NCBI GenBank assembly: GCA_028693445.1
Contig: JAQUVI010000002.1
Location: 130,971 to 194,970 of the forward strand
Length of the DNA stretch: 64,000 nucleotides
Origin: Candidatus Absconditabacteria bacterium
GTDB lineage: Bacteria; Patescibacteriota; Gracilibacteria; Absconditabacterales; Absconditicoccaceae
Direction: 5' to 3'
Part shown: one piece after another, positions 1 through 64,000 of the stretch
How positions within the stretch are numbered: the stretch's first letter is position 1
How the letters are laid out: the number at the start of each line of letters is the position of its first letter
Made by a program: the position numbers and the translations under genes
The notes under the pieces: model-generated
What the model was told of the DNA's origin: nothing
Seen by the model: the letters and a program-made list of their open reading frames with translations, nothing else
The model's database searches: none

Positions 1-2
1 TA

Positions 3-605
3 GATTATGATTTTTGGAATAAAAATAATGTAGATGATAATCAAATATTGAACTGGAAAAAAGAATATGAGTGGAATGGTAGATTTATTGTTTTGTATTA
101 TGGTCATGCAGGTAAATCAAAATGATTGGATTCTTTGATAGATTGTATTCCACAAATGATAAAATATGATCCTACCGTTTTGTTTGTTTTCAATATTATA
201 GCATCAAAAAGAAAAAATAAAATATTGAATCGTTTGCGTTTTTTGGAAAAATTTTGATTTGCTCGTCAAATTCAGATTTTTCAATGAGTTGATAAAAAAG
301 ATTTACGTACTATGGTAGCTTCTTGTGATGTCGTTGTTGCACCATCTCTTTCGGAGGGTTTTGGTTCTGTACACACAGAAACAGTTGCTATGGAAAAACC
401 ACTTATTACTACATCTGTTGCTTCTTTGCCTGAAGTTCTTTGATGAGCTACGATATTTATTCAAGCAAACTCTTCTCAACAACTTTTGGATTCTATATTG
501 ATGATTAAAGAAAACCAGCAAGATATTGAAATCTTGCCGGTAAAGAAATTTGATTGGGATACTACTATAAATATGATTGAGGAAATATATGATAGTATGT
601 TGTAA
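3..605 (+). CDS. Glycosyltransferase family 4 (GT-B), C-terminal part
   Basis: This is the C-terminal half of a GT-B glycosyltransferase, which moves a sugar from a nucleotide-sugar donor to a glycan or lipid acceptor at the cytoplasmic face of the membrane. The frame is open from the window edge, so the start lies outside. Visible are the beta strand after the domain linker (FIVLYYGHAGKSKG), the strand 'RQIQIFQGVDKKDL' and the family's E-x7-E motif in 'SEGFGSVHTETVAMEKP', followed by 'GGATIF'. Several in-frame TGA codons sit at glycines, including the GG before ATIF. The stop at 603-605 nearly touches the convergent stop of the next gene at 607. The acceptor cannot be told from this fragment. 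Confidence 0.88.
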
Positions 606-606
606 A

Positions 607-3600
607 TTATTTTTTAGGATTGTTTTTGTTTATATGATCTTGAAGTATTTTTAATGTATCAAATAATTTTGGTACAACCATATTATATGATCAGAATTTT
701 CCTGTTGTTGTTTTAAATAAATTATAAATTTTACCATTTGGTGCTTTATATGGTGATGTACTTCGAGAATTATCCACTGTGTAGTTTAGAGAATTTCAAG
801 GATTGTTTTTATCAATAAATTCTTCTATATCTTTTTTGCTAGCAAAGTATTTTGTTTGATTTGAAACACTAAAATTTATTGAAGAATATCATAATCATGC
901 TTTATAAGCTACTGAATATTTTTTACCATTTGGTGCTGTATATATATAATCTTGATTATTGTTTATATCTTCTACTAAACGATCATATATATAACGTAAT
1001 TTTGCTATTTCTTTTGCACTAGCTCATTCTTCTTCTAATTCGTCTATTTTTTCTTCCATCATATCTTTTAATGTTTTTTTAAGATTATTATCTAAATTTT
1101 CTATTAATAAATATAATCATTCTAATTCTATTATTTCATTTACTGATAGATCAAAATCATCATCTTCGTCATCATAATCAGAGCTTTTTTCTGTTATTAA
1201 TTTGAATACGGCAGCTTGATCTGCTATAGTTAATGTTGATGTTGTAACCTCGTAATATTCTTCACTAGATCTTAATTCTATATAAAGAACATCTCAATTT
1301 TTTACTAAAGATTGTTTGTTTATATTTGCTCAATTTACGAATAATGTTCATTCATCTATACTTGCTGTAACCAAGGTATGAGTACTTAATCAAGATATAA
1401 CAATTGAATTTGATCTGTATATTGTATCTCTTTCTACATCAGTTTGTCTAGAAAAAGTAAATTGTTCTGGTGATGTATCTGGAATACCTGTATAATTAAA
1501 CATAGCAGATTCTGATCGATTACTATTGTTGCCTATATAATCTATTGCTTGCACTTTTATTGTAAAAGTTCATTGCAATCATAATTCCATATTTTCTATT
1601 GTTATTGATGGATTTGTTCATGTTCAGGATTTTATAGTTGTTGTTCATTGTTGTATTGTATAAATATATTCTTTGACTCAAGCTCAATCATCTGTGGATT
1701 CTGGCCGTGTTAAAACAATACTTCATGTATAATTTTGATTATTTATATTTGTGAGATTTGGTTTACTTGGTGGTGTTGTGTCAAAAATCACAGTTTGTTG
1801 TGAATATATTTTTGCTCAAACAGGATCTTCAAACTCTATATAAATATTTTTTTGTCATTCTCATGGAGTAAGCGTTATTGGTGTTGATCTATTTCAAGCA
1901 AGTATTTGTTCATTTATTATTGCTAAATTATTTGGTCAAACAATATTTCATGTTATTGTTGCCTTTGTTATGTTGTTTATATTTGTTTCTAGTGTTATAT
2001 TTCATGTTTTAGTATAATTTACGTTTGCTACATTTATAACTCATCACAAACTAATTTGTCATGTGAGAGGAACCTCTAATATTAATGGAAATATTGGAGA
2101 TTTGGTTTTGTTTCAAGCTTTATCAAAAATAGTTACTTGTCGTTCATATGTTCAATTATTTAAATTTGTTATAGTTTTATTTGTGTTTGTTGTGAAAAAA
2201 CCTGTAAAAAAGGCACCATAACTATCTCCAGATAATGTAAATTCATATCATGAAAAATATCAATCATATCAAGTCCATGAAAAGATAACTGTGCTGTTTC
2301 AAGTTATAATTTTTCAACTTAAGGGTGAAGTTAGGTTGATAGTTGGTAATGTTGTATCTATAATAAAATTTACTTGTGTGCTATTACCAGCTTCATCAGA
2401 TGCTATTATTTGATACAAAGCTTCTCATCATTGAAGATTTACTACATAAGGAGATATTTGATGTCATGTTTCTAAAGTTATTATTCAATTTCTTTTTACA
2501 GTTATATTATATATTGGTTCTCAGCTTTCATCTACAATAATTGGCGCAGGATTTGGAATGTTTTTGTAATATCAACTATTTGTTATATTATGTATTTGTG
2601 GAGAAGTTTGATCTATTACTATTGTTTGTACAGGTGAACATCACACATTTCCTGCTATATCATACGCACAAACTTGTGCTCTATATTGATTATTTACTTG
2701 TATACCTGTTTGAGTGTAAGATGTATTTGTTCAACTATATACAATATTGTTGTTCATAGAAAAAGTATAATGTTTTATCATCCAATTTGATTTGTTTATA
2801 TTGCTTCGTGAATAAACAATATTTCATGTGCTATTTCTTCTTCATCATAAAGGATTTAATGATAGACTAGGAACTGTTTTATCAATATAAAAATTGAAAA
2901 TACCAGTTCATATCTCGTTGTCTTGAGTTTTATATCACAAATAAACTTTTAGGTTTCATGTATTTCCGTTGTTTCGATTTATTGTTTTTGTTATTGTTTG
3001 TCATATATCTAAGTTTGTATAATTTCATGATTCGATAAAATGTGTTGCTCAAGTTGTTCATGTGTATATAGAATAATCAAATGATTTATTTCATGAAAAA
3101 AGTATTGTAGGATTTTCATTTGTATAGCCAGTATTTCATAATATATATGCTGTTGTGCCTGTAAAAATGCTATTTAATTTGTTGAAAGTAAATCTAGGGA
3201 TTGATCATGTTGAAATATTTCCTGCTTTGTCTTGTATTTCTATTTTTCGATTATATATTCATTTATCTACATTTATTAGTGTGACTCATGTATTGCCTGC
3301 AATAACTTCTCAAGATGTAATTAGAATTGTTCAGCTATAAAGATAATATTTTTGTGATTGGATTCTTGTTGTATTTTCATTTATTTGTCGAGATAATTTT
3401 AATGAAGTATTTGTATAAGTTGATCAACTAGCTGGTTGTAAATTGGTTATAGATGGAGGAGTTGTGTCTATTTCAAAAGAAATTCCAGTTTGATTTCAAG
3501 CCCAATCTTTTGCTATGATATTGTAAATTCATTCAATAGGAAAAGTACTATCATAATAATCAATTCATCAACTCAAAAACAATGCTTCGTTGAATATTCC

Positions 3601-4464
3601 AGATAAGTTTGTATCAAAAATTTGAATTCTGATTCATGTGTTGTATAAGCCGTTATTTTCTATTGATACTCATAATTTTGTACCTGTAATTATTGGTGAA
3701 ATGTCATCATGAATAATTGTGTTTTTTGTATGATTTATTATATTGTAAGTCTCATAAAATAATGTATCTATTTCGTTTTCATTGTTGATATTTTCTAATA
3801 TTATAGCATAGTTCTCATTATCTGTTCAAGTAATTTTTCAAGTTAATTCTGTATTTATATCTCATGTTATTGAATAATACATGTTTGTATTAGAACTATT
3901 TTCTAGATATATATTTGTTGATGGAGTTGTGGTATATTTTTGTAGTCAGACACGATTATTATGATAATATATGTTATCTATGATGCTATATTTTGTATTT
4001 GTAAAATCAATCATACCCAAAAAATCTACATCTCAATTTCATAATATAGCTATACAATTACCGCTAAGAAATGTTTTATCTATTACAGCAAATTTTCATC
4101 AATTAAGTATATATATTGTGTTTTCTGTTATAATTTGTGGTAATACTTGTATGTTTTCGTTGCTTCCTGTTATTATTATAAAATTTATTAGTTCTTTTAT
4201 ACAAGAACTTTCATATCAACTCATTTTTTTTGTATAAGCAGTTGTTCAGCTATATAATGCATCGAAAACATCTCCAGTTGTAGGAGTTTGATCTCGAAAA
4301 GTATTGTCTATATAATTATTTGTGTCTCGTACCAATCAAGGTTCTTCTCGAGCAGAAGTTGATTTAATTAATAAACCTATAGCAATACAAGTAATTGCTA
4401 TTATTATAATATGTTGTACAAACATTAGTTTTTTTAAATGTTCTTTTCGTTTGATCTTTTTCAT
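607..4464 (-). CDS. Large surface protein with Ig-like repeats and duplicated C-terminal domain
   Basis: About 1,285 aa with TGA=Gly; the frame was sampled at 1201, 2401, 3601 and 4141 without stops. The N-terminus has basic residues followed by one hydrophobic segment (about residues 15-33), a signal peptide or membrane anchor. Most of the protein consists of Ig-like modules of the kind 'NGTYxxxVTIFDKAGN' and 'YQIIASDEAGNST', typical of bacterial adhesins. Near the C-terminus is an acidic, Glu-rich helical stretch, then two tandem copies of a roughly 55-residue domain with 'TAPNGKKYSV' and 'KAPNGKIYNL' ending in 'NNPG' and 'NNPKK'. The same domain ends the giant neighbour upstream. It lies 115 bp downstream of that gene on the same strand, so the two may be co-expressed. 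Role as adhesin is inferred. Confidence 0.8.
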
Positions 4465-4579
4465 AAAAACTTCTATTTAATAAAAGATACTTCTATTATA
4501 ATAAGAAATCTTTTTTTAGCTATTTTCTTTTGTTTTGTTGTTGTTTTTAAATTGACATTATTGTTTTTTATTTTGTAGT
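4465..4579 (-). promoter_or_regulatory. Spacer between the two surface-protein genes with a TATAAT box
   Basis: The spacer holds a perfect TATAAT on the minus strand at 4495-4500, about 30 bases before the start codon at 4464. No clear -35 hexamer and no Shine-Dalgarno sequence are visible. The box could give the downstream gene its own promoter in addition to read-through from the giant gene. Confidence 0.4.
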
Positions 4580-7500
4580 TTATCTAGGATTGTTTTTATC
4601 TATATATGATTTCATTTCTGATAACGAAGTGAAATATTTTTTGATTATAAAATTATGTGAACTATATCTTCAGTCAATAGTTTTATATAATTTATATTCT
4701 TTACCATTTGGTGCAATATGTGGTGCACTTACTCGTGTAGTATCTATAGTAACATCTGTTGTTATTGGCTTTGTTGTTGTGTCTTCTTCTTGAAGTTGTT
4801 CCAAAAGTTTTCTTAATTCGTCTAAGAAAGATGTTGTTGAAGTTGATTTATTGCTTTCTGTTGTGATAGTATATGTTGCAGATATTCAATTTGCTATTAA
4901 TATAGTATGATTTGATTCATTGTATGAATTGCTTGAATTTAATTGTATATAAACAATATCTCAATTTTTAACCAAACCAGAATTACTTGTTATTTTTGTA
5001 TCGTTTATAAACAAACTTCATGTTGAAAGACTGATTGGTATAGATGTATTATTACTTAATCATCAAATCACTATTTCATTTGATGTATATAATGTATTCT
5101 TTTTTGCATTTGTTGTTTTTGTGAAAGAAAATTGATTTGGTGTTGTATCTATTATTGTAGTTGTTTGTGCTTGTTGTGGAATTGTTATAGAAACAATAGA
5201 CGATCGTTGACTTAGATTATCAACATTATCTTGAGATTGAAATTTGATAGAAATCCAAGAATTGTATTGTACTTCAGATTTTGGTATATTTAGATAAGTA
5301 ACATCAGTAAATCATTCTTTTACTTTTGTATATTGGTTATTGATCTCATAGTTGTATCATTTAATACCAGAAACATCGTCTGTAGAAGGACTTCGTTTTA
5401 TTATATAATAGTCATTATTTTCAATTTGTTCTGTTATTATTGGAATGCTTGGAGGAGTTTGGTCTATCGTAAACGTATGAGTACGAGTAAATATCTCTCC
5501 TGTGTTTTGAGTTTGTAAATTAATATAAGCTGTTTTTTGTCAGTTGCTTTCTGTGAAATTTCCTGTTATTGTATTGGTTCATTCTGATAATGATAAAGTT
5601 TTGGTTCAATTTAATCATGTAAGTGTTCCTGTACATGCTTTGTTTGTTGTAATTGTTGCTTCAAATATATCATTCATAAATGGGTTACTAGAGAAAATAA
5701 CATTGAATGGTACAGCGTCTCTTGGTTGTGTAAATAATTGTGTTTTTGTATTTTCTTTGTTTCCATGAATATCTTGGCTATAGTAACATATTGTTCTGTA
5801 ATCTGTTGTTGATGGCGTATAAATTATATTTATTGTTGATCATGAAATATATGTTGTATATCAAGATGTTCAGCATGAGCTAGTATTCCAAACTCAAGTT
5901 AATATTTTGTAGTATGCTGTCGTTGTAGATGTGTCTTGATATAACAATTTGAATGATTCATGACTTCATGTTGTAATTGTTGTGATTGGCGCTGTTGTAT
6001 CTATGTTTAATGCGTATGCTTTTATTATTGTAGATCTGTAATTTCCATCAGTTAGTGTAAGTTCACAAAATCATGTTCAAATATTGTTTAATATTGGTTG
6101 GAATGAAATTCGGTTGTTTGTTATTTGACAGTATCATTTTGATCATGAACTTATAACTGCTGTGATAGTAGTATTAAATTCTGGATCTTTTGCATTTGAA
6201 GCATCTCTTCGATCTCAAGTTACAAGCTTGTTTGTTGTATCTGTGCTAATATCAAAATTATTTGCAACTGGATTTATATATGGTCGAATTCATGTTGCTA
6301 TTTGGCATTCGCGTCATGTATTTATGTTGTTTACTCATGTTGCTCAGTTGGCATCTCGTAAATAATAAGAGAATTCTCGAGTACCAGATTTTTCACTTCA
6401 TGTAGTAAATGATTGTCATGTTTGATTTAATATTTCGTTTGTACATCAAGTTCAAGAATATCGTTGATAAGCAAAATTAGTATTACCAGGATCTGATCAA
6501 GTTGCATTGAATGTTATATATACGTTTCAACTAGCGTTTATATAAATATCTTTTGCAGTTGGAATAATATTAAGTCGGTTTCCTGTTGCTATAGTACATT
6601 CACTTCGAAGATTTTGAGCATCTTTTATTTTGTAAGAAAAACCTATGATAGAAGCTTCATTTCTACCTGTTGTAAATGTTTTTCATATTGCTCATGCTAT
6701 TGTTGTTCAAGATCAACAATCTGATGATAGATATCGTTGATATCAAGTATTTGTTGTATTACCAGGATCATATCATGAAGCAGTAAATGCGATTGTAGAT
6801 CATTCGTAACCAGTTACTAATAGTGGTTCTGTAATTATAGCTAGATTTAATCGTTCTATTGTTTGTGTATAAATTTTGTTGTTATTTGATTGATCTCGTA
6901 TTTTTACTTCCAATATTCAAGTAGTAGGTTCATTTTCAGTTTCTATAATTATTTCATTTCAAGAACTTTGTCGAGATCTAGTTGTTGATCGATCTGACCA
7001 AGAAGAGGTATTTGGTTTTTTATATCTATAAATAAATCATGAAATACTTGTTGATTCATCATAACCAGTTAAAGATATATATAAATCTTCAGATTCATTT
7101 CATGTATAATCTGTGAATTCTATTATAGGTGCATTATTGTCTATAATTATTTTTCATGTAAAAATATTGTTTCAATTTACTATTCAAGTAAGTGTATATA
7201 TACCATCAGCTAATCATGTTTGTGAGAAATTCAAATCTCGTTGTGTTCAATTGATTTTTCTAAAATTAATATTGTATATATCTGATACCTCATTTGATGT
7301 TATAAATTTATTTCGTACATGTAATTCATCAATAGATCAATTTAGTTGTCCGTGATTATTATTTCGTCATATAATTGTAGGGTTTGAATTTGTAGGGTAG
7401 TATCAAACTATTCTATTTGTTCGTGTTTGTTCTCAATTAACATAAATATACATATCTGTACCATCATATGTTCGTAGTAGATGATTTCGTTGTCAGTTAG

Positions 7501-10500
7501 TTAGTATTGAAGTAGTATAAGAATTTGTATTGTGTCGTCGTCATTCATCTGTTGTTATTTTTAGTGATCAATCTTTGATAGTTAATCAATATGATCATTG
7601 TTTGTATATAATTGTTTGATTTTCTGTTGAATTAATTTTGATTCGAGAACTGAATGTTAGTCAGGTTAATTTGTTTATAGTACCTATATTTAAAAATCAT
7701 GTATTTGTAGAAAAAGTATATGCTCATCAGAATTTAGAATTTAACTCTCAATATGTTACTCATGATGTTTGTAATGTTTGTCAACTTGCTGAAAAATCAT
7801 GAATTGAATTAAAATATATTTTTGCATCGAATGAAATTTTATCACATTGATTGTTGTTTTTTGAATCGATAACAAAATATATTTTTTCACCAGAATTGAT
7901 TGTTGCTTCTGTAGTTGTATTTTCTGTTAGATCTGATAAGTCTTTGGTATATATTGTATTACTTGTTTCGTATGAGTTTCATTTTTTGATTGTATAGATA
8001 ATTCAATCTGTTGTTGTACAGTATCATGGATTTGCATTTTCTATTTTGTTTTCTATATCTATATTTCAGCTTATATTGCTAGTTCGTTCATATACAAGAT
8101 TACCATATTTATTTGATCAAGGGTATGATTGTCAACTATTTATAAATATGTATTCATAATCTTGTAAAGGCTCGTTTATGATTCGTGATTGTGTCCTTGG
8201 GTTAAAAACAAAATCTCCTGTCGTAGTTCAATTATCTCGGAAATATTTCCAATTATATTCATTTTCAAATTTACCAAAATCATTTGTAGAATCTGTGATT
8301 AAAATTCTATCAAAAGAATATTTTCTAATCAATGTATTATCTTGTCATGTTGTTGTTTTATTTATTAATCAAGATCATTGTGTTGTTTCTCATCATCGGT
8401 TAATAATAAAATTTGTAATTTCTGGAATATATATATTTGAGTAAAGATTAATAAAATTTTTGTCTGATGTGATTTCTGGGAATGGTTGTATTCGTGATGC
8501 CAAGAATCAAGTATGTATATCAACAAATGCAAATAAAATATATTCATTATTATCAAGTTGGATTATACAGCTGTCATTTCATTGTATTTCTTCTTTTCGT
8601 GTATAAATTATTTCTGTTTTATTTCCTGTCAATGCACAAATTCATTTTTGACCATTAACTATTATTTCATTTCCTGTTTGTGAGTATCAAGCCCACAATC
8701 AATTTAAACTATTTCGATTACCTGTAATATTTCATCATTTTCCATCTCATGTAAGATATACTGTAAGATTTGGAAATCCTAGTTGATCTTGCCAATTTCA
8801 AGTAAGGTTTACACAAATAGAAGGTTCTTGATAATTGTCAAAAACTTTGAAAGAATATAAACCTGTCCATTGTATATTGCTTCCTATAGTAAGTGTAGAA
8901 TTTGTTTCTGTAATAAGTATTTCATTACAATCATGTCAAGTATATCGTTGGTATGTTAAATTACTTCATTCATCTAAAGCATTTGCTACAAAGGTAATGT
9001 TTGATCAAACCTCTGCAATATATTCGTAAACTTGATTGTTTGATATTATTGGACCTGTATTTTGCCAAGATATATTATTTGTGGAAATTAATTCTTGTCA
9101 GAAAATATCTCTAGTTTTGATTTCTAGGTTTCCTGTAATAGGTTCTATTTGTGATGGTATTGTTATTGTAAAATTTGATGAATTACTTCGTTGGCTTCGA
9201 GTTGTTGGATTTTGATTTACTATATATCTTCGTTGATATCAAGAAAATTGACTTCAACTATCGTAAAATGTTCAAGTAATTGTAAGATTTTTAGATTCTA
9301 ATCCAGTTAATCAATTTATGTTTTTTATAATAGGTCAATTGAAATCTATTATTATATTAAATCAAGTTGTGTTTGATAATATTATGTTTTGATTGTATTT
9401 TCAGTCGTATGTTCAATTTATAAATGCATCTTTGTTTTCTGTCAAAGATCGATTATATGGTCAAATTTTGTTTAAATTATATTGGTGTAACAATGTGATA
9501 ATGTTTTGTGGTAATACATAATTATAGATATATATTTCATCTATTTTACCTATAAATTGACCGTGTTCTATACTATATCAAATTATTGTATTTTCAGTTG
9601 ATAATCAAATAGATCAATTTATATATTTGCTTCGTATATTTTCTCAATTTTTGTAAAGTTTCATATTTAATCAATCATAACTTCGTCATATATGAGTTCG
9701 TTTATTTGCTTCAATTTCTACTTCAGTATTAAATCGTTGTTGTGTTGATTTGTTTGTTACATATATTATTCAACTAGATAAAGCAATACCATATGAAGAT
9801 CATTTTTGTATGATTGTTTGATTTCAATTTGTGTTTTCTGGATTTATTCGAAAAGCTATACTCATCTCTGAGGTGTTTATCAATCATGTACCAAGGTTAA
9901 CTGTTTGATTGTTGTTTGTAAATTGGAAGGCTCATCATTTTTTACCTTCAATAGTATATTGTGCTCAGCTGTTTGTTGCAAAAGTTTGGTTTTGAGAAAT
10001 ATTCGTTTCTGGTAATTGGTATATTTGTATACGATAATTTGTTGTATCACATAAATTATTTCAACTACTATTTATTTTGAAATACAAAGATTCTGATTCT
10101 GAAATTGTTGTTTGTATTGTTTGGTTTCCGTAAGATCATGAATGTATATTTTGTGTTCATTTTAATATTTCATATTTGATTCCATCTCCACAACTTGCAA
10201 TAGCATCGCTTAGATTGAAATTAATTTCTATATTTGAGTGAAATGGACTAGTTCGTTTTAGTACAATATCACCGTAATCATCACCAGGATTTAATGTGTT
10301 TGATTTTATAAACATACCGTCATATTCTTGTATAGGTGTTGATACAAGTCGTTGTTGACTAACAGGGTCATATTGTAAATCGGTAAAGTTTCATGTACCT
10401 CTAGGTCTCCTTTGATAATTTCGTCATTTATAATTTTGTATTGGTCCAAAATCTGTTTGAGAATCTGTAAGTAATATTTTGTCAAAATTATACATAGCAA

Positions 10501-13500
10501 GAAGTCATGTATATATATTTCAGCTTATGTAGTTTGAATTATTTGTTCAGCTTATAGTTTGTGTTAATCAAGTTAGATTATTTGTTATTATATTTATATT
10601 GAATAAGTTGCTTGTTGGTGATAATAATCGTTGTTGTTGAAATAAGCTTCCTGTTATAGAGAAGAATGTTCTGTTTATATTGATGTTGTTGAACCATACG
10701 ACAACTCTAGAATTTACATTATCTCATGTTTGGATTATACAGTAGTCATTTCCAATCGACTGTGAGTTTGCTGTATATGATGTATATTCTTCACTGCTTG
10801 CACAGATTCATTTTGTTCAAATATTTATTATTGTACCTGTGATAGCTATTTGTCCTGTGTTTGATCATTGTAAATCTATTCATGTTGTATATATAGTAGA
10901 TCATGTGTTTAGTACTTGATCGCTTCGTATTGCAACAAAATTATGACAAGATCAAGATCATTGATTGTCAAAAATTTGATAAGAGAAATATCATGTTGTA
11001 GGAATATCTCTTTTTGTACTATAACTTTCTGATGTTTCTCACGCTATAATTTGATTTATAGGACATCATCAAGTACTGTATCGTTGGTAATTTAGTTGAC
11101 TTCATGTATCTACTCATACAGCATTGAATACAAGTAGCTTTTCTACAACTCAGCTATATTCGGTTATTGTATCAGTTATTGTTGGTCAAATATTGATCCA
11201 TTCAATATTTCCTTCATTTGTCATTTCAAATCAATATTCATCAGTTATTTTTACTGATATATTTGTTATTGTTGGTTCGTCTTGAACTGGTATTGTTATT
11301 GTTGTACCAGTATCTTGATATATTATCGATCATTCATTGATAGTCCAATCAATTTTTGTGCTTGATGGATCTGGTAATATTCCAGTTCGTGAAACCAAAA
11401 GAGCTTGGCTTTCAAATCAAGTTGTTCACAGAAATCAGCTAAATGTAGGAGGATTTGCGTTTAATCGTTTTATTTCACCTGTTATTGTGGTTGTGTTTCA
11501 TATTTTATCTTCAATTATTGCTCTTATAATACGAGATTCTACTGCATTTTGATATGGAATAGTAATTGTTTCTTGTGTAGCATCAATTGTTCAATCATCG
11601 TCAATATCTCGTTGATAACTTCATGTATTTATTCATAATCAAAAATTTTCATTTCGTATTCAAGAAAGTGTAATTCAAAATTTTCATGGTATTTCTATTG
11701 TGTTTCATCCTGTTGAATTTGTTGTTCAATTTACTTCCCAAGATCGTCAAGAGAATAGAGGACCATTAAAATCTTTTCGTATTTCTCATCATGTAGAATT
11801 TGTAGTTCAGTTTTGTGAGGTTGATGTAATAGTGAAATCAAAATTACCTTCGTTTATTGATCAAGATGTGTTGCTAGTCCAATTCCATTTATCCCAATCG
11901 GTTCTATTTAAATTATGTTCGTAAAGAGTAGCAAAATGTCAGCTAGATATTGCTCAACTGTATATATAAAGTTCATCAATCATTCAATTTCGTTGTCCGT
12001 TTGAAGGACTATATCATATATATGTAGGATTTGAACTTTGGGCGATACTTCATTGTAATCATTGAATTTTTTCTAGTTTACCATTTATATATATATGTAT
12101 TGTAGATCAATCATAACTTCGTCAAATATGAGTCCATGTATCGTTTGGAATTTCTATCTGTGTATCAAATCGTTGTTGAGTAGTTTTATTTGTGACTTGT
12201 AGAGTATTGTTGAATATAGAAATACCATAAGAACCTGTTTTGATCAGAATTGTTTGATTTGCTTGATCTGATGTTTTGTATAATCGCATGCTTACACTCA
12301 TAGCTCAAGTATTGTGTAATCAAGTACCAAGATTGATAAACTTGTTGTTTTCTGTAAATTCAATGGCTCATCAAAATTTACCAGTCTGAATATAGTTTGC
12401 TCATGAATTGATTCCAAATGTAGGTGTAGTACGAACATTGTTTGCTATATTTGTTTCTGGACGTTGATATATTTTTATGCGATAATTTGTAGTATCGCAG
12501 TCGTTGTCTAGATTGCTATTTATTCTCAAATATAAATTATCATTTTTTGTGATACTTGTATTTATTGTGTGATTTCCGTATGTACCAGAAGATATTTCTA
12601 TATCTTCGTTAAATAATTTGTATGTTATACCATCACCACAAGTAGAGTTATCGTCAATCAAACTAAGTTCTACTTTGATATCAGCACTTATTGGACTAGT
12701 TCGTCCAAGTACAGCATCTCAATATCAATAACCAGGATTTATTTTATTATTACTGATAAATAGTCAGTCAAATTCTTGTATAGGATTGCTAACAATTCGT
12801 TGTTGACTTTCTGGATGGTATTGTAATCATGTATAATCATTTCATCATAGTTGTCTTCTTAGATACAACCAGTTTTTACCAAATTGAGTTGGCATAAAAT
12901 CTTCTAAAGAATCAGCCAATAATACTTCATCAAAATTATATAATCAGATTAGATTTTTTTCAAAAATGTTAAATTTATCTATATTTGAATTATTTGTTCA
13001 GCTTATAGTTCGAGAAAAACCTGTAAGATCAGTATTTTGAATTGTTGTTTCGAAAGGATTTGTTTTGGAACTTATAATATAATAATTGTTTTCTATGGTA
13101 CCTGTTAATGTGAATAGGGTATTATATCGATTTACTCCGTATCGTCCCAGAACAATTTGTTGGGTTCATCAACTATTTATTATACAATAATCATTTCCTA
13201 TACCTGTTCATAAATAACTTGTAGAAATAGATCATGATGAACAAATTCCTATAGTTCATTGTTGTATAATTGGTCAACCTATATCTATTGTTTTTGTATC
13301 AGATCATTCTAAATCTGTTCATGTATTTCAAATACTAGTTATTGTATCTTCATCAAAAAGTTGCCATATACCAGTGAAATCATGACAAGTTCCGGATAAT
13401 TGTTGATCAAATATTTGGTAGGAGAAATTTCATGCGTAAATAACGTCATATGTTTTTGTGTATGTATCGTTTGTTTCTCAAGTTATTGCGTTTCAGCTAC

Positions 13501-16500
13501 TACAAGTATGTCAACTATATCGTTGATAAGTAAAATCTTCTAGATTATTACCTGTATCGGTAAATCATGTGATTGTAAATGTGATAGGTTTTTCTACTAG
13601 TCATGTATATTCTGTTTCTTGAGCTGTAAGAGATGGTCAGTTATTTATCCATTGGATAGTTCAAGTAGAAAAAGTTTGATATCACCAAACATCTTCTGCT
13701 ATAATTTCTATTTCTCAGATAATTGGTTCGTCTTGGGCTGGTATATTTATTTCCGTTTTTCATGTAAATACAAGATCTCATGTTCATGGAATCCTTATGG
13801 TTCGAGAAAAACCTGTCGTATATAAATCATTTTGATCTATTCATGTTCGTTTTATTTCGATATTTTCACTTTCATTTAAAATTATTTCATTATCAATGAT
13901 AGGATCATCATTATTATCCAATAAACCACTAAATATAGGTCAGCCAACATTTTCTCGTTGTAAATTCACAGATTCTATTTCTTTGAAGCCTAGATTATTT
14001 GTAGCCCTTATTTTTATTGTTTTTTCCAAAATACCACTAGAATTTGGCATTATAGCTCATGTAGGGAAAGTTATTTCGATATTATTTCATGTGTTTAGTA
14101 TTTCAAAATCACCATCATTATCAAGATCTCGATCGTATCATGATGATGAATTTATTGTTATATTTACATCTTCTGGCTCTGATGCGTTAAATGTTCAGGT
14201 TATTGTTAGAGAGTCTCATTCAAATCAAATTGTTCATTCCCATCAGCTAAATATAGGTCAATTAACGTCTGTCCAAATTATATTACCAGTTATATTTAGT
14301 AGATTTCATGCCAAATCTTCTACACTGAATCTGATAATATGAGAAGCTGTGTAATCATAATTTATATAAATAGTATCTCATGTTGATTCTATACTTCAAT
14401 CGTCATCAATATTCCAAATATATGTTCATGTATTAATTCATTTTCAAACGCCTGTAAGTAATATACCAGAAAGTATTACGTCTTCTTGTCACAATACAAA
14501 AATACCAGTATCTGAAAATCATGTTAGTTGACTACCAGTCATAATCCAACTTCGTCAACTAAATTCTGGAGCTGTAAAATCTCTTCGAATTTCTCATGTT
14601 TGTGTGCTATTTCAATTTATTGATCCAGTAAAATCATATCGACCATCGTTTATTCATCAAATTTGATTACTAGTCCATGTCCATCTATCCCAAGCTATTT
14701 TATTTAAGTTGTGTTCGTAAAGTGTAGCAAAATGTCAGCTAGATATGTTTCAACTATAAATATATATTTCATCCAACAAACCTAATCGTTGACCATGTGG
14801 AAAAATATATCAAATTTGTGTTGAATGATTATTTGGTGCTAAATTACTTACAGTATAAACTGTTGTCTCTAATTTACCATTTATGTAAATATCGGCTGAT
14901 TCTCATTTATGACTTCGACCTATTTGAGTTCGAGTATAGTTTGGAATTTCTATTTGTGTATTAATTAATGTATAATTATCTACTACGTGAAGTTTATTTC
15001 CACTAATAATTAATCAATACGATCATCGCTTTTCTATGATTGTTTGAGGTGAATGATCTCATATTTTATATGCTCGTAGACTAATACTCATTTTTGGAGC
15101 GAAAATACCAGTTCATATACTTACATATTGACCTAGAGGATTATCACCAAAAAAATCCAAAGCTCATCAATATTTACCATTTTCAAAATAATTTGCTCAT
15201 ACATTTGTTCATCGATATTGGCTTTTTTGAATTAGATTTGATTCTGGTAACTGATATACTTTGATATCATATATAGCAACATCGCAAAAATCATTTTGTT
15301 TACTATTTATTTCAAAATATATCGAATCTCATGTTTTTATTTTTATTACTTTGCTGTCTGATATTGTAGTTCATAATTCTGGTATTTCTCAGGTATGGAT
15401 TGTTGATGTATTTAATTTAAATTTATATTCTATTCAATTCCCTATACAGCTTTGATTACTATTTGGGTCTAATTCAAAAGAATATTCTACTAGTACTGTG
15501 GAATTTACAGGACTTGTTCGTCAAATAACAGCGTCACCGTATAAGTTACCAGGATTGATAAGTTTATTATCTATAAAAAGATCTTCACCAGTACCAATAA
15601 CTCGTTTTTTATGTAATATATCATATTGTAATCATGTATAAATTGTTTCACCTCTAGGTCTTCTAAGATATGATCGATTTTTACCTGATTGGATAGGCAT
15701 AAAATCATTTTCTGAATCTGCGATTACTATTTTATCAAAATTATATAATCAGATTAGATTATCATCAAAAATATTGAAATTTCATGTGATTGGATTGTTT
15801 GTTCAACTTATAGTTCGTGAGAATCAAGTTAGATTTGTATTTTGAAATTGTAGTACAAATGGATCATCTATAGTATTTATTAGATATGGATTTTCTTTTT
15901 TGCCTGTAAGAGCAAATATTGTGTCGTATCGATTAATTCGGTATCGTCATAAGAGTATTTGGTTATTATATTCATCTTCAATGATACAGTAGTCATTTCA
16001 AATATTAGTTGATGAATATATTATGCTTTGATATTCTAATCATAAACTACAATTTCATATTAGTCAGTTCTTTAAAATGTCATTAATAGTTTGGATTGTG
16101 TATATTGTTGCAGTATATCATCAGTTTAAACTTTCTGACTTATTTCAAAAATCTGGTATAGTTCATTCTTCTACTTCAAACCATTCTCCAGAAAAAATCA
16201 TCATACTTTCTGCTCATTGAGAGTCTTTTACGATTACTTGAAATTTTCATGTAGAAGCATAATCTCTCCCGGTTGTATAAGAAGATCATGTTGCTCATAG
16301 TATTTCATTTCGATTTGTTGTTTGAGCAAATACCTTATCAAAATTATAAAAATTAAATCCAAAAGCTCCTTCGAGTTCATCTTCGAGTTCATCTTCAATT
16401 TCTTCCTCAATATACCATTGGTAGCTAATATCATTGTTTCCTGTATCTGTAGCTATTACAAAGAAAGTTAGTTTATCTTCTATATATCAGGTGATATTTG

Positions 16501-18697
16501 TGTTTCAACTTAATGTTTCCAAAACAGGTCATATATTTGACCATTCTATTTGTCAAGATCGATTGGTTATTCGTCATACGCTATCTTTGACATTTACTTC
16601 CAATTGTCATGTTGTTGGTTCATCTTTTGCTGGGATCGTAAATTCATCATTCATTGTCCAATTTGTTCGATTTGTTCGTTGTCAATCTAGATACCGTCTT
16701 CGTTGATATCAGCTAATTCAATTAGCATCTGTTCAGTTTATAGTTATATTTAGGTCTTTTGATTCGTCTTCGGTTATTCAATCAATACTAACTAATGGTC
16801 AAGATATATCTACAACTATTCTTCCTGTTTTATTTGATGAACCATATGTTCATGTATAATGATATGTTCAATCAATTAATCAAGTTTTGTTGCTTATAAA
16901 TTCTCGATATGGGTCGGTTCATTCTACTATTTTGAGGTTTGATTCGTAGAGTTGTTGAACTTGTTGTGCTGTAAATCATGTGTTGTACATACGTACTTCA
17001 TCTATTACTCAGTTTCGTCATCGACCATTTATTTCATCTAATCATATATAAGCCAAATTATCATTTGGTAATAATTGTCAAACTATATTATATGTTCGTC
17101 ATGATCAATTTGGGTTTGATGGTCATCAATTCTTGTAGAAATTCATAGTTTCTCAATCATATGTCCATGTTATATGAGTCCAAATTCAGTTTTCTAATGG
17201 TATATTAGTATTATGTCAAAACCAATAAGTACTTGGAGATACATAAAACATTCAATCTTTTAGAACTATTCAATAAGAATTTTGTTTTGTAATAATTCAT
17301 TGTGGTTGAGTATTGTCGTTTGTTTTTATCCAAGCTGAAATTGTTATACCAGATTTTTGATTTATTCAAGTTCAAAGACTATAAGATTGACTTCAGTTAA
17401 ATTCAATTGCTCATCAATATTTTCCGTCTTCTGTAAATGTTGGTGGTAATCGTGCTTCTTCTCAATCTGTAATATCGTGTATTTGTATATGATTCCAAGT
17501 ACCATCGCATTGATTGTCTCAACGATTATCTATTTCAAAAAATATTTTTTGTCAGTTGTTTATATTTATTTCTTTTTCTATTGTTACTCATGAAAATCAA
17601 TTATTTAATGTTCTGTATTCTATTAGATTTACTCCAAAAAGTAATCAAGTTGATGATATATTACCAATATATATTATGTATATTATACCATTTCCACAAT
17701 TGTATATATCATCATCTAGTGTATTTACAATTTTTATTTTTCAAGTGAGATTACTTGTTCGTTCTCGAATAATAGGAATATTACTCATTAAATCTCAAGA
17801 TCATGGATGTGCATAGTATTTACCGATATTTGCAAAATTGTATGTAGAAATTGGGTTTGCTCATATTTGTCGAATATTATCGTCTGTATTGTAAGTTAGT
17901 CATGTTAAGTTTGTGTTTTCTTGAGTTATTTCTTCATCTCGTGTACAATAAAAATCTACATTAGAACAACTTCGGTTTCCAGGACAAGAATAAGTTATTT
18001 CGTATTCATCCCATATACATTCGTATTCATAAATACCACAACTAGTATACTCTCAAATAGTACAACCAATTACTTCGTTGATAAAAAAATCTCATATTTC
18101 TGTATATCATTTGGGAAGGCTTTCTGGTTCACAAGTACTGTCCAGCCCAATATAATTAGTTTCGCTTGTACATGAATTACAGTCTTTTTCTGTTTGATCT
18201 GTAGTAAAACATCAGGTCATTGTTGCAGTTGATAAACTATCGCCAAATAATAAATATTTATATCTCCATCAATTTTGTCATTCTGTTCATCACGTAAAGT
18301 CTCTAATAGAATCAGCTAGTGGGATTGCATTGTCATCTGTAGATTGAGAGTCATCAAAATTATTGAAGTAAATTGTATTAGAAATGGGATTACTTGTATA
18401 TGGATGATATAATTTTGTACTTATTCAACTTCGATTTCGTGTAAATTGGCTAATTGGTCAAGAAGCTCAGAGTATTATATTTCCAAAATTTGATGTGGTT
18501 ATATAATTTCATATATTTTTGTTTATCAAAGGGAATTGTGTATTTACAATAGAAAATCATTCTCATCATTCTTGGGCTTTTGTACTTTGAATTACACCAA
18601 AAACTCATAATCATATAAAAACGATTAGTAAAGTGTGAATTAAAATATGTTTTGTATCAAACAATTTTTGTAGGAGATGATTCATCTGCTTTGGCAT
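4580..18697 (-). CDS. Giant adhesin-like surface protein (about 4,705 aa) with LamG-like and Ig-like repeats
   Basis: One reading frame runs from ATG at 18697 to TAA at 4580-4582 (14,118 bp) when TGA is Gly. I translated more than twenty 60-base lines spread over the whole length, and all were open in the same frame. The N-terminus has a hydrophobic segment (about residues 17-37, 'ILIHTLLIVFIGLGVFGVI'). Four LamG/concanavalin-like modules lie near residues 400-580, 1130-1320, 2070-2250 and 2880-3060. Each shows a 'WTHI..SYDG' strand and a closing 'IDEVRMYN'-type motif. Each is followed by a Cys-containing segment and Ig-like domains with 'YQW' motifs. The region after residue about 3,060 is mostly Ig-like repeats, and the last 55 residues match the C-terminal domain of the neighbour ('APNGKEYKLYKT'). 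Probably exported and involved in attachment to a host or surface (inference). Many Gly are TGA and many Trp are CGA, so standard-code tools shred it. Confidence 0.85.
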
Positions 18698-18901
18698 ATA
18701 ATGTGTTTTCTGCGTAAAAAAATCTCATTAAAAATATATAAATTTTTTGAATATAAATACAATGGAAGTGTAAGGTTTTTTGTTTATTTGACTTGACTTT
18801 TTTGACTAAAGTTTCTTGGTAATTGCTTTTGTGTAATTTTGCATTGTAAATCTTTTTGATATTGTTATCATTCGTGCGAATTTTATATCTTATATTATTT
18901 C
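18698..18901. promoter_or_regulatory. Divergent intergenic region between the giant adhesin gene and the PKD protein gene
   Basis: About 200 bp of AT-rich DNA between two divergent starts. On the plus side a TTGATA (near 18855) and TATATT-like box (near 18890) precede the ATG at 18902 by only about 10 bases. I see no gene, hairpin or repeat here. Confidence 0.35.
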
Positions 18902-21427
18902 ATGGTTGATCCATTTTTTCAAAAAGCAGGGCAGTCTCCAAATGTGTGACAACCAGCTCCACAACAACAAACAAATACTCAGGCAGCACAAAAAGTTGAT
19001 GCTGTTTTGAATCAGCAACAGATTCAACAAATACTTCAGCAACAACAATTGTTGCAACAACAATACAACCAGCTTGCTGCGATGCTTCAAAATCCCAAAC
19101 TTCCTGATACTCAAAAACAGCAAGTTTATCAGCAAGCACAGCAACTTTCTGCACAATATCAACAAAATAACAAAAATCTTGAGGCTTTGGGGTACAATCC
19201 AAATCATGTAAACAAGCCAACTGTTGTACAAAAACCTTCTTGATCAAAGTTATCTATGAAATGATTTTTGATATGATGTTTTGTATTATTGATAGTTTTG
19301 GTTTGATGATTGGTTGGTATATTTTATTATCTTATAAATAATCCAGCGCAACTTAGTAGTGTAGGTTTGGATCCAGAAACTACAAGAAATTTATTGCAGG
19401 TTTTTTCTGTGACATTCTTTGGGTTGGTTATTTTCTTGGCTATGTGAATGCTGGTTGTAAACTGATATAGATTGGTAAGTGTAAAGAATAAATCCAAAAT
19501 ATGATATTGATTCTGATTGCTTTTTGGCTTTATATTGTTTGTATGATGAATATTCTTGTGATCTAGAGTTTTGGATATGATCAAAAATATTTCAGTAGAT
19601 TCTGTAGTAGACAATAATAGACTAATAGTGACAAAAGTTTATTTTAAAGAATGATATATAAATTCTAATACTCCTGGTGTTAGTTTGATTGCTCCATCTT
19701 TGATGTCTTTTGAACTTAATACTAGCTATTTTAATGGACAGATATTGCCAAGTTTTGGACAAGCTAAATTTAACCAAATAATATTGGATTGTGGTAATGG
19801 TCAAAGTATACCTATGAATATGTCTACAGCTAAATTTGAATGAAGTTGTATATATTTTAATAAAGGGGAGTATTCTATGAATTTGAATGTTGATTATGTT
19901 AATGTTCCGACTGGTGAGAGAATGCAAAAAGATGTACCAGCATGATCTATTGTTTTTGTTTCTGAGGTTTCTGTAAGTCCTGTTGATTGAAACGTAACAT
20001 ATAATGATGCAAATACAGAAATGATAGTTTGAAAAGTTCCAAGTAAAATCAGATTTGATGCCTCTAGTGTATTTAGAGATTTTTCTTTGCAAGATTATAA
20101 AGTTATTTGGGATGCTGATGGTGATTGAGAAGTGGACAAACAAAATGCATCTACGTTTACTTATACATATAAAAAAGCACAACTTTATGCTGTCACTGTT
20201 AGATTTCCAGATTTGAGTAAATATTGATATGTTTTTCCTTTGAGGGTAGAACAATCTGATGTTCCTGTTTGTGAAATTTTGGCAACAAATACAGAGTGAA
20301 CATCTTATAATTTCAATTTACAATTTTTGGAATCAACTGCTAATGTAGTAGAATATCAATATTTGGTTCTTGATGGTAAAAAAACATTGGCCAATACAAA
20401 ATCTAGACAAACGTATTTTGATTACGAATTTCCTTCTGCTGGTATTTATTCTTTGAAAGTAGAATTTATTACAGATGAAGGTAAAAAATGATCTTGTGAA
20501 AGTGAAGATATAGAAGTATGAGCAACTGATTTTAAGATAAACTATGACTTGTCTTATAAATCTCCTTGATCTCCAAAGTTTACTGCTTTTAATCAAAGTT
20601 GATTGAATACATTTGTAAATAATATTGTTACAATTTCTGAAATACCAACAGTTATCCAATTAAATCTGATTTCTATAATTCCAAATAATCCTCGTGCTAT
20701 TAAAAAAATATCTTTGGATGGTTTACCTATTTTATCTACAGATAATAAAAATTTTGAATTTACTATTGATTCTCCAAATGAACATATTGTAGAAATTTTA
20801 GTTGAAGATTCGTCTACAAATGCTAAAACGGTAGAAACATTTTCTATCTATGTTAATAGAGATTCTATTATAGGTAGATTGATAATTAAACCAGATTCTG
20901 TTTGAACTTCTCCATTTACAGTAACATTGGATGCTTCTACAACAACACTCAATGATCCAGAAGATGAAATTGTTTATTTTACGTGGGATTTTGGAGATGG
21001 TGAAATAAAAAAGAATATTTCTCAATCAGTTGTACAACACGTATATAATTACGATCAAACAAAAGAAAATTGAACATTTAATCCAAAAGTAACTATTACT
21101 ACTAAAAAGTGAATTACAAAAGAAATTCTTTTACCAGTTCCTGTTATAGTAAAAAAACAAACTATAGAATTAAATATTGTTTTGGATTCACATCCTGGAC
21201 AAATAGCTAGAGTTAATGATAGAGTGCCTATGAGTTTAAGTATAAATGGTTTACCAAAAAGAATTTATTGGGATTTTGGTAATTGAAAAATATTGGAATG
21301 TAATGGTAGAGAATGTGTAAGTACATCTACAGTGTATGATACCCCTGGTACTTATACAATCAAAGCAAAGGTTACGTTTGATGATAGACCTGAAGTTGAA
21401 GGCAGTATAAATATAAAAGTTAATTAA
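18902..21427 (+). CDS. Membrane protein with Q-rich N-terminus, three TM segments and PKD-like domains
   Basis: 841 aa. The first about 110 residues are an extremely Gln-rich, probably disordered region (runs such as 'QQIQQILQQQQLLQQQ'). Three hydrophobic segments follow, near residues 119-140, 155-180 and 195-215. The remaining 600 residues are beta-rich and extracytoplasmic in style. They include PKD-like modules with 'TWDFGDGE' and 'WDFGN', calcium-loop-like 'WDADGDGE', and a Cys pair near the C-terminus. PKD domains are usually protein or carbohydrate contact modules on the surface. The gene diverges from the giant adhesin and is followed 27 bases later by gatC. The function is not recognised. 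The combination of a cytosolic Q-rich tail with an external PKD stalk suggests a surface anchor or sensor (inference). Confidence 0.85.
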
Positions 21428-21454
21428 TTATAATTTTAAATTATAAAATATATA

Positions 21455-21730
21455 ATGCTTAGTAAAGAAGAGTTTTTGCGTTTACAAAAATTGGCAGCTA
21501 TATCTTTGGATGATAATGAAACAGATAAATTATGAAAACAACTTGGTGGTATTGTTGATTTTTTGGGTAAACTCAAAGATGTTTCTAGTGATATAAAAGA
21601 AAAAAATATCTCTAATCATAATTTGAAACCAATATCTGGAATAGATAATTATCAAGATTATAAATCCTTGTTTGATAATTCAAAGCATGATAAAATTGAT
21701 AATTCTATTGTTGTAGGTTTTGCTGTTTAG
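21455..21730 (+). CDS. gatC: Aspartyl/glutamyl-tRNA amidotransferase subunit C
   Basis: 91 aa, the usual size for GatC, the small subunit that stabilises GatA-GatB in the amidotransferase converting Glu-tRNA(Gln) or Asp-tRNA(Asn) to the amidated forms. The sequence shows the N-terminal helix 'LRLQKLAAISLDDNE', the central 'LGGIVDFLGKLKDV' and a C-terminal acidic and aromatic segment ending '..NSIVVGFAV'. One in-frame TGA (Gly) lies near residue 28. gatB lies 1.3 kb downstream on the opposite strand, so the subunit genes are close but not in one operon. gatA is not in the window. Confidence 0.85.
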
Positions 21731-21761
21731 TATAGAAAATTTATTTTTTGTTATATATGAT

Positions 21762-23006
21762 ATGAGAAAATTAATACTTGGATTTTTTTTGTTGTTTGGA
21801 TTGTTTGTTTCTATGAGTTTTGCTCAGGATTATCTTTTTTTCTATTGAAATGGTTGTCCTCATTGTATAAAAGTTGAGAAATTTTTTGTAGAAAAAAATG
21901 TAGACAAATATTTTTCTTTGGAGAAAAAAGAAATTTACTTCAATAGAAATAATCTGGATACTTTTAATGAATATATTGAAAAATTAGGATTACCTTCTGA
22001 TCAAGTTGGTGTTCCTATGCTGATTATAGATTCTAATTTGGATTCTTGTACATATCTTGCATGAGATAAATCTATTATTGATTTTTTCGAAAAAAAATTA
22101 GACGAACTTCATTTATGATGTACAGATGAAAATTGTGATCCAATGACTTGTGATCATCAAAATTGTACTCATGAAAATTGTCAGAAACAATGAGTTATTA
22201 TAAAATCTGTTGAAAATGAATCAATTGATGAAAATAATGAATTGATTGAAGATGAATTATCTTTGGAGGAGGAATTGATATTGGGTGAAAATATAGTTGA
22301 TGATAAAGATGTATTAAACAAGAGAATGAAATTTTTTGGAATAATGATGCCAGCTGCTTTGGCTGATAGTATCAATCCTTGTGCTTTTGCTGTAATGCTT
22401 CTTTTACTTACTGCTATTTTAAGTAGACATCAAAGTAGAAGAAAGACATTACTTGCTGGTTTGCTTTTTGCTTTTGCTGTTTTTCTTAGTTATTTTGCTA
22501 TGGGTTTGTGATTGTTTTCAGCATTGGCAAATATGACAAACACATTTATATTAAAACTTATTGTTTGAATTTTGTGAATATTGGTATGATTAGCCAATCT
22601 TAAAGATTATTTTTGGTATGGTAAGTTTTTTGTAATGGAAGTTCCTATGTCATGGAGACCTAAAATGCAAGATTTGATTCATGGTGTATCTTCTCCTTGG
22701 TGAGCTTTCTTTATTTGACTTTTGGTAAGTGTTTTCTTGTTGCCTTGTTCTTCATGACCATATTTCACTATTCTTGGTTATTTAAGTGCGGAAAGTAAAG
22801 AATTACATACTTGGTGATATATTTATCTATTGGTATATAATTTGATCTTTGTTTTACCTATGGCTATTATAGCTATATTGGTAGCATTTGGATATAGTAC
22901 AGTTGATAAATTGGCAAAGATTAAACATACTAATACGAAATTGATTCATTTGATTGTATGATTGTTGATGTTATGATTGTGAGTGTATGTGTTGGTAACT
23001 ATGTAG
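21762..23006 (+). CDS. Thioredoxin-fold domain fused to a CcdA/DsbD-like membrane domain
   Basis: 414 aa. A signal peptide (residues 1-21, ending 'SFAQ') precedes a thioredoxin-like domain with a CPHC active site in 'FYGNGCPHCIKVEKFF'. A short region rich in Asp, Glu and Cys follows, with spaced CT/CD motifs at residues 125-150, then a six-helix CcdA/DsbD beta-type membrane domain. The membrane domain opens with 'ADSINPCAFAVMLLLL' and has a second cysteine motif 'FLLPCSSGPY', the two intramembrane cysteines of the family. The protein would carry electrons from the cytoplasm across the membrane to an extracytoplasmic CxxC domain. That order, Trx first and then CcdA, puts donor and acceptor in one chain. 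TGA codes many Gly in the helices. It ends at a strong bidirectional terminator. Confidence 0.9.
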
Positions 23007-23018
23007 AAAATATAAAAA

Positions 23019-23044
23019 AGCTGAGATTATTCTCAGCTTTTTTG
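23019..23044. terminator. Bidirectional intrinsic terminator
   Basis: A perfect 8-bp stem (AGCTGAGA / TCTCAGCT) with a four-base TTAT loop is flanked by an A-run on the left and a T-run on the right. It serves the plus-strand Trx-CcdA gene and the convergent gatB, whose stop codon lies inside the loop. Confidence 0.9.
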
Positions 23045-24481
23045 TTGTCATAATAATTTTTGGATTAATTCGCCAGCCGTTTTTGGGTTGGTTTTTCATC
23101 AGGTTTTTTTCATTACTTGACCTACAAAGAATCATAGAGTAGTAGTTTTTCATCATTTGTATTGTTCTACTATTGTAGGGTTTTCTGTGAGAACTGATTT
23201 GATAATATTTTCCAATTCATTTTCATTTAATCATGGTGAATCAAATCATTTTTCTTTGATTATTTCGTTACAAGATTTTGATGTAGACAACATTTCTTCC
23301 AAAACATCCTTTAGTTGATTTTCTATGAGTTTTCCTTCTTGTGATTTGGTTAAAAATTCGATTAGATTTTCTTTGGAAAAGGGTAGTTGTGTTATTGTTT
23401 TGTAGTTTTCTTTGGTCCAAGCTGCTATTGGGCCACAAATTCGTTTTGCTTTGATTTTTGGATCTATATTTTCTATAGATAAGAAGTAGTCTAATGTCTC
23501 TTTGTCTGTTATAAGTGCGTTTATAAATTCTTTGTTAAATCAATATTCTTCTATTGCTTTTTTGATGAAATTATATGGAATTTCTAATGATGTATTATTG
23601 ATATTTTCCAATAGTTCATCACTGAGAATTAATGGTGGTAAATCAGGCTCTGGAAAATACCTATAATCTAACGCTTCTTCTTTTGATCTCATAAGGTGTG
23701 AACAGTTGTTTTGATCATCTCGACGTCTTGTTTGTTGAGAAAATGTTTGATTTGATTCGTAAAGTTCTTTCTGTCTGATAAATTCATTTTCTATAGCTCT
23801 TTTTATTGATCAAAATGAATTTATATTTTTGATTTCTACTCTAGTTCATAATTTTTCTTGATTTTCTTTTTTAATTGATATATTTACATCAACTCTCATC
23901 TGTCATTTTTCCATATCTGCATCTGATATGTTATTGAATCTAACTATTCTTTGCAGTTCTTTGAGAAATTCTATAACTTCATCAGAACTACAAAAATCTG
24001 GTCAAGTAACAACTTCTATCAGAGGAGTTCATGCACGATTGAAATCTAGTATAGATTTTTTATTTTCATGAATCATTTTTGCGGTATCTGATTCTAGATG
24101 TGCATCTAATATATGTATTGTCTTTCCTTGTCTATAATTGTCTATGTAAAAATTAACTTTTCAATTTGTGTTTGTTGGATGATAAAGTTGTGTGATTTGA
24201 TATCACATAGGGAGATCCGGGTAAAAATATGATTTTCTATCGAAACTAGATTCTTTGTTTATTGAACAATTTAATGCTTTACCCAAAATTAAGCCTTTGT
24301 ATAAAGCTTCTTGGCTTAGAGTAGGTAGAGCACCTGGTTGTCATGTACAAACAGGACATATATTTGTATTTGGTTTTGTATTTTCAAAATCTTGTTGATT
24401 TTTACATTGGCAAAAAAGTTTATTTTCTGATTTTAATTTTAGATGAATTTCCAGTCAGATTGTTAATATATAGTCGTTCAT
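23027..24481 (-). CDS. gatB: Aspartyl/glutamyl-tRNA amidotransferase subunit B
   Basis: 484 aa, normal for GatB, which binds the misacylated tRNA and performs the kinase/transamidation step with GatA. Recognised are the N-terminal 'YILTIGLEIHLKL', the zinc-site region 'LFCQCKN', '[20 protein letters not shown]' and 'DLPMGYQITQLY', and the C-terminal YqeY-like tail ending 'LIQKLLGQQKK'. Two nearly invariant tryptophans are encoded by CGA. One is in 'QQTRR-W-DD' (codon 23720-23722, residue 254; family 'TRLWDE') and the other in 'AK-W-ICG' (codon 23441-23443, residue 347; family 'NWI'). The start ATG at 24481 has no Shine-Dalgarno sequence. The stop codon lies inside the shared terminator loop. 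Confidence 0.96.
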
Positions 24482-24711
24482 AAGAATTTTTGAAATCTTA
24501 AAATAAGCTATCTCGCAATAAAGAACAAATTGGCTAACTAAGTTTTGAGCTTTGTCTCTCTGAGCGTAGTCGAAGAGAATAAGCTCTCTTATACTCTTCA
24601 TTTCATTCAGAGCGACAAAGAGAGATGAGTGATTATTTCCTTCTTTATTTATTCTTTTTATTGCTCGAATTATTAAGTTAATATTTTATCTTATAAATAT
24701 TAATATTGATT
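24482..24711. repeat. Intergenic region with a long imperfect hairpin (REP-like)
   Basis: No gene seen. Positions 24551-24621 form one long imperfect stem. The outer arm CTTTGTCTCTCTGAG faces CATTCAGAGCGACAAAG, and the inner arms GAAGAGAATAAG and CTTATACTCTTC close on a CTCT loop. It also contains 'GAGCGTAGTCGAAG', a string common in dispersed intergenic repeats of many bacteria. The local base composition is richer in GC than the flanks. It lies between clpP (upstream end) and gatB start, both minus, so it would be in the clpP 3' untranslated region. Confidence 0.6.
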
Positions 24712-25296
24712 TTAAGAAATAATTTTGTCAATTAATCCGTATGCTAATGCATCTTCTGGTGTCATCCATTTGTTTCTTTCCATATCTTTAGAAACTTTAG
24801 CTGGTTTTTGACCTGTATGTTTTGCAATTATTCAATTTAACATATCTTTTACTTTTAGCATTTCTTCGGCTTCTATTTGTATATCTGTAGCTTGTCCTGT
24901 AATTCATCATCCAGAAATAAGTGGTTGGTGAATCATTATTTTTCCATGAGGAAGAGCATATCTTTTACCTTTTGTTCAGCAAGCTAATAAAACTGATCAC
25001 ATAGATGCAGCAAGACCGACACAAATAGTACAAACATCGCATTTAAGATATTGAATAGTGTCATAAATAGCCATACCAGAATATACTTCTCCACCAGGAG
25101 TATTAATATACATTATAATATCTTTGTCAGGATCTTTTTTTTCTAAATAAAGTAATTGAGCAATGATAGTATTTACCATAGCAGAATGTACTTGTTCTCA
25201 TACAAAAATGATTCTATCTTCCAATAATCTAGAATAAATGTCATAAGCTCTTTCTCAATTTTTTGTTTTTTCTATTACACTTGGAACTAGGGTCAT
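24712..25296 (-). CDS. clpP: ATP-dependent Clp protease proteolytic subunit
   Basis: 194 aa, the usual length. ClpP forms the 14-mer serine protease chamber fed by ClpX or ClpC. The catalytic triad is visible: Ser in 'GLAASMGSVLL', His in '[10 protein letters not shown]' and Asp near '[16 protein letters not shown]'. Other family signatures are '[15 protein letters not shown]' and '[13 protein letters not shown]'. TGA encodes Gly at several conserved positions, including the oxyanion-side GSV. The ATG at 25296 follows a TATAA box by about 8 bases without a Shine-Dalgarno sequence. The protein ends 'GLIDKIIS'. Confidence 0.97.
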
Positions 25297-25426
25297 TACA
25301 GTTTATAATTAATAGTTAAAAGTTGGTGATTTTTGGAGATATTACTATTTTATAATATAAAATCAACTTGAAATATTGTACAGTAATGATATATATTTTT
25401 TGTTATTTATATTTTATATATTCCTA

Positions 25427-26920
25427 ATGAAAAAATTTATTAAATCGATTTTTGTTTTAGGATTATTTGTTGTTTGATTTTCTGTTTTTGCAGACACACA
25501 AAAAACTTTTTTGGAAGCAGTTTCAGAAGAGAAAATAAAAATAGAAAATATGTTTGATACAGCTTATAATGTTGTATATCAAAATTTTCAAAATTCTGTG
25601 AAATGATTTTTGACATCATTGGATTATAAATGACTTGTATGTTTGTGAGTTATTGATGATTCTAAACTTTTGCAACAAATGCAAAATGATAATAAAAACT
25701 TAAAAATCTGATTTTTAAACGCTTATGCTAATTTGTATGCTGATGCATTGGATATAGAACAAAAACAACGTATTTTAAAAGATACAAATGTTTCTTTATT
25801 TGCGAGTTGAGCTAATTATGAATCTGAAAAGACTCGTATATTAAATTCTCTTTCTCAACTCGCTACTGGTCAGGCAAATTTGGTTAATAGTTTTAAATCT
25901 TCTTATCAGTGAAAAACTCAAAAATTTGTAGATGATTTCAATGATTATTCAGAAAAAAATAAAGAATTATTGATTACTGTTTGAAATAATATTAAAATAT
26001 TAAATGAAGTTGATCAAAAATATAAAAAATTAAATTCAGATTTGTTGGAATATCAAATACAATTAGCATGAAGTTGAGCTAAGTTTTTTTCTAGACTTCA
26101 TATTTTGAAAAAAGCCTCTCTTTCTGGTTTGGAACTTGTATTTCAAAATAACATAGATAAGGAAGTGAGAAGGAATAGGATATTAACAAATTTATCAAAT
26201 GAATTATCTCAACAAAAAAATTATGCTTTGTGACTTTATGAAATGCAATTTGATGAAAAAATCAATATGTTATTAGACAAATGGTATGATAATAAAGAAC
26301 TCACACAAATTTCAAAAGAAGTTCAACAATTTTACTCTAAATATATGCCTGCAGGTAAAATGCAATGTTCTTATTTTATATCTTCTTCTGATTTTTTGAC
26401 AGAATCTGCAAAACTTGTGTCAAAAATAACTAGTTTTAACCAAAATTTTTCTTCACAAAGTACATGAACGGTAAATAATGAACAATTTCAAGATGCTCTA
26501 ACAAAACGGATACCTGTTGTTATTAAATTACAAAAAGATATTACAAATACTTTCAATACTGCAGTTGTCGAAAAAAGAAAATCTATGCTTGAAGAATATA
26601 GAAAACAAAAAGATGTTTCTTATCAGTCATCAGTAGAAAATACTGTTCCATCTATAGAAATTGAATGATCTTTTGCTTTTACACAGGCTTTTAAAAAAGG
26701 GCAGTTCAACTCTGACATAAAAATATTACAGCAATTGTTGACCAGTTTGTGATATTATAATTGAATTATAGATTGAATTTATTCTTCTCAGACTATAAAT
26801 GCTGTTTATCAATATCAATTGGCAAAATGATTATTGAAATGATATGAAAAAAAACCATCTACTTGGTGACGAATGTGACCAGCTACTAGAGCGCAGTTAA
26901 ACAAAGATATTGTTAAATAA
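25427..26920 (+). CDS. Secreted helical protein with C-terminal peptidoglycan-binding domain
   Basis: 497 aa. A signal peptide (residues 1-22, 'FVLGLFVVGFSVFA') precedes about 380 residues of mostly helical sequence rich in Gln, Asn and Lys, without a recognised catalytic motif. The C-terminus (residues about 420-495) is a PG_binding_1 domain: 'DIKILQQLLTSLGYYNG', 'IDGIYSSQTINAVYQYQ' and a final 'GPATRAQLN'. Such domains hold proteins to the cell wall. The position just before a pilin-like gene suggests an extracytoplasmic structural or assembly role (inference). A CGA codon in 'TWG-x-MGPATRA' and a CGG in 'ALTK-x-IPVV' are uninformative about the code. Confidence 0.87.
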
Positions 26921-26942
26921 ATTTATTATAAAAATATAGTTT

Positions 26943-28073
26943 ATGAAAAAAAAATGATTTACTTTATTGGAGATAATAATTTCTGTTACATGATTTTTTT
27001 TGATGATGACTGTTGTTATAAACGCTTATTTGAGTATTATAACATTTAGACATTCTTTTCATATTAGAGCAAAATTAATAGAAAATACTTATTATATGTT
27101 TGAAAAGGTAAATCTTTTATTGAGAGATTATACTATAGATTATGAAGAGTATTTTAATCGTTCTCGTGTATGATGTGATACGAGTGGTTATTTTTCTTGG
27201 AATGTTTGAATAAATGGTTATTGTGATTTATTTACTAATTTTGGTAATAAAAATTCTTTTCAAACAAATCCAAATAAACATTCTATCTATTATTGTAGTT
27301 CTTATACAGGTTATTATGCAGATCCAGAATATGTTAACTATGTTCCTTTATTATCCACATGATGTGCCACTTGAACATTTCAATCATTTGGTCAATATGT
27401 AAAACAATTTTTGGATGTAAAAGAAAATGTGGACTTTGATACTTCTTTTGTTGGTGATTCTGATGATACAGATCTTTGAGAATGACCAGAAGCTATATTA
27501 AATTCTACTTGAGTTAAAGAACTTTATCTGATTTCTCAAGATAAACAATATAGAGTTTTTATCAGAAGAGCTCTTATTGATAGCTGAGATTTTAATTGAG
27601 ATTGATATATTTCTGGGGATAATGAATATCTATATACATTACAGATGTTGAAACTTAGGTCTTTTGATGCTTGAAATAATCACGACTTTGATATAGATAA
27701 TTCATCTGGCGTTTATGATAATATTTTGGATACTTGGGCTTGTGATTATTCTCAATGATTTGTTTGTAGTTGAAATAATTTGTGAAATATTTATTCATGA
27801 TATCGTTTTCCTGTAGATGATTTACAATATAATTCTGGTTGGGTAAGTTTGTTTGATAATAGCATAACTGTTACTGACCGAAATATTGTTGTATATCCTA
27901 CAAAAGATCCAGAGTTAGCTTGGATGGAATCAGATTATCAGATTATGCCTTATTTTACTATATCTTTGAAAACCAAACCTTATGGGTGAGTATGGCAAAG
28001 AAAATTAAAATGATCTATAAATGATTATCAATTTACATTACAAACAACATTTACTACAAAATATAATCGTTAA
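26943..28073 (+). CDS. Type IV pilin-like protein (prepilin N-terminus)
   Basis: 376 aa. The N-terminus 'MKKKGFTLLEIIISVTG' is a class III prepilin signal: cleavage after KKKG, Phe+1, Glu+5 and a hydrophobic helix to about residue 30, with the Gly encoded by TGA. The large C-terminal part has paired cysteines, Asp/Gly-rich EF-hand-like stretches ('DSGDFNGDGYISGDNEY') and many Tyr. The size is above a major pilin (about 150 aa) and fits a minor pilin or pseudopilin with an extra domain, perhaps a tip adhesin (inference). Pilus assembly genes lie 24 kb downstream at 52116-54583. Confidence 0.88.
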
Positions 28074-28115
28074 AAAATATTAATTCAGATTTTATTTATT
28101 GATATATATATTACT

Positions 28116-29714
<1,599 letters not shown>

Positions 29715-29777
29715 TCTAGATATCAATTCTAAATTTTTCTGTTGCATTTTTTTGTTAATTCCTTAAAAGTCATCTTT

Positions 29778-30100
29778 GTCCAATCTATGTGGTACTCCGC
29801 TATTTAGCGGAGAGGAAAGTCCTGACACCATAAAAAAGCTAGCATCTTATGGATGCTGAATCATATTAAATGAAAGTGCCACAGAAACGAAAACTACTTT
29901 GCTTCGGCAGAGAAAAGATGCAACGTGAAGATGGAGTATTTATTTACTTCTACTTCTTCTCAGTTCACCTGATAGGTGTTCGAGTGGTAAACCATAGCTG
30001 GTGCAAGCTTACCTATCTTGTATAGAGTAGTGCAGATGTTGATTTTATATCAGCTTAGAAAAATTCCACATAATACAGAATCAGGCTTATTGGATTGGAT
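29778..30100 (+). ncRNA. rnpB: RNase P RNA (M1-like ribozyme)
   Basis: The conserved core elements of bacterial RNase P RNA appear in order: 'GAGGAAAGTCC' (P4 5' side region, near 29811), 'AGTGCCACAGAAACG' (CR-II/P-region near 29874), 'GGTAAACC..GGTGCAAGC' (near 29987), and the closing 'ACAGAATCAGGCTTAT' (near 30075). Flanking TCCAATC (29779-29785) and GATTGGA (30093-30099) pair as helix P1, fixing both ends. The length of about 320 nt is a little shorter than E. coli M1 RNA (377 nt). It processes tRNA 5' ends; a tRNA gene follows 8 bases later and may be co-transcribed. Confidence 0.95.
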
Positions 30101-30107
30101 AAAAAAT

Positions 30108-30179
30108 AGGGCCGTAGCTCAGGGGTAGAGCGGGAGTCTCCAAAGCTCCGCGTCGCGAGTTCAAGTCTTGCCGGCCCTG
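30108..30179 (+). tRNA. tRNA-Trp (CCA)
   Basis: A 72-nt cloverleaf. The acceptor AGGGCCG pairs perfectly with CGGCCCT, and the discriminator is G73. The D arm is GCTC-AGGGGTA-GAGC, the anticodon arm GGAGT-CTCCAAA-GCTCC and the T arm GCGAG-TTCAAGT-CTTGC. Anticodon CCA reads only UGG, so this tRNA does not read UGA, in line with UGA being glycine here. A1-U72 and G73 are known TrpRS identity elements. No CCA end is encoded. Confidence 0.95.
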
Positions 30180-30186
30180 AATTAAA

Positions 30187-30213
30187 GAATCTAGTCATTT
30201 GACTAGTTTTTTA
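30187..30213 (+). terminator. Intrinsic terminator after rnpB/tRNA-Trp
   Basis: A CTAGTCA / TGACTAG stem with a two-base loop, followed directly by TTTTTTATTTTT. It would end a common rnpB-tRNA transcript. Confidence 0.85.
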
Positions 30214-30345
30214 TTTTTACTTGATTTTTATGTCGATAATCATATTTTATTGTGAATGACAAGCTGATATGATGATCTTTGGATATAGTTTAGATCTTTG
30301 ATAAAAAACATTATTTTGTTTTTTATATTCTAAATATATATCGTT

Positions 30346-30549
30346 ATGAAAAATGTTTATATTATTGCTTTACTACTTTTGGTAGTTGGTGGTCTCAATT
30401 GGGGATTGGTTGGTTTCTTTGGATTTGATTTGGTTGCTTGGATATTTGGTGATATGTCAGTGTTGTCTCGTGTTGTTTATTCATTAGTTTGACTTTCAGC
30501 AGTATTTGTTGCTTACGCTGAATTAACTCATTGTAAATGTAAAAAATAA
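30346..30549 (+). CDS. DUF378-family small membrane protein
   Basis: 67 aa with two transmembrane helices. It matches the DUF378 (YuzA-like) pattern: 'LLLVVGGLNWGLVGFFGFDL' then 'VYSLVGLSAVF', ending in a Cys/Lys tail 'HCKCKK'. The biochemical role of the family is unknown. One TGA (Gly) lies in the second helix. It is monocistronic, between two terminators. Confidence 0.88.
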
Positions 30550-30561
30550 ATATTGATTTAA

Positions 30562-30597
30562 ATAGCTATTCATCTTATGATGAGTGGCTGTTTTTTT
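30562..30597 (+). terminator. Intrinsic terminator
   Basis: A stem of about 11 bp (AGCTATTCATC / GATGAGTGGCT with G-T pairs) with a TTAT loop and a run of seven T. It follows the DUF378 gene. Confidence 0.85.
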
Positions 30598-30661
30598 GTT
30601 TGTAAAAAAATATCAAATTATTAATGTGATGTTATTATTAATTTAATTATAATTCTTTTTT

Positions 30662-31354
30662 ATGATCGATATTGCTACTATTCAAATACACTCTTCTTGG
30701 AAAAAAGTAATTGGTGATGAATTTCAGAAGTCTTATTTTGAACAAATAAAAAACTTTCTTAAAGAGGAAAAAGCTAATTGAAATACAATTTATCCCAAAT
30801 GATCTGATATTTTCAATGCGTTTAATCAGGCTCCTTTTGATGATGTAAAAGTAGTTATTTTGTGACAAGATCCTTATCATGGGGAGGGGGAGGCTCATGG
30901 GCTTTGTTTCTCTGTGCAAGATGGAATTCGTATTCCCCCTTCGCTCAAAAATATTTTCAAAGAATTGCTTACAGATATTCCAGGTTTTATTGTTCCTTCT
31001 TCTGGGAATTTGATTTCTTGGGCGAAGCAGGGTGTTTTTCTTTTAAATGCTACGTTGACGGTAAGAAAAGATACTCCTAATTCACATAAAGATGCTTGAT
31101 GGCAACAATTTACTGATGCAGTTATTAAAAAAATTTCTGATGAAAAAAAATGAGTAGTTTTTTTGCTATGGGGGGCATATGCACAGGGGAAAATAGGGTT
31201 GATTGATCAAGATAAACATCTGGTATTACAGGCCGTGCATCCTTCACCATTTTCTGCTTATAAATGATTTTTTGGTTGTAAACATTTTTCAAAAACAAAT
31301 GATTTTTTGATATCAAAATGAAAAACTCCTATAAATTGGCTTATTAATCCATAA
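30662..31354 (+). CDS. ung: Uracil-DNA glycosylase, family 1
   Basis: 230 aa, the standard length. It excises uracil from DNA as the first step of base-excision repair. The catalytic water-activating motif is '[20 protein letters not shown]' (Gly before Gln encoded by TGA), with '[19 protein letters not shown]', '[11 protein letters not shown]' and the DNA-intercalating '[11 protein letters not shown]'. All catalytic residues (Asp and the second His) are present. A TATAAT box lies about 10 bases before the start, so the message may be nearly leaderless. Confidence 0.97.
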
Positions 31355-31444
31355 GTTTTGCCCTATAAAAAAGTTCTTTAAAATTTGCTTTTTTGTGAAA
31401 AATGGGATATAATTTTGTATAAATTTTTATTATTTTTTACGAAA

Positions 31445-32404
31445 ATGCCGGGTGAATTAGCTAATCAAAGCCAACAAATTGGTCAACAAACAATAGAAAC
31501 GTCTATCTCTTTTTTGGAAATAATTTATGATAACCCATATATTCAATGATTTCTTTCTTTAATATTTGCTTTGTTACTTTCTTTTTGATTAATTACATTA
31601 TCAAGAATATTAGCTATTTTTGTAAAAAATAGAATTATCAAAAACTTTGCTGTCAAAGATTGAGTATCTCCCAAAAAAATGGCTATTTTGGTTTGAGATA
31701 TAGTTTTTTATGCTATGTCATTTGTCTCTATATATATCTCTTTTACAATAGCTGGTATAGATATTAAACTTTTGATGTCTTGAATTACTATTGGAGTTGG
31801 TTTTGCATTTAGACAAACATTATCAAATATGATATCAGGTATTATGATATATTCTACATCTGAATATAAAATATGAAATATTGTTCAATTGAAAATGGAA
31901 TCTGATATATTTGGAATTATTGAGGAAATTAATATGAAAAATATTATGATTAGAACTTTTGATATGAGGAGAGTTATTATACCAAATTCAACATTTTTGA
32001 GAAAAGCTATAAAAACATATAATTCTGAAGAATTTCTTAGATTAGAAACAAATATTGTTGTAGATATAAATTTGGATATAACGTTTGTTATACAAGAAAT
32101 AATAAAAGTAGTAAATTCATTTTCGTTTATTTTAAACAAAGAATATACTCAGGTTTTATTGGATAGTTTTGATGATAAAAAAGCAAAATTAAATGTTCAA
32201 ATGTTTTTCAATCCTAATTCCTGATATTCTAGTGAATACATAAAATCTATTGTACAAATACAATTACTTGATTTATGTAAAAAATTGGAAAAAAATGCTA
32301 AATCAGATTTAGAAAAAAAATCTGTTGTTGATAAATTAGAAGAAGTTACCAGAGTTGATGTTATAAAACAACCTGTTGTTTCAGAAGTTTCTCTGGTTAA
32401 ATAA
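31445..32404 (+). CDS. MscS-family mechanosensitive channel
   Basis: 319 aa, similar to E. coli MscS (286 aa). It opens under membrane tension to release solutes in osmotic downshock. Three N-terminal helices occupy residues about 35-60, 80-110 and 115-145. The third has the Gly/Ala-patterned pore helix 'ITIGVGFAFRQTLSNMISG', then the beta domain with 'DIFGIIEEINMKNIMIRTFD' and 'RRVIIPNSTF', the classic MscS signature. The C-terminus is cytosolic and charged. It ends one base before the convergent recG stop. TGA encodes several helix glycines. Confidence 0.93.
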
Positions 32405-34468
32405 TTAAGCCAAAATATCTCAAATTTTTTCTTCTAAATATATCTTTAGTTTATCTAGTCATTTGAGTTTAGGATATTTTTCTAATAACCGTTTTGCTCA
32501 TTCTTGGACTTTTTCTATAAATTTTAAATCTGATAATATTTCTATTGGTATATCTGTTTGTCATGCTTGCATTGTACCAAGAATTTCTCAAGGTCAACGA
32601 TTTTTTAGATCAAGTTCGGCTAGTTTGAATCAATCGTTTGTTTCTTCCATTGCTTTTAATCTTTTGTAGCTATCTCAAGTTTTCTTTTTTGTTTCTAAAA
32701 AACAATATGATTTTAGATCAGATCTTCAAATTCTTCATCTTAATTGGTGTAATTGTGAAAGTCAAAATCTTTCAGAATTTTTTATAATCATTATTGTTGC
32801 TTCTGGTATATCAACTCATACTTCTATTACGGTTGTTGACACAAGTAGACAATATTCGCCGTTTTTGAATTTTGTCATTGTTTCTTCCTTTTCTTTTGAA
32901 TTCATTTTGCCATGTATAAGTCAGATTTTATTTTTAAGTTCTGGTAAAAGTTTTTTTATTTCTTGATACTCTGATGTAGCAGCTTTGACCTCTTCCAATT
33001 TTTCGGATTCCTCTACAAGGGGAGTGACTATAAAAACCTTTTGTCATTCATTAACTTTTGATATAATTCGTGGTTTTAATTTTATATATTCGTTTTCTGA
33101 AATAATTTTTGTGGTTATTGGTTGTCTTCATTTTGGTAATTCATCTATAATATGTACATCAAATTCGCCGAAAAAAGCTAAAGCCATAGATCTTGGTATA
33201 GGAGTAGCACTCATTTGTAATATATCAGGATTGCCAAATTTTTTGAAAACAGCTCTTTGTCTAACTCAGAATTTATGTTGTTCATCTATCACAACAAATC
33301 AAAGATTAGAAAAACCTACATTCTCTTGTAAAAGAGCATGAGTTCATATTGTTATATGAATTTTTCATTCTTTTATTTCTTTTTTGATTTTTTCTTTTTG
33401 TGCTTTTGGTGTCGATCATGTGAGTAATTCGATACGTATTCACAAAGGAAGAAAAAGTTTGGCTAATGTTTTATGATGTTGATTGGCTAAAACTTCCAAA
33501 GGTGCTACAAAAATACTTTGTTTGTTTTTTAAATAATACATATAATAGGCAATAGTTGCTGCTACAATAGTTTTACCACTTCAAACATCTCATTGTAATA
33601 AAGCCATCATTGGTTTTATGTCGTGTATTGATTCTATACAATTTTTTATTACTTTTTTTTGAGCATTTGTTAGTTTAAAAGGTAATTTTCCTATGAAATT
33701 TTTGATAATTTCTCGACGAGGGTCAGATTCATCAATTCTTTTTAGAGAATTTTTTTCATATTCTTCTTTCTGTATAAGAGAATGTAATTGAACTCTAAGT
33801 AATCTATCAAAAAATATTCTTTGTAAAGCTGCTTTTTGTAATTCGTAACTTTCTGGAAAATGTATATTTTTTATTGTTTCTTTTACTCATAAAAGATTAT
33901 ATTTTTCTAGAAATTCTTGAGGTAGATGCTCATCAAAAATATTATCAATGTTTTCCAATAAATTCCATATTTTTTCTGCGAATCGTCATGGTTTTATGCC
34001 ATATAATTCTGAATATATTGGATATATTCTTCACATGTTTGGTATGTTTGTTTGTTCTTGTGTGGTGTCAGAAGTTTGTATTATTTCTGGTTGGTTAAAA
34101 ATTGCTTTTCATAATTTAAAAAATGGCTTTCATACTATAATATATCGTTGATTTTCTTTTATTTTGCTTGCTAGATATCAAGAGTTAAATATGTTTATTT
34201 GTCATAATTGTCATTGTTCGTCAATAAATATATATTCGTATACTTTTCTTCATCTTCTTGGTGAAAACTTTTTTTCTATTATTTTTCATTTTGTGGTAGC
34301 TACTCATTTTTCATTTATAGTTAATTCTGATAATGGTTTTATAAAACTTCTATCTTCGTAGCTTCTAGGAAAATATTGGAGAAGATCTTTTATGGCTTTT
34401 ATGCCATTACTTTCCAAAATAGAACTATACTTATTTGTTGTTTTTAGTTGTTCTTTGAGTGTGTTCAT
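32405..34468 (-). CDS. recG: ATP-dependent DNA helicase RecG
   Basis: 687 aa, normal for RecG, the helicase that remodels stalled forks and branched DNA. The N-terminal wedge/OB domain contains '[12 protein letters not shown]'. The helicase core shows Walker A 'LLQGDVGSGKT', the TRG-like segment '[18 protein letters not shown]', 'IIDELPKGRQPITT', '[15 protein letters not shown]' and motif VI '[18 protein letters not shown]'. All conserved arginines I could check are AGA or CGT, never CGA. The ATG at 34468 has no Shine-Dalgarno sequence. Confidence 0.95.
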
Positions 34469-34585
34469 ATTTGTAGTTTATTTATTTTTTTATCTAAATC
34501 AATTTTTCTTTTTCAATTGCTTTTTTTATTCTTTTTTATATAGTCAATTTTTGCATGATGTTTTATCGTATTATTTAGTTATTGT

Positions 34586-36454
34586 ATGAAAAAAGGAATT
34601 ATATTTTTTGTCTTTTTTGCTGTTATTGTAAGTTGATTATTGCAACTTTATAAAAACTATGATGTTGATTGAGATATTATTCAAGTAATAAAGAACAAAG
34701 AAGATGTATCTTTAAATAGTTTTATTGATCGTTATAAAGCTGGAGATTTCTCCAAAATAGAACTTAAAGATGGTATAGATCTGATTGGTTATACTTTTGT
34801 TTCATCTGGAGATAATACATCTATGATGTCATTAAACAAAACTTATACAGAACATATTTTTGATACATATTCTACAAAAAAACCGATGGATACATCCTTA
34901 TCTGATCTTGGTATATCTTTGACTTGATTGGTTTTGGTTGATATAAAATATACTACTAAATCATTTTTGCAAAAATTTATGGAAGAAATAGGTCCGATTT
35001 TTCTATTTTTTCTGATATTCATTTTGTTTTTCAAGTTTATGTTGCCAAAATGATGATCATGATTTCCTTTTAATGTAAAGGTTGGTAAATTGGATAATAA
35101 ACAAAAGAATAAAACTAAATTTGCGGATGTTGCAGGTATGGAAGAAGTAAAAAATGAATTATCAGAGGTTGTTGATTATCTTAAACATCCAAATAAATAT
35201 CATAAAGTATGAGCTAGACATCCAAAATGAGTTTTGCTTTTTGGAGAACCATGATCTGGTAAAACACTTCTTGCTAGAGCTGTTGCTGGTGAATCTGATG
35301 TACCATTTTTTAGTGTTTCTGGTTCTGAATTTATGGAAATGCTTGTTGGTATGTGAGCTGCAAAAGTAAGAGAGTTGTTTGGTAAAGCAAAAGCAGTTGG
35401 TAGAGCTATTATTTTTATAGATGAGATTGATGCTATATGAAGAAGAAGAGGTGTTGGACATACTGGTTGACATCAAGAACAAGAACAAACATTAAACCAG
35501 ATTCTTACTGAAATGGATGGATTTGATAATAAAACAAATATTATAGTAATGGCAGCAACTAATAGACCAGATATATTGGATCCAGCTTTGCTTAGAGCAG
35601 GTAGATTTGATAGAAAAATTATGGTTTCTAGACCTACATATGAAGAAAGAGTAGCTATATTCGATTATTATCTCAAAGATAAAAAGACTAATTCAAAAGT
35701 TTCTTTGGAATCATTGGCAAAAAGAACAAGTTGATTGGTTGGTGCTGATATAGAAAATATAGTAAATGAAGCTTCATTGAAAATAGCAAAAGAGAGTAGA
35801 GTAGAAATTTGAGTACAAGACTTTGAATATGCACTGGAAAAAGTTATAATGTGACCAGAAAAAAAAGTTAAATCAATGAATGAAAAAGAAAAACATATAG
35901 TGGCTTTTCATGAACTTTGACACGCTGTTACTGCTTATTTTCTTCCACAAACAGATCCTGTAGAAAAAATTTCTATTGTGCGTAGATGACACGCTCTTTG
36001 AGTAACTTGGATGACTCCAGATGAAGATAAAAATCTTTATTCAAAAGCCAAGTTTATTGATCAAATTATTTCATTACTTTGATGAAGAGCAGCAGAGGAA
36101 ATTTTCTTTTGAAAAGAAGAAATAACAACTTGAGCATCAAATGATTTTGAAAAGGCAACATTAATTATCAGAGATATGCTTACTAAATATGGTATGGACG
36201 AAGATCTTTGAACAATTTTTTATTGAGATAATAATATGGATGATTATAGATTTATAAAACCTTATAGTGAAGAAATCTCAGAGCGTATTGATAATAAAAT
36301 ACAAGATTATATGTCTTCATGTTATAAAAAATCAATAAATATTATCAAAAAAAACAAATCTATTATTGAAAAACTTTCAATCTCTTTATTGGAGAAGGAA
36401 TATTTGACTAGAGAAGAATTTGAATCATTGATGACAGAATATATAAAAGATTAA
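34586..36454 (+). CDS. ftsH: ATP-dependent zinc metalloprotease FtsH
   Basis: 622 aa, the usual size. A membrane-anchored AAA+ hexameric protease for membrane and regulatory proteins. TM1 is at residues 4-21 and TM2 near 135-152. The AAA module has Walker A 'FGEPGSGKT' (residue about 219; the first loop Gly is TGA), Walker B 'AIIFIDEID' and SRH '[18 protein letters not shown]'. The zinc site 'HELGH' is near residue 442, its Gly also TGA. A Gly-rich linker 'KGGSGFPF' follows TM2, made mainly of TGA codons. It is followed 28 bases later by the RicT-like gene. Confidence 0.97.
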
Positions 36455-36482
36455 AAATTTATAATTTAAAAATAAAATCGCT

Positions 36483-37313
36483 ATGAATCTAGCATATGTA
36501 TTGGATTGGTATACAAATAAAAATGTTGTTGTAGAGATAAAAGACAAAGAAATATTTTCTTGATTAAAACAATGAGATAAAATTGTATATGAGACAACAG
36601 ATCAAACTTGAAACAATTCTTTGACTATTTGAATATTTTTGTGACATACATCATCTACTGATAGAAAATGAAACTTTCATCGTATTTTGCAATGAGAAGA
36701 AAAAAAATTTTTTGAAGAGCAACAAGCTTTTTCTTTGCAAATATTTCCATTATTTAAGAAAATGTTTAAAAAACATTTTCCAACATCTACTCCTGTTACA
36801 GCTAGGTATCATGTATTTGCTGATCAAATTTATTTTTATTTTTATGCAGAAGAGAGATATGTTTTCTCTGATTTTGTAAAAGAGCTTAGAAATACGTTGG
36901 ATAAAAATATATTTTTATTTCAAGTTGGTGCTAGAGATATGGTTAAGATGTCTCCTGCAACTGATTGTATAGTTGGTTGTAATGGTATTCAACTTTGTTG
37001 TAAAAGCACTAGGCCTTTACCAAGTATTGAAATAGAAAATATTGTCTTACAAAATTTAGAATGAAGGGATATAGAAAAACTCAAATGAAGATGTGGTAAA
37101 CTTAAATGTTGTTTGATGTATGAATTAGAACAATATGCGGAAGAAAGTAAAAAGTTTCCATCAAAATGATCTGAAGTTTGTATGAAAAGTAATTGTGATA
37201 TGTGCGGATTTGTGACTTCTTATAATATTATGACAAATGATGTAAGTGTTAGAACAAAAGATGGTTGATTCTTTAGAGTTCCTGTGAATCTTATCAAAAA
37301 GATCAAGGATTAA
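36483..37313 (+). CDS. PSP1/RicT-like regulator of RNA processing or cell division
   Basis: 276 aa. The C-terminal PSP1 domain is clear: 'GCNGIQLCCKSTRPLPSIE', then 'GRCGKLKCCLMYELEQY' with the characteristic paired cysteines. In Bacillus, RicT with RicA and RicF forms an Fe-S complex affecting RNase Y maturation events. Only the PSP1 protein is seen here. The Cys pairs needed for the cluster ('CC..', 'C..KCC' and 'CDMCG') are kept. Probably transcribed with ftsH (28-base spacing) and the TPR gene downstream. Confidence 0.85.
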
Positions 37314-37334
37314 TTTATTTATAAATATTGTATT

Positions 37335-38201
37335 ATGTTGAAATTAGGTGTTATCTCTTGGATTATACTAACTATTGTTTTATCCCTTTTTCCTTTGGGG
37401 TTCTTGTTCTATTTCTTGTTTAAAGATATTACAAAATATTTTTTTGTTTTTTGGAATAAAATAGTTAGTGAAAAGGTTTTGAATAAGATTAAAAATGAAA
37501 TTATCCAAGAAAACTTGGTAAATACATATCAATCTGAAGAAATTTCAGAAGAAAAACAAGATTTATTACAAGAAGATTCTGTGAATATAGAAAAAGAAAA
37601 ACCTTCTTTGGAAGAACTTGTTGATAAAGAATTCTCCAAAAAAAAGAAAAAAATGATAGAAAAAATAGTTTATGAAGCTTTGGTTTATAGAAAAGAGTGA
37701 AAATTAGATGAATATGAAAAGAAAATTATAGAATGATTGGCTATTGATCCCAATGATAGAGATCTGAATAAATTATTGGCTGATTTTTATTTTAATCTAG
37801 GAAATTACAAAAAAGCGCTTTCGTTATTGAAGAAAATTATTGAAATAGATCCTCAAGATCATAAAGCTATATGGCAAATTGGAGAAATGTATTTGATTAC
37901 TGGTGATTTTGAAACTGCAGAATTGCTAATTGATAAAGCAATATCAATAAACCAATCAAATCCTAAATATTATATTAGTATGGTAGAAGTGTTGTATAAT
38001 ACAGATAGAAAAAGAGAAGCAGTTGAAATGATGGAAAAAATAGTAAAACTCAGACCAACAACACCATCATACCTCCTTACATTGGCTGATTTATATTTGG
38101 AATTACAAGATTATTGATCTGCAAAAAAATATTATTTTAGAGTTTTGGAATATGAACCAAGTAATGAAAAAGCTAAACAAAAACTAAAAGAACTGTCTTA
38201 A
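37335..38201 (+). CDS. Membrane-anchored TPR protein
   Basis: 288 aa. One N-terminal transmembrane helix (residues about 5-32), a charged coiled stretch rich in Glu/Lys (50-120), then four or five TPR-like repeats ('NKLLADFYFNLGNYKKALSL', 'IWQIGEMYLITGDFETAELL', 'YISMVEVLYNTDRKREAVEM', 'YLLTLADLYLELQDYGSAKK'). TPRs are protein-protein docking surfaces; the TPR domain probably faces the cytoplasm. It follows the RicT-like gene by 21 bases. Partner not known. Confidence 0.88.
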
Positions 38202-38247
38202 TTTAGTGTTTAGTTTTTAGCTCTTTTTAATAATTACATTATAATTT

Positions 38248-39147
38248 ATGAAAAAGCCAATATTGGTAGTTATGGCTGCATGAATGTGAAGTCGTTATGG
38301 GTGACTTAAACAAATAGATCCTATTGGTCCAAATAATGAAGTTATTATTGATTATTCTATTTTTGATGCAATTAAAGCTGGTTTTTGAAAAGTTATTTTT
38401 ATTATTCGCAAAAGTATAGAATCAGATTTTAAAACTTTTTTTTGAAATAGATTTGAAAAGTTTTTGCCTGTGGAATATGTTTATCAAGAGTTGGATAAAT
38501 TACCTAATTGATTTTCTGTGCCAGAGTGAAGAGTAAAACCTTGGTGAACTGCACATGCTTTGCTAGTAGCAAAGGATTTTATAGATGCTCCATTTGTAGC
38601 GCTTAATGCAGATGATTTTTATGGTAGAGATGCTTTTATTAAAATAGCTGAATTTTTATCGGAAAATCAAGATTCAAATATTTATGCCTTGGTTTGATAT
38701 TATTTGAAAAATACTATATCTGATTTTGGTAGTGTGAATCGTGGTATTTGCAGATCTAATAATGATTTATTGTCTGATATTGTAGAAACTAAAAATATTG
38801 TAAAAAAAGAATGACAAATTGGTTTTATGGAAAATGATAATTGGAATGTTTTATCTCCAGATACTTTGGTTTCTATGAATTTTTTTGGTTTTATGCCATC
38901 TATTTTGGAATATATAGAAATCTGATTTAAAAAGTTTTTAGAAAATCATGGTCAGGAATTGACTTCAGAATATTATATTCCTACTGTTTTAGATCAACTT
39001 ATAAAAAGTAATAAAATAATGTGTCATATTCTTCCTAATAATTCTTCTTGGTTTGGTGTTACTTATCCTCAAGATAAAACACAAGTTATTGATTCAATAC
39101 AAAAATTGATAACTTCTTGAGCTTATCCAGAAAAATTATGGGATTAA
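38248..39147 (+). CDS. Sugar-nucleotide nucleotidyltransferase (NTP_transferase-like)
   Basis: 299 aa. The N-terminal nucleotide-binding signature is 'LVVMAAGMGSRYGGLKQIDP' with four TGA glycines. 'KPWGTAHALLVAKDFID' and the metal-binding 'FVALNADDFYGRDAF' follow, all typical of enzymes that make NDP-sugars from sugar 1-phosphates. The exact sugar is not readable from sequence. TATAAT lies 7 bases before ATG. A good terminator follows at 39182. Confidence 0.88.
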
Positions 39148-39181
39148 TTTTGTGGAAAAAAATGTGGAAAAAATGTTAGAA

Positions 39182-39206
39182 AGCTAGGTTTGACCTAGTT
39201 TTTTTA
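39182..39206 (+). terminator. Intrinsic terminator
   Basis: An AGCTAGGT / ACCTAG stem with a short TTG loop followed by TTTTTTT. It closes the nucleotidyltransferase unit. Confidence 0.85.
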
Positions 39207-39329
39207 AAAATCTCTTGAAAAAACTTTCCAATATCTTAGATTAGTGCTAAATGTTATGTTTTAGGTTTTAGATTACTATTATTTAAAACAAATTTAACAC
39301 TTGAAATTTTTAATCTAAAATTATGTATT

Positions 39330-40685
39330 ATGGTTAGTCTTGAAGATATTAAATTACCACCTCACAATATTGATGCTGAAAAAGGAATTCTTTGTGGTAT
39401 TTTGATGGATGTAGAATTATTATATATTTGTGATGGGCTTTGATTGATTTCAGAGGATTTTTATCAAAAAGAACATTCTTTTATTTTTAAAGCAATAAAA
39501 ACACTTTGGGCTGCTCGTAAAACAATTGATGTACTTACATTGGGAGATCAACTTTCAAAAGATGGAGTTTTGGATATTGTAGGTGGCAATGATTATCTTT
39601 ATGAATTATCTAGTTTTTTGATAACATCATCTTCTGCTGATGAATATGCTAAAATAGTAAAGGAAAAATCAATTCTCAGAAATATTCTCAAAGTTTCTCA
39701 AAGGATTATTTGAGATGTATATGAACAAAAAGAAACTTTTGATATTTTACAGACAATTGAAAAAAGAATTTTTGATTTAACTCAAGATACTGCTTCTGAT
39801 CAAGTTCATTCTATCAAAGAGTTGTTGGATAGTAGAGTAGAAAACTATATGGATATAGTAGATCATCCAGAAAAAATAAATGATAAAAAAGTAATGTCTG
39901 GATATTATAATATGGATGAAATGCTTTGATGATTTAAACCATGAGAATTATTGATTTTGGCTGCTCGTCCAAGTATGGGTAAAACAGCTTTTGCTATAAA
40001 TATTTTGGAACATAGTGCTATTCAGCAAAAAAAGGCTGTTGCATTGTTTTCTTTGGAAATGTGATCAGAGCAAATTGTAGATAGAATATTATCTACAGCA
40101 TCAGGTGTATCTATGACAAAAATAACTAAATGAAGATTGGAATCTGAGGATTTTTCTAATATTTGAGAAGCTATGGAAAAACTTTCTGGAACGAAAATAT
40201 TTATTGATGATAAATGATCTACTACAATCCCTCAAATAAAATCAAAAATTAGAAGATTGAAAATAAAAGAATGATTGGATTTGGTGATTATTGATTATCT
40301 ACAATTGATGAGTGGTACTTCTACTTGATATTCTGGAAATAGAACACAAGAAATTTCGGAAATATCTAGATGATTAAAGGAATTGGCTAGAGAACTTGAA
40401 ATACCTATTTTAGCATTATCACAACTTTCAAGAGAAGTAGAAAGAAGGGTAGATAAAAAACCACAACTTTCTGATTTGAGAGAATCAGGTGCTATTGAGC
40501 AAGATGCAGATGCAGTAATGATGCTTCATAGAGAAGATTATTATGATCCTGATACAGATAAAAAATGACTTACAGATGTATGTATTAGAAAAAATAGAAA
40601 TGGGCCAGTTGGTGAGGTAGAACTGATGTTCCACAAAGAAACTATGAAATTTGTAGAAACTGGAAAAACGGGATATGGAGAATAA
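39330..40685 (+). CDS. dnaB: Replicative DNA helicase
   Basis: 451 aa, the usual DnaB length without an intein. Hexameric 5'-3' helicase of the replication fork. The N-terminal primase-interacting domain begins '[19 protein letters not shown]'. The RecA-like domain has Walker A '[13 protein letters not shown]' (residue about 212), '[15 protein letters not shown]', Walker B '[12 protein letters not shown]', '[12 protein letters not shown]' and '[18 protein letters not shown]'. The arginine finger region '[12 protein letters not shown]' is intact. TGA encodes several Gly in the ATPase core. Confidence 0.97.
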
Positions 40686-40734
40686 TTTTGGAAAATTTAT
40701 GATAATAATTAAAAAATTTGGTGATTAGATAAAT

Positions 40735-40899
40735 CGAGCAATAAAAAGGACAAATAAAAGAAGGAAATCATCACTAAATCAACATAATTTGTAGCCAAAA
40801 AGCAAGCGATACAATTGTAATTAGAATATAATTATAAATAGCATATTGCCTTGATGATGGATGGATTTTATTTGTTTTTTATTTGTTTTTTATTGCTCG
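40735..40899. repeat. Inverted repeat in the dnaB - TPM spacer
   Basis: The spacer 40686-40944 has no convincing gene. Arms of about 25 bp (40735-40760, CGAGCAATAAAAAGGACAAA.. and 40877-40899, ..TTTTTTATTGCTCG) face each other over about 115 bp. A second TTTTATTTG copy adjoins the right arm. The minus strand in the loop can encode a short hydrophobic peptide but with no standard start codon; see rejected items. Confidence 0.5.
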
Positions 40900-40944
40900 A
40901 TAATGTTTATAATCTAGTTATTAATTTACAATTTATAATTTATA

Positions 40945-41799
40945 ATGAAAAGTTATTTTAAAAAAGTTTTGATGTTTTGATTTTTGGTATTATTTGGATG
41001 ATCTGTTTTTGCACAGAGTGATTTTGATCCAATGAATATGCCAAAGATTACTCAGTATGTAGTAGATTATTCCAATGTATTGGATCAATCATCGTTACAA
41101 CAATTATCTTCCTTATGAGAAGCCTATAATTCCAGTACAAGTAACCAGTTTGTTGCAGTATTGTTCCCAAATAGAAATTGAAATGAACTCTTTGATATAG
41201 GAATGAAATTATTTAACGAAAATCAGATAGGCCAAGCGTGAAAAAATAATGGATTGTTGTTGTTGATATCTACAGAAGAAAAGAAAATCAGAATTATTGT
41301 TTGATATGGATTGGAATGAGATTTGCCTGATGCTTTGGTAAAACGTATTATAGAAAATGATATTCGTCCATTGGTAGATAAAGGTGATTTTGCATGAGCA
41401 GTAAATGCTTTTTATCAAAGATGTAGTGAGGCGATAGCAAATGATGAAGCTTCAAGTATAGAAAATGAGTTTTTTTCTGTAGAACAAAAAGAGGAGTGAT
41501 TTTGGATTTTTGGTTTGATACTTTGATTTATTTTGGCTTCATTGATTAAGCAAAAAAAGATAAAAAAAATTACTAAAAAAATAGGAATTCCTTTGTTGAT
41601 TGTTTTAATAGTTGTTCTCATTATTTGGCTTGGTGCTTTGCTTTTGGTTTGAATTATTGCTGGTTTGGTATTTGGTTTTACTTGATTTTTACCGTGACGT
41701 GGTGGAAGGTGATTTGGATGATGAAGTTTTGGATGAGGATTCAGTTGATGATTTAGTTGATGATGATGAATGTCATGAGGTTGATGAGCTGGGGATTAA
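40945..41799 (+). CDS. TPM-domain membrane protein with Gly-rich tail (YgcG-like)
   Basis: 284 aa. Signal peptide (residues 1-23, 'LVLFGGSVFAQS'), a TPM domain ('VVDYSNVLDQSSLQQLSSLG', 'NQFVAVLFPNRNGNELFDI', 'IRIIVGYGLEGDLPDALV', 'IENDIRPLVDKGDFAGAVNA'), one or two C-terminal transmembrane helices (about 185-245) and a glycine tail of some 30 residues with few side chains. The tail is the neatest proof of the code: a run of codons from 41686 to 41793 consists largely of TGA where this family has Gly/Ser/Phe repeats. TPM proteins of this type act at the membrane in photosystem or envelope quality control. The role here is unknown. It sits next to LemA, a frequent partner. Confidence 0.93.
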
Positions 41800-41921
41800 A
41801 ATAAAAATTTAGCGCTTATTACCTAGCTTTTTAAAATTATTATATATAAAAAAATCTGGTTGAATTTGATGTTTATATTGTTTATAATTAAATAGTCTTT
41901 TATTCTTTATAAGATATTTAA

Positions 41922-42497
41922 ATGAAAAAAACATGATTAATTATTATTGCTATAGTATTGATACTAGGGCTTTGGGTTACGAGTAAATACAATGGTTTGG
42001 TTAGATTAGATGAATCTGTTAAAACAGCTTGGTCACAAGTAGAAAATGTATATCAAAGAAGAGCTGATTTAATTCCAAATTTGGTAAATACGGTTAAATG
42101 AGCTGCTGCTCAAGAACAAGATGTTTTGACTTCAGTAGTAGAAGCTAGAGCAAGTGCAATGAGAACAAATATTGATATCAAAGATGCTCAGGCTTTGGCT
42201 ACATATCAAGAAGCACAAGGAGAACTTTCTACAGCACTTTGAAGATTGTTGATGATTACTGAAAATTATCCAGAATTGAAATCTATTGAAGCATTTCGTG
42301 ATTTAACAGTACAACTTGAAGGTACAGAAAATAGAATTTCAGTAGAGAGAATGAATTATAATAATACAGTTAGAGCATTTAATATTGTTTTACGTTCTTT
42401 TCCTACAAATATTATAGCAAAATTGTTTTGATTTGAACAAGCTAATTTGTTTGAGGCAGAAGAATGATCAGATGTGGCTCCAGTAGTAGAATTTTAA
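41922..42497 (+). CDS. lemA: LemA family protein
   Basis: 191 aa, standard. An N-terminal membrane helix (residues 3-20) is followed by the long helical LemA domain: '[20 protein letters not shown]', '[16 protein letters not shown]', 'VVEARASAM', '[17 protein letters not shown]' and '[18 protein letters not shown]'. LemA commonly lies beside TPM/YgcG genes as here, but the molecular role is unknown. A strong terminator follows. Confidence 0.95.
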
Positions 42498-42528
42498 TCA
42501 AAATATATAATTAAATAGAGATGAATTT

Positions 42529-42556
42529 AAATAGGGAGAAATCCCTATTTTTCTTT
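42529..42556 (+). terminator. Intrinsic terminator after lemA
   Basis: AAATAGGGA / TCCCTATTT stem with a GAAA loop and a TTTTT-C-TTTTT tail. Confidence 0.88.
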
Positions 42557-42607
42557 TTGTCAATATTTATAAAAAATTTTTTGATAACATGTGCTAACTA
42601 TTGTATA

Positions 42608-42933
42608 GAGGAAAGTTGTATTGATTACTTGTATTTTGAGTAATGAATCTTATCAACGAGTCGTAAACAAAAAAATACAAAAAGATTGAATACTCATTGG
42701 AGTAAAAAATTATTTCACTTTTGTATCAAAAAGTGTTAGCTCATAGGAAACTTACCCAAGTGGAGTATGCGCATATACTTTTGGAACCGGTTTTTGACTT
42801 TTTTTAGAATAATTATTGAGGATATAAAGTTGGTAGTGGCGCGCGTTACCCATTTTATAACCTCCATAGTATCTAAGGAGGAACCGGTGCCAGAAGTCTG
42901 GCTATCTGGTTATCTCCTAGATAGCTTTTTTTT
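42608..42933 (+). ncRNA. Candidate structured non-coding RNA
   Basis: A 325-bp unit with its own promoter and terminator but no credible reading frame. TTGATA (near 42580) and a TATTGTATAG box (near 42598) precede it. It ends in GCTATCT..AGATAGC followed by eight T (42901-42933). Between are many local hairpins: GATTACT/AGTAATGAATC (42623-42649), TACTC/GAGTA (42691-42704), CACTTTT/AAAAGTG (42716-42735), AGTAT/ATACT (42764-42779), GGTA-GTGGCGCGCG-TTACC (42832-42850) and GCCAGA/TCTGGC inside an AGGAG..CTCCT arm (42875-42917). It is more GC-rich than all its neighbours. It lacks the tmRNA T-loop and the SRP GGAAGCAGCC motif. 6S-like or novel RNA is possible. Confidence 0.6.
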
Positions 42934-43030
42934 ATTATGTCAAATCTAAAAATCTGATTATTCAGGTTTTTTTTGTTTTTTGATATATTTTGGTTTATAA
43001 TTAAAGTATATTTATATTGTATATGATGAG

Positions 43031-43318
43031 ATGACCAAAAAAGAATATGTGTTAAAGGTATTGGATAAGGTAAAATGATATTGGGCCAAAGAACCTATGA
43101 TTAGAACGTATATTGATACTCATGATGATGAAAAATATATAAATTATTTGTATGATAAGTTTGTTGTTGCGGTAAAAAATACTTTGAAAAAGCAAGAAAC
43201 AGAAAAATTACAAGCCTTGACCAAGAATTTGGATATTCTTAAATCAAAAGAATCAGATTCTTATTTGGCAGACGAAGAAGATCTCAAAAAATTGGATGAA
43301 TTATTATTGGATATGTAA
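43031..43318 (+). CDS. Small paralog A of an unnamed family, precedes the double-VWA gene
   Basis: 95 aa, charged and helical, no signal or membrane segment. It begins 'MTKKEYVLKVLDKVKGYW' and ends in the acidic 'DEEDLKKLDELLLDM'. The protein at 46357 has the same architecture (MTKKEY start, acidic E/DELL end, 93 aa), so they are paralogs. It sits 25 bases before the VWA gene, as the other sits before the 1,080-aa gene, suggesting chaperone- or adaptor-like partners of the large proteins (inference). I do not recognise a known domain. Confidence 0.75.
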
Positions 43319-43343
43319 ATTTTATATTTTTAAATATTGTAAA

Positions 43344-45659
43344 ATGAATGAAGTTTTAAAAGAATTAGATAAAACAGAGGATTTAGGGCAACCAGATGTT
43401 GATAAAGCTAATCCTGAAAAAGTTGCTAAAGTTTTAGATAATTCTGATAATGTTTTGCCGGGAGATTTTGAATGTAAAGAAGCAGACGAAAAAAACACAG
43501 ATGTTAATATTTTTAAAGCAAAAAAATATACAGAAGAAAAACAGACTGATGAAAAGCTACAAGCCCAAGAAACGCTTTTTTCAAAACAAAAATCATCTGT
43601 ATTAAAGTTTAATAATTCATGAACAATCTATCAAGATTATGAACAAGTGGGAAAGATTGAAAAAACTCATATGACATGAGCTATTCTGGATTTTACTTGA
43701 AGCATGCAAAAAGAACAAATTCAACAAGTTATAGACGCTATTTTATCTTTGTCTAAAAGTTGATTAATTAAAAGTGACACAATATTTAATGTTATGTATG
43801 ATATTCCTGATAGAGAAAAAAAAATTAGTAATAAAGAAACTCAAACAAAGCTTGAATCTATTTCTTTTTGAGAAAATGGAAATGGTTTAAAAAAACTTCT
43901 TGTGGAAAAATGATTGGTTTCTACTGATTGGAAAGTTGAAAAAAAAGGTACTGGATCAACGCCATTATATTCTGCAATATTAAAAAACCTTATGAATCCT
44001 GCGGTTAGAGAAGCTACCGTTTTTACGGATTGATCGTCTGACTTGTCTGCTCAAAAGAAAATTTGATTAGAAGAAAAAAACACAAAAGAATCCCGAGATC
44101 AAATGATTCGTTTGTGTAATGAATATGATAAGAAAATAAATATTATTGTTTTTAATATAGATGAGGAACATGTTAGAAGAGTTGTTGAAATGAAAAAATA
44201 TTTTAAAGACAATAATGCTGAAAAATTTATTTCTATCACAAATATTGGTGATGTATCTAATGAACAATTATCTGGTAAGTTAGCTAAGGAAATATCTCAA
44301 AAATACTCTAATGTAACAATTTATGAAGATCCTGATTTGGAAAACAGAGAACTTTCTATAGATGAAAAATGAGATCTGATAGCCTCAAATAATATTCAAA
44401 AACCTTTTTCTGACTTAGTATTGGAAAAAAATATTTTTGCTAGTTATAATCAAAACGATAAATCATATGCTGTAGATCTTTATACTTTGTTCCCTGATAT
44501 TGAATTATCGCAGGCTGAAGTATCCTATAAAATAAATTCATATAATTCAATATCTCAAAATGAAATATATGAAGAAAAAACAAAACAAAACAATACTTAT
44601 ATAATTGATACTAGTTGATCAATGTGACTTACATGAGCTAGTTTTTTTAAATCTGCTAATTTATCATCTAATCCTGATTTGTCATATGATGATTTGCAAT
44701 ATATAACTAAATCTGTTCGTGGTTTTAAAACTGAAAATAAAGCAAAAATATTTGGGGGAAAGCCAAATGTAATTCATGATTTTACAAATACTTGAGAAGA
44801 TGTTGAAATAAATTTTAGTAATGTTAGTTTAGACAAACTTAATATTAAATATAATAATGAACGAAGAAAGGTTTTTTCTTTGGTTTTAAAATATAAAATA
44901 CAAAAATTACAAAAATCTGATAATAAAACTATTGATGAGGTAGAAAAATTTCAAAAAGTTTTGTATTTTGCTGGTGAAAAAGATAGAGGAGCGATAAAAA
45001 ATAAATTAGATCAATCACATCTTGATTTATATAATGAAATATTGAAAGATATAGATATAAAAGAAGTGGGAAAAATGTACAATAATATTGTTAAATTAGA
45101 AAAAATTCAATCATCTGATCGTACTCCGTTATTGGAAGCAATTTCTCAATTTACTGATTCTGATTTTTGTGAAAAATATAGGAGAAATAATTGAAATATA
45201 GAAAATAATAGTGAAACTTTAACTGTTAATTTTTTAACAGATTTTGGTGAAAACCAAAGTGATAATAATAGTGCTCTTAAAGAGCTATATTTATCATATA
45301 TTGAAAGGAAAATTCCTGCTGATTCTTTAAAAGATCAAGAATTTGTTGTAAATCTTAGAAATCAATTAAAATCCAAGAACATTAAAATTAATTTTGTATA
45401 TTATGAAGATAAAATTAATAATCATTTTTATAATTTTCTAGAATTATTATCCAAATCTATAAACTCTGAATGACAAAAACCTTTAATCTCTTTTGAGAAA
45501 AAAGATAAAGAGGTTAGTAAATGATTTTTACCTATGTTGTCTTCAAAAAAACTTGTTTCTAAGGAATCTGTTTATACAAGACATTCGCTTTCTGTTTCTA
45601 TAAAAACCCCTAATTGAAATATACAAACAAAAAATGTTGAAGTAAAAAATGTAAAATAA
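43344..45659 (+). CDS. Double von Willebrand factor A domain protein
   Basis: 771 aa, no signal peptide, so probably cytoplasmic. After a charged N-terminal region (1-110) comes a first VWA domain with MIDAS-like 'AILDFTGSMQKEQIQQV', the Thr motif 'GSTPLYSAILKNL' and 'ATVFTDGSSDLS'. A second VWA domain has the classic 'YIIDTSGSMGLTGASFF', 'SSDRTPLLEAISQF' and 'VNFLTDFGEN'. Metal-binding residues of both sites (DxTGS / DxSGS, Thr, Asp) are kept, so both may bind Mg2+-dependent ligands. The extended region between is rich in Lys, Asn and Glu. No AAA/MoxR ATPase, the usual VWA partner, is adjacent. The partner is perhaps the 95-aa protein just upstream or the 1,080-aa protein downstream. Confidence 0.85.
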
Positions 45660-45664
45660 TTTTT

Positions 45665-46213
45665 TTAATAAGATAATATCAAAACATAAATATAAGTATC
45701 ATTTTCAAATTTTGCTATTCATACTCATATGTTTTTTGAATCTTTGTCAATCATGTTTTTTTTATGTCATTCACTATAATCTATTCGAGTTTTTACTACA
45801 TTATTTGGGCTTCATATTCAGAAAAAAAGATTTTCTCTAGCTATTCAATAGTAATTGTTTTGATTACATCTTTCTTGTAGTCCTCTTCAATTCATATCCT
45901 TATGTCACCTCTTCCAATTATATTTTGCACAGTAATCTGCATATTGTTGTGCTATTTCTTGTGTTTTTTCTTCGAAAGCAACATCTTCTAATCAATTTTC
46001 TTTTCTGAATTTATTTACTTCAAAAATAGTTTCTTTTATTAATTTATTTTGTTCCTCTTTATCTAGTTTATATCATAAAAAAATATTTTTCTCATCTAAA
46101 TTCTCTATCAAATCCTTTTTTGCTTTGTTTACAATTTCTTGTCCATTACTAGAAAAAGGTAAAACAACTGCTAAGGCTAAACTTCATATCATAACTCATG
46201 TTTTTATATTCAT
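45665..46213 (-). CDS. Secreted CAP-domain (SCP/YkwD-like) protein
   Basis: 182 aa. A signal-like N-terminus (residues 4-22) precedes a CAP domain: 'FEVNKFRKENGLEDVAF', 'QEIAQQYADYC', 'HKDMNGRG', 'IARENLFFG', and 'IDYSEGHKKNMIDKDSKNIG' followed by 'VGIAKFEND'. The family normally has W before 'm.SpgHr.nil'. Here the codon is CGA (45785-45787), more evidence for CGA=Trp. CAP proteins are secreted and act on wall, sterol or protease-like targets, mostly undefined in bacteria. It lies antisense between two plus-strand genes of the VWA locus and ends 5 bases from the VWA gene stop. Confidence 0.85.
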
Positions 46214-46356
46214 ATTTTTTATCTAAAGTAATAAATTTCTTATATTATAGTCTCTTTTTGTTAAAAGTCAAATAAATATGGATATATATTATATGGGGGT
46301 TTGTGTTTTTTGAAATTGTGCTTATAATTACTATGTTCTTTATATTTTTGATTATT

Positions 46357-46638
46357 ATGACAAAGAAAGAATATTTAATCAAACTTCTTACTGCGTTGGA
46401 GTGAAAATGGCCGATGGCTGCAGGATTGAAGTTGTTGATAGAATATAATACTTTAAATGATCAGACTATTGATGCTTTGCAACATATTTTTGTTGAAAGC
46501 ATAAAATTTGTTAATGATCAAGAATCGCAAAATGCATTGCAGAAAAGTCATGATTTCCTCCAAAAACTCAAGGAAAGAGAGCGTCTTCACAAAGAGTGAG
46601 AGGAAGTTGAATTGGATGAAATGCTAGAAAATATTTAA
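46357..46638 (+). CDS. Small paralog B, precedes the 1,080-aa protein
   Basis: 93 aa. It begins 'MTKKEYLIKLLTALEGKWP' and ends 'EGEEVELDEMLENI', mirroring the 95-aa protein at 43031 in length, start, acidic tail and position before a long gene. Helical and charged, likely soluble. Upstream lies TATAATTA (near 46323). The family is not recognised. A pairing with the large protein 26 bases downstream is inferred from position only. Confidence 0.75.
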
Positions 46639-46664
46639 TCATTTATTTGTTAATTTTTAGAATA

Positions 46665-49600
46665 ATGTGAGGAGAAAAAATAGATATAAATATTAATGAT
46701 ATAAAAAAAATCAACGAAGATTTTTCTGCATTGAAAGATTTAGAAAATATGGAAAATTTAATTCCAGAAATAGATAAAAAATTTGAAAAATGATTAAATG
46801 ATTATATTTTCTCTGATTTTTTTGATGCAGTGAAAAATATATCGATAAACAATAAATTAAGTCAAGAAGATAAAAAAATATTAAAAGATTTTGTGATTAA
46901 TCTTAAAAAATATGATGATAATGCTAGTCATGTTAATAAACATAATACAGAATATTTAGAACTTATTTCTCTTATTTTATCAGATTGAAATTTGGAATTT
47001 TCTATGTCAAAAAAAAATTATGAAAACAATAAAAAATTATATGAAGGTTTTCAAGATCAGCTATCAAACTTACAAAATTTGCTCAATAAATATACATTAT
47101 GGGATGATGTTTTAGGAAAGGAAAGTGTTGCTGATAGTGATTTTTTGCTGGCCTTTGAAAAAGATACACATCAAAAATTATCTAGTCGTGATAGTGTTAT
47201 CAACTATTTGAATACAAAAATAAAAACATATAAAAATGCTTTGAATAATTCAGAAAAAGTTATGAATAATAGTCTTGATTATTTTAAAAAAGCAAAAGAA
47301 AAATTAAAAAAGAATGCTGAATTAGCAAGCTTTATCTGACAGATGAATTGATTGTCATTTGAAAATTTAAACAATAATGTTGATTATGAAAAACTTAGAA
47401 AAGATTCTAAAGAACGGATTAATCAACTATCAAAAATAAATATTTGATTATGACAAAATAGATTTAACGCTATTTTAAACGATACTAGAAAATCTATAGA
47501 AAAAGCTGATGATTCTGTTTTGGAATCTGTTATTATTGCTAAATTTCAGGAAGCAAAAAAGTTGTTGGATCATCCTATATTGTCAAATGAAGCTAAGAAA
47601 GAAATTTCAGATGTTTTGAATAAAATTGATTTAAAAGGTTTTAAACAAAATGTTTCATTAGAAGAAGAAATTTGAATTAGTATTGATCAATATTTAAATA
47701 CAACAAATGATTTAAATAACAAAGTTGTTAGAGATGCTATGACAGAAGAATCTCAGTATAAATCGGTTTTTGATCAGATTTTTGAATTATGATATAGGAA
47801 TGAATTAAGTGATGATCAAATTGCTAAATTTTGAAATATTTTGTGAATTAAAGAATGAGAAACAATAGATTTTTTGGTAGTAGACAAAAATTCTTCAAAT
47901 CCAAATATATCTGATGATAAAGGTTTGTATGTTTATCCACAAGGTATGAAAGTTGTTAGAATTAAGAATGAAATAAAAGATGAACAAGGTAAAATTACTA
48001 AAATAGAATATGATTATGTTACTTTTTGAAAACAATATGATATAAATAAGGTTTTGGCTAAATGATTTAAAGAAAATGACGAAGAAGTTGCAGATCTTTT
48101 TGAGGAAAATAATATTGAAAAATTATTTAAGGTTGTTGAAGATAGTGATGAATTTATACAATTCCAATGAAAACTTCAAATATCTGCTTATGGTTGACCA
48201 GAATCTTTGCCAGTAATCTTTGAAAAACAATGAGATAAATTTAGAGAATATTTAAAAGAAGGAAATAATTTAGAAAATGTTTTAGATCTTTTGAAAGGTG
48301 ATAAAATTGATGAAAAAGAGTACCTAAATACTGAAGATGAAAAAGATTTATATATATTGAATATGTTCGAATGAATAAAATCTGATAAAGACTTGATTTC
48401 TAAATATTTGAACTTAATTTCAAAAGACGGTATTAATTCCGATTATCTTTGAAAAGATAATATTGTAAAAAAGACTATTGTTGATTGACTTGCTAAATTA
48501 AAAATATCGCCAAATAATCCAAATGGGTTGTTTAATGAAAATACTAATGCTCCAGAATTTTTATTGATAAGTAATTTAGAAATAGATATTAAAAATATAG
48601 TAGATAGCTCAAAACAAAATCCCGAACAAAATTTTCTTTCAAATATAAAAAATATTGTTTGAAGTCTTTTTCAACACCCATTGGTACAACAAATAATAGG
48701 TTTCTTTGGTTGAAAATGAGGACTTCTTAAATTTTTATGATGATCGGATTCTGTATTTGGTAAAGAATTACTTGTTCAATTTAAAAAACAGTATGGCTTG
48801 AGTGATAAACAAACTGAACTTATAAATAAAATATCACATGAAAACCCAAAAAATCTTCAATATGTAAAAGATAATAAATTTGATGAGAAATTATACAACA
48901 ATAGCTTTGAATCTATTGTAAAAAAATCTACAGATGACAAAAATATCGAAGGTGTTTTAGAAAAATTCTTTGTTGATGGAAAATTGAATTCAGGTTTATT
49001 GGATGATAATCATCTTTTAAATTGTTATCAACGTTTGATAAGAAGAGAAAATAATGCATTTAATATCCCTCAAACATCTTTATTTACTGATTGAAAGTTA
49101 AATACAGATAAAAATTCTTCAGGTAATATTAAATCTTTTTTATCTGAAATCATCAAAGATAAAGACACATCAAAAATAATTAAAGAAGCTGATTCGAAAA
49201 TTAAAACCAGTAAAGATCTTTTTGGTGATATTACTCATGATGGAATAATAAATTCTAATGATTATTCTAAAGCAGTTGCTGCTTATCTTATGAGTGGTAG
49301 TAAGGCTGGTAATTCTTGAGAAAATTTTCATTATATAATTAGTGAAAATCCAGATATTGTTTCAGAAGAAAACAATACCGCAGTTATACCAGAAACGCCT
49401 ATAATTGTATTTAATAATCAGAAAAATTTATTAAAAGATAATATAGATAAAATAAAAGAAGATGATAAATACGAAGGTTATGAATTTAGAAAAGAAGATT
49501 ATGTATATGATAGTTCAAGTGAAGAAAATTCGTCTATATTAAAATATCAAAAAGAAATATTAGAGCCGATGGGTTGGTTATTTGATGTGACAGAAATTTG

Positions 49601-49907
49601 ACCAGATTGAAGTAAAACTAGTAATTTTAAAATGTTGTTGGAATCTATTGCTACTGAAACAGATATTAATGCTGTAGATTTTATTAAAGATCCTTATCAT
49701 TTGAGAAATATGATGATATTTATGAATAAATGAAAAACTACAAATCCGCAATTTTCATCTGATGTGATAAATGCTATGAAAGATATGACTAAAGTAAAAG
49801 TAGAAAATGGTAACTTAGTGTTTAGTAATACTATTGGTAATACAGTAAAAATGTCAGTTATCACTGATGGTAAATTGGATGTGAAATATGAGGCTAAATC
49901 TGCTTAA
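46665..49907 (+). CDS. Large uncharacterised helical protein (1,080 aa)
   Basis: 1,080 aa with TGA=Gly, open throughout by direct translation. No signal peptide. Residues 1-330 are strongly helical, Lys/Glu/Asn-rich coiled-coil-like sequence. The middle has mixed alpha/beta sequence with 'YVYPQGMKVVRIKNEIKDEQ'. Near residues 675-705 there is one short hydrophobic, Gly-rich stretch ('QQIIGFFGGKGGLLKFLGG') that could touch a membrane. The C-terminal 130 residues are compact ('MGWLFDVTEIGPDGSKTSNF'). No catalytic motif is recognisable. It forms the second half of a duplicated small-plus-large gene arrangement with the VWA pair. An effector or structural role is conceivable, but nothing in the sequence proves it. 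Confidence 0.8.
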
Positions 49908-49928
49908 TAGTAATTATATATATTTCCG

Positions 49929-50035
49929 CTAGATTCCGGCTCCAATTCCTTAACGCCGGAATGACAAAGCGGTAGATTCCGGCTCCAATTTCTTAATGCC
50001 GGAATGACAAAGCGGGAATGACAAAGTGGGAATGA
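49929..50035. repeat. Tandem intergenic repeats (43-bp unit twice, then 14-bp units)
   Basis: A 43-bp unit starting TAGATTCCGGCTCCAATT and ending CCGGAATGACAAAGCGG occurs twice (49930-49972 and 49973-50015) with three mismatches. It is followed by short GGGAATGACAAAG repeats. Each unit holds the inverted pair ATTCCGGC / GCCGGAAT and can fold into a hairpin. A related sequence lies at 50692-50753. GC-rich for this genome, a dispersed REP-like family. Confidence 0.8.
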
Positions 50036-50038
50036 CTG

Positions 50039-50653
50039 TTAAATTTTCTTGGCGATATATCAAAGAATCTTCTCTCCAAAAGAGGAGATTTTTTTTGTGC
50101 TTAAAATGAGAGGAATGATAGCTCAGATAAGTAATCAGCCCAAAATATCAGTTGGTCGATGAATTGCTGTAGCGACTCTAGAAGTGCTCATAACTAAACT
50201 AAATAGAATCAGAATAATTCCAAAGATTGTATATTTTTTGTCTTTTTTTTGTATTCACCAGAGTAAACTTGCTATTGCTATACTCATAGAAATTGCTGCG
50301 TGATCAGATGGGAAACTGCTTGAAGGTAGGTAATCGTGAAGAATTGTTTCAGTTTTTTGATCTGCTAAGCCAAGAATGATGTTTGGTCTGGATTTTTGGA
50401 CTAGTGCTTGGATTCATATATTTACGAGTGTGGTGATAACCACATTGGCAAAAATCCAGAGCGATGCAATCTTATACGATATTTGTTTTTTTATCCATCA
50501 CATAATGTAGAGAATAACTAGGTATATTGGGTATGAAAAAACAAATACGTCTGCTAGAATTGGTGTGAGTGATGTTCGTGTGGTTGATGATAGCATTGAT
50601 TGATGTAATGCTAGGAGAATTTCTAATCATCGTTTTGGTTCGATAAGGTTCAT
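50039..50653 (-). CDS. PAP2-family membrane phosphatase
   Basis: 204 aa with about six transmembrane helices. The three phosphatase motifs are present: 'KSRPNIILG' region (motif 1), 'PSSSFPSDHAAISMS' (motif 2, catalytic His) and 'STSRVATAIH-W-PTDILGG' (motif 3). The W in motif 3 is CGA (50156-50158); the family norm is HWP or HYP. It probably dephosphorylates undecaprenyl diphosphate or phosphatidic acid at the outer membrane face. The C-terminal tail 'KKISSFGEKILGYIAKKI' is encoded by a hairpin-forming stretch and ends at the border of the tandem repeats. Confidence 0.92.
50066..50096 (+). terminator. Terminator-like hairpin inside the PAP2 3' end
   Basis: AATCTTCTCT / AGAGGAGATT (one G-T pair) with a CCAAA-type loop and eight T on the plus strand. 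It would stop transcripts of the convergent plus-strand 1,080-aa gene, while its reverse strand codes the C-terminus of the phosphatase. Confidence 0.6.
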
Positions 50654-50684
50654 TAGTTAAAAATTTATAGTTAAATAAAATATA

Positions 50685-51422
50685 TTATTTAGATTTCCGC
50701 TCCATCCCCGCTCCAATTACTGGTAATGCGGGGACTCAAGGCGGGAATGACTTAATATATCGTTTACAAATTTTTTGTAATTCACAGGTTTCGCACTTGG
50801 GTTTGCGAGCAGTACAATAATACCTTCAAAATAGTATTATACTATGATGAGCGATTGATTTGTAACGTTTTGGAATAACTTTTTCAAGTAGTTTTGATGT
50901 TTTTTCGGGTGTTTTTGTATCAACAATTCACCATCTATTACAAACTCTATGAACGTGCGTATCAACTGCTATTACTGGTAATTTAAATAATACATGAGCT
51001 ACAACTTTTGCTGTTTTTTCTCATATTCATGGTAGCTTTTGAAGTCAATCTAATGTATTTGGTATAAAGTAGACATAATTTTTGTCCTTGTATGAATTAT
51101 ATTTTGATATTCATAAATCTTTCAACTTTTTTTTGTCTATAATTATCTCAGATAGTCAAAAAATGTTTTTAGATTTGGTTTTATAGTAATTAATTGACGA
51201 TATTGACTTTTGTAATTTTTCCTTTCATGTAATTATTATATCTTGAGGTTTTTTTATTGATTTAAATATTTTTGATGTTACTTTGTTTACTTGGATATCT
51301 GTATTCTGAGCTGATAAAATTACTGATACTATTAATTGAAACTCGTTGTCATAAGATAATTCTGTATTTGGATTTGGAAAAAGTCTTTTTAGATATGTAA
51401 ATATTTGATTTAATTTGGACAT
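50685..51422 (-). CDS. nth: Endonuclease III with repeat-derived C-terminal tail
   Basis: 245 aa. A base-excision repair glycosylase/AP lyase for oxidised pyrimidines. Motifs: 'LIVSVILSAQNTDIQVNKV', the helix-hairpin-helix 'LPGIGEKTAKVVAHVLF' with catalytic Lys, 'IAVDTHVHRVCNRWGIV' with catalytic Asp, and the 4Fe-4S ligands in 'YYCTARKPKCETCELQKIC' (C-x6-C-x2-C-x5-C). After the normal end (about 'KICKWYIKS') the frame runs on through a GC-rich intergenic-type repeat (50692-50753), adding about 20 residues rich in Pro and Gly. The stop lies only at 50685. E. coli Nth has 211 aa, so the extra tail is visible by length. Confidence 0.95.
50692..50753. repeat. Copy of the GC-rich dispersed repeat inside the 3' end of nth
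   Basis: TTTCCGCTCCATCCCCGCTCCAATT..GCGGGGACTCAAGGCGGGAATGAC shares the 'GCTCCAATT' and 'GGGAATGAC' blocks with the tandem repeats at 49929-50035. CCCCGC / GCGGGG pair as a hairpin. Confidence 0.7.
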
Positions 51423-51521
51423 ATGTAGACATAATTATCTGTAAAAATTTGTATTTATGTATAGAATTTTATCTATATATCATTTTAATTTACTTAATAA
51501 ATGTCAATATTTTGTATTATT

Positions 51522-51592
51522 CAGGAAGAGTAGGAATCGAACCTACGACACAGGAGTCGGAGTCCTGTATTTTACCATTAAACTATCTTCCT
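51522..51592 (-). tRNA. tRNA with anticodon CCG (reads CGG; nominally Arg, possibly Trp or Gln)
   Basis: A 71-nt cloverleaf. Acceptor AGGAAGA/TCTTCCT, discriminator G73, D arm GTTT-AATGGTA-AAAT, anticodon arm CAGGA-CTCCGAC-TCCTG, variable TGTC, T arm GTAGG-TTCGATT-CCTAC. The anticodon CCG would decode CGG. Bacterial tRNA-Arg normally starts G1-C72 and has A73. This one has A1-U72, G2-C71, G3-C70 and G73 as in the tRNA-Trp at 30108. The D loop also resembles tRNA-Gln/Gly. Given CGA=Trp in this genome, a tryptophan-charged tRNA is plausible; this is inference. The 5' end overlaps the nuclease gene upstream by 15 bases. Confidence 0.9.
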
Positions 51593-51961
51593 ATAAATAT
51601 TGTATTCTACTTTTTTATTTTCTATGCATTGTTTTATCATAGATTCATTTTTATTTAGCGTAGAGGAGTTGGTTTTTATTTCTAAAAAAACTATTTTTTT
51701 TAAGTTTCAACGACTTAATCAATCGAAAACTATATAATCTACTCATTTTCACAAAAAAACCAAATCTTTGTAATGATAAGGGAAATCAGGAAGAAGCGGT
51801 GCTATTTTTTCATTTACGTTTCAAAGTACAACATTACGTGATCTTGTTACAGCATCTTGGCGTTGATTTTTTATTTTGATAAAAAAATAAACTCTTGATA
51901 TTAAATAACCTATGATGAAACCTACTATAATTCATATAATTATTAGAAACTCTTCTCCCAT
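51578..51961 (-). CDS. Holliday-junction-resolvase-like endonuclease (PF10107 type)
   Basis: 127 aa. One N-terminal membrane helix (residues 5-22) precedes a nuclease-like domain: 'RSRNVVLGNVNEKIAPLLPD', 'FPYHYKDLVFLGKGVDYIVF' and 'DGLSRGNLKKIVFLEIKTNS'. The D..ExK pattern (VDYIVFDG and EIKT) is that of the restriction-endonuclease-like fold predicted for this archaeal-resolvase-related family. The C-terminus 'NIYRKIV' is encoded by the first bases of the tRNA(CCG) gene, so the two overlap. The role is probably membrane-associated DNA handling, unproven. Confidence 0.88.
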
Positions 51962-52115
51962 ATTTTTGTTTTATAAATAAATACCACATATTTAATAACT
52001 TTTACCACAAAAAGCAAGTAAATATGTATTTAAATAACCAGATTTTTTGTTTTATATAAATAGTTTGAATATAATTAGATGATAATGTATTTTTACATTT
52101 TATATACGTTTTTGT

Positions 52116-53432
52116 ATGGTTGCAGTTGATTATAGACAAAGATTAACACAAGCTATTGTAGACTCTGATGTAGTTAAGATTTTTGATGATCTTTTGACTG
52201 TTGCTGTAGAGGAGTGAGCTTCTGATATACATATAGAACCATTGGAAAATTATTCTAGAATTAGAATAAGAATTGATGGAATTTTGGAAGAACTTATGCA
52301 ATTTCCTAGAAATTTACATGAAAGTATTATATCAAAATTTAAAATTGAATCTGGTCAGATGAGGCCCGATGAAAAAAGGCTTCCTCAGGATGCTAGAGTT
52401 TCTAGTATTACTCAAACAAATAAAGAAATAGATCTTCGTGCCAATACTTTACCTACGGTTTGGGGCGAAAAATTGGTAATGCGTATAGTTGATAAATCAA
52501 AGAAAATACCACCTTTAGATGATCTTGGAATTGATTGATCAAATAAGGATATTATATACAAACATTTGGCTTATCCAAATGGAATTATATTAATGACAGG
52601 TCCTACTTGATCAGGTAAAACAACAACACTTTATGCTTGTCTTGATTATATTAATAAACCAGAGGTAAATATTATTACTTATGAAGATCCGGTAGAAAAT
52701 AAAGTTGCATGACTTAATCAGGCTCAGGTTAGAACTGATATATGATTTACTTTTGCTAGTTGACTTAGATGAGCGCTTAGACAAGATCCTGATATTATTA
52801 TGGTGTGAGAAATCCGTGATAGAGAAACTTTGGATATGGCTATGGAAGCAGCTATGACCTGACATTTGGTGTTCTCTACAATACACACTAATTCTTCAGC
52901 TGAAACAATTACTAGAGTATTCAATCTTTGAGCTAAGCCATATATGCTTGCAGGTACATTTAATGTAGTTATGGCTGAAAGATTGGCAAGAAAAGTGTGT
53001 TATAATTGTAAACAAGTTACTTCTGTAAAAGGAACACCACAACATCGTTTTGCTATAGAAAGTTTTAAGAATATGGATCCAGAAGCTTTAAAAAAAGAAA
53101 TAATGAAAAGAAATATTTCTCAAGAACAACGAAATTTATTTATAAATGAATGAATTATTATGAAAGGGACTGGTAAAGATCCAAAAACTGGTTGAGTTTG
53201 TCCTGTTTGTAATGGCTCTTGATGTAAATGAAGAATCTGACTTTTTGAAATGATGGATTATACAGATGATTTAAAGACACTTTTGTTGGCTGGTAAATCT
53301 GCTTTTGAGGTTGAAGAACATGCACTTAAAAATGGTATGATAAATCTAGAGAGAGATGGTGTTTTTAAAGCTATCAAATGACATATAACTTTGGAAGAAG
53401 TATATGAAAATGTAAAAACTAAATCAAATTAA
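52116..53432 (+). CDS. pilB: Type IV pilus assembly / type II secretion ATPase (PilB/GspE)
   Basis: 438 aa. It powers pilin polymerisation. It starts directly with the N2 domain ('[20 protein letters not shown]'), lacking the roughly 120-residue N1 domain of typical PilB. Walker A is '[16 protein letters not shown]' (residue about 160), Asp box 'TYEDPVE', Walker B '[16 protein letters not shown]' and His box '[20 protein letters not shown]'. Two CxxC pairs ('CYNCK', 'CPVCNGSG') form the zinc tetracysteine site, which favours PilB/GspE over PilT. It is followed 71 bases later by pilC. Loop glycines are TGA. Confidence 0.94.
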
Positions 53433-53503
53433 ATATTAGAACTTAGCTCTTAGAACTTAGAATTTAGATGTGATAAATTTTAAATTATAAACTATAAATT
53501 GAA

Positions 53504-54583
53504 ATGTTGTCTGTTTGAGAAATGTTGCAATGACTTTATATTAGAATGAATGCTCCTAGTTTAAAAAAGAAAACTAATTTTTTTAGATTGCTTGCATTAT
53601 CTCAAAAAGCTGGTCTTGGAATTAGAGACTCTTTGATATCTATTAAAAAAACAGAAAAACAACCAGGGTTGTTATATATTATAGATGATATGATAGAACA
53701 ATTGAATCAATGAATGAACTTTTCTTCAACATTACGTAATCATATGTATAGTTTTAAAGAAGAAGAGATAGCTCTTATTCAATCAGCTGAGGCAATAGGA
53801 AATTTGCCAGATGTGCTTGAAGAAATATCTGAAGAATTAGAAAATGATCAAAAAATAAATCAAAAAATAAAAAAAGCTAGTACTTATCCAGTTGTTCTTA
53901 TATGATTTTCTATAATAGCTGTTGTTGTTTTGATTATTTTTGTTATCCCTACAATAGTTGGTATGTTTCCTAGTCAAGATTCTTTGCCTTCAATTACTGT
54001 GTTTATGCTTAATACATCAAGCTTTATAAAAAAATTTTGGTATGTTATTTTGATTGTAGTTTGATGATTATATACTTCATATAAAATGTTGTATAAATTC
54101 TTTTTACCATTTAAAGTTTTGATAGATAAACTTCTTATTTCAATTCCTGTTGTTTCAGATGTAGTAAAAACATTTCATATGTATAGATATTCGAAGTTAT
54201 TGTGACAATTATATAGTTGAGGTATAAGTCCTGTTGTTTCTTTGAAACTTATTGCTAATGTTTTTAATAACTTTCATTATAAAAAGAAAGTTTTGGAAAT
54301 ACAAAGTGATATTAAATCTTGATTTTGAATGGCGGAATCTATGGAATGATCTACTTTGTTTGATCCTATTTTAACTCAGATTATAAGTGTTGGTGAAAAT
54401 ACTTGAAATATGGGTGATGTGTTAAAAAGAATATCTACATTTTATCGTGAATTGCTTCAGAATAAAATAGATATGCTTTTGGCTTTGATAGAACCATTTT
54501 TGATGGCATTTATAGCTGTTATTGTTTGAATAGTTGTATGATCTATATTTATTCCTATGGCTGATATGGTGAATGTTATGTAA
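53504..54583 (+). CDS. pilC: Type IV pilus inner-membrane platform protein (PilC/GspF)
   Basis: 359 aa (usual about 400). Two T2SSF domains, each with the marker 'E..G.l...L': 'IQSAEAIGNLPDVLEEISEE' in the first and 'IISVGENTGNMGDVLKRIS' in the second. Three transmembrane helices are near residues 128-150, 175-195 and 325-350. It anchors the PilB ATPase to the pilus base. The N-terminal cytoplasmic part is short. Forms an operon with pilB. Confidence 0.94.
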
Positions 54584-54608
54584 TAATTTATATTGTTTTT
54601 TGTTTTTA

Positions 54609-55337
54609 ATGAAGAAATATATTCTTTTATTTGTATTGTGTTGTATTCCATTGGGTTTATTTGCTCAAATGAATATTTCTAGAGTTCAACAGATTATTTA
54701 TGAAGATGTTATTGAAGAAGAAAAAGAATCTTATATTTCTCTTGTTAGCTTTTGATATTCTTTGTATAGTATGCATATATTTTTGGCTAATGAATATAAA
54801 TCTATTGATCTTGTTTCATCTTCTTATGAATATGTTAATTTAATTTTTTCTTTAAGAGACCTTATTTCTTATAATATTATAGATTTGCTAGAGTTTGAAT
54901 TAGATAAATCATCTGCTATAGATTTGTATGTTTCCGGCTTGGATTTATGTTTGTTGGAATCGGATATCGCATTAACAAATATAAGGGAGGAAATGTCATT
55001 ATTGGACTATTCTTTACAAAGTTGTCTTTCTCAAAAAGAAATTTCTGATAAACAATATCTTGATTCTATAAATTCTCCTTATCAACAAATATTTTTACAA
55101 GAATCTATTGATGATTCAAAAAAATATGCTCAATGCGCTTCTGATGCAAGAATAGAATATAACGCAAAAAAGATTTTGTTGGATAAAATTGTTGCATATA
55201 GTTGAATTTTAAAAATAAAATATGATTATTTATCTAAGAACAAAGAAGATATCGTAAAATATTATAATCTTATAAAATCTGATGTTTTGGAGGATTTGCT
55301 TATGATAAAACGTATGTTGGAAAAATATGATATGTAA
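54609..55337 (+). CDS. Secreted hypothetical protein next to pilC
   Basis: 242 aa. A clear signal peptide (residues 1-20, 'LFVLCCIPLGLFAQ') precedes a helical, Ser/Asp/Glu-rich domain with spaced cysteines near residues 117, 142 and 175. It is followed by lgt and preceded by pilC at 25-base spacing, so it may be part of the pilus operon. Not a recognised family. An extracytoplasmic pilus accessory role is possible. Confidence 0.75.
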
Positions 55338-55403
55338 TCTTTATTGAAGTTTTGATCTAAATTTGTAAAAGAGGTATAATATAGTTTTATATCTTTTTTA
55401 AAA

Positions 55404-56258
55404 ATGGTCGCTTTTTCTCTGTTTTGAATTTCTATTTATTGGTATGGTATATTTTATTTTATGACTTTTTTGTTTTGATATTTATTTTTATTGTTTGTTA
55501 GAAAATATTCCTTTTTTGAAAAATACGCTCCTAATCTTTATAATTTATTAAATAAAGATCCAGAAGATATTATTTTGTATTCTGTATTGTGAATTATTGT
55601 CTGAGGTAGATTGTGACATATTTTTATTTATGATTTTGCTTATTATTTAGAAAGTCCTTTGAAAGTTTTTGCTATTTGGGAATGATGAATGTCGTTTATT
55701 GGTGGTATTATATGAGTTTTGATTTCTTTATTGTTTATTTTTCGTAAATATTGATTTTCTTTTCGTGATTTGATTGTTTTAACTGATTTAATTATATTGC
55801 CAGTAGGTTTTTGAGTTATGCTTTGAAGAATTTGAAATTTTTTAAATCAGGAGCTTTATGGTCGTTTGGTTAGTGATGTTTTTACAAATATTTCATTGTC
55901 AGTTGTAGATATTCTTTCTCATTTTAATTTGTTTTATGTTTATGATAGTATTGATTGATTTTTAAGAATAAATACTAATTTCTTGGCTAGCTTTTTTGAA
56001 TGATTTGTTGTTTTTGTTGTATCTTTAGTTGTTTTATCTGTTTCTATCAAAAAAAAGAAGCGAAAAACAGGCTTTTTGTCATCTTTTTTTATTGTTTGGT
56101 ATTCGTTTGTTAGATTTTTCTTGGAATATCTCAGGATGGATAGTCAATCAGAATATGTAGCTTTTTTTACAAAGAGTCAGTGGTTTTTTGTTATATTCTT
56201 TCTTATATGAATTTTTATTATGTATCGTTCTTTAAAATCTTCTCGTTATATAAAATAA
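55404..56258 (+). CDS. lgt: Prolipoprotein diacylglyceryl transferase
   Basis: 284 aa with seven or so transmembrane helices. It adds diacylglycerol to the lipobox cysteine of prolipoproteins. Family signatures: 'GRLGHIFIYDFAYYLESP' (arm with GR.G), 'WEGGMSFIGGIIGVLISL' and 'GFGVMLGRIGNFLNQELYGR', then 'RFFLEYLRMD' near the C-terminus. The usual 'MSFHGG' histidine is Ile here ('MSFIGG'). TGA encodes the Gly of WEGG, GRIG and others. The last 13 bases overlap the convergent AbiEi-like gene. Confidence 0.9.
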
Positions 56259-57178
56259 CTATATCTTTTGATTATATTTTTTAGTTCTTCTGCTAGTATT
56301 GGGTTTATGGTTTGGCTTATCTTATAAAGCTTGTTTATAGCACTATGATGCTTGTTGTTTTTGAGAAAATCTTCAAAAACTTTTATATTTAATGATTTTC
56401 ATAGTTTTCTAATTATTTTTTTGATTAATTCTTCTCAATATCATTTATTTATAACAGATTGGTTATATAGTGTTTCTATAATAGCTAGTTCTAGGTTTGC
56501 TACAGGATATAATTGATTATTTATTGCTATTTTTCTTGTATATTTGTAAAATAATGGGAGAAGATTCTTTTTATTGGAACTATAGGTTTTAAATAATCAT
56601 TTTTTTTCTCATACAATGACTTCTGTAGCTTGTTTTTTATTGTTTACTATCAAAATTTCTTCTGGTATTTCGTAAGAAGATATATTTAGTTCTAGTGCTT
56701 TTAATCATCATATATATCGTTTTCATTCTAAATAGTCGTTGCAATGTTTTTTTAACATATCTCGATAAAATTTTTCTATTAATTCTTGCTCTTTATAGGT
56801 TTTTTCTGGATTTTTTATAAAAAACATATCTTTTTTAAGACTTTCTATGTATCATCTGTTTTTGAGATAGTAGATCATCTTATATGTTTTTTGTTCTGAA
56901 TACTCTGAATCTAATATATCTTTGATGATTCCTTTGATTTTTTTGATTTCCAATAATTTATTTTTGTATTTTAATATTTTTTTAACAACAATGTCGAAAT
57001 ATTGGTTTTTCATATACTGCTTTGTTGCTGATAAAATTCATTGTAAAAAAATAATGATATTTCCATAAAAATCAAGACAATTTTTCTCTAATAATTCTAA
57101 TGAATTTTCTGTTGTAATTTTTTGGTAAAACGATACAAAAAATTCACCTTTATTTTTATTGTTTGAATGATAATTCAA
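56246..57178 (-). CDS. AbiEi-like winged-helix protein (antitoxin/regulator type)
   Basis: 255 aa from the first ATG (57013). The open frame with protein-like sequence continues upstream to a TTG at 57178 (310 aa), which I prefer, but no ATG is there. A winged-helix segment 'KTYKMIYYLKNRGYIESLKK' with 'DMFFIKNP' is followed by an AbiEi-like core: 'EGK-x-YIGGLKALELN', 'EVIVGEKKGLFKTY' and 'YPVANLELAIIETLYN'. The codon x before YIGG is CGA (Trp expected to fit 'WYIGG'). AbiEi proteins are antitoxins or regulators of nucleotidyltransferase toxins. No AbiEii partner is seen, so it may be an orphan or have another role. Confidence 0.65.
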
Positions 57179-57448
57179 AAAACACTTATAGATCAGAGTT
57201 CTATTCAGCAAAGAACAGTATATCTCAAAAATATTAAAGCAACTTTTTTTTGTTGTGAAGATTCTTTTTATGATGTTGTTTTGGAAATTAACTCAAATAA
57301 ATTTTATTTATCTGTTCAACAGATAGCTAACCAAATACAAGAATTTCAGATTATTTCTGTTAAATGATTTATAGAATTAAATAATAAACTTATTTTCTTA
57401 TTAAAACAACTAATTAATCACCTTTTTATTAGACTAGATTATGTTTAG
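57167..57448 (+). CDS. Small hypothetical protein before the IscU-like gene
   Basis: 93 aa, beta-rich then helical, with 'FFCCEDSFYDVVLEINS' (adjacent Cys pair) and a hydrophobic C-terminal half. No signal peptide. Its start overlaps the divergent AbiEi-like gene if that uses the TTG start. It ends 20 bases before the IscU-like gene, suggesting a shared message. Not recognised. Confidence 0.6.
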
Positions 57449-57468
57449 TTTTTTATGATTTTCAAAGT

Positions 57469-57873
57469 ATGGAGGAATTGAACGTTATGTTACAAGAATA
57501 TGCCAAAAATCCAATTTGTAATTTTGCTATGAAAGATTATACAATTAAACAGCATGAGGGAAATTTTATTTGTTGAGATGATATTATTGTTTATCTTCGT
57601 ATAGATAAAAATGTTGTTTTGGACTATAGTTTTGATGGTAATTGCTCTACAATTACTGTTGCTGCAGCAAGTATATTATCAGAAATTATAGTTTGATCAG
57701 ATATAAATGATATACTTACTCGATGATATTCAAAAATGCTTTCTTTAGGTTTTGAGGTTTCTCCAAGAAGAAAAAGAGCAGCTGTAATTGCTATATTAGC
57801 AGCAAGAAACGCAATTCATAAGTATCTTAATGATTGAAAAGAAGATACTTTTGATGATTTGTTTGATGATTAA
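57469..57873 (+). CDS. IscU/SufU-like Fe-S scaffold lacking the third cysteine
   Basis: 134 aa, the family size. IscU/SufU builds Fe-S clusters on three cysteines plus an Asp. Here the first Cys-Gly-Asp is 'FICGDDIIVYLRID' and the second lies in 'FDGNCSTITVAAASILSE', both conserved. The third site, normally 'R.rCA.L', reads 'SPRRKRAAVIAILAARNAI', so Cys is replaced by Ala. It may act with a partner cysteine, or in sulfur relay or Fe-S sensing rather than classic assembly (inference). No cysteine desulfurase is adjacent. Confidence 0.82.
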
Positions 57874-57953
57874 TGTCTATAATGACAAAAGTAGACAAAA
57901 TGTCTTGAAAATGTTGGACAAATATCTATCTTTTTATCTGCTTACGTGTTTAA

Positions 57954-58334
57954 ATGAAATATCTTAGGCAATCTGTGTTATATATTATCTTTGCTAGTGG
58001 TCTATTTTATTTGATATCGTATTATTTTCCTTGACTGGGTTTTTCTTTGGTTTCTGAATATTCAAATGATTTGGTTATTTTTCTTTTTGTATGAATCCTT
58101 TCTTGGTTTGTTAGTTTTGTATTAAAATCTGTTATAAGCTTATTAACTTTTCCTATTTCAACAATAACATTTGGTCTTTTTTCATTGGTAATTAATTTTG
58201 TTCTTTTGTATGTGTTTGAGCAGTTAATTAATTATCTTGATGTTGGTGTTTTTGTGTCTTTGGGTAATGTTGTACAGGTTTTTGTTCTATCTTGTATATT
58301 GAGTATAATTTGTTTTTTAGTTAAAAAAATATAA
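57954..58334 (+). CDS. Four-TM phage-holin-IV / YvlD-like membrane protein
   Basis: 126 aa, four predicted transmembrane helices. The pattern 'LLTFPISTITFGLFSLVINF' in the middle is the hallmark of the PF04020 family (DUF/holin superfamily IV, YvlD). Function unknown, seen widely in bacteria. It is followed 5 bases later by another small membrane protein. Confidence 0.82.
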
Positions 58335-58339
58335 AAAAA

Positions 58340-58591
58340 ATGAAAAAATGAAACGTTGCTTATTTGTGGGTTATTGTTGTTGTATTTATTATTTTGTGGA
58401 TTCCTTATTTTCAAAACATTTCATCAGTTAAACCTTGAGTTATATTCTTTTTTAATAGTCAATGGACTTTTGTTGAAATCTATCCAATACTCCTTTTTCT
58501 TTGAGTTTTGGAGTGATGATTGATTGTTTTGTATGTGAAATCTTTATTGGATGATATAAAAAAACAAGAGCCTCAAAAATTTGATTTATAA
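58340..58591 (+). CDS. Small two-TM membrane protein (LapA-like)
   Basis: 83 aa. Two hydrophobic helices (residues 5-22 and 42-65) and a short charged tail 'LDDIKKQEPQKFDL'. The layout resembles DUF1049/LapA proteins. It is tightly linked to the YvlD-like gene upstream. Confidence 0.6.
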
Positions 58592-58618
58592 TATTTTATT
58601 TTGTTTTGTTTTTGAATT

Positions 58619-59179
58619 ATGGCAAAAGTTTACAATATTACTAGAGAGTCTGGTGCTCAAATTCTTGGTATTTCTACAAGAACAGTTGATAGATATATTA
58701 GAAGTTGAAAATTATCTTACAAAAAAATTGCTAATAAAGTATTGTTGGAAAAATGAGAAATATATGAATTAAAAAAAGATTTTTCTGCTCTACATCAAGA
58801 AGTTGAAACAGAAGTTGTTAGTCAGTCTTCTTGAACATGATTGGCAAAATCAAATCCACAGTTGGAAGCCATGATAGAACAAAAATTAGAAAAATTCTTT
58901 TTGATTTTTAGAGAAAAAGAAAAGATTTTAGAAGAAAAAAATAAGATTATTTTTGTTTTACAACAAAGAGTGGGTGAGTTGGAAACTAAAATTCAAAATA
59001 TGATCGCATTGCCTGATTATACAAGAGAGAAACAAGAAGCTATTATAGAAAAACAAAAATTAGAAGAAAAGATTTTTCAATTAAAAACTTCTATAAAAAA
59101 TGAAAAATTAATAAATCTTATATTGATAGCTTTAACTTTGATTTTTCTTATAATTGCGTGATTTTTGTTTTTTAAATAA
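58619..59179 (+). CDS. HTH - coiled coil - tail-anchored membrane protein
   Basis: 186 aa. The N-terminus is a MerR/excisionase-like helix-turn-helix ('GAQILGISTRTVDRYIRSG' followed by 'KLSYKKIANKVLLEKGEI'). A linker and a long coiled coil (about residues 85-160) follow, with heptads of Leu/Ile and Glu/Lys. It ends in one hydrophobic helix (163-183, 'LINLILIALTLIFLIIA') and 'FK', a tail anchor. DNA-binding domain and membrane anchor in one chain suggest a membrane-tethered regulator or DNA-tethering protein (inference). The next gene also has a membrane helix and coiled coil. Confidence 0.85.
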
Positions 59180-59216
59180 AAAGTGGTTGACTTTTTATTA
59201 CTAATATATATAAAAG

Positions 59217-59248
59217 CTTAAAGGATATTTATCTTTTAAGTTTTTTTT
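59217..59248 (+). terminator. Terminator-like hairpin abutting a start codon
   Basis: CTTAAAGGAT / ATCTTTTAAG stem (one mismatch or G-T), ATTT loop, eight T. The ATG of the next gene follows the last T-A directly, so the hairpin may act as an attenuator or the next gene may have an internal start. Confidence 0.75.
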
Positions 59249-59941
59249 ATGAAGATAGATTGGTTTGATTTCTGGTTAATATTTTCTTGAATATTATTAA
59301 TATTTCTTTTGATAGGAGTGTTATTTAGATTTTTTCAGTGGATAAGGTTTAGAAAAGAATTGGCTTATATAAAACAACAGAAAGTAAAAGATATTGTGAA
59401 AATCCAAAAAACAAACCCTAAATTGGATGAGTCTTTTCTAGAAATTTCTTGATTTAAAAAAGAAATTGATAATTTAATGAAGGATATTTACTTTGATTCA
59501 TATGATAAAAATATGCCTTGAGAAAGCGAATTTTTCGGCGTTGATTTAGAATGATCCTTGGATAAGCTTTTGGATGGTAAAATATTGGGTCTTATAAAAG
59601 AAAAAGATTATTTATTACAACAAAAAGATTCTATTATATGATCTATTGAAGAAAGAAATAAAAAAACATTAAAAGACGTTGTAAACAAGGTTTTCTTTGT
59701 TCTAGTAGAGAAAGATAAAATGCTTAGAGAAAAAGATTTAATGATAACTAATCTAAAATCTAAGATACAGGAAATTGAAACTATAAATTTGGAAAAATAT
59801 ATAACAAAGCTTCCAGAAATTGCAAAAGAAAGAAATTTTCAGAAAGATAATTCTTCATATTTAGAAAAAAAACCTAATGATAAAAAAATATTTTATAGTC
59901 ATGCAGATTTTATTAACGTTAATTCTGTTGAGAGAAAATAG
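59249..59941 (+). CDS. Single-TM protein with C-terminal coiled coil
   Basis: 230 aa. One N-terminal transmembrane helix (residues 8-27, 'LIFSGILLIFLLIGVLF'), then a basic stretch and a long helical region ('LRNKKTL..DKVFFVLVEKDKM' type) with heptad pattern to about residue 190. No enzymatic motif. Its last 20 bases overlap the convergent ATPase gene. It may be a membrane partner of the upstream HTH-coiled-coil protein. Confidence 0.7.
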
Positions 59942-61874
59942 TAAAAATAATACTTTCCAGCTCTTTTCTATGTTCTGTAAAATTTTTGTTTTTTAATCGA
60001 ATATCAAAGAAATTGTGACAAAAAGAAATTGTTTCTTCTAGTCATTTTGATTTCATTCCAAGATATGTTTCTATATCTCATTTTTTTAGGATAAAAACAT
60101 TTTTTGAATAAAGAAATTCTATCTTTTCCAAAATAGAGGAGTATTTGTTTGGATATAAATATTTTACAGCATTTACTAATTTAGTATAGTAACGATCTGT
60201 AGTTTCTTTGTCTTTTTTGTGTGTGTGATAAAAAGCTTTTGATTGTTTGTAATAAAAATTTAAATCTTGTTGACTGATAAATCAATAGTCTACTATATTA
60301 TCCCAATCTCATATAAAATACGAATCAATTCAGAATTTTTTGAGAAATGTACTTCGTTTTTTGTAAGATCATTTACCGTTTATGTTAACTATTTCATAAT
60401 TGGTTATTTTTTCTCTATTTTTTTCTCCAGGTTTGTTGTGAAGATATTGCAAATAATGTTCAAAAAAGTATGCATCAATTTCACCTTCTACCATGATTAT
60501 TTTGTCTACGAAAAATATTTTTGCAGCATTTTCAAATTTTAAAATTTGAATTAGACTTGATTCGTCATGTCCTATATTTTTATCAGGTATTTTTATTTGG
60601 GTTTCTCCATTTTTTTTACTAAATCTATATACGTTTGTAATATTTTTTTCGTCAATAAAAATAGGGGAATATGTAGATATGATACATTGAGTTCATATAT
60701 TGTGATTTAACTTTTCTAGCATTTTTGCCAATCTTCTTTGCATTTGTGGATGAAAATGAAGTTCTGGTTCGTCAATTATCAGTAATCAGTCTTTTAGGTC
60801 AAATCAGTAAATAGTTAATAAAATCACCAAAAGAGATTGTTCTCAATTACTTATGCTATGAATTGTTTGCTCTTGATTTAGATTATTTAGAAAAACTAAT
60901 TCTATTTTTCAGTTTTTGTAGGTTGTTTTAAGATTTAAATTTAGATATTTTTTAATACTTTTTTTGAGTGATATATAGAAAAGTGAAGTTTCGAGTTTTT
61001 TTTCTATATTTTCAGTTGTTAATTCTATTTCTTCTTTTTTTTGGTCTCTATTTTTTTCGGAAGTATGTGTTATAATATTGTGGATTTTTTTGATACATAA
61101 AGCATATCATAGTAAGGAATTATTTTCTCTATAATTTTTTTTACTGATAAATTTATTCCAAAGACTATGTTCGGATTCATTTTTTTTAAGATGATAAAAA
61201 TTTCTAGTATTATGAAGATATGTAGATGTGTTTTTTAAAGGATATCGTCATAAATCATCAGATTTTTTTATTTTTTCATTGTAAATTATTATTGCTATTT
61301 GAAATAGTTCTTGGTACATAATATATTCCAAAGCAAATCTATCTACATTATTTTTTTGTTTATTACTAATTTTAGCTATTTTGTTTTTTGTGTCTATTTC
61401 AAATTGAATATGTAGTGTTTGTAGATTTTGTATTTTTTTTGCATCACAAGTTGGAATCTGATATTTTATCTTTGAATAATTTTTTATTATATCAGCAAAT
61501 TGTTTTTGATTTTTTTGTATAAATAACATATTTTCTTTGTCATTATTTCATACATGAAATTCTATATCTACCATAGATGGTTTATCTAAGTAAGAAAAAT
61601 GAGGAAATATATTTTCTAAAGGTCGTTGATTCTCTGTAATAGAGTTTTGGATATTTTTGTTATTTTCTGTATATAAAAAATCCTTTATTAACCCAATTTT
61701 TATTAATTGAGTTGTGATTTCTAAAAAATTAGTCTTTCCAGATCAATTTGGCCCTATCAAAATATTTAGTCATGATTTTTTACTAATATCAAAATGAATT
61801 TTTTTTTCTTCAGAAAAATGTTCTTGGTAGGGAAAGCTTAGAAGATTTGATATATTTGCTGATATTAGTTGCAT
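59919..61874 (-). CDS. OLD-like ATPase with TOPRIM region
   Basis: 651 aa. An ABC-type ATPase of the overcoming-lysogenisation-defect (OLD) type. The N-terminus has Walker A 'LNILIGPNGSGKTNFLEI', a long helical insertion (120-400), signature-like 'SISNGEQSLLVILLTIY' and Walker B 'GLLIIDEPELHFHPQMQRRL'. The C-terminal TOPRIM part shows 'IIMVEGEIDAYFFEHYL' and 'YFIGDWDNIVD', the E and DxD of the nuclease metal site. OLD proteins are nucleases in phage defence (Gabija's GajA is one). No UvrD-like partner is adjacent, so it may be a solitary class 1 OLD. The ATG is at 61874; the end overlaps the convergent gene by 23 bases. Confidence 0.88.
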
Positions 61875-61970
61875 ATCTTTTTGGAGAATAAATAATTCTC
61901 CTTAATTATAGTTGAAATTTTATTTTTTGCAAATTTCTAGTAAAATTTATAAGTAGTTTTCTAGAAAGAT

Positions 61971-62828
61971 TTATTGGCGAATTTTGCTTATTATATCTAT
62001 AATCTTTTTGTTATTTTTTATTTTGTTTCGTTGTTGTTTTGTCCATGGATGATTAATTGCGTGATTCCGTTGTTTTGTTCCTCGTTCTTTTCGTATAGAT
62101 AATTGTCCTGTATCTCTTCGTTCGAAGTATTTAGCTACAAAGTAAACGATAAGCCAAAATGTATTTCCTGTGTGAATTGCAGCAAAAAAGAATGCAATAT
62201 AAGCTATCATTTGTACTTTTTTCCAGTTTTTTTGAAGTTTTTGCATAGCATAATTATTTGAGGTAATTGCGCCTATAGCCAATGTCAAAAGAGCTACCAT
62301 TCCTGATACTATTGCTGTATCGCCTATATTGAAGAATAATGAGAATCCCTGTCTTGCTCGGAAAATTTGCCAAAGCATTCCGTGTGTGAAAAGAAGCCAG
62401 AATGTTGCTATTCCCAATGGTCTTCTGAGTCTCATAAGATAGAGAGAAATGCTATAGATACCATTTTTTAAAAATGGTATAATGTGCTTTGGTATTGCAT
62501 TGCTATTTATTTCTTTTGGATTATTTTTAATTTTTTTTGGAAGTTCTTTGATTATTGAAAGGAAGTATTCCATAGATATCTCCTGAACATTGAGATATTT
62601 TCTTGCCAAAAAAGTGATAGGTTTAATAAATAACACAATAAACAATAGGTTCCATCATCGATTTCCTCGAAATTCTTGTCGTGAAAATCCCGCATTGCCT
62701 GTTGTTGATGCTGCAGAGATAAGTGTGATAATAACTATAACAGGAAGTATATAGTAAATAAATAAGCTACAATGCTTTTCGATTTTTGCCAATGATGCTT
62801 TGGAGAGGAGAGTAGTTAGTTTGTTCAT
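61971..62828 (-). CDS. Ferric-reductase-like transmembrane protein (MsrQ-like)
   Basis: 285 aa from ATG 62828. A TTG at 62885 would add 19 residues. About six transmembrane helices with haem-binding-type histidines in 'LLFTHGMLWQIF' and 'FFFAAIHTGNTFWLIVYF', as in the ferric-reductase-like domain. 'LQKNWKKVQMIAYIAFF' matches the family's 'W..lHrl.Y' helix start. An early segment 'GFS-x-QEF-x-GN-x-GWNLL' carries three CGA codons; reading them as Trp gives a membrane-typical W-rich stretch. The C-terminal cytosolic tail is basic, with CGA and one CGG. Likely electron transfer through the membrane; partner not visible. Confidence 0.83.
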
Positions 62829-62885
62829 AATTTTTGTTATAAATAAAGCGATTATCTTGTATATATATGTCTGGAAAAAAATCAA

Positions 62886-63360
62886 TAGAGGAGTTTTTTG
62901 GCTTTTTGGGTAGAGGAGGACTCCCCCATTTTTGGTCCAGGGGAGGAATTTTATTGTTTTTGCTAAAAAAATCTTATTATTTCCTAAAAATTTTCTTTTT
63001 TAGGGATATTATTTAAAAAAAATTGGAAAATATATAAAAATTCTGATTTTTTTTTTGAAAATTTGGATTATTTTTGTACGAAGAAATTATTCTTCACATC
63101 TGGTCTTTTTTTGATTTGAGGCGATTCAAATTCGTTGATTTTTTATGCTCAGCTGAGCTTTCCTCGACTCGACGAAAATTTTCGTCGAATTTGAATCGCC
63201 TTATCAGTCATAATTGGTGTTTTTGTGGTTATTTTGGATATATAGAGGAGTTTTGTCTGGGAAAATATGTTTTCATAGAGTGCTTTTATTAATCTATATA
63301 GCGTGTATTTTTTGTTTATAATATATTATCTTAAAATTATATTTAAGAATTAGATTTTAT
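62886..63360. repeat. Intergenic region with a large palindromic (cruciform) structure
   Basis: No gene in 475 bp. A perfect 15-bp in inverted repeat (GGCGATTCAAATTCG at 63120-63134, CGAATTTGAATCGCC at 63186-63200) encloses two further perfect palindromes: GCTCAGCTGAGC (63147-63158) and CGACGAAAATTTTCGTCG (63170-63187). To the left is CTCCCCC..GGGGAG at 62931-62947. The GC-rich palindromes stand out in the AT background. Confidence 0.8.
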
Positions 63361-63492
63361 ATGCTAAAACATTCTATTCCTCAGTATATTTCTTTGTTTG
63401 CACAAATTGTTATATATAACCGCAACGTTAAACAAGATACATTGTGCAAAGTTCTAGTATCGATTATTGGAGTATGGTTGCTTCGATGTTAA
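63361..63492 (+). CDS. Possible small protein overlapping an inverted repeat
   Basis: A 43-aa frame from ATG (63361) to TAA (63490-63492), hydrophobic in parts ('LFAQIVIYN', 'LVSIIGVWLL'), ending W-C if CGA is Trp. A TATATT box lies about 20 bases upstream. The frame contains TTTGCACAA / TTGTGCAAA arms (63397-63405 and 63442-63450), so it could instead be a structured RNA. Not recognised. Confidence 0.3.
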   Translation: MLKHSIPQYISLFAQIVIYNRNVKQDTLCKVLVSIIGVWLLRC

Positions 63493-63543
63493 ATTATTTA
63501 ATTAAAAATAACTAATATAATAATAAATTACAAATAATGATGT

Positions 63544-63990
63544 TTATTTTCAATACTTACTTACATCTTTACATATCTTAAAAAATTCTTCTTGAGGAAG
63601 GTTGTTTTTCATTTTGTTGATGATGGTGCAGCATAGGACGATGTTCCCCTTTTCGTATCCTCTATCGTTATCCAATCTATCACAGGAAATTTGCCGTTTG
63701 GTTTTGTCAGATTCTTTGCCTGGTTTGTAGTGGATGAATTCATATTCCATAGGATATCAGCTGTAATAACACTTTCCTTGCTGTTTGTTCCATAGTGTTA
63801 AAAGATCATTTCAGTTTATATTGAATGATATTTTTCTTTTTTTGGCTCATTGCTCCAATTGTTTGATGATGATTTCTATGGCTCATTCTATGGTTTCTCT
63901 TGATTGATTTCTTTTGGAATATATTCTATTTTTTTTGCATTCTTTGCACTCGTAAAGATAGCGATACTTCCCTACTCGATAATTATTCAT
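63544..63990 (-). CDS. HNH-like nuclease or zinc-finger protein (possibly partial)
   Basis: 148 aa from ATG 63990; the frame stays open to the window edge, so it may begin outside. The N-terminal half has 'YECKECKKNRIYSKR' (CxxC), then 'LLTLWNKQQGKCYYSGYPM', 'ISCDRLDNDRGYEKGNIVL' and 'CCTIINKMKNNLPQEEFFK', the layout of HNH homing-type endonucleases with Cys ligands. A CGG sits before 'QISCDRLD'. The stop follows Gly-Lys after 'VSKY'. Such genes are often mobile or free-standing nucleases. Confidence 0.75.
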
Positions 63991-64000
63991 TCGATGAATA

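What the first reader, a model, noticed from the sequence alone, without database searches (positions are those of the whole stretch)
4580..18697. A 14.1-kb gene for a roughly 4,705-residue adhesin hidden from standard-code annotation
A single frame spans 22% of the window when TGA is Gly. It carries four LamG-like modules with about 2.2-2.8 kb spacing and dozens of Ig-like repeats. Giant repeat proteins are known in predatory/episymbiotic CPR bacteria, and this one is a strong host-attachment candidate.
Basis: partly seen in the sequence, partly recalled or inferred. Interest (0 to 1): 0.75.

Follow-up and report, generated by a model that had tools for sequence, protein, structure and literature searches.

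The report
Giant surface protein of predatory mini-bacterium
A tiny bacterium with an altered genetic code devotes 14 kb to one 4,705-residue protein that looks like a sticky surface molecule; such giants are already known in its family, but it also carries an unnamed tail domain, shared by many surface proteins of the group, that may fasten them to the cell.

Summary
In detail: window 4580-18697, minus strand, is one uninterrupted 4,705-codon frame with 322 in-frame TGA and no TAA/TAG. It is a real, conserved gene: the finished genome RAAC1_SR1_1 (same genus) has a colinear 3,037-residue orthologue at the same locus.

Two corrections. (1) The code is more than TGA=Gly. CGA/CGG also read as Trp, as published for Absconditabacteria, so 103 apparent arginines are tryptophans; this brings the LamG count to five. 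(2) "Dozens of Ig-like repeats" are not confirmed: no Ig family passes its cut-off. The protein has five diverged superrepeats of 720-935 residues, each carrying one LamG.

Best reading: an exported giant adhesin. Giant concanavalin/FN3/PKD surface proteins are already reported in this family, so the giant is a new member of a known kind.

New, as far as I could find: (a) an unnamed ~50-residue C-terminal domain ("APNGK"), in 1-3 tandem copies at the extreme C-terminus of exported proteins with otherwise unrelated ectodomains, in 24 of 49 family genomes and 0 of 379 others sampled in the phylum; I propose a cell-envelope anchor. (b) Trp codon choice follows strand composition, which explains the giant's CGA richness. 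Export, anchoring and binding are inferred, not shown.

The parts
4580..18697 (-). Giant gene, 4,705 aa (524 kDa, pI 4.4 with TGA=G, CGA/CGG=W)
   Evidence: orthologue in RAAC1_SR1_1
18572..18697 (-). Signal-peptide-like N-terminus (residues 1-42, ...LLIVFIGLGVFGVIQSTKA/QE)
   Evidence: hydrophobic segment at residues 24-36, counterpart in RAAC1; cleavage site is my reading, SignalP not available
16019..18520 (-). Superrepeat 1 (residues 60-893), LamG about 16955-17365
   Evidence: 1:1 orthologue of RAAC1 unit 1, 60% identity
13208..15895 (-). Superrepeat 2 (residues 935-1830), LamG about 14693-15190; absent from the four LamG matches of the frame search
10763..13090 (-). Superrepeat 3 (residues 1870-2645), LamG about 11942-12343
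   Evidence: AF2 model of the unit
8573..10660 (-). Superrepeat 4 (residues 2680-3375), LamG about 9503-9913
5918..8500 (-). Superrepeat 5 (residues 3400-4260), LamG about 7283-7669
   Evidence: 1:1 orthologue of RAAC1 unit 3, 61% identity
4853..5155 (-). Conserved 'DTTPNQFSFT...' domain (residues about 4515-4615), also in the downstream gene
   Evidence: 40% identical copy in the 607-4464 gene; the last 190 residues of the giant are 71% identical to RAAC1 against 46% for 1963-4515
4583..4747 (-). C-terminal 'APNGK' domain (residues 4651-4705), candidate anchor
   Evidence: AF2 mean pLDDT 86
607..4464 (-). Downstream gene, 1,285 aa, hydrophobic N-terminus, Big_13 Ig-like match, two C-terminal APNGK domains (796-966 and 613-774)
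18902..21427 (+). Divergent neighbour: three hydrophobic segments and a PKD ectodomain (about 841 aa from the ATG at 18902); same arrangement in RAAC1 and UBA5124
51521..51593 (-). tRNA with anticodon CCG: called Arg by ARAGORN; A1:U72, G73, no A20, i.e. Trp-type identity elements (reads CGG)
   Evidence: criteria from PMC8629427
30107..30180 (+). Canonical tRNA-Trp(CCA), also A1:U72, G73

Best explanation
The gene encodes an exported, acidic, half-megadalton surface adhesin of an Absconditabacterium (SR1; genus of RAAC1_SR1_1). The N-terminal hydrophobic segment sends it through Sec. Five LamG (concanavalin-like) heads are strung along a beta-rich stalk and bind glycans or proteins of a prey/host cell, or of neighbouring kin. 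A lineage-specific ~50-residue C-terminal domain, shared with other exported proteins, holds it to the cell envelope without a sortase motif or C-terminal membrane helix. SHOWN: the single frame, the UGA=Gly and CGA/CGG=Trp reading, the LamG modules and superrepeats, the shared C-terminal domain, and conservation in RAAC1. INFERRED: export, anchoring, ligand and host attachment.
For: Single frame and orthologue. Five LamG_3 stretches, E=2.6e-77; the nearest solved relatives of the unit are carbohydrate-binding LamG domains such as AbnA domain 4 by sequence and by fold. Code: aligning the superrepeats with CGA/CGG masked, these codons face TGG 40 times and true Arg codons 4 times; across genomes they face TGG 19 times, and TGA faces GGN 86 times. 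tRNA(CCG) and tRNA(UCG) have Trp-type, and tRNA(UCA) Gly-type, identity elements. Anchor: the same C-terminal domain ends LamG, beta-helix, PKD and LRR proteins; all 21 with an intact N-terminus have an N-terminal hydrophobic segment; none has LPXTG or a C-terminal hydrophobic helix; it lies in the best conserved part of the giant. Lifestyle: the ten longest Vampirococcus proteins are predicted membrane proteins, most with interaction or adhesion domains, and another Absconditicoccaceae species has large ConA/FN3 surface proteins.
Against: No binding, localisation or expression data. The giant carries one C-terminal copy where many relatives carry three, so its anchoring could be weak or need a partner (its neighbour has two). 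The LamG fold also occurs in enzymes and structural proteins. The AF2 model of the whole unit is poor (mean pLDDT 57). The superrepeat unit has no counterpart in 21 same-family genomes of other genera, so it is not a general requirement for epibiosis.
Confidence: 0.6

Rival explanations
1. The giant is mainly a structural coat or stalk protein: it builds the fibrous cell surface or glues sister cells, and its LamG modules bind self glycans or each other rather than a host.
For: Fibrous material fills 20-50 nm gaps between Vampirococcus cells and giant proteins are its suggested source; the middle unit varies from 1 to 3 copies, as in length-tuned stalks.
Against: LamG modules resemble carbohydrate-binding domains and the ectodomain evolves faster than the tail (46% against 71% identity), which fits an exposed ligand-facing region at least as well.
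Confidence: 0.25
2. The APNGK domain is a secretion or sorting signal (processed or recognised during export, like a type IX CTD), not an anchor, and the giant is released.
For: It sits at the extreme C-terminus of unrelated ectodomains, as sorting domains do; no ligand is known.
Against: It occurs in 1-3 tandem copies with distinct I/II/III types, more like the repeats of SLH/CWB2 anchors than single-copy sorting signals; the proteins already have N-terminal export-type segments; no Pfam or NCBIfam sorting-domain match.
Confidence: 0.25
3. The long frame is a by-product of base composition, misassembly or a decayed gene.
For: Low GC and repetitive content could suggest it.
Against: Longest chance run is 209 codons; five other frames full of stops; colinear orthologue in a finished genome; differences most frequent at codon position 3, 0.41/0.33/0.48; repeats too diverged to collapse.
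Confidence: 0.02

Closest known systems
Giant membrane/surface proteins of Absconditabacteria (Vampirococcus lugosii, PMC8080830; an Absconditicoccaceae epibiont, PMC13059738)
   Same: Same family or phylum, over 1,390 aa, predicted exported or membrane, ConA/FN3/PKD-type adhesion domains, proposed for host recognition
   Different: This one is 4,705 aa with five LamG superrepeats and ends in the APNGK domain; I did not compare sequences with those two genomes by name
RAAC1_SR1_1 orthologue (CP006913.1, about 543-552 kb)
   Same: Colinear N- and C-terminal parts, same neighbours, same C-terminal domain
   Different: 3,037 aa with three LamG superrepeats: the middle unit is single there and triple here
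Laminin_G_3 / concanavalin-like domains (PF13385), e.g. AbnA domain 4 (5hon)
   Same: Module family, significant by profile and fold
   Different: Ligand unknown; embedded in 720-935-residue units
SLH / CWB2 cell-wall anchor repeats (working analogy only, from general knowledge)
   Same: Terminal repeats, often three in tandem, on exported proteins with varied ectodomains and no sortase motif
   Different: No sequence match; predicted as three beta strands and one helix; wall binding untested
Absconditabacterial genetic code (Shulgina and Eddy 2021, PMC8629427)
   Same: UGA=Gly, CGA and CGG=Trp
   Different: Strand-dependent choice between TGG and CGA, seen here, is not mentioned in the passages I read

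Membership tests
Absconditabacteria (SR1) code: UGA=Gly, CGA/CGG=Trp | UGA and CGR at conserved Gly and Trp positions | tested here: met
   CGR faces TGG 40 times, Arg codons 4 times, within repeats; TGA faces GGN 86 times and CGR faces TGG 19 times across genomes
Absconditabacteria (SR1) code: UGA=Gly, CGA/CGG=Trp | Matching tRNAs: UCA with Gly identity, UCG/CCG with G73 and no A20 | tested here: met
   rules; charging itself not tested
Laminin_G_3 (PF13385) | Profile match above the curated cut-off | tested here: met
   258.6 bits against 27.6, five stretches
Giant surface adhesins of Absconditabacteria | Over 1,390 aa, N-terminal export signal, adhesion-type domains | tested here: met
   signal judged by hydrophobicity only
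Giant surface adhesins of Absconditabacteria | Surface location and binding to a host | not testable with these tools
   needs cells, proteomics or microscopy
Sortase-anchored (LPXTG) adhesins | C-terminal LPXTG, hydrophobic helix, positive tail | tested here: not met
   none, although the genome has one sortase
SLH / CWB2 anchored proteins | Pfam match to a known wall-binding repeat | tested here: not met
   only LamG_3 above cut-off; APNGK profile has no significant PDB sequence match
Bacterial Ig-like (Big) repeat adhesins | Ig-like repeats above cut-off in the giant | tested here: inconclusive
   none above cut-off; beta-rich model but low confidence
APNGK C-terminal domain family (proposed) | 1-3 copies at the extreme C-terminus of an exported protein | tested here: met
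APNGK C-terminal domain family (proposed) | Binds the cell envelope | not testable with these tools
   inferred from architecture only

The most novel reading that the evidence does not exclude
The ~50-residue APNGK domain is a previously unnamed cell-envelope anchoring module specific to Absconditabacteria: tandem C-terminal copies tether exported LamG, LRR, beta-helix and PKD proteins to the predator's surface, and the giant is its largest client seen here.
Probability: 0.5. Interest if true: 0.65.

Novelty: new variant of a known kind. Interest (0 to 1): 0.45.

Why it matters
How epibiotic CPR predators hold and recognise prey is open. The shared C-terminal domain gives a sequence handle for listing candidate anchored surface proteins in a genome of this family, and a small testable module. 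Reading CGA/CGG as Trp changes more than 2% of this protein's residues and recovers a domain, so annotations made with NCBI table 25 alone are wrong for such proteins. The link between strand composition and use of a reassigned codon may help explain how CGA became a common Trp codon.

Tried and rejected
Plain self-BLAST of the giant printed no off-diagonal matches; 300-aa pieces worked. First-pass idea that CGA richness is special to the giant: rejected, since other minus-strand genes in the window do the same (20 TGG: 42 CGR against 38:103, p=0.50). LPXTG anchoring: rejected. PDB sequence search and Foldseek for the APNGK domain: no significant match (best E 0.19, SH2-like fragments, not taken as homology). 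Foldseek hits of the unit to toxin receptor-binding domains reflect the common jelly-roll fold only and say nothing about toxicity. RecG/GatB alignments as an independent Trp check were weakly informative. Conserved intergenic 5' of the giant: conserved with RAAC1, poorly with UBA5124, not pursued. UBA5124's version of the giant cannot be measured because of an NN gap inside it.

Full report
THE FRAME. With TGA as Gly, window 4580-18697 on the minus strand is one frame of 4,705 codons containing 322 TGA and no TAA/TAG. Under table 11 the window has only two ORFs of at least 150 aa. First-order Markov sequences of the same composition never gave a TAA/TAG-free run above 209 codons. N- and C-terminal parts align colinearly at about 45% identity. 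A tree of LamG units pairs the first and last units 1:1 (60-61% identity); the middle unit is single in RAAC1 and triple here, timing unresolved.

THE CODE. The giant holds 102 CGA and 1 CGG. When the five superrepeats are aligned with those codons masked, CGR faces TGG 40 times and genuine Arg codons 4 times. Against RAAC1, CGR faces TGG 19 times and TGA faces GGN 86 times. Reading CGR as Trp raises the LamG_3 score from 224.2 to 258.6 bits and the number of modules from four to five. CGA/CGG=Trp is already published for Absconditabacteria (PMC8629427). The genome's tRNAs agree by that paper's rules: tRNA(CCG) in the window and tRNA(UCG) have G73 and no A20, and tRNA(UCA) has G1:C72, C2:G71, G3:C70 and U73.

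WHY SO MUCH CGA. Trp codon choice follows strand composition. In the window, plus-strand genes use TGG:CGR 56:10; minus-strand genes other than the giant 20:42 (Fisher p=1e-9); the giant 38:103, no different from its strand (p=0.50). Outside the window, CGR share falls with third-position G skew in 180 kb of the same genome (Spearman -0.52, 68 genes) and in 120 kb of RAAC1 (-0.73, 56 genes). Genes were called mechanically, and some CGR in spurious or fast-evolving ORFs may not be Trp, so the size of the effect is approximate. I take it as mutational strand bias acting on synonymous Trp codons; the replication origin was not mapped.

ANATOMY. Residues 1-42 look like a Sec signal. Superrepeats of 720-935 aa each carry an upstream beta domain (locally modelled at pLDDT about 80) and a LamG. 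By sequence and fold the unit's closest solved relatives are carbohydrate-binding LamG domains. The stretches between LamGs are repetitive with recurring 'YQWY' motifs, probably Ig/PKD-like, but no such family passes its cut-off. The last 190 residues are 71% identical to RAAC1, against 46% for residues 1963-4515.

THE C-TERMINAL DOMAIN. The last 55 residues (APNGK.Y ... GxYSS ... YF.S ... YIDKNNP) recur twice in the next gene and three times in a 581-aa protein elsewhere in the genome. A profile finds it in 24 of 49 family genomes and in 0 of 379 other genomes sampled in the phylum at E<=1e-4; weak matches in another family of the class (E 1e-4 to 1e-7) may be distant members. Copies sit at the extreme C-terminus in ones, twos or threes, with distinct types I (two Cys in most), II and III. 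The attached ectodomains are unrelated: LamG, NosD-like beta-helix, DUF4215/PKD, LRR, or short low-complexity. All 21 with intact N-termini have an N-terminal hydrophobic segment (49% of other ORFs pass the same crude test); none has LPXTG or a C-terminal hydrophobic helix. AF2 models it confidently as three strands and a helix (mean pLDDT 86), with no significant PDB match. This pattern is that of an anchor or sorting module; the tandem triplets favour an anchor. Binding is untested.

FUNCTION AND NOVELTY. Cultured Absconditabacteria attach to and consume other bacteria (PMC11452946). In Vampirococcus the ten longest proteins (1,392-4,163 aa) are predicted membrane proteins, most with interaction or adhesion domains (PMC8080830), and another Absconditicoccaceae species has large proteins with ConA, FN3 and adhesin repeats (PMC13059738). 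The giant is therefore a new, lineage-restricted member of a known kind: its superrepeat was found in one of two other members of its genus and in none of 21 other same-family genomes (UBA5124, the other genus member, has a gapped LamG protein at the locus). The C-terminal module and the strand-dependent use of a reassigned codon are the parts I could not find described, in a limited literature search.

Noticed in passing
G000:C1:55619-67285 (L033:619-12285) and G000:C3 (L145:2469-10970): Two further giant genes in the same genome, 3,888 and 2,834 aa; LamG matches fall in both. The 3,888-aa one ends without an APNGK domain, in a '...YNGTLIFTLYN' motif seen in a RAAC1 giant too.
   Followed up: partly
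L091 (IMGVR_UViG_3300031992_004565): An IMG/VR contig carries a 258-aa protein with two APNGK domains next to thioredoxin reductase-, integrase- and DNA methyltransferase-like genes; it may be the flank of a provirus in an Absconditabacterium.
   Followed up: partly
18698-18901: The intergenic region between the giant and its divergent PKD neighbour is well conserved with RAAC1 (including TTTTTTTACGCAGA before the giant's start), a possible shared promoter region.
   Followed up: partly
49930-50036: GC-rich 43-bp tandem repeat (two copies, then a 14-bp unit) between genes.
   Followed up: no
61971-62885: ORF with 1 TGA but 8 CGA and 13 GGN: possibly recently acquired or not a gene.
   Followed up: no
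607-4464 and 4580-18697: The giant has one APNGK copy and the next gene two, in this genome and in RAAC1; other proteins have three in one chain. The two products might complete a triplet.
   Followed up: no

Follow-up and report, generated by a model that had tools for sequence, protein, structure and literature searches.

The DNA analyzed here is a stretch of 64,000 nucleotides (the window) with a GC content of 24–29% in 4-kb windows. Its minus strand carries a genuine, well-supported tRNA gene with anticodon CCG, given below with the tRNA to which it is compared.

51522–51592, minus strand: tRNA gene with anticodon CCG, predicted tryptophan acceptor (ARAGORN, Rfam, fold test)
51558–51560, minus strand: anticodon CCG, reader of codon CGG (direct sequence reading and ARAGORN)
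30108–30179, plus strand: tRNA-Trp(CCA), canonical reader of UGG, with A1-U72, G2-C71, G3-C70 and G73 (ARAGORN, Rfam)

ARAGORN calls a tRNA(ccg) at 51521–51593 (minus strand) and labels it Arg, a label derived from the anticodon. Rfam model RF00005 matches 51522–51592 on the same strand with 70.5 bits (E 2.2e-13), and the fold beats that of shuffled sequences (z -2.56). The tRNA reads, 5' to 3', AGGAAGA UA GUUU AAUGGUA AAAU A CAGGA CU[CCG]AC UCCUG UGUC GUAGG UUCGAUU CCUAC UCUUCCU G. Its anticodon stem is complete with five pairs, its D loop (AAUGGUA) has seven bases and lacks A20, and CCA is absent from the gene 3' of G73. A promoter scan around the gene gave matches at chance level. The surrounding 4.5 kb is collinear in a genome of the same genus (G032) at about 80% identity, and the G032 copy of the tRNA differs at few bases (96% identity).

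A preliminary description of this DNA gave the anticodon as CCG in its title and as CGG in its text; only the former is correct, CGG being the codon. The same description listed A1-U72, G2-C71, G3-C70 and G73 and likened the tRNA to the tRNA-Trp(CCA) at 30108. All four elements are read in the sequence and are common to both tRNAs. The anticodons have only C34 and C35 in common, as tRNA(CCG) has CCG and not CCA. Judged by these elements, tRNA(CCG) appears to behave as a tRNA-Trp yet is not a UGG isoacceptor. The D loop was also described as Gln-like, and AAUGGUA does equal the D loop of the genome's own tRNA-Gln(UUG). C38 in the anticodon loop matches this tRNA-Gln as well. Hardly any other species has C38, however: A38, the base of tRNA-Trp, stands in the G032 gene and in most family members. 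The likeness to tRNA-Gln at C38 is not a family feature.

The genome has 36 tRNA genes. Its CGN box consists of an Arg-type tRNA(GCG), a tRNA(UCG) and tRNA(CCG), and no tRNA(ACG) is among the 36. The window holds no tRNA(UCG), as had been noted, and a search of the genome, which had been suggested, found one outside it. This tRNA is also Trp-type, so a reader of CGA is accounted for.

G000:C8:74344–74414 (L027): tRNA(UCG), Trp-type (genome tRNA survey)

These features are conserved. Family tRNA(CCG) genes have A1-U72 in 20/20 and G73 in 20/20, with A20 in 0/20; family tRNA(UCG) genes have G73 in 14/14 and A20 in 0/14. Family tRNAs with anticodons GCG, UCU and CCU retain the A20 loop, and A73 is present in all but one. 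Outgroup tRNA(UCG) genes have A73 in seven of eight and mostly carry A20. In a tRNA tree, the CCG and UCG bodies do not group with tRNA-Trp, although this is weak; grouping with Trp or with Arg is not rejected (p-AU 0.54–0.56). A single group of CCG and UCG is likewise not rejected, and the tree does not separate an Arg, Trp or Gln origin.

The genome's tRNA(UCG) has an A27-C43 mismatch, which leaves a four-pair anticodon stem, and eight of the 14 family UCG tRNAs have it in common. This stem bears on the superwobble idea of PMC13092985. The family tRNA(CCG) genes of G067 and G070 also lack the 27-43 pair, contrary to the "all 5-bp" statement of that paper for the group.

The code of this genome departs from the standard one at UGA as well. 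Long open reading frames (ORFs) appear in the window once UGA is read as glycine, and of 338 UGA codons aligned to E. coli homologues, 207 fall on Gly. The genome also has a Gly-type tRNA(UCA) (G1-C72, C2-G71, G3-C70, U73). Absconditabacteria and Gracilibacteria read UGA in this way; the code, the low GC and the relatives of this genome suggest a placement in Absconditabacteria.

To determine the meaning of CGG and CGA, we compared the window and other stretches, together about 40% of the genome, with G032. The comparison was limited to ORFs that do not overlap and span 100 codons or more; overlapping ORFs gave false pairs from shadow frames. The genome's CGG codons align at 15 sites with UGG (7), CGG (4), CGA (2), Gly (1) and Ala (1), and never with Arg or Gln. 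Its CGA codons align at 256 sites, including CGA (166), UGG (47), CGG (6) and Arg codons (2). Overall, UGG pairs with UGG, CGA or CGG in 90% of cases, and CGG does so in 87%. Because CGG is rare, the direct count is small: nine CGG sites are informative, and seven of them are UGG in G032. The preliminary description had named CGG sites aligned with Arg as the observation that would speak against Trp, and none of the nine is such a site. Examples from the window are as follows.

607–4464, minus strand: ORF with CGG where G032 has UGG (IVLT[CGG]PESTDDGAGV / TLN[TGG]PVSTDDGSGI)
25376–26920, plus strand: ORF with CGG where G032 has UGG (ALTK[CGG]IPVVIKL / AITK[TGG]IPLIIQL)
32405–34468, minus strand: RecG-like helicase ORF (named by eye) with CGG where G032 has UGG (QEGAK[CGG]LLEKYP / QEGAK[TGG]LLEHYP, 88% identity)
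55404–56258, plus strand: Lgt-like ORF (named by eye) with UGG where G032 has CGG (TKSQ[W]FFVIFF)

The exonuclease III gene (G000:C3) has two CGG codons, each aligned with a Trp in PDB 3g91 and 3w2x (YTW[CGG]SYR...RNVG[CGG]RLDYF against YTWWSYR...RNVGWRLDYF in 3g91). Six CGA sites align with Trp in E. coli proteins, including the APGGW site of an RlmE-like protein and two in IleRS. By these alignments, UGG, CGG and CGA are synonymous codons. Apparent matches of CGA to Arg in E. coli proteins come mostly from one ORF (L046:17459–17701), which resembles a shadow frame and may lie antisense to rRNA, and we rejected them. In the GatB-like gene at 23027–24601, the first CGA does not fall on Trp (the best PDB match has F), and we left it out of the evidence.

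The same counts weigh on the two other readings that had been left open beside Trp. If CGG were still Arg, tRNA(CCG) would be an atypical tRNA-Arg. CCG is the standard anticodon for CGG as an Arg codon, tRNA-Arg tolerates G73, and the ARAGORN label is Arg. However, Arg codons fall on Arg of G032 in 77% of cases, and 0/9 would have a chance of about 2e-6. Both exonuclease III codons lie on Trp, and A20, missing throughout the family tRNA(CCG) genes, is kept in the D loops of the genome's own GCG and CCU tRNAs. We therefore regard an Arg meaning as very improbable.

A Gln meaning, in which the tRNA would receive Glu for GatCAB to convert to Gln (the window has the GatB-like gene mentioned above), has several features of the tRNA in its favor. 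The D loop, C38, G2-C71, G3-C70, G10, A37 and G73 match the genome's tRNA-Gln(UUG) or known Gln elements; G73 with a weak 1-72 pair would suit tRNA-Gln too, which is a counterpoint to Trp. For Peptacetobacter, moreover, PMC8629427 predicts Gln as the meaning of CGG. Here, however, none of the nine informative sites is Gln, for which the chance would be about 1e-5 given that Gln codons fall on Gln of G032 in 71% of cases. The tRNA has C35 in place of U35, and C38 does not occur in the G032 gene or in most family members. We give a Gln meaning the same very low probability as an Arg one.

The reading as Trp, one of the three options of the preliminary description, is thus supported over Arg and Gln by the CGG and CGA alignments and by the conserved G73, A1-U72 and missing A20. 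From this comparative evidence, tRNA(CCG) is very probably a Trp-accepting reader of CGG. In this genome, by the alignments above, CGA and CGG are Trp codons and UGA is a Gly codon; tRNA(UCG) would read CGA and probably CGG too by wobble.

CGA is a common codon here: in sampled ORFs it occurs about 51 times per 10,000 codons, compared to 67 for UGG. Within the window there are 147 CGA and 116 UGG codons, the CGA count being inflated by one giant gene (4580–18697, minus strand, 4705 codons) that holds 102 of the 147. The choice between the two codons also differs by strand in the window ORFs: 57 UGG and 8 CGA on the plus strand, and 59 UGG and 139 CGA on the minus strand (p 1e-16). This bias agrees with the positive GC skew of the plus strand; most of the CGA codons are in the giant minus-strand gene.

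The genome has a single TrpRS gene, and we infer that this one enzyme charges tRNA(CCA), tRNA(CCG) and tRNA(UCG) through their common G73 and C35. Loss of A20 would keep ArgRS off tRNA(CCG) and tRNA(UCG). In the E. coli TrpRS–tRNA structure (PMC12135181), G73 is contacted by Glu155 with Gln152; C35 by Lys274, Thr225 and Asp226; A36 by Ser227 and the Thr225 backbone; and C34 by the Tyr270 and Gly271 backbones. Compared to tRNA-Trp(CCA), tRNA(CCG) and tRNA(UCG) retain G73 and C35 and have G36 in place of A36; tRNA(UCG) also has U34 in place of C34. The TrpRS anticodon pocket may have been relaxed or rebuilt at the sites that read A36 and C34.

The substitutions in TrpRS follow this division. Among 31 family sequences, Glu155 (31), Gln152 (30), Thr225 (31) and Lys274 (31) are conserved. 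Ser227 survives in three and is lost in 28, Gly271 is Lys in 26 and kept as Gly in five, and Met221 is Lys or Arg in all 31. In standard-code relatives with the same TrpRS class, Ser227 and Gly271 are each present in 29/29 and Met221 in 28/29. Residues 221, 227 and 271 are three of the seven near-invariant columns, out of 62, that changed in the family. Enrichment at contact residues is not significant (two of six contacts changed, p 0.13) and reaches p 0.03 with residue 221, which was picked post hoc. One family member, G079, has two full-length TrpRS genes (contigs C1 and C5).

We put at about even the chance of a two-sided change. The Arg-box tRNAs are Trp-type, and the TrpRS pocket would have been rebuilt (Ser227 lost, Met221 to Lys/Arg, Gly271 to Lys) to accept G36 and U34 with the readers of C35 and G73 kept; loss of the A36-reading Ser recurs in another lineage with CGG as Trp. 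The covariation of TrpRS residues with the anticodon rests largely on one clade, which we counted as one event, and the causal tie between the two is our inference. The TrpRS changes could instead be clade-specific drift, with G73 and C35 enough for charging. This competes with the enzyme part only and leaves CGG and CGA as Trp. The non-significant contact enrichment and the single clade are in keeping with drift, as is the variation of Ser227 and Gly271 elsewhere in Bacillota, including some members without a Trp-type CCG tRNA. Against drift, substitutions are found at the sites that read the two differing bases, whereas Thr225, Lys274, Gln152 and Glu155, the readers of the common bases, are kept. 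We hold drift to be a serious possibility with a somewhat less than even chance.

Another lineage with a Trp-type tRNA(CCG) also speaks weakly against drift. All four RFN20-like genomes with this tRNA lack Ser227, compared to seven of 19 relatives without it (p 0.04). Since position 227 drifts across Bacillota, the link between Ser227 and the anticodon is suggestive only. Anaerococcus TrpRS was considered as a convergence test and dropped because it is of a different type.

The survey turned up further tRNAs outside the family. Two Gracilibacteria-like genomes with UGA as Gly (G012 and G059; L178 and L176) have a Trp-type CCG tRNA (A1-U72, G73), and no UCG tRNA was found in them. Two others (G014 and G051) have an Arg-type tRNA(UCG). 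TrpRS residue 227 is Asp in five of seven Gracilibacteria-like genomes. A Solobacterium sp. MAG (L221, 1088–1161) carries a tRNA(CCG) with A1-U72, G73, no A20 and D loop AAUGGCA, together with a TDP-type TrpRS. Solobacterium is outside the published groups with CGG as Trp, and its tRNA suggests a possible further CGG reassignment.

This genome clearly exemplifies a change in the meaning of a sense codon among bacteria. With CGA and CGG as Trp, default translation puts Arg at hundreds of Trp sites, besides breaking genes at UGA. Reassignment of both codons to Trp in Absconditabacteria was predicted in 2021 by Shulgina and Eddy from the same kind of tRNA evidence (PMC8629427) and again in a 2026 paper (PMC13092985). 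With the tRNA and enzyme evidence combined, the 2021 prediction can be put to a direct test that needs one enzyme and three tRNAs. The text of PMC8629427 has no match for "tryptophanyl" or "TrpRS", and a literature search of open-licence papers found nothing on TrpRS changes in these lineages.

Like the Absconditabacteria of PMC8629427, this genome combines low GC, UGA as Gly, both CGA and CGG in Trp columns, a tRNA(CCG) and a tRNA(UCG) that have G73 and lack A20, and a tRNA(GCG) for CGU and CGC. It differs in that CGA is frequent; the paper's value, below 37, was measured differently, in Pfam-aligned codons. Anaerococcus and the RFN20 and Onthovivens Bacilli, which read CGG as Trp, similarly have a short tRNA(CCG) that lacks A20 and carries G73, U72 and the D loop A(A/G)UGGUA. 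Unlike here, CGA is still Arg in these groups and tRNA(UCG) is missing (PMC8629427), and the TrpRS of Anaerococcus and Finegoldia is divergent, its anticodon loop containing TDP. Compared to the E. coli TrpRS–tRNA-Trp complex (PMC12135181), the family conserves Gln152 and Glu155 (G73) and Thr225 and Lys274 (C35) and differs at Ser227 (the A36 reader), Gly271 (the C34 site) and residue 221. The use of CGA and CGG for Trp here is a further instance of a reassignment already known in kind, to which the TrpRS residue pattern is added as a hypothesis.
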